Origin: a virus
Reading direction: 5' to 3' (one strand)
IMG/VR virus record: IMGVR_UViG_3300032092_000146
Span: 1-31,972 of that record
Length of the DNA stretch: 31,972 nucleotides
Positions 1-31,972 of this stretch are shown here, piece after piece. Both the position numbers and the translations under genes were made by a program. The notes beneath the pieces are model-generated. The model saw only the letters and a list, made by a program, of their open reading frames with translations. It had not been told where the DNA came from and ran no database searches. How positions within the stretch are numbered: the first letter of the stretch is position 1; each line of letters opens with the position of its first letter.

Positions 1-70
1 AGACAGTTTTGATACCGCCGACTGAATCACGGCATCCGAGGGCGTAGCCCGTAGTGAGGGAACAAGACAT
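1..70 (-). CDS. tail tube protein, N-terminal fragment (left copy)
   Basis: These are the first 23 codons of the gene found whole at 31266-31793, starting with ATG at 70. The fragment is cut only by the window edge and is an artefact of the terminal overlap, not a second gene. It reads MSCSLTTGYALGCRDSVGG, identical to the right-hand copy. Confidence 0.9.
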   Translation of the reverse strand, partial: MSCSLTTGYALGCRDSVGGIKTV

Positions 71-106
71 AGTGTATATTTTATTTTAGGGATGGAACAA
101 AATAAC

Positions 107-127
107 GGGGGGAAGTTTCCCTCCCCC
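107..127 (-). terminator. hairpin after the capsid gene (left copy, one base short)
   Basis: On the minus strand a G-rich arm, GAAA loop and C-rich arm form a stem just after the capsid stop codon. In this copy the 5' arm has five Gs against six Cs; in the right copy the arms match. The following tail (GTTATTTTGTT) is T-rich but broken, so termination may be partial. It could also act as a 3'-end stabiliser that separates capsid from tail tube expression. Confidence 0.55.
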
Positions 128-133
128 TTACAC

Positions 134-1069
134 TTAGGCCAGTTTGAAGTCAACCATCAAGTCGGGATAGGCGAACTGCACACCTGCTTTGAAGGCGGCC
201 TGGAAGCGGACTTCATCGTTGTCCTTGGAGTACCACAACTCAAAGTTTTCCTCGTCGGAGAGCAAGTCGGTTCCGTAGAAAAGGTTACCAAGGTAAGTTG
301 CGACGATGCGGTTGGTAGAGGTCAAACCTGGGACGGCAACGATGCGGACATTGGTACCAGGGTAGATGATGTCACCATCGGCCAAACCTTGGAGGTCCAC
401 TTGGTTGTACATAACACCTGTCTGCGACTTCAACGCTCCAATCAAGGTGCGGAAGTTGTTCCATCCGCAGAAGATGACGAGGTCGGTTTTGGTCAAGATA
501 GCCTGTGGGATATCGTTGTAAACCTTGTCAAAGATGGTGATGACATTGGAAGTCGTGATACCGACGGAAGCCGATACTGGGTTCCAAGTTGTAGAGGAAG
601 CGTTGGCAAGAACGGTAGAACCCGATGCGGCGTTCAGCAACTGGTTTACACCGCTGAAGTAGGAGTTACCCTGCCAAATGGCGGTTTCCAAGGCTTCGGC
701 GATACGCAGAGCCTTCTGCTCGGAGAACGCCTGCTCAAAAGGTACGCCGTCGTATTGGCTACCAGCGGTCAACTGGGACTGCATCCAGTACTGCTCAAGT
801 GAGCGAGGGCAAAGAGCCTCTTGGATTTTCATCACGCCAACGGTGATGTTACGCTGACTGAAGGTCGTGTTGCCTGTTGCAGACCAACCGCACACGGTTC
901 CTGACCCGATGTTTGCATCGGTGTCCATGAGGTTGAGGGCGGCGGCTGACTTGATGCCCACTTGCTTGGTGAACAGGGCAGCAGAGCGAGCGGCGAAGAC
1001 CGCTTTGGTGATGAGGGGCAGCCTTTGTTGGTCGGTGTAGGCTGAAAGGTTTCCGAAAGAAAATGCCAT
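134..1069 (-). CDS. major capsid protein
   Basis: This 311-aa protein is called as the main shell subunit, probably HK97 fold. Support is its size, its place directly after the protease and scaffold genes, and its composition: an N-terminal region (about 1-130), then a mixed alpha/beta body with a helix rich in E and A (about 115-140) and a beta-rich C-terminus ending MVDFKLA. It has no long hydrophobic segment. ATG at 1069 is the natural start, 24 bases after the scaffold stop. The near-consensus box TAACTTTA overlaps that stop codon, so the gene may have its own promoter, as expected for the most abundant protein. No catalytic motif is expected. The call rests on context and general resemblance rather than a diagnostic motif. 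Confidence 0.8.
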   Translation of the reverse strand: MAFSFGNLSAYTDQQRLPLITKAVFAARSAALFTKQVGIKSAAALNLMDTDANIGSGTVCGWSATGNTTFSQRNITVGVMKIQEALCPRSLEQYWMQSQLTAGSQYDGVPFEQAFSEQKALRIAEALETAIWQGNSYFSGVNQLLNAASGSTVLANASSTTWNPVSASVGITTSNVITIFDKVYNDIPQAILTKTDLVIFCGWNNFRTLIGALKSQTGVMYNQVDLQGLADGDIIYPGTNVRIVAVPGLTSTNRIVATYLGNLFYGTDLLSDEENFELWYSKDNDEVRFQAAFKAGVQFAYPDLMVDFKLA

Positions 1070-1093
1070 GATTTTGTTTTTAGGGGGTTAAAG

Positions 1094-1726
1094 TTATTTG
1101 GAGTTTTTAAGAGTTTGGATTGATTGTGCGATGGCCGCAAAGTTTTGAGCGGCTGATGCCTTCCGTTGCTCCACAATAGCGGAGGCGGTTGGCTTGGGGG
1201 CTTCCGAGGGAAGTTCGGCGACCTTTTCTACGATGTCGGTCATGGTTTCCATCTGCGATGCAAATGCGGCCATCTTGTCTTTCATTTTGCCCATCTCGGT
1301 ATAGGCGGCCTTCAGTTCCTCCATGATGGACACCAAGTGCTTTTTGACGATTTCTTCAACCATCAATGGGTCTACCATTGGGTAACCTTCGGCGATTTCA
1401 CTCACCACTTCACCAGCAACTTCGGGGGTTATCTCAGCAGCGACGGCGACTTCTTCAGCAGGTGCTGGGGCTTCGGCTACGACGACTTCGGTGATTTTGC
1501 CACCTTCGGTCTTGATGACACCAACGCCTTCTACTTGATGCTCACCATCGGGAGCGGGCAGGGTTTCGTCTTCGGTGATGACATAAACGGCGGTTCCTGC
1601 AACGAGGTCGCCGTCCACTCGGACAACAGTACCATCCACCAACTTGTAGTCGGCAAAGGCTTGCTTTTGGGTTGTGAACTTCCGCAACTCGGTGCGGAGA
1701 GTGTCAATGGCTGCTTTTAGGTTCAT
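1094..1726 (-). CDS. putative capsid scaffolding protein
   Basis: This 210-aa protein has three parts: a short N-terminal region with beta-rich segments (residues 1-75), a low-complexity acidic stretch rich in A, P, E and V (about 80-115), and a long helical C-terminal half with repeated M, K, E and A (about 120-210). A charged, Ala/Glu-rich, mostly helical protein between the prohead protease and the capsid gene is the usual profile of a scaffold that is removed during maturation. The start is 2 bases from the preceding stop at 1728, so the genes are probably translated together. No catalytic residues are visible. It could instead be a decoration protein. Confidence 0.6.
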   Translation of the reverse strand: MNLKAAIDTLRTELRKFTTQKQAFADYKLVDGTVVRVDGDLVAGTAVYVITEDETLPAPDGEHQVEGVGVIKTEGGKITEVVVAEAPAPAEEVAVAAEITPEVAGEVVSEIAEGYPMVDPLMVEEIVKKHLVSIMEELKAAYTEMGKMKDKMAAFASQMETMTDIVEKVAELPSEAPKPTASAIVEQRKASAAQNFAAIAQSIQTLKNSK

Positions 1727-1727
1727 G

Positions 1728-2321
1728 TTATTGGGATTTGTAGGTTGGGTTGATATGTTGCAAAAAGTTGGTCAAATCGTCTGCGAGGCCCGCAAGTGCG
1801 ACCTCCAGTTCGGTTCCTGTATTTTTCATCCCGAATAGCCCTTCCACGGAGAAACCTTTGAAGGCGTGGCGATTCTCCCACACTTCGTCGTTCTCCACCT
1901 TGAAAGACCCGAACCAAGAGCCATCGGGGGTGTCCTCGTAGCCTTTGGGTGCAAGGATGCCACGCTCGGTGTCGGTGATGTAACTCTCGAACATGAACAC
2001 GCCATCGAGTTCGGCGTTGTGGTAGGCGTTCACATTGTGCTGGTTGCCTTGCTTGAAGTACTTTTGGACGATTTTGCGGATGGTCGCTTTGTCAAAAACC
2101 ACATAGTACTCCCCATAGGTGTCGTCCTTCCGATAGATGGGCGTGTCTGCAAGCATGAGCGGTCCAGTCAACACCCTGCGTTCCCCCGTTTCGGCAAAGC
2201 GTTGCGGGGTCTTGGCGAAGGCTTGGAAGGGTTTCTCAATGGCGGGCATATCAACAAGGGCCACGAATTGCACGCCTTCGTCCACTTCGTCCACGGTCAT
2301 TCGGTACACGGGAAGTTCCAT
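1728..2321 (-). CDS. XkdF-like prohead protease
   Basis: The 197-aa product resembles the XkdF family of putative phage serine peptidases, thought to trim head proteins. Visible features are LTGPLMLADTPIYR (about 51-64), the segment FDKATIRKIVQKYFKQG, candidate catalytic histidines in QHNVNAYHNAELDG (about H95 and H101), WFGSFKVENDEVWENR, and GFSVEGLF near residues 155-162 with a candidate Ser. The N-terminal phrase FVALVDMPAIEKPFQAF is also typical of these proteins. Scaffold and capsid genes follow at once, the normal protease position. ATG at 2321 follows the tape-measure stop by 17 bases. Family assignment is from recalled motif patterns; the exact catalytic pair is inferred. Confidence 0.75.
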   Translation of the reverse strand: MELPVYRMTVDEVDEGVQFVALVDMPAIEKPFQAFAKTPQRFAETGERRVLTGPLMLADTPIYRKDDTYGEYYVVFDKATIRKIVQKYFKQGNQHNVNAYHNAELDGVFMFESYITDTERGILAPKGYEDTPDGSWFGSFKVENDEVWENRHAFKGFSVEGLFGMKNTGTELEVALAGLADDLTNFLQHINPTYKSQ

Positions 2322-2338
2322 GGTGGGATATGTAGCGG

Positions 2339-3991
2339 TTAGCCCAATGTTGCAAATTCGGACAAGCGGCGCACCCTGCTGGTCGTCTGCTGAATATCAC
2401 GCTCCACTACATAGGCCCGCATGGGTTGGTTCTGCTGACCCTGACCCGATGACAGGTCGCCCGTTCCGAGGTTGGTCGTTTGGGGACTTGTAAAGGTTGG
2501 AGGCGGGGTCATAGTCGCATTGCCAGCGGCAGGGGATGGGGCTGAATTTCCACCTCCACCGCCTTGAAATTGGGTTGACCTAATCTTGGCCACATTCGCA
2601 AGACCTGACGCTATCGTAAGTGCTGCCTGCACGAATCGCTGACCTGGGAACACTTCCTTGAGAGGGTCCATTGCTAATGCCGCATTTGCAGCGAGGTAGG
2701 TGTTGACGATGGCTTGAGCGATGCTTGCCGCCTTGGCTATGTTAAACGCCTTCCGTTGTGCTGCCTCACTCTGCCCTGCCGTTGCCGTGATGATGTCGCC
2801 AATGATAGAGAACGATTGGTCAGCCATTTGTTGTTGGGCTTGACGCAAGTCAGCCTCACGCTGGAGTTGACCCTCCTTTGATGCCTTGTCCCTTGCATTT
2901 TCCAAAGCCGCATATTGCATCCTTGAAGCCGCTTCCTTTCGCATCCCCGCAATAATCGCTGCCTCGTAATCTGCCGCAAATTGCTTTTGTAATTCAAGAC
3001 GCTCGTAATATCCCTCAATCTCAATAGCCTTCGTTCGCTCTTGTTCTGCCTTGCGGTCAGCAAGGGCTTTGTCCCTTCTTGACTTTTCTGCTGCTGATAG
3101 AGTGCTTGCCGCTTGGTTAATTATCTTGGATTCTTCCTTGATTTTGATGTCAAGCAACTCAATCTCTTGGCGCAAAGCCGTTTGGTACTTATCATTTTTG
3201 ACCCCAAAGCGAGCGACATCTTCCTGCAATTTGCGGTCAAGTTCAGCCTTTTCTGCTTCAAGTGCCTTCCTGCGGATTTTGGCAAGGTCTGCCTCGGTTG
3301 CTCCGTTGGCTTTGAGTTTCCGTTCATAGTACTCAAGCGTTCCAGCGGTATCTTCCAAGGAGCGTTTCAAGTCCTTTTGCGAACTTGTAGCCTCCTCCGT
3401 CACTTTGTTAAAAAAGCCCATTGCTTCGGCAATCAAGCCAAGCACGACCAAGATTCCCGCAAGACCCAATCCCGCAAGGGCAAGCCTAAACAACCTCGTT
3501 TTTTCAGTTGCATCACCTACGACCGTGGCGTAGGCTTTTGTTGCAAGGGTATTCAGCCCCATCATTACCGACGATTCCTTCTGCAAAAGATTCGCCACTT
3601 GCTGAACACCGTTGGCCAGGGCTATTGCCCCCTGCACCTTGAGCATTGCCTTTTGCAAGTCCTCATTCTCATCCCCGAACAATGCCGCCGCTCCTTGAGC
3701 GATTTGGAAGCCTGCTGCTATGCCCTGCACCGCACCAACAAAAGCGTCAATCCTTTTGGTGTCGGATGCGAGGTTTTTAATGCGTTGATTTACATCGCCA
3801 ATCTCATCCTTGAGTTCCCCTGCCGCCTGTTCCAACCGCCTGAATGCGTCGGTTCCTTGCTGGCCTGCTTCGGCCATTGCAATCAGTTCTTTCTGCATTT
3901 CACGCAGACGCTGCTTTGCGCTTTGCGTTCCTGCACTTGTGCTATCCTTGAGGCTTACCTCAAGTGCAATTTCTTTAGTTACATCTGCCAT
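2339..3991 (-). CDS. tail tape measure protein
   Basis: The 550-aa protein sets tail length and is probably ejected with DNA. It has heptad-like helical segments (about 20-75 and 205-400, rich in A, E, K and Q), a hydrophobic segment LFRLALAGLGLAGILVVLGL (about 167-186), and a second small hydrophobic helical part (about 395-460). The C-terminus has a P/T/G/Q-rich linker ending in MRAYVVERDIQQTTSRVRR, a pattern I associate with Bacteroidota tape measures. At roughly 1.5 angstroms per residue the tail would be about 80 nm, short for a siphovirus. Unusually, the gene comes after the tail hub gene and directly before the head protease, not right after the chaperones. Confidence 0.8.
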   Translation of the reverse strand: MADVTKEIALEVSLKDSTSAGTQSAKQRLREMQKELIAMAEAGQQGTDAFRRLEQAAGELKDEIGDVNQRIKNLASDTKRIDAFVGAVQGIAAGFQIAQGAAALFGDENEDLQKAMLKVQGAIALANGVQQVANLLQKESSVMMGLNTLATKAYATVVGDATEKTRLFRLALAGLGLAGILVVLGLIAEAMGFFNKVTEEATSSQKDLKRSLEDTAGTLEYYERKLKANGATEADLAKIRRKALEAEKAELDRKLQEDVARFGVKNDKYQTALRQEIELLDIKIKEESKIINQAASTLSAAEKSRRDKALADRKAEQERTKAIEIEGYYERLELQKQFAADYEAAIIAGMRKEAASRMQYAALENARDKASKEGQLQREADLRQAQQQMADQSFSIIGDIITATAGQSEAAQRKAFNIAKAASIAQAIVNTYLAANAALAMDPLKEVFPGQRFVQAALTIASGLANVAKIRSTQFQGGGGGNSAPSPAAGNATMTPPPTFTSPQTTNLGTGDLSSGQGQQNQPMRAYVVERDIQQTTSRVRRLSEFATLG

Positions 3992-3994
3992 ATC

Positions 3995-6376
3995 TTAGCC
4001 TTCGGAGGGTAGTTCGGGGTTAATGGGGGGTTCATACCCTGGGTCCACAGGGTCGGGGTCAATCGGGCCGTTGAACAAGAATTCGGGGTCGCTTGCAATC
4101 GGTGTGGTCGTGGTTGCCGCAAAGTCGGTCAGGTTGAGGATGCGTCGGAGCGTGACACGGCACGGCTTCATCTGCCCTACCAAATAGTCCCGAATCTCCA
4201 GCAACCTCCACCGAATACCGCCGTAGTACACGGGCTTGCGGAAGTCAAGTTGGTAAATGTCCACGCTTGATAGCAGCATCGTGAGTTCCAACTGCAAGGC
4301 TTCCTGACTGACCGTTTCGTTGATGTAGTTCAACCAGTAGGTGTTGTAGAGGTTGTTATTGGTGTAGGCGTACGGCGACCCGCTTGCGTTCACGGCGTTG
4401 TAGTACACCAAGCGAGGCTGCCCAAAGGTGAGGTCCACATTCGGGGCGTAGGGGTTGTCAATGTGGGACACGAAGGGCATCTTAAGGATACCGACGGATA
4501 GGGCCGTGTTCCCGCTGACCCCGTATTGGTAGGCCCATTCGGTCTGCCCCTCAATTAGGTTGTACTGCGCCAATCGGTAGCCCGTCTGCAGGGCTTTGAT
4601 GGTCCCGCTTGCGAGCGTTCCGTCAATGTCCCAAGTTCTGCCGACGATTTTGTCCGTGCTGAAAGATGCGGGTATAAGAGTGCCGCACAGGGTTTCCACC
4701 ACCTTGTCCCCCTTGCCGTAAAAGTTACCCGTGTTGAAGATTCGCCCCCCGTAGCCTTCCCTTGCAAGCGGGTAGGATTGTTTATAGGTTTTGGACAGGT
4801 AATCACCCATGTCCTTGTACTTGAAGATGATATTGGTATAGGCGTTGGGGTCGCCATTGGTGAGGTTCTGCTCGGCGTTCTCATCCGACTTTTGCGACCA
4901 ATCCACCACCGACCCGCTGGAATAAAAATCCTTCCAAGGTTCAATATAAAGCAGTTTCGGGTCTTGTGGGTCGGGCATGAACTGGAGGTTGAACATCTTC
5001 TGCAAATCTTGCAGGAGGTCGCTCTGCTTGACATCGGCAGGCAAGGCCGTCCGCATATCCAGCACCCCGATATTGGATGGGTTTTCTAGACAGGTCCATT
5101 GAACTGTTGCGCCCGATAAAAGCGTATAGGGTTGAGTTACTCCGCTCCTTATGTCCTCAACACGAAACCCAATGTTTGCGGTAGTGTTTGCTGGTATAGT
5201 GATATTCTCAAAGGTAATTTTTGTGGCTTGGTTATTTACTACATCAAAATTTCCAATTACCGCATTATCAGTACCAGCAGTCAAATTCCTTACCGACATA
5301 CTACACACAAAACGATGTTGCCCACCTGGCGACACAAACGACCCGCTTAAGGTAAAATTGATGTCAACATTCCATCTTGTATCGGTCGCAGGTGCGACAA
5401 AGGTGCTGGACGATGCGACCCAGTATCCTGGGTTGTCGTAAAACGGTGCAGGGGTGTCTTTAGGAAAATTGAGTGTATAGTTTGTAAGCAAAAATATATT
5501 GGTGTTCCCCGTGCTTTGAGCAAGGATGTTGGACCCCGACAGGTTTATCGGCATCGTCCCCGCTGCATAAGGCATCACCAACTTGTTGAATAGGGACGAA
5601 TTAAAGAATGTGCTGGAATAACGGAACCCTGCCTCGGCGAAGATGAGGTCCACCATCTTCTTGACATAGATGCTTGGACCGAGCCTCCACCACGGGGCTT
5701 GGAACCAGCCGCCGCCTTGGTTCAAGATGTCCGTGAACCCCGCCGCATCCACCACGCCGTAAACATACCCGCTACTCAACGCACCCGATGCCGTCCAAGT
5801 TCCGCTCACATGGCCGCTCGTGGGCGTGTGGTTCATCCCTGTCACTCCCGCCGTGTTCACCAGCATATTGCCCTCAATGGCTTTGAACAGGGACACATTA
5901 TCGGTGAACAACCCGACCTCGTAGGTGACGGTCCCCTTGGTTTTGCTCATTGATAGCAACTGCAGCACGCCCGAAAACACCTGCACGCCATCCTCCCACA
6001 TAGCGGCACGGATTCGCTTGTTGGGTTGGAATCCACCCACAAAGGACTGGATGTTGTAAGCATACGCAAAGCAGGCCCGATTCGTCGGGGTGTTCGGCAG
6101 GGTAATGGTCTTTGAGAACGACCCCCGTTGCTTTGTCACATCCTCAATGTCGCCAATGGAATAGGTGACGGCAATGTCGGTCCCGCCCATAGTGTCAAGG
6201 ACATAAGCGAGTTCGGGCATGGCATTCAGCCCCGCAAAGCGCAGGTACAGGCAGTCAAAGCAAGCGTCTTCCTTGGTGTCCGCTCCATCGGCATCGGCAC
6301 GGGTGTTGAAGTTGTTCCACGCCGCCAAGTCGTTGATGAAACTGGTCGTCGGGTAGGCTATGAGGGTTACACTCAT
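3995..6376 (-). CDS. tail hub / baseplate-like protein
   Basis: The 793-aa protein is probably the tail-tip hub, a structural protein that may also carry host-binding parts. The N-terminal region includes VTYSIGDIEDVTKQRGSFSK and TITLPNTPTN (about 70-98), a hub-type signature in Bacteroidota phage tails. Residues about 290-430 form a Thr/Asn/Ser-rich, beta-rich stretch coded by DNA that is more AT-rich than the flanks, which looks like an inserted module. The C-terminus ends in a Pro-rich tail (DPDPVDPGYEPP). Its ATG overlaps the stop of the Dit-like gene upstream (ATGA at 6373-6376), implying coupled translation. The hub role is inferred from motif and position; a side-fibre role for the central module is possible. 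Confidence 0.65.
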   Translation of the reverse strand: MSVTLIAYPTTSFINDLAAWNNFNTRADADGADTKEDACFDCLYLRFAGLNAMPELAYVLDTMGGTDIAVTYSIGDIEDVTKQRGSFSKTITLPNTPTNRACFAYAYNIQSFVGGFQPNKRIRAAMWEDGVQVFSGVLQLLSMSKTKGTVTYEVGLFTDNVSLFKAIEGNMLVNTAGVTGMNHTPTSGHVSGTWTASGALSSGYVYGVVDAAGFTDILNQGGGWFQAPWWRLGPSIYVKKMVDLIFAEAGFRYSSTFFNSSLFNKLVMPYAAGTMPINLSGSNILAQSTGNTNIFLLTNYTLNFPKDTPAPFYDNPGYWVASSSTFVAPATDTRWNVDINFTLSGSFVSPGGQHRFVCSMSVRNLTAGTDNAVIGNFDVVNNQATKITFENITIPANTTANIGFRVEDIRSGVTQPYTLLSGATVQWTCLENPSNIGVLDMRTALPADVKQSDLLQDLQKMFNLQFMPDPQDPKLLYIEPWKDFYSSGSVVDWSQKSDENAEQNLTNGDPNAYTNIIFKYKDMGDYLSKTYKQSYPLAREGYGGRIFNTGNFYGKGDKVVETLCGTLIPASFSTDKIVGRTWDIDGTLASGTIKALQTGYRLAQYNLIEGQTEWAYQYGVSGNTALSVGILKMPFVSHIDNPYAPNVDLTFGQPRLVYYNAVNASGSPYAYTNNNLYNTYWLNYINETVSQEALQLELTMLLSSVDIYQLDFRKPVYYGGIRWRLLEIRDYLVGQMKPCRVTLRRILNLTDFAATTTTPIASDPEFLFNGPIDPDPVDPGYEPPINPELPSEG

Positions 6377-7548
6377 AGGATGTTGTTGTCGTAGGCTACG
6401 GCCACCTCAATCTGCAGTTGGGTCAAGCGGTCATTCCGTCTGGTTACGAATTGATACTGGTTCGCATTGACCACCGCTTCCACAAGTTGGCCACCGAGTT
6501 CGAGCCACACATACCCGCTACGCACCATCTCAATCAACCACTCGGATTCGGCGTCGGTCAGCCAATCGCTATTCAGGGCGTACACGAAGTCAAACGACCC
6601 CGCCCAAACCTTGTTGTAGGTCGTGGTTGCATAGACATCGGAGTTGTAGCCAAACACTTCCCGCTGGATGTTGGCCCGCTTTCGGTTCTTCATGGTGAAG
6701 GTGTAGGAATCAATCCCGCCGTACTTGTTAACAAAGTGAACGGGGATGGAATCAAACCGCTGGCAGGGGCCGAAGGTGAAGGTGGTTTGCACCGAGCCAA
6801 GGCCAGCGTTACCCAAGAACTGCACCGTGTAGGAATCGCCCTCCACCGCTCCGCTCAATGCAGAAATAGTTCCCGACAAGTTCGCAGGACCGCAAGCAAA
6901 TCGTTGAATGTTGAAATCCGTGGTCCCCGAAAGGCTGGGGCTGACTGCGAAATCGTAGTTCACGGATTTGTAGTTCACCCGTGCCGATACGAGCCAAGTG
7001 TCGTTAGCCGATACCGTTGTGTACTTGGTCCCGTTGATGGCGAGGAAGTTGCTGCCTCCTTGGTACACCGTGAAAGCCGTCGGGGTTGTCAGCGGTCGGA
7101 CCGAGTTGAAACTGCTCCCGATGCGGAAGTACGGGCTTAGGCTCCAGTCAGCAAGTTCCAACTGCTCCAGGTTCCCCGCAAAGGCCATCACCCCGCTGAC
7201 CGTTGTGGTTGCTCCTGTGACGGCGGGGGTGTTCCCGTACTCTTGGGTAAAGTCCAACCTGTACCCCGAATAAAACCCCGAATGGTCCACGAAGCCCGTC
7301 TGCGTGAGCGATGGGGCGGTCGGGGCTACGAGGGTCTCCACGACCTTCTGCACATCAAAGAACCCGAAGTTGGTGGTCGGCAGTTTGTCGCATTTCAGCC
7401 TTGCCAGCGTGGTCCCTGCGGGGTTCTTGACATCGCAGACATACCTAAAATTAGGCTGGGCAATCAGCGAGCCGCTGACTTTGTAAAGCATCTTGTTGTA
7501 AACGGGGGTCGCTACGAGGGGCGAACCCGAAAGGACGGATATGGACAT
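6373..7548 (-). CDS. distal tail (Dit-like) protein
   Basis: The 391-aa beta-rich protein probably links tail tube and hub. It begins MSISVLSGSPLVATPVYNKM and contains a tail-protein-like motif CQRFDSIPVHFVNKYGGID (about 268-286), followed by YTFTMKNRKRANIQREVFGY. The last part (about 320-391) includes SEWLIEMVRSGYVWLELGG and could be an assembly arm. It has no signal peptide and no transmembrane segment. It lies between a neck-like gene and the hub gene and overlaps the latter by four bases. The Dit name is a role inference from length, fold type and neighbours; a generic minor tail protein is the alternative. Confidence 0.6.
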   Translation of the reverse strand: MSISVLSGSPLVATPVYNKMLYKVSGSLIAQPNFRYVCDVKNPAGTTLARLKCDKLPTTNFGFFDVQKVVETLVAPTAPSLTQTGFVDHSGFYSGYRLDFTQEYGNTPAVTGATTTVSGVMAFAGNLEQLELADWSLSPYFRIGSSFNSVRPLTTPTAFTVYQGGSNFLAINGTKYTTVSANDTWLVSARVNYKSVNYDFAVSPSLSGTTDFNIQRFACGPANLSGTISALSGAVEGDSYTVQFLGNAGLGSVQTTFTFGPCQRFDSIPVHFVNKYGGIDSYTFTMKNRKRANIQREVFGYNSDVYATTTYNKVWAGSFDFVYALNSDWLTDAESEWLIEMVRSGYVWLELGGQLVEAVVNANQYQFVTRRNDRLTQLQIEVAVAYDNNIL

Positions 7549-7551
7549 GGG

Positions 7552-8220
7552 TTATCGGGAAGTTGAAAGGCTGACCTGCTTGCCCAATACCTCGGAAATA
7601 GTATTGACGAGCAAATCTATTTGTTCGGGAGTGAGGGCATTGGTGAGGAACTTGGTGGCGTATAGGCCACGCCTGCGGACAAAGTAGGTGATAGACCTTG
7701 CGTCTGCGAGTTTCTGCTCTTCAACGGTCCGCATGGCCTTCTTTTCACGGGAATAGGTTGGCGTGACCAAAATCCCTTTGTCGGTAATCCAGTCCGCAAT
7801 GGCTTGGGTCATCGGTCCAACTTGGTCGCTCTTGCCTCCGCCTTTCTTCTTGAATGAGAATGTCGAGTTTGGCGCACGGGTTGAACTGATAGTCCCCCGC
7901 ACACCTTGGTCCACGAATTTCCAGTAAGGGTTGGCAAGCAAGTTGACTGCAATCTTTTCGGCAGTCAAGGGGATAGGGTCAAAATCAAGGCTTGCGGATA
8001 GCGTTCCCTTGGCGTTCACATCCTTCCCGTCCTCCCGACCCGTGAGCAGGTTCTTTTGTGCAAGTTTGATAATATTCTTCAACCAATCAATCAGCACCTG
8101 CTGCCTTGGGTCAACGCCTCCGCCTTTCGGGCTTACGGTTATACCAATGGCTTGAAGGTCGGCGGTTTTGACCTCTTTCATGCTTCCGCTTCCGAACTTG
8201 GCAAGTACTTTGGTTTCCAT
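7552..8220 (-). CDS. HK97 gp10-like neck/tail completion protein
   Basis: The 222-aa product has the layout of HK97-gp10-like morphogenesis proteins: an N-terminal helix-rich part with LIDWLKNIIKLAQKNLLTGR, a central beta part with ANPYWKFVDQGVRGT, a GKS-rich basic loop (FSFKKKGGGKSDQ) and a C-terminal helical region containing YFVRRRGLYATKFL. Such proteins sit at the head-tail joint or end of the tail. ATG at 8220 follows a near-consensus -7 box (TACATTTA, 8226-8233) by five bases, so a leaderless message is possible. The gene begins 32 bases after the frameshifted chaperone ORF ends. The assignment comes from a recalled pattern and context. Confidence 0.6.
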   Translation of the reverse strand: METKVLAKFGSGSMKEVKTADLQAIGITVSPKGGGVDPRQQVLIDWLKNIIKLAQKNLLTGREDGKDVNAKGTLSASLDFDPIPLTAEKIAVNLLANPYWKFVDQGVRGTISSTRAPNSTFSFKKKGGGKSDQVGPMTQAIADWITDKGILVTPTYSREKKAMRTVEEQKLADARSITYFVRRRGLYATKFLTNALTPEQIDLLVNTISEVLGKQVSLSTSR

Positions 8221-8225
8221 GCTGG

Positions 8226-8233
8226 TAAATGTA
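8226..8233 (-). promoter_or_regulatory. near-consensus -7 box before the neck gene
   Basis: The minus strand reads TACATTTA, seven of eight matches to TAnnTTTG. It lies five bases before the ATG at 8220. No convincing -33 TTG is seen at normal spacing. A weak call that fits the leaderless pattern seen elsewhere in this genome. Confidence 0.3.
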
Positions 8234-8252
8234 GGCCCGCAAACAAAGTGTC

Positions 8253-8998
8253 CTACTTGCGGCGCATCCGCTCCGCTTCCATCCGTTCGGCCTCCAAGAT
8301 GTCGTGGATGAGTAGCGCATAGTTCAGGAACTCCACCGCCTTCATCGCAAAGATGGCCTCAAATTTCAGCACATCCTTGTTGGCCATCCGCCACACCACC
8401 ATGAGCCAACCGTAGCCAGCGAGGGGGTTGGTTACTGGCCCTGCATCCCCTTGGTCAGGTGCTTGGAATAGTCGCTCAAAACTTTCAAGTAGGATTCTGA
8501 ACTTAGCAAAAAAAAACTAACGACCCCCCAAACATCGCCAATCTTGGCGTTGGCTTTGAGCAGTTCGGCCCGCTCTTGATGCGAAGCCCCGTCGTATTTC
8601 TTAGGGAAGTAGCCGAATAACCCGCCTTCCCTGCAAAGGGTCGCCATTATCCGGTGCAGGTTTTGGACGAGTTTCTTTTCGTCCGTCGTGTCGGTGTCCA
8701 TGAGGTCAATGAGTTGCCCCGCCGTGAGTTCATCGGTGAACACCGTCGGAATCCACCACTTGCCTCCCGCTTTGAACCGCCTCCTGTAAGCGAGCGTGGG
8801 TAACTCGTTCCACTCTGCGATAATCGTCTTGTAACGCTTTGTCAGCCCCTTGGCGGGCATTTCTCGGACGAGTGATACATCCACCCCCTCCACTATCGCC
8901 ACGACCCCTGCACGCTTGTCATAGTCGGTCAGCACGGGGCTGAACTCCAGCGCAGCGATGCGTTGGAACTGGTCGATGGTGAGGTCTTGGAGTTTCAT
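8253..8998 (-). CDS. tail assembly chaperone, -1 frameshift fusion product
   Basis: This is the long form of the tail chaperone, about 248 aa, made if ribosomes slip back one base on the T9 run at 8508-8516. In the -1 frame a TAG stop lies directly before the T run (8517-8519). From there the frame stays open to TAG at 8253-8255, adding about 87 residues past the slip site. The added part is helical and charged, with MVVWRMANKDVLKFEAIFAM and ILEAERMEAERMRR. A short and a long chaperone joined by -1 slippage is the lambda gpG/gpGT arrangement, and the overlap with frame zero is long (8432-8516). The downstream frame has no good start of its own near its beginning, which favours frameshifting over separate initiation. 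Confidence 0.75.
8432..8998 (-). CDS. tail assembly chaperone, short form
   Basis: The frame-zero product is 188 aa and mostly helical. It begins MKLQDLTIDQFQRIAALEF and ends LTKGMQGQ. It has no signal peptide or membrane segment and no enzymatic motif. The central part (about 85-120) has ELTAGQLIDLMD and acidic stretches, similar to phage proteins that bind the tape measure during tail assembly. ATG at 8998 overlaps the methyltransferase stop by four bases (ATGA). Residues 162-163 (FF) lie on the slippery T run. The chaperone function is inferred from the frameshift architecture and the tail-gene context. Confidence 0.7.
   Translation of the reverse strand: MKLQDLTIDQFQRIAALEFSPVLTDYDKRAGVVAIVEGVDVSLVREMPAKGLTKRYKTIIAEWNELPTLAYRRRFKAGGKWWIPTVFTDELTAGQLIDLMDTDTTDEKKLVQNLHRIMATLCREGGLFGYFPKKYDGASHQERAELLKANAKIGDVWGVVSFFLLSSESYLKVLSDYSKHLTKGMQGQ
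8508..8516 (-). promoter_or_regulatory. T9 slippery site for -1 frameshifting
   Basis: Nine T residues on the minus strand are read in frame zero as AGT TTT TTT TTG. A TTT TTT heptamer allows tandem tRNA-Phe slippage by one base. The -1 frame is closed by TAG exactly before the run and open for 87 codons after it, as expected at a programmed site. I did not find a clear pseudoknot downstream by eye. Transcriptional slippage on T9 would have the same outcome. Confidence 0.7.
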
Positions 8999-9528
8999 AA
9001 CTTAACGAGCCAACTGGTATCGGTGAAGAAGCGGTCGGGTTCGCCAAGGCAGTCCCGAACCGCCTGCAATACTTCGGGCATATACGAATCGTGACCCGCT
9101 ATAAACCCGCCTTGCTTGACCTTGTTTTTCCATGCGGTGATGTCCTCCACCACCGAGGCATAGGCGTGGTCTGCGTCCACATACACGAAGTCAAGCGAAT
9201 GGTCATCATACTGCCCAGCCGCTTGGACGCTGGGCAACTTGACCTTGACGATGTTCGGGTAATCGGGGAGCATAGCGTCAAACATCTGCTCGGCTTGGGC
9301 TACTGCGCCCCAAGACCAAGGGTCAACGCAATGCAGAAGGCCGCAATGCAGGGAAATGACCCTGCTACTGACACCCGAAAAGCATCCCACCTCAACGCCG
9401 TGGTCCGTTGGCTTGATGTAATTTTTGCACAGGTCAACGAGGCCGTCCACCTTGTTCTCGTTCTCCAAGGCGGTCCAATAGACCCTCGGGGTCTGCAATA
9501 GTTCTGCGATGCGTTCTTTGTAGTTCAT
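8995..9528 (-). CDS. class I SAM-dependent methyltransferase
   Basis: The 177-aa enzyme has the Rossmann-type methyltransferase layout of the Methyltransf_24 group. Motif I is HGVEVGCFSGVSSRVIS (about 43-59) for SAM binding, an acidic motif follows in LHCVDPWSWG, and LDFVYVDADHAYASVVEDI (about 110-128) matches the post-motif region with a candidate metal-binding Asp. GGFIAGHDSY lies near 144-153. Enzymes of this type often modify sugars or small O-substrates. The gene forms one operon with two glycosyltransferase genes upstream (four-base overlap at 9525-9528) and the tail chaperone downstream, so methylation of a virion or cell-surface glycan is plausible. The substrate is unknown. Confidence 0.8.
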   Translation of the reverse strand: MNYKERIAELLQTPRVYWTALENENKVDGLVDLCKNYIKPTDHGVEVGCFSGVSSRVISLHCGLLHCVDPWSWGAVAQAEQMFDAMLPDYPNIVKVKLPSVQAAGQYDDHSLDFVYVDADHAYASVVEDITAWKNKVKQGGFIAGHDSYMPEVLQAVRDCLGEPDRFFTDTSWLVKL

Positions 9529-10067
9529 GGGCGGAGGTAGTTGTAATAGGACAAATGTCGTTCAATTCTGCGTTGGCTCGTGCTTCGTGCGACAACTTGT
9601 TGGGCAAATAGTCCATCGGCATCATATCGGCCTGCCTGCCATTGGAGGTCGCCGATGACGGAACGCTTGACCATAAACGACCCCGAATCAATGCTGCCGA
9701 CCCAATAATTCCCAGCGGCCAGTCGGTGTTCACCATTTGGCCAAACTTGCGCCCAACTCACGATGTCTTCTTCGCAGTCCTTGACGCATTCCCAAAAGTC
9801 GGGGTGCAGAATAGTATCGTCGTCCAGTTGCAAGACATAGCCGTCTGCAATCAACCTATTGGCGAAGTTGCGCTGACCATGCCCCGCCGTGCTGCCTTCC
9901 TCACGATACAGGTGTTGTTCGGCTTCCTTGGGGGTTTCCATATCGGGAAACTCGTCGGCATCGTGTACCACTATCCAGCGATAATGCCTGCTTGGGATGT
10001 TGATGGATTCTGCAATGGCTTTGAGGTTTTCGGGCCTACTGCACGGGGTGACAATGTTGATGAGCAT
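9525..10067 (-). CDS. GT-A type glycosyltransferase (GT2-like)
   Basis: The 180-aa protein is a small glycosyltransferase of GT-A fold. It begins MLINIVTPCSRPENLKAI, the usual nucleotide-sugar binding start (beta strand, TPCSRP), and carries LQLDDDTILHPDF near residues 79-91, whose DDD fits the metal-binding DxD. GSIDSGSFMVKRSVIGDLQW (about 123-142) fits the acceptor side. It is shorter than typical GT2 enzymes (230-300 aa), but the catalytic core appears whole. It is followed by a methyltransferase and preceded two bases away by another transferase, so the three probably act on the same glycan. Donor and acceptor cannot be read from sequence. Confidence 0.75.
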   Translation of the reverse strand: MLINIVTPCSRPENLKAIAESINIPSRHYRWIVVHDADEFPDMETPKEAEQHLYREEGSTAGHGQRNFANRLIADGYVLQLDDDTILHPDFWECVKDCEEDIVSWAQVWPNGEHRLAAGNYWVGSIDSGSFMVKRSVIGDLQWQAGRYDADGLFAQQVVARSTSQRRIERHLSYYNYLRP

Positions 10068-10069
10068 GG

Positions 10070-10729
10070 CTAAAATGTGATAACGAACTTATCTGGTGCA
10101 GGCCATCCCTTGCAGGAGTTATAGACGGTCATTCCTTCCCGCTTCCCTATCCAATGCTCGGCCTGCCAGCGGTGCTCCCTTACTGGTTCGCCCAGTTCCC
10201 GAATGTGGGATGACTTGGCCCACCAAAAAGTCCCCGCAAAGTAGGGATAACCTTCGGGGTTGTTGTGGTCAGCGATTTGGGGAAACTCCTCTTTGGTCAG
10301 CCAGTAGGCTCCCACGCAGTCCGCATTGGCGAGTTCTGCGATGGCCCGCTCCCATGCGACGATGTTGAAGAACACCATGGACCTGCACCAAAGTTGGTTG
10401 ATGAGGCTGGGGTCGGAACTGCCCTTGGTATGCCCGTACAGGTAGGCGGCATCCTCGGTTTGGCTCGCTCGGTACATCTCGGTCAGCGTGGCTTGCTCCC
10501 ATGCGTTTGTGCGGGTCACCACCACCTTAATCTTTGCCGCCACGAGCGAATTGTCCAAGATTTCTTTCACCACCTTCCGCTGGTCGGGTGGGCCAACGAT
10601 GCCGACCCGAATCTCGTCTAACACCTCAATCAGCCCGTAATTGCACAGGGCCATCATGTGTTGGTGCATGATGAGTTGCCATTGGCCGCCGCCTCCGCAG
10701 TAAATGTGGTAGTAGTGGATGAGTTTCAT
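10070..10729 (-). CDS. putative glycosyltransferase, RgpF-like
   Basis: The 219-aa protein starts MKLIHYYHIYCGGGGQWQLI and contains AAYLYGHTKGSSDPSLINQL (about 94-113), followed by WCRSMVFF. HTK followed by W and R resembles the core of rhamnan-synthesis (RgpF-like) proteins and related transferases. YPYFAGTFWWAKSSHIREL (about 161-179) is typical of glycosyltransferase acceptor sites. No signal peptide or membrane helix is seen. Its ATG overlaps the stop of a 30-aa peptide gene (10726-10729), giving translational coupling. It lies two bases upstream of the GT-A gene. The role in glycan assembly is inferred; the precise family is uncertain. Confidence 0.6.
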   Translation of the reverse strand: MKLIHYYHIYCGGGGQWQLIMHQHMMALCNYGLIEVLDEIRVGIVGPPDQRKVVKEILDNSLVAAKIKVVVTRTNAWEQATLTEMYRASQTEDAAYLYGHTKGSSDPSLINQLWCRSMVFFNIVAWERAIAELANADCVGAYWLTKEEFPQIADHNNPEGYPYFAGTFWWAKSSHIRELGEPVREHRWQAEHWIGKREGMTVYNSCKGWPAPDKFVITF

Positions 10730-10818
10730 AGTAGGGAAGCGATTGCAAAAATCAAAAGCAATAAGAGAAAGAATCTGCCAAAAATCAAAAGCAAATCAAT
10801 GATGGATTCAAGGTTCAT
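10726..10818 (-). CDS. 30-aa hydrophobic membrane peptide
   Basis: The ORF encodes a 30-residue peptide: start MNLESIIDLLLIFGRFF, end IFAIASLL. After a short acidic N-terminus the rest is one long hydrophobic stretch with a single Arg, so a one-pass inner-membrane helix is likely. It begins five bases after the box TAACTTTG, which overlaps the terminase stop codon, and its TGA overlaps the next ATG. These signals support a real gene. The DNA repeats a block of about 17 bases internally. FGRFF is shared with the 39-aa peptide at 21261-21380. The function is unknown; holin-like, regulatory or membrane-tethering roles are all possible. Confidence 0.55.
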   Translation of the reverse strand: MNLESIIDLLLIFGRFFLLLLLIFAIASLL

Positions 10819-10822
10819 GCCC

Positions 10823-10830
10823 CAAAGTTA
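10823..10830 (-). promoter_or_regulatory. -7 box TAACTTTG at the terminase stop
   Basis: The minus strand reads TAACTTTG, a full match to the Bacteroidota -7 element TAnnTTTG. Its TAA is also the stop codon of the large terminase. The ATG of the 30-aa peptide lies four bases downstream, close to the expected transcription start, so the message would be leaderless or nearly so. No clear -33 TTG is seen. It would drive the peptide and the glycan genes. Confidence 0.5.
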
Positions 10831-12006
10831 CACCACCAAGTACTTCCCTGAGTTACTGACGGCGAGTTTGTTAAGGGCCACATAGCGGAGCGCATCGCAG
10901 GCGTGGTTGTAGGAATCTATCGGGACCCCCGTGTCCCGCCCGTCCTTGTCCGTAGCCCAAGTGTACGAGCGGAGTTCCTTAATCAGGTTTGTACTATCCT
11001 TGGTCACATGAAGGTTGAACCGTTTCACGATGTCAATTCCCTGCCTTACGCTATCTGGTCCCTTGGATGCGGGCTTGATATTGAATCCGAGGCGATAGAT
11101 TTCCTCAATGCTCTTCGGTTCTGCTGAATCAGCGACGATTTCCCACGCACGGGTAATGCCGAATTCCTTCAGCCTTGTGGCGATATCCGAGTTGGTCAGC
11201 CCCCGATGGTAGAGCAGTTCGTGAATGAATAAGTCGTCCCCCCTGCGGTACACGGCGACCAAGGCGGTTGGGTCCGTGCTGAACCCCCAGTCAAGCCCGT
11301 AGGCGACGAATTTCATCGTGGATGGGTCTATACCATCAACCACCGTGTAATCGCCGTAGATCGCCCCCTGTAGCGTCCCGACTTGGCCGAGGCCGTAAAC
11401 CTTCCACCAGTTCGCCCAATATGCGGAATGCTCCGCTTTGTCTCGGTTTCGTTCTATATCGTATCGTATCGTATCAGGTAGCGCTTCGTTATCCTGGTAA
11501 GTCAGGATTAGAAACTCCGCATCGGTTTCGGGTAAGACCTCGGTGTGCGCCCAAAATTCGTGGGTGGGATTGAAGTCAATGTAGATTTCTTGGCTGGTAC
11601 GGATGGCCAACTGGTAGTAGGAATCAAAGTCAATGTTGTTCGCCTCGTTGATGTAAAGAACCTGCCGCCTTGCCCCACGGAGGCGGGCTTCGGAATCAGC
11701 GGAAAAGAACTCAATCGTGGACCCGTTGGCGAAGTTGTACTGGAGCAGGGTCTTGTTCCAGCGATCGGGAACCCACCTGTGGGTCCATTGCATAATCTTG
11801 GCGAAGTCCTTGATGGCCCCCCGTCGCAGGTGAGGGACGGATTCGGACACGACCGAAATCTCGGACTTGGGATGGCGGGCTGCGTGGTCAATCAGGACCG
11901 CAAGGATGCCGAAGGTTTTGGATGCGCTCGTCCCGCCTTGGATTACTTTCTTCCGAGCGGTCATCGCCCGAATCTTCTTGATGGCGGTGGTGTACTTAAA
12001 GTCCAT
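10828..12006 (-). CDS. terL: terminase large subunit
   Basis: The 392-aa motor protein packages DNA into the prohead. Its ATPase domain has a Walker A variant GGTSASKT (24-31), a Walker B VLYINEAN (about 113-120) with catalytic Glu, and SAYWANWWKVYGLGQVG at the domain end. The nuclease domain shows GLDWGFSTDPTA (about 236-247), ADSAEPKSIEEI (about 293-304) and NHACDALRY (about 370-378), which supply the RNase H-like acidic residues. The length is slightly short but both domains are present. I chose ATG at 12006, which overlaps the small-subunit stop by 11 bases; the TTG at 12027 would add seven residues. The subunit order is standard, but the portal gene is far away. Confidence 0.92.
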   Translation of the reverse strand: MDFKYTTAIKKIRAMTARKKVIQGGTSASKTFGILAVLIDHAARHPKSEISVVSESVPHLRRGAIKDFAKIMQWTHRWVPDRWNKTLLQYNFANGSTIEFFSADSEARLRGARRQVLYINEANNIDFDSYYQLAIRTSQEIYIDFNPTHEFWAHTEVLPETDAEFLILTYQDNEALPDTIRYDIERNRDKAEHSAYWANWWKVYGLGQVGTLQGAIYGDYTVVDGIDPSTMKFVAYGLDWGFSTDPTALVAVYRRGDDLFIHELLYHRGLTNSDIATRLKEFGITRAWEIVADSAEPKSIEEIYRLGFNIKPASKGPDSVRQGIDIVKRFNLHVTKDSTNLIKELRSYTWATDKDGRDTGVPIDSYNHACDALRYVALNKLAVSNSGKYLVV

Positions 12007-12412
12007 CGCCAAAAAGCGGCTGCTCAATGGTGATGCTCGTTTCCTGCTTTTCTACAAGACCGTTCAACCGCTGCGTGATGGAAGGATTGTAGATGCCGGC
12101 CATGCCTCCCTTGATTTGGTCAGCCCGGATGGCTTCCTTTATGCGTGAGCAGACCGTGGTAAATTCTTGATATGTTCCCGTCCGGTTGAGAAAATACTCC
12201 TTGCCTCCATCAGCGATTCCTTTGTCCCAAAGATGTAGCCGGAACCCTTCCATCGTCAATGGGGCTTCCTTTTCCCGATAGACCTGCACGGCTTTTGGCC
12301 CAATCCAATCCTTTACGAGGATTGGTTGCTCCTTGGTTTTGTCGCAATATTCCGTGAACTCATCCCATAGTTCACCGGGGGTCGCAAATACCCGTGGCCT
12401 TCCTGCTCCCAT
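11996..12412 (-). CDS. terS: terminase small subunit
   Basis: The 138-aa protein matches the small terminase pattern of the gp3-like DNA-packaging group: GRPRVFATPGELWDEFTEYC (about 4-23), APLTMEGFRLHLWDKG (about 50-65), EFTTVCSRIKEAIRADQIKG (about 83-102) and GIYNPSITQRLNGLVEKQ (about 106-123). These proteins recognise phage DNA and deliver it to the large subunit. The C-terminal tail is short. The start ATG shares a base with the stop of the upstream gene (TGATG at 12410-12414), and the stop overlaps the large-subunit gene. The packaging site it recognises is not identifiable here. Confidence 0.85.
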   Translation of the reverse strand: MGAGRPRVFATPGELWDEFTEYCDKTKEQPILVKDWIGPKAVQVYREKEAPLTMEGFRLHLWDKGIADGGKEYFLNRTGTYQEFTTVCSRIKEAIRADQIKGGMAGIYNPSITQRLNGLVEKQETSITIEQPLFGDGL

Positions 12413-12600
12413 CAGTATTCGATTTTGTCTATCAGCGAATCAATCTTGTCCACGATTTTCATCTTCACGGCAAAGGCGTTGGGCGAGTTGGATTCCTCCA
12501 CCGCTCCAATGCAGTCGCAGAGGGTGGTTATCACCATCATCAGCGATTCAGTCCGAGCCTGCCGCTGCGCTTCGGTGTCAACCTTCGTTGAGTTCGCCAA
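12412..12600 (-). CDS. 62-aa hypothetical protein, TTG start
   Basis: I read this gene from a TTG at 12600, giving a 62-aa acidic, mostly helical protein that starts (M)ANSTKVDTEAQRQARTE and ends KIVDKIDSLIDKIEY. It overlaps the 3' end of the 115-aa gene and shares a base with the TerS ATG. A longer frame runs back to 12903, but its N-terminal part merely shadows the upstream gene. ATG at 12540 is an alternative start and would remove 20 plausible residues. It has no known motif. The position before TerS suggests a packaging or late role, without direct evidence. Confidence 0.5.
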   Translation of the reverse strand: MANSTKVDTEAQRQARTESLMMVITTLCDCIGAVEESNSPNAFAVKMKIVDKIDSLIDKIEY

Positions 12601-12925
12601 GTTCCCGTAGTTTATTCCTGCTCCATCCGAGGGCCGCTTTGCCACCCCAAAGGAGGTAACTGATGTAACCGCAGTCGCTGGAACTGTCAGCGTTGTCGTA
12701 GTAGGTTTCAGCACGGGATAGGTAGGAGTGCATCCGTTTAACGGTTTCAAGGGAAATCCCCTCACCATTTGCGAGTTGCTGCGCCCTGACCTTACCAGTT
12801 TGTGTAGCGCACTTGTTCCCGTTGCGCTCGTTAAGTTCAATCCCCCGCTTTGCGTTGTTGCGTACCCCTTCGCCATAGTCGGCATAGGTTTGGAACTGGT
12901 CACGGGTTGGGGTTGTTGAGGGCAT
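12578..12925 (-). CDS. conserved 115-aa phage protein, function unknown
   Basis: The product contains NGNKCATQTGKVRAQQLANG (about 35-54), ISLETVKRMHSYLSRAETYY and CGYISYLLWGGKAALGWSRN (about 84-103). I recognise this pattern from many phages and from larger prohead-protease-associated proteins, where it seems to be a standalone helical module, but I know no firm function for it. The protein is charged and helical, without membrane segments. It starts at ATG 12925, overlapping the 86-aa gene by 26 bases, and lies just before the terminase genes. A role in head maturation or packaging is a guess from that context. Confidence 0.65.
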   Translation of the reverse strand: MPSTTPTRDQFQTYADYGEGVRNNAKRGIELNERNGNKCATQTGKVRAQQLANGEGISLETVKRMHSYLSRAETYYDNADSSSDCGYISYLLWGGKAALGWSRNKLRELGELNEG

Positions 12926-13160
12926 GGCTGACTTGGTGCTGGTTGGCTTCGGCGAATTGGTCCGCCTCTTGGTAAATGTATTGGAGTGCCGATTTTACGC
13001 AGTCAGCGCACCACCAATTTGTGTTGGGTCGTCCGTGGGCGACGAGGATGGTCTGCAAGTCGTGGACCGCTTCGGGGCTTAACCGCATGAACAGGGCGGC
13101 CTGATATTGGTCCCAGTAATGGCGGTGCTTGGTTGCCAGCAGGTACTCGTCTTGGGTCAT
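12900..13160 (-). CDS. 86-aa hypothetical protein with CxxC
   Basis: The 86-aa protein begins MTQDEYLLATKHRHYWDQYQ and has a TNWWCADCVKSALQYIY segment (about 53-69) with a single CxxC pair. It is His/Gln-rich and soluble. ATG at 13160 overlaps the stop of the upstream membrane-protein gene (ATGA), which supports this start over a longer frame that reaches 13280 inside that gene. Similar short CxxC proteins occur near terminase genes in Bacteroidota phages, but I know of no assigned role. One CxxC pair alone could bind metal only with a partner. Confidence 0.55.
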   Translation of the reverse strand: MTQDEYLLATKHRHYWDQYQAALFMRLSPEAVHDLQTILVAHGRPNTNWWCADCVKSALQYIYQEADQFAEANQHQVSHALNNPNP

Positions 13161-13408
13161 CGGTTCGTGACTTGGAGGATGACAACGGTCAACCCCGCAG
13201 AGGCGAGGCCGTACACGGGTGCGAGGATCCAACCGCAAGTGGACCAGGTAAGCAGGACCGCCACCCAAAAAGTGAGGCAAGTCACGCAGGAGAACGGCTT
13301 GTGCCGGGCGAACCAGGTCTTGTACCAGGCCTGGGGAAGGACACGGTACTCGGCGATTGCGAGGGCGGTCAGGGAACTAATCAGCAGGGGAAATATCAGC
13401 GTGTCCAT
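13157..13408 (-). CDS. 83-aa membrane protein with CxxC motif
   Basis: From ATG 13408 the protein has three hydrophobic parts: MDTLIFPLLISSLTALAIAE near the start, FSCVTCLTFWVAVLLTW (about 40-56) and ILAPVYGLASAGLTVVIL at the end. The FSCVTCLTFW pattern (CxxC then FW) occurs in small phage and bacterial membrane proteins such as the DUF1360 type. It probably spans the inner membrane two or three times. The start overlaps the sigma-like gene by 32 bases and its stop overlaps the next ATG. No clear enzymatic role; accessory lysis or envelope functions are possible. Confidence 0.55.
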   Translation of the reverse strand: MDTLIFPLLISSLTALAIAEYRVLPQAWYKTWFARHKPFSCVTCLTFWVAVLLTWSTCGWILAPVYGLASAGLTVVILQVTNR

Positions 13409-13928
13409 GGGATTGAATGGCGGCCTTGATTTTGGCCTTGGCTTGGTCGATGGAATAAATGATGGAGCGGTACGGGATGCCCGTGTCACGGGACAACTTC
13501 TTCATGTTCCCTGTTCGCAGGTGGAGGCGCAGCAGTTCCTTGTCGTACGGGAAAGCCCCGTCCTTGGCCCAAGTGTCCATCTCGGCTTCGGCAATGGCCC
13601 ACAGGTCGTCCATCAAGGAATCGTACTCCGCTTGTGGAATTGGGGAGTCGGGGTCAAGTTCTTCGAGCAGGTCGTGGTGACGGTACTTTTGGGCGAACTG
13701 GTTGTTCTTGCCTCGGTAGAGGTTCAGCAGCAACCGCACCACATAGAATTTGAAGTACCCCTGCGCCTGTATTTGCAGAATCTTGGCGGGGTCTTTCTCC
13801 AGCAGGATGAGGACGCACTCCTGTTCCAAATCTCGCCAAAGCGGGTCGCCTCCCGTGATGGTAAGGCAGGCTTTGCGGATTTCGCCACTTCGGTAGAGGT
13901 CCAGTATGATGGTGTCTGCTGACTGCAT
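13377..13928 (-). CDS. sigma-factor-like DNA-binding protein
   Basis: The 183-aa protein resembles phage-encoded sigma-70-like factors of Bacteroidota phages. An N-terminal region has DPLWRDLEQECVLILLEKD and FKFYVVRLLLNLYRGKNNQF, like sigma region 2, and the C-terminus has LRTGNMKKLSRDTGIPYRSI followed by IYSIDQAKAKIK, a helix-turn-helix like sigma region 4 (about 143-172). It lies just after a strong terminator and before packaging and virion genes, the expected place for a switch to late expression. I chose ATG 13928; the TTG at 13943 lies in the terminator T run. A box reading AATCTTTG (one mismatch) ends three bases before ATG. Sigma activity is inferred; a plain HTH regulator is the alternative. 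Confidence 0.6.
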   Translation of the reverse strand: MQSADTIILDLYRSGEIRKACLTITGGDPLWRDLEQECVLILLEKDPAKILQIQAQGYFKFYVVRLLLNLYRGKNNQFAQKYRHHDLLEELDPDSPIPQAEYDSLMDDLWAIAEAEMDTWAKDGAFPYDKELLRLHLRTGNMKKLSRDTGIPYRSIIYSIDQAKAKIKAAIQSHGHADISPAD

Positions 13929-13941
13929 GCACAAAGATTGC

Positions 13942-13973
13942 AAAAAAAAAGGGTCAGCGGTTAGGCTGACCCC
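13942..13973 (-). terminator. intrinsic terminator ending the early/replication block
   Basis: On the minus strand GGGTCAGC and GCTGACCC form a perfect 8-bp stem with a six-base loop (13951-13972), followed by nine T residues (13942-13950). This is a textbook Rho-independent terminator for leftward transcription from the DnaA-like gene. It stands 14 bases before the sigma-like start, so that gene needs its own promoter or readthrough. Confidence 0.9.
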
Positions 13974-13996
13974 TTGGGCGTGATAGCGGTTTCGGG

Positions 13997-14347
13997 CTAT
14001 TCGGTGGGTGGAAGTAGCAGAGTGTCAGTGATATAAGACCCTTCAGCGGTCTGCAAATACTCTTGGGCATTGTTGAAAACTTGCCTCCGAAGGTAGCGGA
14101 GTTGCGGCTTCGCCTTGCAGTCGTTGTTGAAGGATTCCAAGTTTATGATGATGGTGGAATAGTGCCGATTCAGTTCCTTACCGATAGCCGCAAAGGTGAA
14201 CAGGTACTCGTTGTAGGCGATATCGGCCACGATGTTCCGAGCGATTACGCAGGGCCGTTCCCGTGATGGGGACCGCACTTGGTCGGGGGTTATGCCGAAT
14301 ATTGCCGCCGTGGTGTCAACGAGGTGGTGGATGAGGGCTGGGGTCAT
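13997..14347 (-). CDS. DnaA domain IV-like DNA-binding protein
   Basis: The 116-aa protein looks like the DNA-binding domain IV of the initiator DnaA without the AAA+ ATPase. Residues about 25-75 read RPCVIARNIVADIAYNEYLF then TFAAIGKELNRHYSTIIINL. This matches the ARxIAMYL and IGxxFGxRDHSTVxxA patterns of DnaA, with HYST for DHST. In DnaA this HTH reads DnaA boxes. A phage version could bind the host or phage origin, block DnaA or bring replication proteins. The gene is the last before the terminator. It begins at ATG 14347 after a CCCCAAACC-type leader. The family call rests on the motif; the role is inferred. Confidence 0.7.
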   Translation of the reverse strand: MTPALIHHLVDTTAAIFGITPDQVRSPSRERPCVIARNIVADIAYNEYLFTFAAIGKELNRHYSTIIINLESFNNDCKAKPQLRYLRRQVFNNAQEYLQTAEGSYITDTLLLPPTE

Positions 14348-14365
14348 GGGTTTATGGTTTGGGGA

Positions 14366-14569
14366 TTATAGGCCATTTACACGACAGTAATAACAATAAA
14401 AATAGTTTACAACTATGTAAAACGGGGCTAATGCAAACCCGAATACAATTATGAAAATCACGAAAATTGGAGTTGCTATTTCGTTGTGAATAAACCAATA
14501 AAGGAAATTACCAAAACGACTTGTAGCAAGTTGTATAGGCGATTGCTGAGTTTCTCTATTATTGTTCAT
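14366..14569 (-). CDS. 67-aa membrane protein, AT-rich
   Basis: The 67-aa protein has a polar N-terminus (MNNNRETQQSPIQLATSRF) and a long hydrophobic part with FLYWFIHNEIATPIFVIFI and VFGFALAPFYIVVNYFYCYY, so one or two membrane helices are likely. The coding DNA is clearly more AT-rich than its neighbours, which suggests recent transfer or different constraint. It lies three bases after the DUF551-like gene and 18 bases before the DnaA-like gene. The family is unrecognised and no lysis motif is visible. An accessory envelope role is possible. Confidence 0.6.
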   Translation of the reverse strand: MNNNRETQQSPIQLATSRFGNFLYWFIHNEIATPIFVIFIIVFGFALAPFYIVVNYFYCYYCRVNGL

Positions 14570-14572
14570 GGC

Positions 14573-14761
14573 TTATACTATTTCGGGAATTGGCATCCAA
14601 TAAGCGACTTCACAAGTAAACCAAGAGTGGTTTTCGGAGTGCCATTTATCCTCTTTGACCCAATACCAAGCAACAATTTGCATTCCTTCGTTGTCAGTAA
14701 TCAGCACGGGTTGCCCATTAAAGGGCATTTGGTCTTGGGGTCTTATCCAGGGCATGGTCAT
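14573..14761 (-). CDS. DUF551-like small protein
   Basis: The 62-aa protein fits the DUF551 pattern: it begins MTMPWIRPQDQMPFNGQPVL, has a middle WYWVKEDKWH and ends FTCEVAYWMPIPE. The family is common in phages and has no established function. Its signature is a W at the start and the closing xWMPLPE. ATG at 14761 overlaps the upstream TGA (ATGA at 14758-14761); the ATG at 14755 would drop two residues. It has no membrane segment. Codon use is typical for this region. Confidence 0.7.
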   Translation of the reverse strand: MTMPWIRPQDQMPFNGQPVLITDNEGMQIVAWYWVKEDKWHSENHSWFTCEVAYWMPIPEIV

Positions 14762-14910
14762 GCGTTTTTGGCTTGAAGGATTCTACCGAGCAGGGTCCAA
14801 TTCACGGACCAAGGCTTGATGGTTTCGGAGCGGTCGGGGCGGCTGCAAGACACGCACTCCTTGCGGATGTGGATTTGCCAGCGTCGGAAATCGGTGGGGG
14901 TTGGTTTCAT
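14758..14910 (-). CDS. 50-aa hypothetical protein
   Basis: Starting at ATG 14910, the protein reads MKPTPTDFRRWQIHIRKECV, then SCSRPDRSETIKPWSVNWTL and ends QAKNA. It is basic and has no membrane segment; two Cys (CxxC-like: CVSC) lie near residue 19-22. ATG at 14910 is preceded by a CCTAAACCAAAACC leader and by the -7 box TATTTTTG at 14931-14938. The longer frame to 14943 would start within that box, so I rejected it. No family is recognised. It is the first gene of a short group ending at the terminator. Confidence 0.5.
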   Translation of the reverse strand: MKPTPTDFRRWQIHIRKECVSCSRPDRSETIKPWSVNWTLLGRILQAKNA

Positions 14911-14930
14911 GGGTTTTGGTTTAGGTTTAA

Positions 14931-14938
14931 CAAAAATA
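14931..14938 (-). promoter_or_regulatory. -7 box TATTTTTG before the 50-aa gene
   Basis: The minus strand reads TATTTTTG, a full match to TAnnTTTG, 20 bases before ATG 14910. That would leave a leader of about 17 bases. A TTG lies 23 bases upstream, too far for a standard -33 element. This would start transcription of 14910 to the terminator at 13973. Confidence 0.45.
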
Positions 14939-14946
14939 TACACAAG

Positions 14947-15273
14947 TTAGGAACATTCAGCCAACACCCTTTGGAAATCTTCCACGCTTCGGATGACTAC
15001 ATATTTGTAGCCAACTGCTTCCACGACCCCCTGCCACCACTTTTGGGATAGGGACTGCTTGCCCTTGGGGTCTTTGAACTCCAAGAACACGGCACCAGCG
15101 GCAGACAGGTATATCATGTCGCTCACACCCGCAACCACGCCCATAGCCTTCATCACGCTTCCCGCATACGCAGACGGGGCGTTGTTGTTGACGGTGAATA
15201 ATCGGCCCCGCTGGTCGGGGAAGTTATTCCAATGCCATTGGAAGCACTCGGCTTGAATCTTGAACTCTTGCAT
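14947..15273 (-). CDS. VRR-NUC domain nuclease
   Basis: The 108-aa protein is a minimal VRR-NUC (PD-(D/E)xK) nuclease. GVVAGVSDMIYLSAAG (about 45-60) carries the catalytic Asp, and AVFLEFKDPKGKQSLSQKWW (about 61-80) gives the E-x-K pair and the Q/W helix; the C-terminal GYKYVVIRSVEDF completes the fold. Phage members are thought to cut branched or Holliday-type DNA. It sits eight bases after the helicase, consistent with a role in replication or recombination intermediates. ATG at 15273 is the natural start. Activity is inferred from the motif and known relatives. Confidence 0.85.
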   Translation of the reverse strand: MQEFKIQAECFQWHWNNFPDQRGRLFTVNNNAPSAYAGSVMKAMGVVAGVSDMIYLSAAGAVFLEFKDPKGKQSLSQKWWQGVVEAVGYKYVVIRSVEDFQRVLAECS

Positions 15274-15280
15274 GGGTAAG

Positions 15281-16714
15281 TTATTTTAGGATTGGAAAAC
15301 GGTCTTTGTTGTGGAAGGCCCAGCCTGGCTTCCATCCCATATAGCGGATGAACTCCAAGGCTTCGGCTTTGCTCTTGCATTGGTTGTGAAGGACCCAATA
15401 CGGCGAAATTACTTTGGCCTTGGCCAGTTGTGCCTTTTGGTACATGCTGCTGGTCGTGGCCAACTGCATGCCCTGCGCCTTGGTCATCAGGTGCAGGTCC
15501 ACCATCTCGCCCTGCTCTTGCGGCTTGCGCTGGTACTCGTAGCCGCAATGCTTGCACTTCATCGCTCCCACGGGGATAATCGCCTCGCAGCCCTTACAGT
15601 TCTTCGCCCCGCCAACGCCATCGGATTTCTTCTTGCGTTTCTTTTTTAGGGACCAATCACGGTTGGCTTCCCAAAATCCATGGTGGTTTACATTGTTGCC
15701 GAAATCAAGGATCGTGAACTCCCGCTTGGTCGGGGTCACCCTGGAGCCACGGCCCACCATCTGCATGAATAGGGGAAGGCTTGCGGTTGCCCGGTAAAGG
15801 ATAACTACCTCAATGGTTGGTTCGTCAAATCCCGTGGTCATAAGATCGCAGTTGCAAAGAATAGCATCGGGGGTATGCTTAAACCAAGCCAGCACATCGG
15901 CCCGCTCCTGCTTGCCCATGTCCCCATCCACATGGCGGGCGTTGTGGCCTGCGTTCTGCAAAGCGGCGCAGACCTCTTGACTGGATGCAATATTGCTCGC
16001 AAACAGGATCGCCTTCTTGCCCCTGCAATGCCTTCCGTAGTTTTTGACAACGCCATCAAATACCCTCCGCTTGGAATAGACCGTGGCCATCTGCTGGGTA
16101 TCGTAGTCATCGCCACGCATCCCGATTCCCGATAGGTCCAAGTTTGTCCCATAGGTGACGGGACTGGCAAGGAATCCTTGGCGTATCAGTTCCCCGACCT
16201 GCACAGGGTTGTGAAGTACCTGGTAGAACTTGGACAGGCATTCTTGGTTCCCACGACGCAGCGGTGTTGCGGTGGCCCCGATGACCACGGCCTTGGCGGG
16301 GATGCTTGCAAGTAGCGGGTTGAAGGTTTGCTTGTGTGCCTCGTCAATGATCACCAGGTCCATGCCAGCCATGAGGTCGGCATAGTCGGCCTTGTTCTTG
16401 CGTCGGGCGTAGGTTTGGGCCATAGCAATGAAACAGTTGCCCGAAACATCCAGTCGGGGTTTGCCCGCTTCAATGAGGGTTGGAACGATCCCGAACTGAT
16501 CCAGCGCACCGTTGGATTGCTTCAGCAGTTCAACCCGATCGGTGAAGATGATGCACCGTTTCCCCCGCTGAAGGGCCGATGCCACCATGAAGGTGAACAT
16601 GACGGTCTTGCCGCTTCCAGTCGGAGCGCACAGGATTATGTGCCTCTTGCCCTCTGCGATACTTGTCCGCATTTGGTCAATGGCTTGGTTTTGGTAGGGT
16701 CTGAGCGTAGTCAC
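15281..16714 (-). CDS. DEAD/DEAH-box (SF2) helicase with zinc ribbon
   Basis: The 477-aa protein is a superfamily 2 helicase. It shows LRPYQNQAIDQM near the start, Walker A CAPTGSGKT (about 28-36), DEAH (about 121-124), GATATP (about 147-152), and motif VI MQMVGRGSRV (about 315-324). A C-terminal zinc ribbon has CKGC and CKHC (about 373-392). Such proteins remodel DNA at forks or help phage recombination. The start is GTG at 16714, inside the first repeat of the GTAGTCA cluster. The upstream primase and the downstream VRR-NUC nuclease complete a replication module. No ATG is usable near this point. Confidence 0.88.
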   Translation of the reverse strand: MTTLRPYQNQAIDQMRTSIAEGKRHIILCAPTGSGKTVMFTFMVASALQRGKRCIIFTDRVELLKQSNGALDQFGIVPTLIEAGKPRLDVSGNCFIAMAQTYARRKNKADYADLMAGMDLVIIDEAHKQTFNPLLASIPAKAVVIGATATPLRRGNQECLSKFYQVLHNPVQVGELIRQGFLASPVTYGTNLDLSGIGMRGDDYDTQQMATVYSKRRVFDGVVKNYGRHCRGKKAILFASNIASSQEVCAALQNAGHNARHVDGDMGKQERADVLAWFKHTPDAILCNCDLMTTGFDEPTIEVVILYRATASLPLFMQMVGRGSRVTPTKREFTILDFGNNVNHHGFWEANRDWSLKKKRKKKSDGVGGAKNCKGCEAIIPVGAMKCKHCGYEYQRKPQEQGEMVDLHLMTKAQGMQLATTSSMYQKAQLAKAKVISPYWVLHNQCKSKAEALEFIRYMGWKPGWAFHNKDRFPILK

Positions 16715-16975
16715 TTGTAGTCACTTTGGTTTTTGAGAAGTGACTACAAAAAACGGCCTTCCTGATATCGTGGAGGCGGTTGTAGTCAGTGTAGTCACTT
16801 GTAGTTACTTTTTTTCTTATGAGTAGATATACATCACACATGCACACACGCACACGCTCGTATATATTGCCAATGTAAAATAGGGGTCAAAACTGACTAC
16901 ACTGACTACTTAAAACGGAATGCCTTGATTAGTAGGCGTTTGGGCGTAGTCACTTCTTTCGTAATTTCTGACTAC
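16707..16975. repeat. iteron-like GTAGTCA repeats, candidate replication origin
   Basis: About ten copies of GTAGTCA or its complement lie in 270 bases. Tandem GTAGTCACTT copies are at 16707-16716 and 16717-16726. The inverse AAGTGACTAC at 16738-16747 can pair with the second copy. Three near-copies follow at 16782-16790, 16791-16800 and 16801-16810. Inverse ACTGACTAC copies are at 16892-16900 and 16901-16909, and single copies at 16946-16955 and 16969-16975 lie inside the primase end. An AT-rich segment and an alternating purine-pyrimidine tract (about 16825-16852) sit between the groups. This resembles an iteron origin recognised by an initiator. It could instead be an operator array for the helicase gene. 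Confidence 0.6.
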
Positions 16976-19144
16976 AAAATAGCATCCGAGGAAATTTCGC
17001 TCCCTTCGGCATACTTTTTGACACCCAAGGGACTTTAGGATGGCTCCAAGTTTGTGTGCGGACACATGCTGGCGGGTGCAGGTCTCAATGACATCCTTGA
17101 TCTCGGAGTTGGTCAGCCACTTGCCTTCGGGGTCGTCGCTCCGATCGGGGATGGTAAACAATTTGAGCAGGAGTTCTTTCTCCACGGCGGGCTGGACATT
17201 CAGTTGGGTCCGATCGTTGAGGATTGCGATCTCGGCTTTGGACAACTGCCAGGCATCGCTTCCGTGGGTTTGAATGGCATGGTAGCACTCAATGAATAGG
17301 TCGGTCTTGTCAATGGCATCATAGGCATCCCAGTCAATGCTTGCGGCCACCACGGGCAGAATCCGTCGGTTTCCCGTTGGGTCATTGATGACTTCTTCGT
17401 CGTTGGAAGTCCCGCATAGGACCGCATAACGGTTCAAATCTTCGTGGACCCGTCCGTAGGGCTTGCGGATGCTAAAGGTCTGCTTGGAGGATAGTTCCTT
17501 CAGTTTCTTGGCCTCCTGCTTTGATTTGCCCCCGAACTCGTCATCGCAGAGGATAATCTTCTTGCACATGAGGATCTCGTCGTCCTTGCCTGCATCCAGT
17601 TTTGATTCCCCATAATAAGACCGCAGTTCGGCAGGGAGGATATTGCGGAAGAAGTTTGTCTTGCCGATACCCTGGTCCCCGCATAGCACCAAGATGGCCA
17701 GCGAGTAATCGCCCTGCATGCTTGCAACCACGGAGCAGAGCCACTTGTAGATACACATCTGCACGAATGCGTGTTCTTGGGTCGTGCTGGTGATCGTGTT
17801 GGTCAGGGCTTCAATGCACCCCTTCGGTTGGCGGTGGCCGTTTTTGGCGAAGAACTCCAAAAACGGATTGTAGGTAACGACAAAATCCGAATCCACGATG
17901 GCGTTGACCAGTTGCATGTTGACCTCCTTCTTGCCGAAGTTCTCCAAGCAAGCGACATAAATATTATTGAGATCCGTATCGTTAATCGGTTGGCCGTTGA
18001 GTTCAATGTTTCTAGTCACGGCGTTGCGGCGCAGGTCGTAGGATCGCAGGTACGCTTTGATCTGCTTGATGGGCGAATCCTCGGTTGATGCGGTTTTGAG
18101 TTCATCGCTATCCATTTGCATGGTGTGTGCGACGATTTCATCCAACTGCTCGACATCAATCTGATCAATTTCCCGAAGGATGCGGACCGCCGTTTCGGTA
18201 GCGGAGGCGATGTCTTTTGGGCCGCCATTGGTTCCCACTCGCATGCGGTGGGTCTTGGCGGTTGAGACGATGTGGCGGGTTTGCGGGGTTTGGATTTCAA
18301 CGCCCGCATTCTTAGCCAGCCACATGAAGGACGCAAAGGATACGGAGTTCTGCTTGGTTTGGCAGAGGGCTTTGTACTTCCGATCGCAGGCTTGTGGGTC
18401 GTACTTCGGGGATATGGCTGACACCCGATGGAACAAGTCCGCACCCATGTCCTGGTACTTTGCGGCAATGGCAAAGCCGATCTTCACCCAGTCAGCATAG
18501 GAGTTGGTAAGGTCAATCCGCTTGGCTTCAATCTGCTGGACGATATGCTCCACATCGTGTTCGCCGTGTGGATAGAATTTTGGTGCAGGCGTTGCCTTGG
18601 CTTTGGGAAGGTAGGCTTTGAATACGGCCACCTTGCGTTCGGTGTGGTAGGCTTCGGGGTCAAAACTGACGAACCGAAGGCGGGACACATCCTTGCATGC
18701 GGGGTCAATAATGATGTGGTACTTATCAGCCAATCGTTTTTCCAAGGCGAAGAACGCTTCCAGGTGCCGATCGGGTTCAATGCGGTAATAGGCGGCATAC
18801 CCTTCCCCTCCCGTGGACTTGTGCATGGCAAGAAGAAACTCGTCATTCAGCAGAGCCTTCATGTTCACGCCCTCGTTGTCCTTGGCATCAATGTCAATGC
18901 AAAGGATCCCCGAATGGGTGTCAAGGCCGTCCCTGCCCTGCTTCTTGAACTTGCCGCTTGGTGTAACGGCAGAAAGCCTGCGTTTGGTTTCGTCCGTCTT
19001 GGCGGCACGGTATGCGGTCACTTCGTTGTACCAATACCCATCACGGATATTGGTGATGTACTCCGCAAAGTCCAGGTGATCGTCGGGCGTGGTGTTGCGT
19101 GTTGCCGCTCCTTTTGCGGCCTTGAATAGTGAAATTGTTGCCAT
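16910..19144 (-). CDS. primase-helicase (VirE/D5-like)
   Basis: The 744-aa protein joins a primase-like N-terminus to a VirE/D5-type helicase. GILCIDIDAKDN (about 79-90) gives the DxD of an archaeo-eukaryotic primase-type (BT4734-like) domain, with further conserved parts to about 190. A PriCT-like segment SYADWVKIGFAIAAKY lies near 214-229. The helicase core has Walker A GDQGIGKTNFF (about 488-498), Walker B IILCDDEFGG (about 529-538) and NDPTGNRRILPVVA (about 584-597), a sensor/Arg-finger segment. The protein probably primes and unwinds phage DNA. Two bases past its stop codon begins the run of repeats. ATG 19144 is nine bases after a terminator hairpin. Confidence 0.85.
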   Translation of the reverse strand: MATISLFKAAKGAATRNTTPDDHLDFAEYITNIRDGYWYNEVTAYRAAKTDETKRRLSAVTPSGKFKKQGRDGLDTHSGILCIDIDAKDNEGVNMKALLNDEFLLAMHKSTGGEGYAAYYRIEPDRHLEAFFALEKRLADKYHIIIDPACKDVSRLRFVSFDPEAYHTERKVAVFKAYLPKAKATPAPKFYPHGEHDVEHIVQQIEAKRIDLTNSYADWVKIGFAIAAKYQDMGADLFHRVSAISPKYDPQACDRKYKALCQTKQNSVSFASFMWLAKNAGVEIQTPQTRHIVSTAKTHRMRVGTNGGPKDIASATETAVRILREIDQIDVEQLDEIVAHTMQMDSDELKTASTEDSPIKQIKAYLRSYDLRRNAVTRNIELNGQPINDTDLNNIYVACLENFGKKEVNMQLVNAIVDSDFVVTYNPFLEFFAKNGHRQPKGCIEALTNTITSTTQEHAFVQMCIYKWLCSVVASMQGDYSLAILVLCGDQGIGKTNFFRNILPAELRSYYGESKLDAGKDDEILMCKKIILCDDEFGGKSKQEAKKLKELSSKQTFSIRKPYGRVHEDLNRYAVLCGTSNDEEVINDPTGNRRILPVVAASIDWDAYDAIDKTDLFIECYHAIQTHGSDAWQLSKAEIAILNDRTQLNVQPAVEKELLLKLFTIPDRSDDPEGKWLTNSEIKDVIETCTRQHVSAHKLGAILKSLGCQKVCRRERNFLGCYFVVRNYERSDYAQTPTNQGIPF

Positions 19145-19152
19145 AGGGTAAG

Positions 19153-19187
19153 AAAAAAACGCCCTGACTGTTGCGGCAGCCAGGGCG
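19153..19187 (-). terminator. terminator hairpin in the primase leader
   Basis: On the minus strand an 11-bp stem (CGCCCTGGCTG with CAGTCAGGGCG, one G-U pair, six-base loop) is followed by seven Ts. It ends nine bases before the primase ATG. It may end the upstream transcript, or, because a promoter-like box and a short ORF precede it, act as an attenuator for the primase. Confidence 0.85.
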
Positions 19188-19192
19188 AGGGG

Positions 19193-19240
19193 TTACGATG
19201 GAATGAACCCTTTATCTAAACACCGCATGGCCGCAATCAT
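19193..19240 (-). CDS. possible 15-codon leader peptide
   Basis: ATG at 19240 opens 15 codons: MIAAMRCLDKGFIPS, then TAA at 19193-19195. The stop is six bases before the terminator stem. The ORF lies 31 bases after the box TAACTTTG and has no overlap with a larger minus-strand gene. Its place fits a leader peptide, where ribosome progress would control hairpin formation. There is no run of one amino acid, so a classical amino-acid sensor is unlikely, and chance occurrence remains possible. Confidence 0.3.
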   Translation of the reverse strand: MIAAMRCLDKGFIPS

Positions 19241-19271
19241 GTGGTGGTTACTTGTAAATGTAATTAGTTCA

Positions 19272-19279
19272 CAAAGTTA
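19272..19279 (-). promoter_or_regulatory. -7 box TAACTTTG before the primase leader
   Basis: The minus strand reads TAACTTTG, a full match to TAnnTTTG, two bases past the stop codon of the SSB-like gene. Transcription would start near 19268 and make a leader of about 125 bases before the primase, including the short ORF and the terminator. No clear -33 TTG at standard spacing was seen. Confidence 0.5.
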
Positions 19280-19281
19280 CA

Positions 19282-19524
19282 CTAAAAAGGCATATCACCA
19301 TCTTGGGGGGCAAAATTCCCGCCGCTGGTCTGCTGCTGCATGGGTTCCACTTTGCCTGACAAGAACCGCTTGCCGCTCTTGCCTTCCTTGACCCATGCGG
19401 ATAACCGCATCTTGGTTCCGTCGGGCATGATGATGTCGCCCTTGTAGTCGGGCCGTTTTGGGTTGTCGCCTTTGTCGTTGGCGAACAAGGTGAAGGTGTT
19501 GGGTTGTGGGGTGTAATCGCTCAT
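19282..19524 (-). CDS. single-stranded DNA-binding-like protein
   Basis: The 80-aa protein has a compact beta-rich body: NTFTLFANDKGDNPKRPDYK (about 9-28), an Asp/Gly turn (IIMPDGTKMRLSAWVKEGKS) and KRFLSGKVEPM. It ends in a Gln/Gly linker and an acidic tip QDGDMPF, as in SSB proteins that bind partners through the acidic tail. At 80 aa it is shorter than bacterial SSB and lacks full OB length, so it is at best a reduced OB-like protein. The gene is the last before the primase leader and overlaps the wHTH gene by four bases. SSB-like is an inference from pattern and context. Confidence 0.55.
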   Translation of the reverse strand: MSDYTPQPNTFTLFANDKGDNPKRPDYKGDIIMPDGTKMRLSAWVKEGKSGKRFLSGKVEPMQQQTSGGNFAPQDGDMPF

Positions 19525-19748
19525 GGGTTTTGGGTTGGGGTTTGGTTAGGTTTAATTGTGTAAGTGCAGTTATCTTCTATGAGCCATTTAGAGGCCCGTA
19601 AATCGCTTAGGATTCGGTAGGTGGTACGAAGGTTCACCCCAAGCACTTCGGCGAGTTCTGAAGCCCTGTATGGGCGTGAGGCGAGGTACGACACGGCGTA
19701 GATGGTGGCCACTCTTCGTTGGATTTCTTTTCCTTTGGGCTTGGGCAT
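19521..19748 (-). CDS. small winged-helix DNA-binding protein
   Basis: The 75-aa protein is basic at the N-terminus (MPKPKGKEIQRR) and has a winged helix-turn-helix: IYAVSYLASRPYRASELAEV, then LGVNLRTTYRILSDLRASKW (about 36-55), followed by a short wing LIEDNCTYTI. This looks like MarR/IclR-type recognition. It may regulate early genes, including the divergent promoters at 21640-21808, or assist replication. It has no effector domain and is shorter than full regulators. The ATG at 19748 lies two bases after the upstream stop. The specific target is unknown. Confidence 0.6.
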   Translation of the reverse strand: MPKPKGKEIQRRVATIYAVSYLASRPYRASELAEVLGVNLRTTYRILSDLRASKWLIEDNCTYTIKPNQTPTQNP

Positions 19749-19750
19749 GG

Positions 19751-19996
19751 TTAGGGGATTAATTGATATTTGCGTCCGTTGTGTTCGATAACTTCGGGGA
19801 TGCGGTTGTCTTTGATGTAACCATCTGAATCTTCATAATAAAATCTATTACCTTCAGAATCGTATTCACGATTTACCCAAAATCCATTTGAATACTCCAT
19901 GTAGATTATTCTACGATTCTTGTCTCTGATTACCAAGTCCCCCTTCGCCTCAAAGTCCCAGTTTAGCCATTGGCCGATTGTTTGTATGACTTTCAT
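19751..19996 (-). CDS. 81-aa protein with YD-like repeat motif
   Basis: The 81-aa protein holds short aromatic/Asp-rich repeats: IYMEYSNGFWVNREYDSEGN, then RFYYEDSDGYIKDNR. The motif YDSEGNxxYYEDSDG occurs in tandem in many Bacteroidota phage and bacterial proteins of unknown function, and resembles RHS/YD repeats in a very short form. The DNA is more AT-rich than neighbouring genes. ATG at 19996 is the natural start, one base after the preceding gene's stop at 19998. A beta-sheet binding protein is likely, but the partner is unknown. Confidence 0.6.
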   Translation of the reverse strand: MKVIQTIGQWLNWDFEAKGDLVIRDKNRRIIYMEYSNGFWVNREYDSEGNRFYYEDSDGYIKDNRIPEVIEHNGRKYQLIP

Positions 19997-19997
19997 C

Positions 19998-20447
19998 TTA
20001 ACTGGCTTTAAAAGTAACAGCGATGCTTGGTTTTGTCCCTTTGGCGGGACATACGGGGACCGCTTCGCCCGTGGATTCGTCGTACACCGTGGCCTTCCCA
20101 GCGTTGCGAAAGGCCATCTTTAGCAGTTCCTCACGGGCTTTCATGCTTGCCTGCAAGTCGCTCCACACTTGGTCGTGCGTGTAGTCGGGCGTAAGTGCCC
20201 CCTCCTTGACTTGGATTTCAGCACCGAAGGCGGAGAAGGTCTTGCCGTGCTTTTCGGCTTCGTCACGGACGATGTCTTCGGTTGCTTTGAGGACTTGCTC
20301 CAAGGCTTTGACGACCGCTTTGAGGCGTACATGGGCGGCGATGGGATTGACCTCGCCTTCCTCGATTCGGAGGATAAGGCCAGCAGCGATGTCGGCGATG
20401 TCAGCCTTGCTGATGTCGCTCTTGGGTATGGTAACTAAATGGTTCAT
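19998..20447 (-). CDS. 149-aa conserved phage protein
   Basis: The 149-aa protein is helical in its first two thirds: LILRIEEGEVNPIAAHVRLK (about 24-43) and LEQVLKATEDIVRDEAEKHG, followed by FGAEIQVKEGALTPDYTHDQ and a basic segment with EELLKMAFRNAGKATVYDES. The C-terminal part ends VCPAKGTKPSIAVTFKAS. I recognise the overall pattern from other phages as a hypothetical protein. Its length, charge and lack of membrane segments suggest a soluble early protein. It lies between the annealing-protein gene and the wHTH gene and overlaps the upstream gene by four bases. No function is claimed. Confidence 0.6.
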   Translation of the reverse strand: MNHLVTIPKSDISKADIADIAAGLILRIEEGEVNPIAAHVRLKAVVKALEQVLKATEDIVRDEAEKHGKTFSAFGAEIQVKEGALTPDYTHDQVWSDLQASMKAREELLKMAFRNAGKATVYDESTGEAVPVCPAKGTKPSIAVTFKAS

Positions 20448-20686
20448 GGCATTTGGGTGGTTTGTTGGGATTGGAAGAGGGAGTTAAGGGTGTGGACCTT
20501 GCGGTCCCATATTGGCCAAGGTAGGTGAGCGGCGAACCACATCACTTCGTCAAAGGTCATAGCCCAATAATATTCGTGCTTTTGGAGGATGGAGATGAGT
20601 TTTTCACCGATAATGGGACTTTGTTCCTTGACTTCAAGGATGGCTTTGAACACATCGGCGTTGCATTGGGTCAGTAGGTTGTCCAT
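20444..20686 (-). CDS. 80-aa hypothetical protein
   Basis: The protein is 80 aa, with helical segments CNADVFKAILEVKEQSPIIG and EKLISILQKHEYYWAMTFDE, and a Trp-rich centre (VMWFAAHLPWPIWDRK). It has no membrane helix or nuclease motif. It sits between the annealing-protein gene and the 149-aa gene, with a four-base overlap to the latter (ATGA), so it is probably part of the early recombination block. It may bind DNA or protein partners, but no direct sign of this is visible. Confidence 0.55.
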   Translation of the reverse strand: MDNLLTQCNADVFKAILEVKEQSPIIGEKLISILQKHEYYWAMTFDEVMWFAAHLPWPIWDRKVHTLNSLFQSQQTTQMP

Positions 20687-20689
20687 GGC

Positions 20690-21250
20690 TTATTTTTTAG
20701 AGAGTTGGTTTTGGATGAATACGATGCCCTTCTCGAAACGGGCGGGGGTCATTTGGTCAAAATCTTTCATGAACCGCTCCTGCTGGTCAGCGGGGAGTTT
20801 CTGCACCAGTTTGAGGAAGTCGGCTTTGAGCGTTGCAACGGTTAGGTCGTCGTAGGCGGGAACAAGGCCGAGTTTGTCGGTCAAGTCATTGAACTGGTCC
20901 TGCTTGGCAATAGCCATGGAAACCTCGTTGGCGCTGGCAATGCTCGTTTCAATCCCGATTCCAAGGGCGGCCAAGGCACGGCCAAAGGCAGAGGTTTCGC
21001 AGTTTTCGACATAACTCGTTTTGTTAATCATGGACGAGGTGCGGTCCTCATGGGCATGGCCCGTTGCACGGATGCGGCCATCGGCATCCCGAATCATTGC
21101 TTTGATGCAGCAGCGGTCGGGTTGCAGGTCAACGAGGTCGGATTCAATGGACCAACCTGCATAGGCTGGCTCGTTGCGGAAGAACAGGAGGCGTTGGTTG
21201 ACTTCAACATAGTCCTTGCCTTTGATGTTGGTGGTTTTAAACTTGTGCAT
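20690..21250 (-). CDS. Erf/Rad52-like single-strand annealing protein
   Basis: From ATG 21250 the protein has 186 aa. SYVENCETSAFGRALAALGI (about 82-101) carries the GRALAALGIG motif common to ERF-type annealing proteins, preceded by CIKAMIRDADGRIRATGHAH (beta-rich) and followed by a helical half (about 115-186) with LKADFLKLVQKLPADQQERF. These proteins anneal complementary single strands in phage recombination and circularisation. An SSB-like protein and VRR-NUC nuclease in the same block fit a recombination set. The frame to 21280 has upstream starts but no ATG in better context. The call is based on motif and module. Confidence 0.65.
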   Translation of the reverse strand: MHKFKTTNIKGKDYVEVNQRLLFFRNEPAYAGWSIESDLVDLQPDRCCIKAMIRDADGRIRATGHAHEDRTSSMINKTSYVENCETSAFGRALAALGIGIETSIASANEVSMAIAKQDQFNDLTDKLGLVPAYDDLTVATLKADFLKLVQKLPADQQERFMKDFDQMTPARFEKGIVFIQNQLSKK

Positions 21251-21260
21251 GGTTTGGGGT

Positions 21261-21380
21261 TTAGTTGGTGATAATTGCAAAAAAGAATCTGCCGAAAAAT
21301 GCGAGGCCGAGGCAGGCGGTCAGCACGATGTAACCCGTCGCAAGGGCGGCTTTGAGTTTGGTTTTGGTTTCGTGGGTCAT
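21261..21380 (-). CDS. 39-aa membrane peptide with FGRFF
   Basis: ATG at 21380 gives 39 codons: a basic start MTHETKTKLKAALATGYIVL, then a hydrophobic stretch with TACLGLAFFGRFFFAIITN. A single membrane helix with the N-terminus in the cytoplasm is likely. It is too short for many gene finders. It has its own CTAACCCCAAAACC leader and lies between the 82-aa gene and the annealing-protein gene. FGRFF and the DNA GGCAGATTCTTT are shared with the 30-aa peptide at 10726-10818. Function unknown; it could be an early membrane-acting peptide. Confidence 0.6.
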   Translation of the reverse strand: MTHETKTKLKAALATGYIVLTACLGLAFFGRFFFAIITN

Positions 21381-21390
21381 GGTTTTGGGG

Positions 21391-21639
21391 TTAGTTGTTG
21401 AACATATTGTGGGTCATAACGCCATTCTTGAAAATCCAATGGCCTTGCACATCGGTGCTGGTTTCTTCGTACACATGGACCTCGTATTCCTCCGTAAGGC
21501 ACTTGGCTATTGCAAAAGCCGAACCCTTGCTATATGAGGTTACGAGGGTGTACTGGTCGCCTCCGCAGATTTCTTTGGACACGGGGTCAGTCGTTGATTC
21601 TACGACGATGACGGGGTATTTTTTGATGGTTTGTGGCAT
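21391..21639 (-). CDS. 82-aa early protein, first gene of the leftward block
   Basis: From ATG 21639 the protein starts MPQTIKKYPVIVVESTTDPV, has GGDQYTLVTSYSKGSAFAIA and ends KNGVMTHNMFNN. It is soluble, with alternating beta strands and a helix. The longer frame begins with TTG at 21663 inside the -7 box and is rejected. The gene follows the box TAACTTTG (21661-21668) with a leader of about 15-20 bases and so is probably the first expressed early gene. First genes like this often counter host defence or redirect host functions, but nothing in the sequence shows that here. Confidence 0.6.
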   Translation of the reverse strand: MPQTIKKYPVIVVESTTDPVSKEICGGDQYTLVTSYSKGSAFAIAKCLTEEYEVHVYEETSTDVQGHWIFKNGVMTHNMFNN

Positions 21640-21660
21640 GGTTGGTGGTTTAGTGTCCGA

Positions 21661-21668
21661 CAAAGTTA
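21661..21668 (-). promoter_or_regulatory. leftward early promoter -7 box TAACTTTG
   Basis: The minus strand reads TAACTTTG, a full match to TAnnTTTG, 21 bases before ATG 21639. It would drive the whole early block down to the primase. A clear -33 TTG at standard spacing was not seen. Confidence 0.55.
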
Positions 21669-21796
21669 CAACGCCTCTACCATTTTGCGACCGCTCGTGT
21701 CATTTTTTTATGATTTTCTTTTTGGGCATTTACACCCGATGCGGTATAAGATTTTCAAAACTCTCTGTTTTGGGCATATTTCTGCGCTATCGGGTA

Positions 21797-21804
21797 TAAA
21801 TTTG
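21797..21804 (+). promoter_or_regulatory. rightward promoter -7 box TAAATTTG
   Basis: TAAATTTG at 21797-21804 matches TAnnTTTG and ends four bases before ATG 21809, so the message would be leaderless or nearly so. TTTG at 21769-21772 may be a -33 element, though the spacing (24 bases) is longer than usual. It would express the 83-aa gene and the amidase. Confidence 0.5.
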
Positions 21805-21808
21805 CGGT

Positions 21809-22060
21809 ATGACCTACCACTCTACCCGACCCGCCAAAGCCCTCACGAACGCCTTGGAGCGGCTGATGATTGCGGTATCCCCCGCTGACTTGGAGCAGAA
21901 CCACGCCCTCCTGTGCGAATACCGAAGGGCTTGCGAACTGCTTGGGTATGACCCGGCAAAAGCCCAGTGGTCCGGCATTCACGAAGTGTCCGCCTCCCAG
22001 TTGCCCAAGGACGAAGACCACACCGTCTGCTACTATCCCCTCCTTAACCCCGAAGAATAA
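21809..22060 (+). CDS. 83-aa rightward protein before the amidase
   Basis: The 83-aa protein starts MTYHSTRPAKALTNALERLM, has helical segments with AVSPADLEQNHALLCEYRRA and ends HTVCYYPLLNPEE. It has no membrane segment or known motif. It sits two bases upstream of the amidase and shares its rightward promoter, so a link to lysis or its timing is plausible. With the amidase it is the only rightward gene in the genome. An amidase-binding regulator or an unrelated early protein are both open options. Confidence 0.6.
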   Translation: MTYHSTRPAKALTNALERLMIAVSPADLEQNHALLCEYRRACELLGYDPAKAQWSGIHEVSASQLPKDEDHTVCYYPLLNPEE

Positions 22061-22062
22061 CC

Positions 22063-22515
22063 ATGCGAAACATCACCCACCTCGTCGTCCATTGCACGGC
22101 TACACCGAAGAACACCACGATCGCATCGATCCGCAAACATTGGAAGGAGGGGCTTGGTTGGAAGGCCGTGGGATACCACAAAATCATTGAGCCCAACGGG
22201 AACATCATGACCTTGGCTACGGATGACAAAGTCACCAACGGGGTGCAGGGTCACAACGCTAACTCCCTCCATGTGTCCTACATCGGCGGGAAGGACACGG
22301 ACGACCGCACCATTCAGCAACGCCAAGCCATCGCAGGGGTGCTGCTATCGTGGTTGCAGAAATATCCCAAGGCCCGCATTTGCGGACACAGGGACTTCCC
22401 AGGGGTGACCAAGGCTTGCCCGCAGTTCAATGCTGAAAAGGAATACGGCTACCTGTACCTAACTGCCAGCAGTGTAGAACCGGTCGCAGGGGGCGAAGGA
22501 AGCAAAGACCTGTAA
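22063..22515 (+). CDS. N-acetylmuramoyl-L-alanine amidase (endolysin)
   Basis: The 150-aa protein matches T7 lysozyme in length and pattern and cuts the amide bond between MurNAc and L-Ala. THLVVHCTATPKNT (about 5-18) has the first zinc His, GYHKIIEPNGNI the next strand, and ICGHRDFPGVTKACPQFN (about 106-123) gives the second His, the Lys and the Cys ligand. It has no signal peptide, so a holin or other exit is needed. The last 57 bases overlap the end of the oppositely oriented phosphoesterase gene. It is on the opposite strand from the holin and spanin-like genes. T7-type enzymes can also act on RNA polymerase; that is not shown here. Confidence 0.9.
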   Translation: MRNITHLVVHCTATPKNTTIASIRKHWKEGLGWKAVGYHKIIEPNGNIMTLATDDKVTNGVQGHNANSLHVSYIGGKDTDDRTIQQRQAIAGVLLSWLQKYPKARICGHRDFPGVTKACPQFNAEKEYGYLYLTASSVEPVAGGEGSKDL

Positions 22516-23349
22516 TTCGGGACCTCTTCGGTCCTTGCCTACAAACCTGCCTGCTTCGAGGGTCATCCAATATCCGCCCAAAGGCTTCGGGCCTCTTCCA
22601 CGCTCAACGTGAAAGCCCATGTACCCGTCTGCCCATTCTTCCTTGTACGTTGCCGTCCTGACTTGATGCACGGGCTTTTGAAGAATTTGGTGAGTAGTAC
22701 GCACATAGCGGTTGACGATGTTTTGGTGGTAATAAAGTTCGTGAACGTGGCCCTGCCAAGTGCAGTCGTAGCCCTCAATGCTCGCAAGGATCCGTTGATC
22801 TTGAATGACTCCCTTCGTTACAGGTCCACCGCCCCCAGAGCCGTGATAGTAGTGCATAATGAAGTTGCAGCGATGGTCCGGGTCGTAAATCATCTTGAAG
22901 TCAAGAACTCCACCATAGCCCCCGACTTGAATGTCGGTCTTGCAGGTGTGGTTGAGTATTGTTGCGAACCGAAGGAGGATGTCCGTTTCTTGGTGTTGGA
23001 TAATGGATGTTTCGTGGTTCCCGTAGCCAAGGACCAGTAGGAGGTCCGCATAGGGTCGGAACCATTCGACTGCCGTGTCCACGATGGAGTCAAGATATCG
23101 CCCGTTGTTATGCTCTGGACGAATGTCGTCCTTGCTCCTGCGAGGGTCGCCCTTGCCTTGCATTAAACAAAAAAAGTCCCCATTTACGAGGACTTTCGCA
23201 CCCCTGCGTCTTGCTTCTTCGAGGTGGTTGGTAAGCAATGCCCTGTCGCACTTTGGGTTGTCCCAGTGCAGGTCGGAGAGCAAAAGAAATTCTTGGGTTC
23301 GTCCGCACTCAATGGCGTGGACGTTTTTGGAATGCTTGGTTACTTTCAT
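22459..23349 (-). CDS. calcineurin-like metallophosphoesterase
   Basis: The 296-aa enzyme has the five-motif metal centre of calcineurin-like phosphoesterases: SDLHWD (D26, H28), VNGDFF (D58), LGYGNHE (about 110-116), IMHYYHG (about 172-178) and WQGHVHE (about 207-213). All metal-binding residues appear present. It probably acts on nucleic acid or nucleotides. Phage relatives occur in replication blocks, but here the gene follows the spanin-like gene with a four-base overlap (ATGA) in a lysis/tail-end operon. The 3' end overlaps the amidase by 57 bases on the other strand. The substrate cannot be read from the sequence. Confidence 0.85.
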   Translation of the reverse strand: MKVTKHSKNVHAIECGRTQEFLLLSDLHWDNPKCDRALLTNHLEEARRRGAKVLVNGDFFCLMQGKGDPRRSKDDIRPEHNNGRYLDSIVDTAVEWFRPYADLLLVLGYGNHETSIIQHQETDILLRFATILNHTCKTDIQVGGYGGVLDFKMIYDPDHRCNFIMHYYHGSGGGGPVTKGVIQDQRILASIEGYDCTWQGHVHELYYHQNIVNRYVRTTHQILQKPVHQVRTATYKEEWADGYMGFHVERGRGPKPLGGYWMTLEAGRFVGKDRRGPELQVFASFAPCDRFYTAGS

Positions 23350-23621
23350 GAGAGGCTTTTAAGTTTGGCATTCTCGGCTTGGAGTTCATGGATGGTATGC
23401 TCCATTTCCTCAAGTCGTTGACGCAAACTTACCACCTCGTTTCTAAGTTGTGTTAATTCCTTGTTTTGGGACTCACTGGTAGCCTGCCACATAGCGAGGA
23501 CCGCTTGGGCTTGCCTGACTTGCAGGGAGTCCGATTCAACACGGCCCTTTGTAAACCAAGCGACCGCTCCACCGACGATTGCTGCAACGCTCCCGACGAT
23601 GGTGGTTTCGATTAGATTCAC
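23346..23621 (-). CDS. spanin-like membrane/coiled-coil protein
   Basis: The 91-aa protein has one N-terminal membrane helix (TTIVGSVAAIVGGAVAWFT, about 6-24), a short basic stretch and a long coiled coil with NKELTQLRNEVVSLRQRLEE (about 53-72) to the end. An i-spanin (Rz-like) role, joining inner and outer membranes at lysis, fits. A partner o-spanin lipoprotein was not found. It starts with GTG at 23621, overlapping the holin stop (GTGA), and ends in ATGA with the phosphoesterase. An Rz-like name is inference from layout. Confidence 0.55.
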   Translation of the reverse strand: MNLIETTIVGSVAAIVGGAVAWFTKGRVESDSLQVRQAQAVLAMWQATSESQNKELTQLRNEVVSLRQRLEEMEHTIHELQAENAKLKSLS

Positions 23622-23836
23622 TTCTTGACCTTTACTTTATCGATTGTCATCCAACCAACTGAAAGCAAGGTGATTAATGCACCGATAATCTCTTGCAAAG
23701 TTTCGGTGTCTAACAAGCCTTTGGCGACGAGTGTACCACCGATAAAGGTGAGAAGGTGGCGAAGTAGTGCAATGACGGCTGATTTCATTATTGGGAGTTT
23801 AGGGGTTTCGGTGTTGCGTTTGCGGAATAATCTCAT
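23618..23836 (-). CDS. holin
   Basis: From ATG 23836 the 72-aa protein has a basic N-terminus (MRLFRKRNTETPKLPIMKSA) and two hydrophobic helices: VIALLRHLLTFIGGTLVAKG (about 21-40) and EIIGALITLLSVGWMTIDK (about 49-67), with a short polar link LLDTETLQ. This is the pattern of small holins such as the Pam3 gp28 type, which make membrane holes for the endolysin. The longer frame to 24031 merely shadows the previous gene. ATGA overlap with the preceding gene (23833-23836) and GTGA overlap with the next gene support this start. The amidase it would serve is on the opposite strand. Confidence 0.75.
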   Translation of the reverse strand: MRLFRKRNTETPKLPIMKSAVIALLRHLLTFIGGTLVAKGLLDTETLQEIIGALITLLSVGWMTIDKVKVKK

Positions 23837-24093
23837 TTGCTCTTGGGTTTGTTGGCGTTGTAGTCGGCTTCGTACTGGGCCTCCCAACCTGCAAAGGCGT
23901 GGACACCGCAGGGTTCGGGCCAAGTTTCGTATTGGGTCGCTTCCTTGGGAGCGTCGTCTTGCCATAAGATGTCGTAGCAGATAAAGCCATCCAAGACCCC
24001 AAGGGAAACCGCAGCGGTCGTGCCTTCGCATAGAGCCAGCACCTTATCGGCATCGGCCTGCTTGGGGAATGCGTATTTGCGGAAGCAGGGCAT
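23833..24093 (-). CDS. 86-aa hypothetical protein
   Basis: The 86-aa protein starts MPCFRKYAFPKQADADKVLA, has a middle TTAAVSLGVLDGFICYDILW and ends GWEAQYEADYNANKPKSK. It is soluble and acidic with scattered aromatic residues. It lies between the tail lectin gene and the holin and overlaps the holin start by four bases. I recall similar short proteins in this place in Bacteroidota phages, but have no function for them. Confidence 0.55.
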   Translation of the reverse strand: MPCFRKYAFPKQADADKVLALCEGTTAAVSLGVLDGFICYDILWQDDAPKEATQYETWPEPCGVHAFAGWEAQYEADYNANKPKSK

Positions 24094-24095
24094 TG

Positions 24096-25247
24096 TTAAG
24101 TTGTTAGGGCTTGGAGTTGAGCGTTTGTGAGCCTTGTGGTGTAGAGGGCCACCGCACGGATGCGGTCGTTGAAATAAGGCACGCCACCAATAGTTTCGCC
24201 TAAACTTATGACGTTGAGGCCGTTTACAGGAAAGTTGGTTGAGTTATTACTTGTCAAAACTGTTGCCCCGTTAACGCTCATGGCATAGTCCCCGTTCTTA
24301 TACCCAAAGGCTATTTTGTAAATCCCTGCGGAGGCTGCTGACGAAGTAAATAGAGTCGTAGCACCCGAAGTATTCACGGCTTGAACTAATACACCAAAAT
24401 TTGCGGCTTTTCTTATTCGGAAATTCTCATTACTTGAATTTCCAACTATAATTGCAATAGACGCAATGGCTCTGCTAAAATCTAATTCAGTATAAATAGT
24501 ACCTTCGCTTTGACCGATACAACCGCTGACCGTTGATACGCTGATAACGTCTGCGTTGCGGGTTACAGGTGCGGTGGTTGTTGTGGGGATGGGCGATGTA
24601 GCAACAGGGCCAACCTCGCCTTGTGTAAAGTCCACCTCAATCACGTCGCCACTCACGGCCAAGCGAATACCGATTGTTCCACTTGCAACCGTTTGAGCAG
24701 CACAAGCAACTTGCGTGTAAAGGCTTGAAATTGTAACGGTGGTCCAGTTGGTTCCTCCATTGGTCGTTAATTGGATAGCCCCCGTACCCGTTACCCTGCG
24801 AATGTATGCCGAGAAAACACGGCTCTGCGATGCGTGGGATAAGGCTTGGAGAACTGTTCCACTTGCAGCCGTTGCGGTTATTGTCGTGGCTCCTGATGCA
24901 ACTCCATCTGCACCGACGGCATTCTTTGCGGTTGTTACGGTTGTTCCTGACCAAACGGCATTGGTTAAATCTCGGCTATGCAGGGCCAAGTTCTGCGCAC
25001 TCGGCTCAACGAGCAAAGCAGGGCAGCCAACAACGCCACCACTTGCGAAGTAGTCCAACCTCGGAATCCCCGAAGCCACAACCTCTATATTACCACTTGC
25101 ATTGACACGGGTCGCAGTCGTCGCACGGGTTACATTGAAGTCGCCCGATGCACCAAGGACCAAACCACCCGAAGTCGTAGCGACTGGGGTGTAGAGTTTG
25201 CCCGTTTTGAATCGTGCAGGTACTAAAATCAGCGAAGGTGTCGGCAT
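24096..25247 (-). CDS. tail fibre-like protein with lectin-type C-terminus
   Basis: From ATG 25247 the 383-aa protein starts MPTPSLILVPARFKTGKLYT and has PRLDYFASGGVVGCPALLVE (about 61-80), a pattern typical of tail/appendage proteins. The middle is Ser/Thr/Gly-rich beta structure. Residues about 240-383 form a LamG/concanavalin-like domain, with EGTIYTELDFSRAIASIAII, SAGIYKIAFGYKNGDYAMSV and the end IRAVALYTTRLTNAQLQALT. The lectin part is coded by more AT-rich DNA (about 24190-24530). It probably binds a surface sugar as part of host recognition. I preferred the ATG at 25247 because the longer frame overlaps the preceding small gene. Confidence 0.65.
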   Translation of the reverse strand: MPTPSLILVPARFKTGKLYTPVATTSGGLVLGASGDFNVTRATTATRVNASGNIEVVASGIPRLDYFASGGVVGCPALLVEPSAQNLALHSRDLTNAVWSGTTVTTAKNAVGADGVASGATTITATAASGTVLQALSHASQSRVFSAYIRRVTGTGAIQLTTNGGTNWTTVTISSLYTQVACAAQTVASGTIGIRLAVSGDVIEVDFTQGEVGPVATSPIPTTTTAPVTRNADVISVSTVSGCIGQSEGTIYTELDFSRAIASIAIIVGNSSNENFRIRKAANFGVLVQAVNTSGATTLFTSSAASAGIYKIAFGYKNGDYAMSVNGATVLTSNNSTNFPVNGLNVISLGETIGGVPYFNDRIRAVALYTTRLTNAQLQALTT

Positions 25248-25249
25248 TG

Positions 25250-25423
25250 TTAGAAGTTGAAGATTGCAGCGAATCGTGTGAACAGGCAACCATTCACGGC
25301 AGCCTCGGCAGCAATTGCTCCGTCAGCCGTAGCCCTTGAATTAAAGGCGTTCCAAGCGGTCAAGGCAGGGCTGCTGCCAAACTGCATTGAGCGAGGATAA
25401 CCGTAGCCGTAACCTATCAGCAT
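25250..25423 (-). CDS. 57-aa small virion-region protein
   Basis: ATG at 25423 opens 57 codons that end in TAA at 25250-25252: MLIGYGYGYPRSMQFGSSPA to FTRFAAIFNF. It is Gly/Tyr-rich at the start and Ala-rich in the middle (TADGAIAAEAAVN), without a clear membrane helix. Spacing to neighbours is 3 bases on one side and 2 on the other, which fits this tightly packed operon. It lies between two appendage genes, so a minor structural or assembly role is likely, though unproven. Confidence 0.6.
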   Translation of the reverse strand: MLIGYGYGYPRSMQFGSSPALTAWNAFNSRATADGAIAAEAAVNGCLFTRFAAIFNF

Positions 25424-25426
25424 CGC

Positions 25427-25702
25427 TTACAGGAATGTATATCCGATGACGGAACCTGCGCTTGGAGTAACGGCAGTAATCTTACCTCCGTTGCGACCGC
25501 TGATAACGATGCCAGCGGAAACGGACTTGCCACTCATAGCGTAAGCGGTTAGCAGGTTTTCGCTTCCAGTCCCGGTTAAAGTTGTGAATGTGGCTGCGGT
25601 GTTGACTACCAAGAAGTCGTAGTTTTTGCCTGTAACGGCAGCGTCAACGAATTCCATCGTACCGCCTTGGCCAAGCATTTGTTGCAGAATAGGTGTAGGC
25701 AT
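25427..25702 (-). CDS. 91-aa small structural protein
   Basis: The 91-aa protein has an N-terminal helix (MPTPILQQMLGQGGTMEFVD) and beta strands with VNTAATFTTLTGTGSENLLT and a Gly-rich C-terminus (GRNGGKITAVTPSAGSVIGY). The layout resembles head-fibre or short tail-appendage proteins. A near-consensus box TACATTTA (25718-25725 minus) lies 16 bases upstream of its ATG at 25702. It is 3 bases from the next gene and follows the tail-completion gene. Role is inferred from neighbours only. Confidence 0.5.
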   Translation of the reverse strand: MPTPILQQMLGQGGTMEFVDAAVTGKNYDFLVVNTAATFTTLTGTGSENLLTAYAMSGKSVSAGIVISGRNGGKITAVTPSAGSVIGYTFL

Positions 25703-25727
25703 AATTTGCTTTTAGTATAAATGTAAA

Positions 25728-26231
25728 TTAGGTCGGAATTTCACAAACCGAATGGCCGTAAGGGATTTCAAAAGTCATCGTTGCCTGCCACCCTGCGGTG
25801 CGGTCATCCCGGCTCTCTACAAACCTCGTAAGGTTCACGCTGGATGAGAGGGTCCAGTCCTCGCTTGGGTCGTTTGTGAGGCTTGAAATGAAGTCCTGTG
25901 CGATTTGTAGTTGGTCGCTTAGGACCTCGTCCTCGTTATCCTGCCAACCCAGCGTAGGGCTGCCCGAAACCACTCCGCCCATCGGCTTGATGGACTCCAC
26001 CCGGTCGCTAAAATAGACACCGACCACAAGGTCCAAAGTCCCAGCATCAGTAGTTGCCGACTGCACATCTGCAAAGACCAAAGGATAGACGATGCGTTCA
26101 CGGCTTGGGGTTCGCAGGTTGATGGTGTTGTCCGTGCCGATTGCAAGCGGGTCGCCCGTCCCGAAGGAGTTTACCTGCGGATGAGCATTTGCAAGCGCAA
26201 GGAGTGCTTGCTTGATTTTTATCCATGACAT
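25728..26231 (-). CDS. tail completion/terminator-like protein
   Basis: The 167-aa protein starts MSWIKIKQALLALANAHPQV and has a beta-rich body: YPLVFADVQSATTDAGTLDL, VVGVYFSDRVESIKPMGGVV and EIPYGHSVCEIPT at the end. The alternating strand/helix pattern and the typical length of about 130-170 aa suit proteins that cap the tail tube or connect tail to head. Connector and portal genes lie upstream. No diagnostic catalytic residues exist for such proteins, so the role is inferred from size, fold type and context. Confidence 0.5.
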   Translation of the reverse strand: MSWIKIKQALLALANAHPQVNSFGTGDPLAIGTDNTINLRTPSRERIVYPLVFADVQSATTDAGTLDLVVGVYFSDRVESIKPMGGVVSGSPTLGWQDNEDEVLSDQLQIAQDFISSLTNDPSEDWTLSSSVNLTRFVESRDDRTAGWQATMTFEIPYGHSVCEIPT

Positions 26232-26273
26232 AAGCCTGTAATTTCAGAATATTTTTTGAATGCGCTCCCATCG

Positions 26274-26855
26274 TTAGCAGTTGTTGCAGTAGGGGTCGTA
26301 ACCGTAGGGCCATGGCCTATCAAGCCCAGCGCCACGGCGGAGGGTCCGAGCGTCGAGAGCCATGCCTGTGTTGTAGTTGGTTCCGTTCGGGTAGATGGTA
26401 TCCAAAGCCGATGGCGGGGAATTAAAGAGCGGATAGTCGGTGCGGTTCTCCATGAGGTAGCGGGTGATGCGCTCGGAGTACCACTCAGCATCGTTCTTCA
26501 CTTTGTCGGTGAGGCGGGTGATTTCGTCCATGGACATTTGGCTGGATTCTTCGCTGGTTCTGCGGACCATTCCCTTGTTCATGTATTTAAAGGCCAATAC
26601 CATGGGTAACTCGTAGTAGAGCCATTGCACCATAGCGGGTTGGATGTAGTCCTCCAAGAGCGTCGTGTTGAGGGCCGTGGTCGTGCCGCTCACCACTTGC
26701 GTCACCATTTCGCTATACAGGGCCGAACCGACTATCGGCTGAATCCGCATCTCTTGGACCTTTACAATCGTGGGCCGAATTTGGGTAAACGACACATTCT
26801 CGTTTATGACCGAGTTGTCCAGCAGGGTTTGTTCGCTTATGAATAGTGCCTTCAT
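26274..26855 (-). CDS. head-tail connector-like protein
   Basis: The 193-aa protein is helical and starts MKALFISEQTLLDNSVINEN. It has VQEMRIQPIVGSALYSEMVT (about 33-52), YIQPAMVQWLYYELPMVLAF (about 70-89), EESSQMSMDEITRLTDKVKN and AEWYSERITRYLMENRTDYP. This matches the general pattern of DUF6712/gp6-like head-completion proteins that sit under the portal. The gene follows the portal with a four-base overlap, in line with that job. The C-terminus ends in a Gly/Tyr/Pro/Cys-rich tail. The family name is from memory. Confidence 0.55.
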   Translation of the reverse strand: MKALFISEQTLLDNSVINENVSFTQIRPTIVKVQEMRIQPIVGSALYSEMVTQVVSGTTTALNTTLLEDYIQPAMVQWLYYELPMVLAFKYMNKGMVRRTSEESSQMSMDEITRLTDKVKNDAEWYSERITRYLMENRTDYPLFNSPPSALDTIYPNGTNYNTGMALDARTLRRGAGLDRPWPYGYDPYCNNC

Positions 26856-29119
26856 GCTTTCGTGATTTTATTGCCTTTGCGGATTACCAACTGCTGCTCC
26901 CAAATGTGTCTGCATTGGGGACGGTTCACTCCGCTGGCGGTATGGTACCAACCGCCTCTGCGATTCCAAACGCTATACCCCATGATATTGGAGATGCCGT
27001 TGATGTCGTCACGGGTGTACACCTTGCCTTGGTCAGCGAGGTCCAGCATCACCTTGCAGAACTCACGGCTGGTTTGTTTGTCCTTGTTGCTGAATCCAGC
27101 GGCCCAAGAGTATTTGTAGCGGACTTCAAGCACGGGTTCATCCGTTGGCTTGGCACCTTCCTTGGAGATTTGGTCCACCGCTCTTGCGATAGGGTAGCGG
27201 CCTTTGGTAATCAAGTATGCCACCCGCTTGGCGACCTTGGCCTTGCTGACCCCGAACTCCTTGGCCATTTCTTCTACCGATGCGTCCCGATTCTTCTTGC
27301 GGTACTTTTCAATTTTCTCGTCGAGTTCTTTCTCTTCCTCCCCAAGTTCAGCGAAGGCTTGACGGACTTGGTCGTCCAAGTCGGCATCAAACCGCATTGG
27401 CTTGGAGTGCATGACCACATAATCGTCCGAACTGCTCCCAAACTTACTTGCGACCACCTGCAAGACCTTGAATTCCTCGTCCCCCCATCCGTAGTCCTCG
27501 GTGTCTTCTTCGCCCCATTGGGGTTCGCTGAACGCCTGCTCCTGCACGCCCAATAGGGTGTTCACTTCTTCGGCCGTCAACCCGAAACCAGCGGATAACA
27601 TTGTGCGGGCCATCTCCAAGGTGATTTTTTCTTGGGCATAGTGACGGACGATTCTCATCAGGTTTTGGTACTCCCTGCCCGACAATTTCTTGATGTTGTC
27701 GTTCCCCATCATGGCGGGGGTTTGCGGTTGCTCGTCGGGTTGGGGATTGGGTCCGACGACATCCGAAGGCGTGCCAGCGGGGGTCATCAGCCCTTGGCCC
27801 TCTGCCTTCGCAGGAAGCGATACAAGCGCACGGATTTCATTGGGTGACATTGACTCCAGCACCTTGTTTGCAACGAGCGGAGAGAGGCTATTAATAGCCG
27901 TGATGACATCCTGCACGCTGCTCTCGGTCTTCACTTCGATGGCAGGCAGTCCCGCCTTCTCTCGGAGTTCGGTGGGTGTCATTGCTTGAATCATTGCGTT
28001 CTCGCTTAACTGCTCGGTAATCGGCTCAATGGGTATCAATTCCATCCCTTCCACTCCATTGAACGAACCCAAATAGTTAATCATCCGCTCCACCTTCCTC
28101 ACTCGGTCGTTGACATAGGTGGCCTTGAATAGTTCGTATGCCTCCACCAGTTCTTGCCTGCCTCCCAGTTGGCCCTCGGTCTTCACTCCAAAGAGCATCG
28201 GGTTCACGACACGGTGCGAAATAAAGATTTCGGACTGGATGGCCTTGTTCAAAATCTCAAACTGCTTGTCCATGTCGCTCGGCGTGAGCGGTTCAAGCGT
28301 CGGGGCCTTGCTGACATCATCGTTAAAGGTCACCACAAAGCGACCCGCATTGTCGGTCCCGCTGAACTTGCGCTTGATTTGCCGTTCAATGTCACCCTGT
28401 TCTTCGGGTGTCGGGATGCCGTTGTTGAAGTTTATTAAGTACCCACCCCAAAAGTTATTCCGCAGGTTGTTGTTGTGAAAGTTGGATACCTGCACATCCG
28501 CTTCAATCCATGCCAACCCCCCCATGTATTCGGGGAGCGGATAGGACTTCACGCCAGCGGCATAGACCCTGTAATAGAACAACTGCTTGCCGATGCGGTT
28601 GTCTGCATCAAAGGCGGGGATTTTCTCTACATCCCCGATTTTGGGGTAGAGTTGGACCATTGCGTCGTCGTACCAATCGGCAACCTGGAACATCCGCTCG
28701 TCCTTGTCCACACGGATTTTTTCAAAGGGAATGTGCTCCATCTTCGCAATGGTTCCCATTTTGTTCCATGTAACCGCAACCGCAAACCCGTTGAATAGTT
28801 CCAAGTCAAGGACGAGTTTCTCGGTGATGTCGTTGAGGTCGTCATGCTCGCTCAACCCGTCAAAAAACTTGGCGTAGCGGGCCTGCTGCTCAACCGTCAT
28901 CTTCTCCCCAGGTTGCCAGCCTCCGCCCACGATGTAGTTAACCTTCCCGTTCACAATAGCGTTGTGCTTGCTGCTTCGGCGGTAGTTGTCCAGCAGATAG
29001 TAGGGGTACTCGTTGAACGCCCCGTAGGTGATGTACTTGCCCGCTTTGTTTTCAAGCATCACGGGGACTTTGTGTTCAATCCCAAGCCATTGGGTGAACG
29101 ATTGCTTTATGCTGCTCAT
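26852..29119 (-). CDS. portal protein with HTH-like and MuF-like C-terminal region
   Basis: The 755-aa protein is larger than a normal portal (about 400-550 aa). Residues 1-480 look like a portal: HKVPVMLENKAGKYITYGAF, IEADVQVSNFHNNNLRNNFW, QIKRKFSGTDNAGRFVVTFN and VRKVERMINYLGS. The segment VEEMAKEFGVSKAKVAKRVA (about 615-634) reads as a helix-turn-helix-like motif within a charged linker. Residues about 665-755 include TSREFCKVMLDLADQGKVYT, IMGYSVWNRRGGWYHTASG and NRPQCRHIWEQQLVIRK, a pattern shared with MuF-type minor head proteins. Portal and MuF-type domains are usually separate neighbouring genes. It forms the portal ring and may carry the MuF function. Overlaps flank it on both sides. 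Confidence 0.75.
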   Translation of the reverse strand: MSSIKQSFTQWLGIEHKVPVMLENKAGKYITYGAFNEYPYYLLDNYRRSSKHNAIVNGKVNYIVGGGWQPGEKMTVEQQARYAKFFDGLSEHDDLNDITEKLVLDLELFNGFAVAVTWNKMGTIAKMEHIPFEKIRVDKDERMFQVADWYDDAMVQLYPKIGDVEKIPAFDADNRIGKQLFYYRVYAAGVKSYPLPEYMGGLAWIEADVQVSNFHNNNLRNNFWGGYLINFNNGIPTPEEQGDIERQIKRKFSGTDNAGRFVVTFNDDVSKAPTLEPLTPSDMDKQFEILNKAIQSEIFISHRVVNPMLFGVKTEGQLGGRQELVEAYELFKATYVNDRVRKVERMINYLGSFNGVEGMELIPIEPITEQLSENAMIQAMTPTELREKAGLPAIEVKTESSVQDVITAINSLSPLVANKVLESMSPNEIRALVSLPAKAEGQGLMTPAGTPSDVVGPNPQPDEQPQTPAMMGNDNIKKLSGREYQNLMRIVRHYAQEKITLEMARTMLSAGFGLTAEEVNTLLGVQEQAFSEPQWGEEDTEDYGWGDEEFKVLQVVASKFGSSSDDYVVMHSKPMRFDADLDDQVRQAFAELGEEEKELDEKIEKYRKKNRDASVEEMAKEFGVSKAKVAKRVAYLITKGRYPIARAVDQISKEGAKPTDEPVLEVRYKYSWAAGFSNKDKQTSREFCKVMLDLADQGKVYTRDDINGISNIMGYSVWNRRGGWYHTASGVNRPQCRHIWEQQLVIRKGNKITKA

Positions 29120-29670
29120 AGGGTATGGACGGTGAAGTTGAGGGCCGAAATCGTGATAGCACCACCATCGCTTATAGCGTTGACCAAGATGGTAAATTCG
29201 TCGTTGACGGTACCTTGCAAGACGGCTTCAATCGTCACCGAGTGACCATCACTATGCGTGGTCGTAATGTCGGTCATTGACTGGTTTATGGCGTTGCCGT
29301 TCTTGGCGATGTAAATCTTGATTTGGTTGCCGTTGCCCTGCGAGAATACCATACTTGCCGATACGCGCAAAGCCGCATTGGTTGTACCTGTGTAGGTGAT
29401 GGAGGTCGTGGTCCGTGAAAAGTTGTAGGTCGTCAGCAGACCCGACTTCATCGCAGAGGTCAGTTTTACCGCACTCCCTTGGGTTGGGGTGAATGCGGTG
29501 TCCGTGTCAAGGTACAGGTTCGCAACGCCCCGCTCTCGGTCCAATGTGGCGGTGTCTGCGAGGTCGTCAAATAGTCCACCCACACGGACGGCGGTGTTTG
29601 CTCCTGCGGTGGTTTCGTTGGTGATAGTCAGGGCCGAAGCCTGCAACTGACTGCGAGTTTGTACGCTCAT
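29116..29670 (-). CDS. 184-aa beta-rich structural protein (C1q/TNF-like)
   Basis: The protein starts MSVQTRSQLQASALTITNET and is beta-rich with Thr/Ala/Asn repeats: DTAFTPTQGSAVKLTSAMKS, YTGTTNAALRVSASMVFSQG and NGNQIKIYIAKNGNAINQSM. The strand pattern in the last 110 residues resembles a C1q/TNF jelly roll, a common knob of phage fibres. The stop overlaps the portal ATG by four bases. It may be a head or neck appendage. The fold call comes from pattern, not a motif match. Confidence 0.5.
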   Translation of the reverse strand: MSVQTRSQLQASALTITNETTAGANTAVRVGGLFDDLADTATLDRERGVANLYLDTDTAFTPTQGSAVKLTSAMKSGLLTTYNFSRTTTSITYTGTTNAALRVSASMVFSQGNGNQIKIYIAKNGNAINQSMTDITTTHSDGHSVTIEAVLQGTVNDEFTILVNAISDGGAITISALNFTVHTL

Positions 29671-30065
29671 TGGAATGTTTGGTCAAAGGTTGAATCAAAG
29701 ATGCTGACGGCACTTGCGCCGTAGACATTGTACTGGATGGTATTGGCGAAGGTGTTAAAGGTGAGCGAAACTACCTGTACATACGCCAAGCCCGTTTCAA
29801 CCACCGCAACGGATGCTGCAACCGTGCTACTGGTATCGTAAACCTCATACTTATACGAGCCTGTTTCAACCGCCCCCACGGCAAGCGAAAATTTGTCATA
29901 GCGGTTGGTGTAGTTGGAAAGGTTGTCGGATTTCAGCAGGGTAAAGTCGGTCGTGGCGTTCTTGGCAATGTTGGTCAAGCGCAGGATGTAACGGTCCCCC
30001 GATGAGGCCCGCTGCGTCCAAGTGACGACGATCGTGTTCGTGGTGTTGGGGGATAGGTAAATCAC
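29667..30065 (-). CDS. 132-aa structural protein, GTG start
   Basis: I read this gene from GTG 30065, giving 132 aa with the start (M)IYLSPNTTNTIVVTWTQRAS and a beta-rich body with YKYEVYDTSSTVAASVAVVE and a C-terminal VYGASAVSIFDSTFDQTFQ. A longer ATG frame to 30197 would overlap the glycosyltransferase by about 100 bases and its extra residues look like out-of-frame coding, so I rejected it. A full promoter, TTG-N18-TACATTTG (30074-30102), precedes the GTG. The product overlaps the next gene by four bases and is probably an appendage or adaptor. Function unknown. Confidence 0.5.
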   Translation of the reverse strand: MIYLSPNTTNTIVVTWTQRASSGDRYILRLTNIAKNATTDFTLLKSDNLSNYTNRYDKFSLAVGAVETGSYKYEVYDTSSTVAASVAVVETGLAYVQVVSLTFNTFANTIQYNVYGASAVSIFDSTFDQTFQ

Positions 30066-30073
30066 TCTATTCC

Positions 30074-30102
30074 CAAATGTAGGATGCGCCCGAATTTCAC
30101 AA
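30074..30102 (-). promoter_or_regulatory. promoter TTG-N18-TACATTTG inside the glycosyltransferase end
   Basis: On the minus strand TTG (30100-30102) is followed after 18 bases by TACATTTG (30074-30081). This has the spacing and sequence of a Bacteroidota promoter. It lies at the end of the glycosyltransferase ORF and eight bases before the GTG at 30065. It would drive the portal operon separately. Confidence 0.6.
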
Positions 30103-31173
30103 TTTGCGCCCGATACTTCGGTAGAGTTCGGCCCTCCGTTCGGCGGTCTTTCTGATGTCAAAGCGTTCCCGTACATCTTTGGACAACTGCATGGCAAGGG
30201 AGCGAGCGTAGTCGGGTTCGTTCACAAACTTGCGGACCGCCTTGTACCAAGCGTCTTTCTTCCCGTAGGGGATGAGCAGACCGTTGTGGCCGTGGGTAAT
30301 TATGTCGGTGTAGGGGATGGTTTCGGATGCGATGATAGCCTTGCCCATCCAGCCCGCTTCCACGACCTTCAGTTCGCTTTTGAGGCGGTTGAACTTAGTA
30401 TCACGCAGCGGTGCAATCGTGGCGTTGATGAAGTTGTAGCCCCCGACATAGGAGTAGATGTCAGCCGCTTGGATGCGTCCGTAATTCTTATTCAAGCCAC
30501 GGCAGGAGAGCATCCGTTCGTAATCGTCATAGACGGGGTTGCCGTCGTTCCACCCGCCGAGATAGATTTTGTATCTTCCATCCAGCGACTTGTCATGGGC
30601 AAGCAGGGAAAACGAATGCTCCACCAAGGCGATGTCCTCTTGGTGCTGCGCCCCTCCAAACCAGCCGATTTTAAACAGGTGCGGTTCGGGTTCTGCGTTA
30701 GTGTCGGGGAGGTACTGCTGGTAGGCTTCGTAGGGTTCGTTGGGTAGGATGGTGACGGCCTTATTGAGCAGGCGAATCTTCTGCGCCAAGTGTTCGGTCG
30801 TGGTGGTCACATGGTCGGCCAAGCGGATATGCTCACGAATCTGCTCGTCAAGTTTGGTGTCCAGGTAATGCCGATACATGATGTGTCCCGATTCCAGCAC
30901 CCAGTAGTCGTCAAGGTCCAATATCACCTTCGCCCCAAACGCCGTTAGAGCCTCGTAAACCTTCCGAATTTGTTCCAAGGTACCTTGGCACCAAAGACGA
31001 TTAAATAGCCACACATCAACGGTCTTTAGGTCCTCATCCTTGACATTGGCGATGTTGTCCACGCACACATAGTCAAACTCCGTGAAGTTGTCGCCCAAGT
31101 AAGCGTTCGGCATTTCCAATCGGTAGAAGGAACACCCCGTCGGGTGGGCGTTGTAAACGATGCAAATTCTCAT
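30097..31173 (-). CDS. GT-B type glycosyltransferase (GT4-like)
   Basis: The 358-aa protein begins MRICIVYNAHPTGCSFYRLE and has the two-domain GT-B layout. The first half includes AKVILDLDDYWVLESGHIMY (about 91-110) and ADHVTTTTEHLAQKI (about 127-141); the second half starts FKIGWFGGAQHQEDI (about 172-186), with INATIAPLRDTKFNRLKSEL and LKVVEAGWMGKAIIASETIP near the donor site (the E of the LKVVE segment fits the EX7E-type pair). It likely adds a sugar to a phage or host glycan. It is a single-gene unit: a terminator and a -7 box lie just upstream, and its ATG follows the box by four bases. It is separated from the other transferase genes by about 20 kb. Confidence 0.8.
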   Translation of the reverse strand: MRICIVYNAHPTGCSFYRLEMPNAYLGDNFTEFDYVCVDNIANVKDEDLKTVDVWLFNRLWCQGTLEQIRKVYEALTAFGAKVILDLDDYWVLESGHIMYRHYLDTKLDEQIREHIRLADHVTTTTEHLAQKIRLLNKAVTILPNEPYEAYQQYLPDTNAEPEPHLFKIGWFGGAQHQEDIALVEHSFSLLAHDKSLDGRYKIYLGGWNDGNPVYDDYERMLSCRGLNKNYGRIQAADIYSYVGGYNFINATIAPLRDTKFNRLKSELKVVEAGWMGKAIIASETIPYTDIITHGHNGLLIPYGKKDAWYKAVRKFVNEPDYARSLAMQLSKDVRERFDIRKTAERRAELYRSIGRKL

Positions 31174-31177
31174 GGTT

Positions 31178-31185
31178 CAAAGGTA
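31178..31185 (-). promoter_or_regulatory. -7 box TACCTTTG before the glycosyltransferase
   Basis: The minus strand reads TACCTTTG, a full match to TAnnTTTG. It follows the terminator's T run after one base and stands four bases before ATG 31173. The message would be leaderless. No standard -33 TTG is visible because the terminator occupies that space. Confidence 0.5.
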
Positions 31186-31186
31186 C

Positions 31187-31218
31187 AAAAAAAAGGGCCA
31201 CCCCTTGCGAGATGGCCC
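31187..31218 (-). terminator. terminator after the tail tube gene
   Basis: On the minus strand GGGCCA and TGGCCC form a 6-bp stem with a 12-base loop (31195-31218), followed by eight Ts (31187-31194). This ends transcription of the capsid-tail tube segment just before the glycosyltransferase promoter box. Confidence 0.8.
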
Positions 31219-31265
31219 AGACCACTAAACCATGCGGGGTATGAGGCCCGCAGGTCAAAGATACT

Positions 31266-31793
31266 CTACGAACCGCTGATTTGTGCGGTCAGCGCAGAGA
31301 ATGTTGCTGGCAAGATGTTCAGCATTGCATCGGGTTCCATGCCCGTCAGCGTCATCTCGTAGCCTGAACGGTCACCGAATGCAGTACCCGTTCCAGCAGT
31401 TCCAGCGGAGGCTTCCAAGCCATTCGCAGCACCCAACACCCAGTAGCGGCTGTTGTTGTCTTGGACGATGACCAGCAAGCGATTCCGAGCCAAGAGGCGC
31501 AGTTCATTCCGCACGGCGGTCTGCAACTTGTTGATTGTAAAGGTTACTTCGGGCGTGTAGAACAAGGTTCCGTTCTCGGTGCTTGCGTTCAAGGTTTCCG
31601 TCATGGACGAAGTGGCCTTGGTCAAGTCGTACTCGTAGAATCCCGATGAGAAACCCGTGAAGCCTGTGACCGTTCCGCTTCCGTTGGTGTTCACGGAACC
31701 CGTTGGGTTAAAGGCTTGGACAAAGACAGTTTTGATACCGCCGACTGAATCACGGCATCCGAGGGCGTAGCCCGTAGTGAGGGAACAAGACAT
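31266..31793 (-). CDS. major tail tube protein
   Basis: The 175-aa protein begins MSCSLTTGYALGCRDSVGGI and is beta-rich. VTFTINKLQTAVRNELRLLA (about 83-102) and ARNRLLVIVQDNNSRYWVLG (about 102-121) are followed by TGTAFGDRSGYEMTLTGMEP (about 134-153), a pattern I associate with tail tube proteins of Bacteroidota phages. The length is usual. The stop is 48 bases from a terminator, and a hairpin separates the gene from the capsid gene upstream, so abundant, separate expression is likely. An alternative is another beta-rich virion protein. Confidence 0.65.
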   Translation of the reverse strand: MSCSLTTGYALGCRDSVGGIKTVFVQAFNPTGSVNTNGSGTVTGFTGFSSGFYEYDLTKATSSMTETLNASTENGTLFYTPEVTFTINKLQTAVRNELRLLARNRLLVIVQDNNSRYWVLGAANGLEASAGTAGTGTAFGDRSGYEMTLTGMEPDAMLNILPATFSALTAQISGS

Positions 31794-31829
31794 AGTGTAT
31801 ATTTTATTTTAGGGATGGAACAAAATAAC

Positions 31830-31851
31830 GGGGGGAAGTTTCCCTCCCCCC
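31830..31851 (-). terminator. hairpin with GAAA loop after the capsid gene (right copy)
   Basis: In this copy the minus strand forms GGGGGGAGG, loop GAAA, CTTCCCCCC: a 9-bp stem with one G-U pair and a GNRA tetraloop. It follows the capsid stop at 31858-31860 and precedes the tail tube ATG at 31793. The trailing GTTATTTTGTT is only partly T-rich, so a leaky terminator or mRNA-end stabiliser is likely. Confidence 0.6.
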
Positions 31852-31857
31852 TTACAC

Positions 31858-31972
31858 TTAGGCCAGTTTGAAGTCAACCATCAAGTCGGGATAGGCGAAC
31901 TGCACACCTGCTTTGAAGGCGGCCTGGAAGCGGACTTCATCGTTGTCCTTGGAGTACCACAACTCAAAGTTT
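31858..31972 (-). CDS. major capsid protein, C-terminal fragment (right copy)
   Basis: This is the last part of the gene at 134-1069, cut by the window edge and ending with the same MVDFKLA and TAA at 31858-31860. It is the second copy created by the terminal overlap, not a separate gene. Confidence 0.9.
   Translation of the reverse strand, partial: NFELWYSKDNDEVRFQAAFKAGVQFAYPDLMVDFKLA

Follow-up and report, generated by a model that had tools for sequence, protein, structure and literature searches.

A probable iteron-type replication origin whose repeat unit co-varies with the C-terminal winged helix of a phage primase-helicase

The stretch of DNA under study, referred to here as the window, is a linear IMG/VR virus record of 31,972 bp in which a 195-bp gap (16715-16909) separates a primase-helicase gene from a DEAD/ResIII helicase gene. 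Copies of one short repeat occupy this gap and enter the coding ends on both sides, which raises the question of what the repeats do and which protein reads them. The comparisons described below make it very probable that the cluster is an iteron-type replication origin, read by the C-terminal winged helix of the primase-helicase itself.

Exact copies of GTAGTCA or its complement TGACTAC number 12 in the window against 1.8 expected, a count reached in none of 100 shuffles, and nine of the 12 lie at 16707-16975. The tenth site of the cluster is the variant TAACTAC (16801-16807, minus strand). Sites of the TNACYAY family number ten in a 297-bp region, against 0.7 expected and matched by none of 300 shuffles. 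Relative to the stop codon of the primase gene, in its reading direction and with < and > marking the two orientations, the sites are found at -66<, -43>, 0<, 9<, 102>, 112>, 121>, 162<, 186> and 196>; neighbouring sites of the same orientation are mostly 9-10 bp apart, about one helical turn. The sequence-only reading, which had described about ten GTAGTCA copies in both orientations, in tandem sets with a 9-10-base period, in a 195-base gap between two replication genes and running into both coding ends, is borne out by these measurements.

The layout can be followed from the primase gene to the helicase gene. Two iterons lie inside the primase gene, at 16969-16975 (site -66, TGACTAC on the plus strand) and at 16946-16952 (site -43, TGACTAC on the minus strand). 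Directly 3′ of the primase stop codon, a first set of two TGACTAC iterons with a 9-bp period (16894-16900 and 16903-16909, plus strand; sites 0 and 9) is opposed, across an 86-bp spacer, by a second set of three on the minus strand (the TAACTAC variant at 16801-16807, then 16791-16797 and 16782-16788; sites 102, 112 and 121). Beyond them are a single inverted iteron (site 162, 16741-16747, TGACTAC on the plus strand) and a third set of two on the minus strand (16717-16723 and 16707-16713), which reaches the helicase gene and overlaps its GTG start codon (GTGACTACG). At 16707-16747 the unit stands in the context AAGTGACTAC, which includes AAGTG, the SCCmec Cch2 iteron reported in PMC7581432, possibly by coincidence.

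The spacer between the opposed sets (16808-16893) has a GC content of 37%, compared to 53% for the window, in line with the earlier description of an AT-rich segment bracketed by the cluster, and is presumed to be an unwinding element. A conserved part of the spacer outside the repeats consists of alternating TG, then a TATATA-type stretch, then ACTC (TATATACTCT in many relatives). Another non-repeat block of the CCTCCACGCTATCA type (16748-16781), flanked by the second set and the single inverted iteron, is kept across the close family; it contains a weak hairpin followed by T residues and was not scored as a terminator. One pair of iterons belongs to a perfect 12-bp inverted repeat with an 11-nt loop (16715-16726 / 16738-16749), a longer stem than the 10-bp hairpin noticed at first, with a folding energy of -10.1 kcal/mol as DNA (z -5.1). 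A second inverted repeat of 19 bp with 95% identity (16782-16800 / 16891-16909) spans the AT-rich spacer. An Rfam search gave no match, scans for sigma-70 promoters (1 match, 0.7 expected) and for terminators were at chance level, and GC skew, which had been suggested as a check, makes no turn at 16.8 kb in this linear fragment and is uninformative.

The presumed initiator is the 744-residue primase-helicase (16910..19144, minus strand), identified by Pfam, by PHROG as a DNA primase and by its AlphaFold2 model. Its domains, in order, are a BT4734-like N-terminal AEP primase (PF08800, 46.4 bits with a cut-off of 22.4), PriCT_2, a VapE/SF3 helicase and a C-terminal winged helix; no Toprim domain is among its Pfam matches. 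The full-length AlphaFold2 model (mean pLDDT 84.6, pTM 0.50) has as its best PDB match the SaPI protein PriRep1 with double-stranded DNA (7pds; Foldseek E 1.8e-14, TM 0.62 on the target), followed by AsfvPrimPol and NrS-1, and the sequence relationship to 7pds (E 2.7e-6) is that of the SF3 helicase. The winged-helix domain (residues 674-726, 16967..17125, minus strand), recognized from the model, from fold matches and from its tracking of the repeat unit, is the presumed iteron reader; in the model it has a recognition helix at 696-705 and wing strands at 710-713 and 719-726. Modelled separately, residues 641-744 (104 residues) again form a winged helix, with most of the domain above a pLDDT of 90. 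With the C-terminal domain alone, Foldseek returned no match below E 0.001, and VIA-align returned a consistent list of many winged-helix proteins at Z of about 7, a level that supports the predicted winged-helix fold and not any particular kinship; the origin-binding domains of P4 and SaPI are absent from this list, which does not exclude kinship with them. Just upstream of the primase gene, 19282-19524 encodes a small protein with a weak match to a PHROG single-strand DNA binding family. On the other side of the gap, the 477-residue DEAD/ResIII-type DNA helicase (15281..16714, minus strand; Pfam, PHROG) adjoins the gap with its N-terminus.

The proposal that related Bacteroidota phages be scanned for the repeat was followed with a search that gave 80 viral loci with primases 48-100% identical, and further searches brought the collection to 98 distinct loci (designated by L numbers), Bacteroidota chromosomes included. 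All distinct loci examined from the close family carry the cluster at the same place and with the same plan, and the unit varies. For most representatives, few or none of 200 shuffles, and very few other 400-bp windows from the locus, reach the count of exact repeats in the cluster. The sites of any one locus largely share one version of the unit, indicating concerted change, and their positions agree within a few bp across the close family. Variants across viral and Bacteroidota loci include TGACTAC, TRACTAT, TAACCAY, TTACCAC, TTGCAAC, TGCGACA and GTGTAAC. The clade of the window has TGACTAC, and most of L032-L051 have TGACTAT or TAACTAT; L056 and L068 have TAACCAC, L060 has TAACCAT (family TAACCAY), L071 has TTACTAC, and L242 and L364 have TTACCAC. 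More distant loci have TTGCAAC (Pontibacter, L436), TGCGACA (Saprospiraceae, L439), GTGCCAC (Flavobacterium, L440), TACCACC (a Pedobacter MAG, L442), TGACAAG (L445) and TGTAACA (L447). An AT-rich spacer of 83-137 bp with 18-37% GC is present in 19 of 21 other tabulated loci, distant ones included; L060 and L071 lack a clean spacer because a facing site is either degenerate or not recognized by the pattern. IMGVR_UViG_2222084011_000057 (40,220 bp), from which both L053 and L064 come, has its two primase loci near the contig ends and may be a chimeric assembly or possess two primase copies.

Among cultured phages, Flavobacterium phage FPSV-S1 has nine copies of GTGTAAC directly after vapE, at a locus where the primase domain is encoded by a gene of its own and vapE is followed by a VRR-NUC gene in place of the helicase gene. 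In Flavobacterium phage mymlan6-1, two GTTACC-type repeats adjoin the primase stop codon and eight copies of AGGTAAC follow about 600 bp downstream; the nuclease gene gp41 (6190-6753) splits the repeats of this locus (L084, 6109-7017), as if inserted into the origin cluster. The cluster is weak in Nonlabens phage P12024S, L082 and L041. Loss of the repeats with retention of both genes had been named as an observation that would speak against an origin; it does not occur in the close family and was found only in distant relatives, for example Cellulophaga phage phi46:1 (L083, 36.8% identity), which along with L441 and L444 has no cluster at the locus. In addition, 11 of 21 chromosomal loci with the C-terminal half fail the repeat-cluster test, and two Bacteroides plasmids have no cluster. 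A universal cluster 3′ of every homologue is ruled out by these distant, chromosomal and plasmid loci; with several distant homologues lacking it, the cluster characterizes this branch and some others but is not shared by all VapE-type genes.

If the repeats are iterons, their unit should change with the protein that reads them. For 50 distinct loci of the close family, divided into four unit classes, the identity of each protein segment was evaluated by how well it separates same-unit from different-unit pairs (AUC). The winged helix (residues 645-730) gave an AUC of 0.944, which counts related sequences and not independent events and, since two of the four classes are one locus each, rests mainly on the contrast of TGACTAC with TGACTAT. 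It is the sole segment tested that tracks the unit: all others fall at 0.48-0.71, among them the rest of the primase-helicase (0.64-0.71), the flanking helicase (0.64-0.65), the VRR nuclease (0.58) and the SSB-like protein (0.49). The general DNA identity of the gap follows both neighbouring segments about equally. Linkage alone is nonetheless insufficient to account for the pattern, because at the sites bordering the helicase gene the unit is tracked by the winged helix, encoded about 200 bp away (AUC 0.981), rather than by the N-terminus of the helicase next to them (0.648). This co-variation is as expected of iterons and their initiator, and on this comparison of sequences the relationship is supported; from it we infer that the winged helix recognizes the repeats.

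Close pairs of loci point in the same direction. Identity between L055 and L056 is mostly about 90-95% on the flanks and 66-79% over the winged helix and gap, and for both L055/L056 and L030/L047 identity falls to 56-79% over most of the winged helix and gap and recovers beyond; L030 and L047 share the local drop and show further drops elsewhere in the helicase gene. Where the winged helix of L055 reads KKVARREKN and its unit is TRACTAC, L056 has KKHNRREKG and mainly TAACCAC, with TGACTAC still at two of its sites; in L060, KKHNR is again paired with TAACCAY. Such pairs look like natural swaps of a cassette consisting of the winged helix and the gap. Correlations with single residues can be discerned: in the close family, His at residue 697 goes with C at unit position 7 and Asn with T (L052 is mixed), and in L056 and L060 His-Asn at residues 711-712 accompanies C at unit position 5. 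It is tentatively suggested that the unit and winged helix could constitute a specificity code, exchanged as one cassette and preventing cross-firing in co-infection, in which residues 697 and 711-712 set the bases.

Other explanations of the cluster have to be weighed against an origin read by the primase-helicase. The repeats might be an operator through which the primase-helicase or another regulator controls the downstream helicase operon, with no start of replication. Self-control by initiators is common, and the last repeat and the start codon of the helicase overlap, so that binding there would probably affect the helicase gene. However, ten sites across 270 bp, two of them within the upstream gene, exceed the needs of a simple operator, promoter-like matches are no more frequent than chance, opposed sets around the AT-rich spacer are kept even in distant loci, and in FPSV-S1 the cluster follows vapE although the next gene is a different one; an operator without an origin is therefore considered unlikely. 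Packaging or recombination sites, which phages also carry as repeats, would not be expected to co-vary with the primase-helicase, and concerted change of the unit at fixed positions misfits functionless, neutral repeats, so that these possibilities have almost no likelihood.

A different phage protein might be the one that reads the origin. The DnaA-C-like protein (13997-14347, with a Bac_DnaA_C domain) and the 75-residue wHTH protein (19521-19748), both named as candidate binders in the sequence-only reading, are of DNA-binding types and encoded nearby, and DnaA-type proteins initiate replication in other systems. Neither tracks the unit (AUC 0.547 and 0.477): the DnaA-C-like protein reaches 93-96% identity between phages whose units differ, and 99% for L030 and L047, which also differ in unit, but 44% between the window and L053, which share a unit, and the wHTH protein is 85-88% identical across units but 49% within one unit (L013). 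Both are rejected as readers of the repeats on these patterns, and a different reader is very unlikely. The DnaA-C-like protein is highly mosaic, ranging from about 40% to 97% identity among close relatives in a manner unlinked to the unit. A further alternative, in which the inverted pairs act not as protein-binding repeats but by folding into a large stem-loop, is suggested by the 19-bp inverted repeat across the spacer, which folds with z -3.3, and by pRN1, where an AEP-SF3-winged-helix protein is combined with a stem-loop of about 100 nt downstream (PMC4234260). It is highly improbable here: judged by eye, the window and L364 retain complementarity between the opposed sets and L242, L396, L439 and L447 do not, some loci have a single left-hand site, and the conserved features are the unit and its position. 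With complementarity lost in several relatives, a pRN1-like stem-loop is unsupported as a conserved element.

The interpretation of the cluster as an iteron-type origin, offered in the sequence-only reading, thus gains support from relatives that keep the cluster and its plan and from a unit that co-varies with the DNA-reading domain of the primase-helicase. The primase-helicase would bind the TGACTAC repeats by its C-terminal winged helix, and the opposed sets around the 86-bp AT-rich spacer would position helicase rings face to face. Melting of the spacer by the VapE/SF3 helicase would follow, with the fused primase domain initiating new strands. The third set lies at the start codon of the helicase gene and may serve to enlarge the complex or, in addition, to regulate that gene. 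We infer that melting, priming and the start of replication take place at the cluster.

The literature searched, which leaves many subscription papers outside its coverage, describes no iteron origin in Bacteroidota phages and yielded no papers in searches for PriRep1 and for FPSV-S1; the type of system is known, but an origin of this primase family with a series of natural specificities seems to be undescribed there. The cluster is a specific origin candidate in a large set of phages that are uncultivated, and in some Flavobacterium phages that have been cultured. It also suggests where to look for origins in Bacteroidota elements: just 3′ of a gene encoding a VapE helicase with a winged helix. 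As the unit changes together with the winged helix, lock and key can be compared in nature, and the matched series, including the close pair L055/L056, makes it possible to study how an initiator alters its origin specificity with function kept.

In lambda-type origins, the O-protein iterons are part of the O gene itself, and the helicase is that of the host, recruited by O. The cluster resembles them in its iterons, its AT-rich stretch and a specificity that varies between relatives, but the initiator here carries its own helicase and primase. The alpha protein of phage P4 combines primase, helicase and a C-terminal winged helix that binds origin repeats (PMC4234260), the same three parts in one protein as here, where repeat binding is putative; the P4 primase is of the bacterial Toprim type, whereas that of the window is an AEP. 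ORF904 of pRN1 consists of an AEP, a helical PriCT-like domain, an SF3 helicase and a C-terminal winged helix, all of which have counterparts here, and the essential origin of pRN1 lies just downstream, depends on a large stem-loop and is said to be without iterons; for phages with AEP-PriCT_2-SF3 proteins, stem-loops were proposed in the same work (PMC4234260). In contrast, iterons are plain in the present cluster and the stem does not appear to be conserved, so the stem-loop proposal is unsupported for this phage family. The SaPI origin is the closest described case: the C-terminal domain of SaPI Rep reads iterons directly 3′ of its own gene (PMC7581432), and SaPI Rep/PriRep1 and SCCmec Cch2 share with the present protein an AAA+/SF3 initiator helicase, a C-terminal, putatively DNA-reading domain and an AEP-type primase (PMC7581432; 7pds). 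The differences from SaPI are that the hosts of this system are Bacteroidota phages and elements, that its AEP is BT4734-like with PriCT_2, that extra iterons occur in the primase gene and over the start of the next helicase gene, and that the unit is different and varies between relatives. In both systems, short iterons lie directly 3′ of the initiator gene and repeat sets flank an AT-rich stretch; the SaPI origin was reportedly described by Ubeda in 2007 as two repeat sets around such a stretch.
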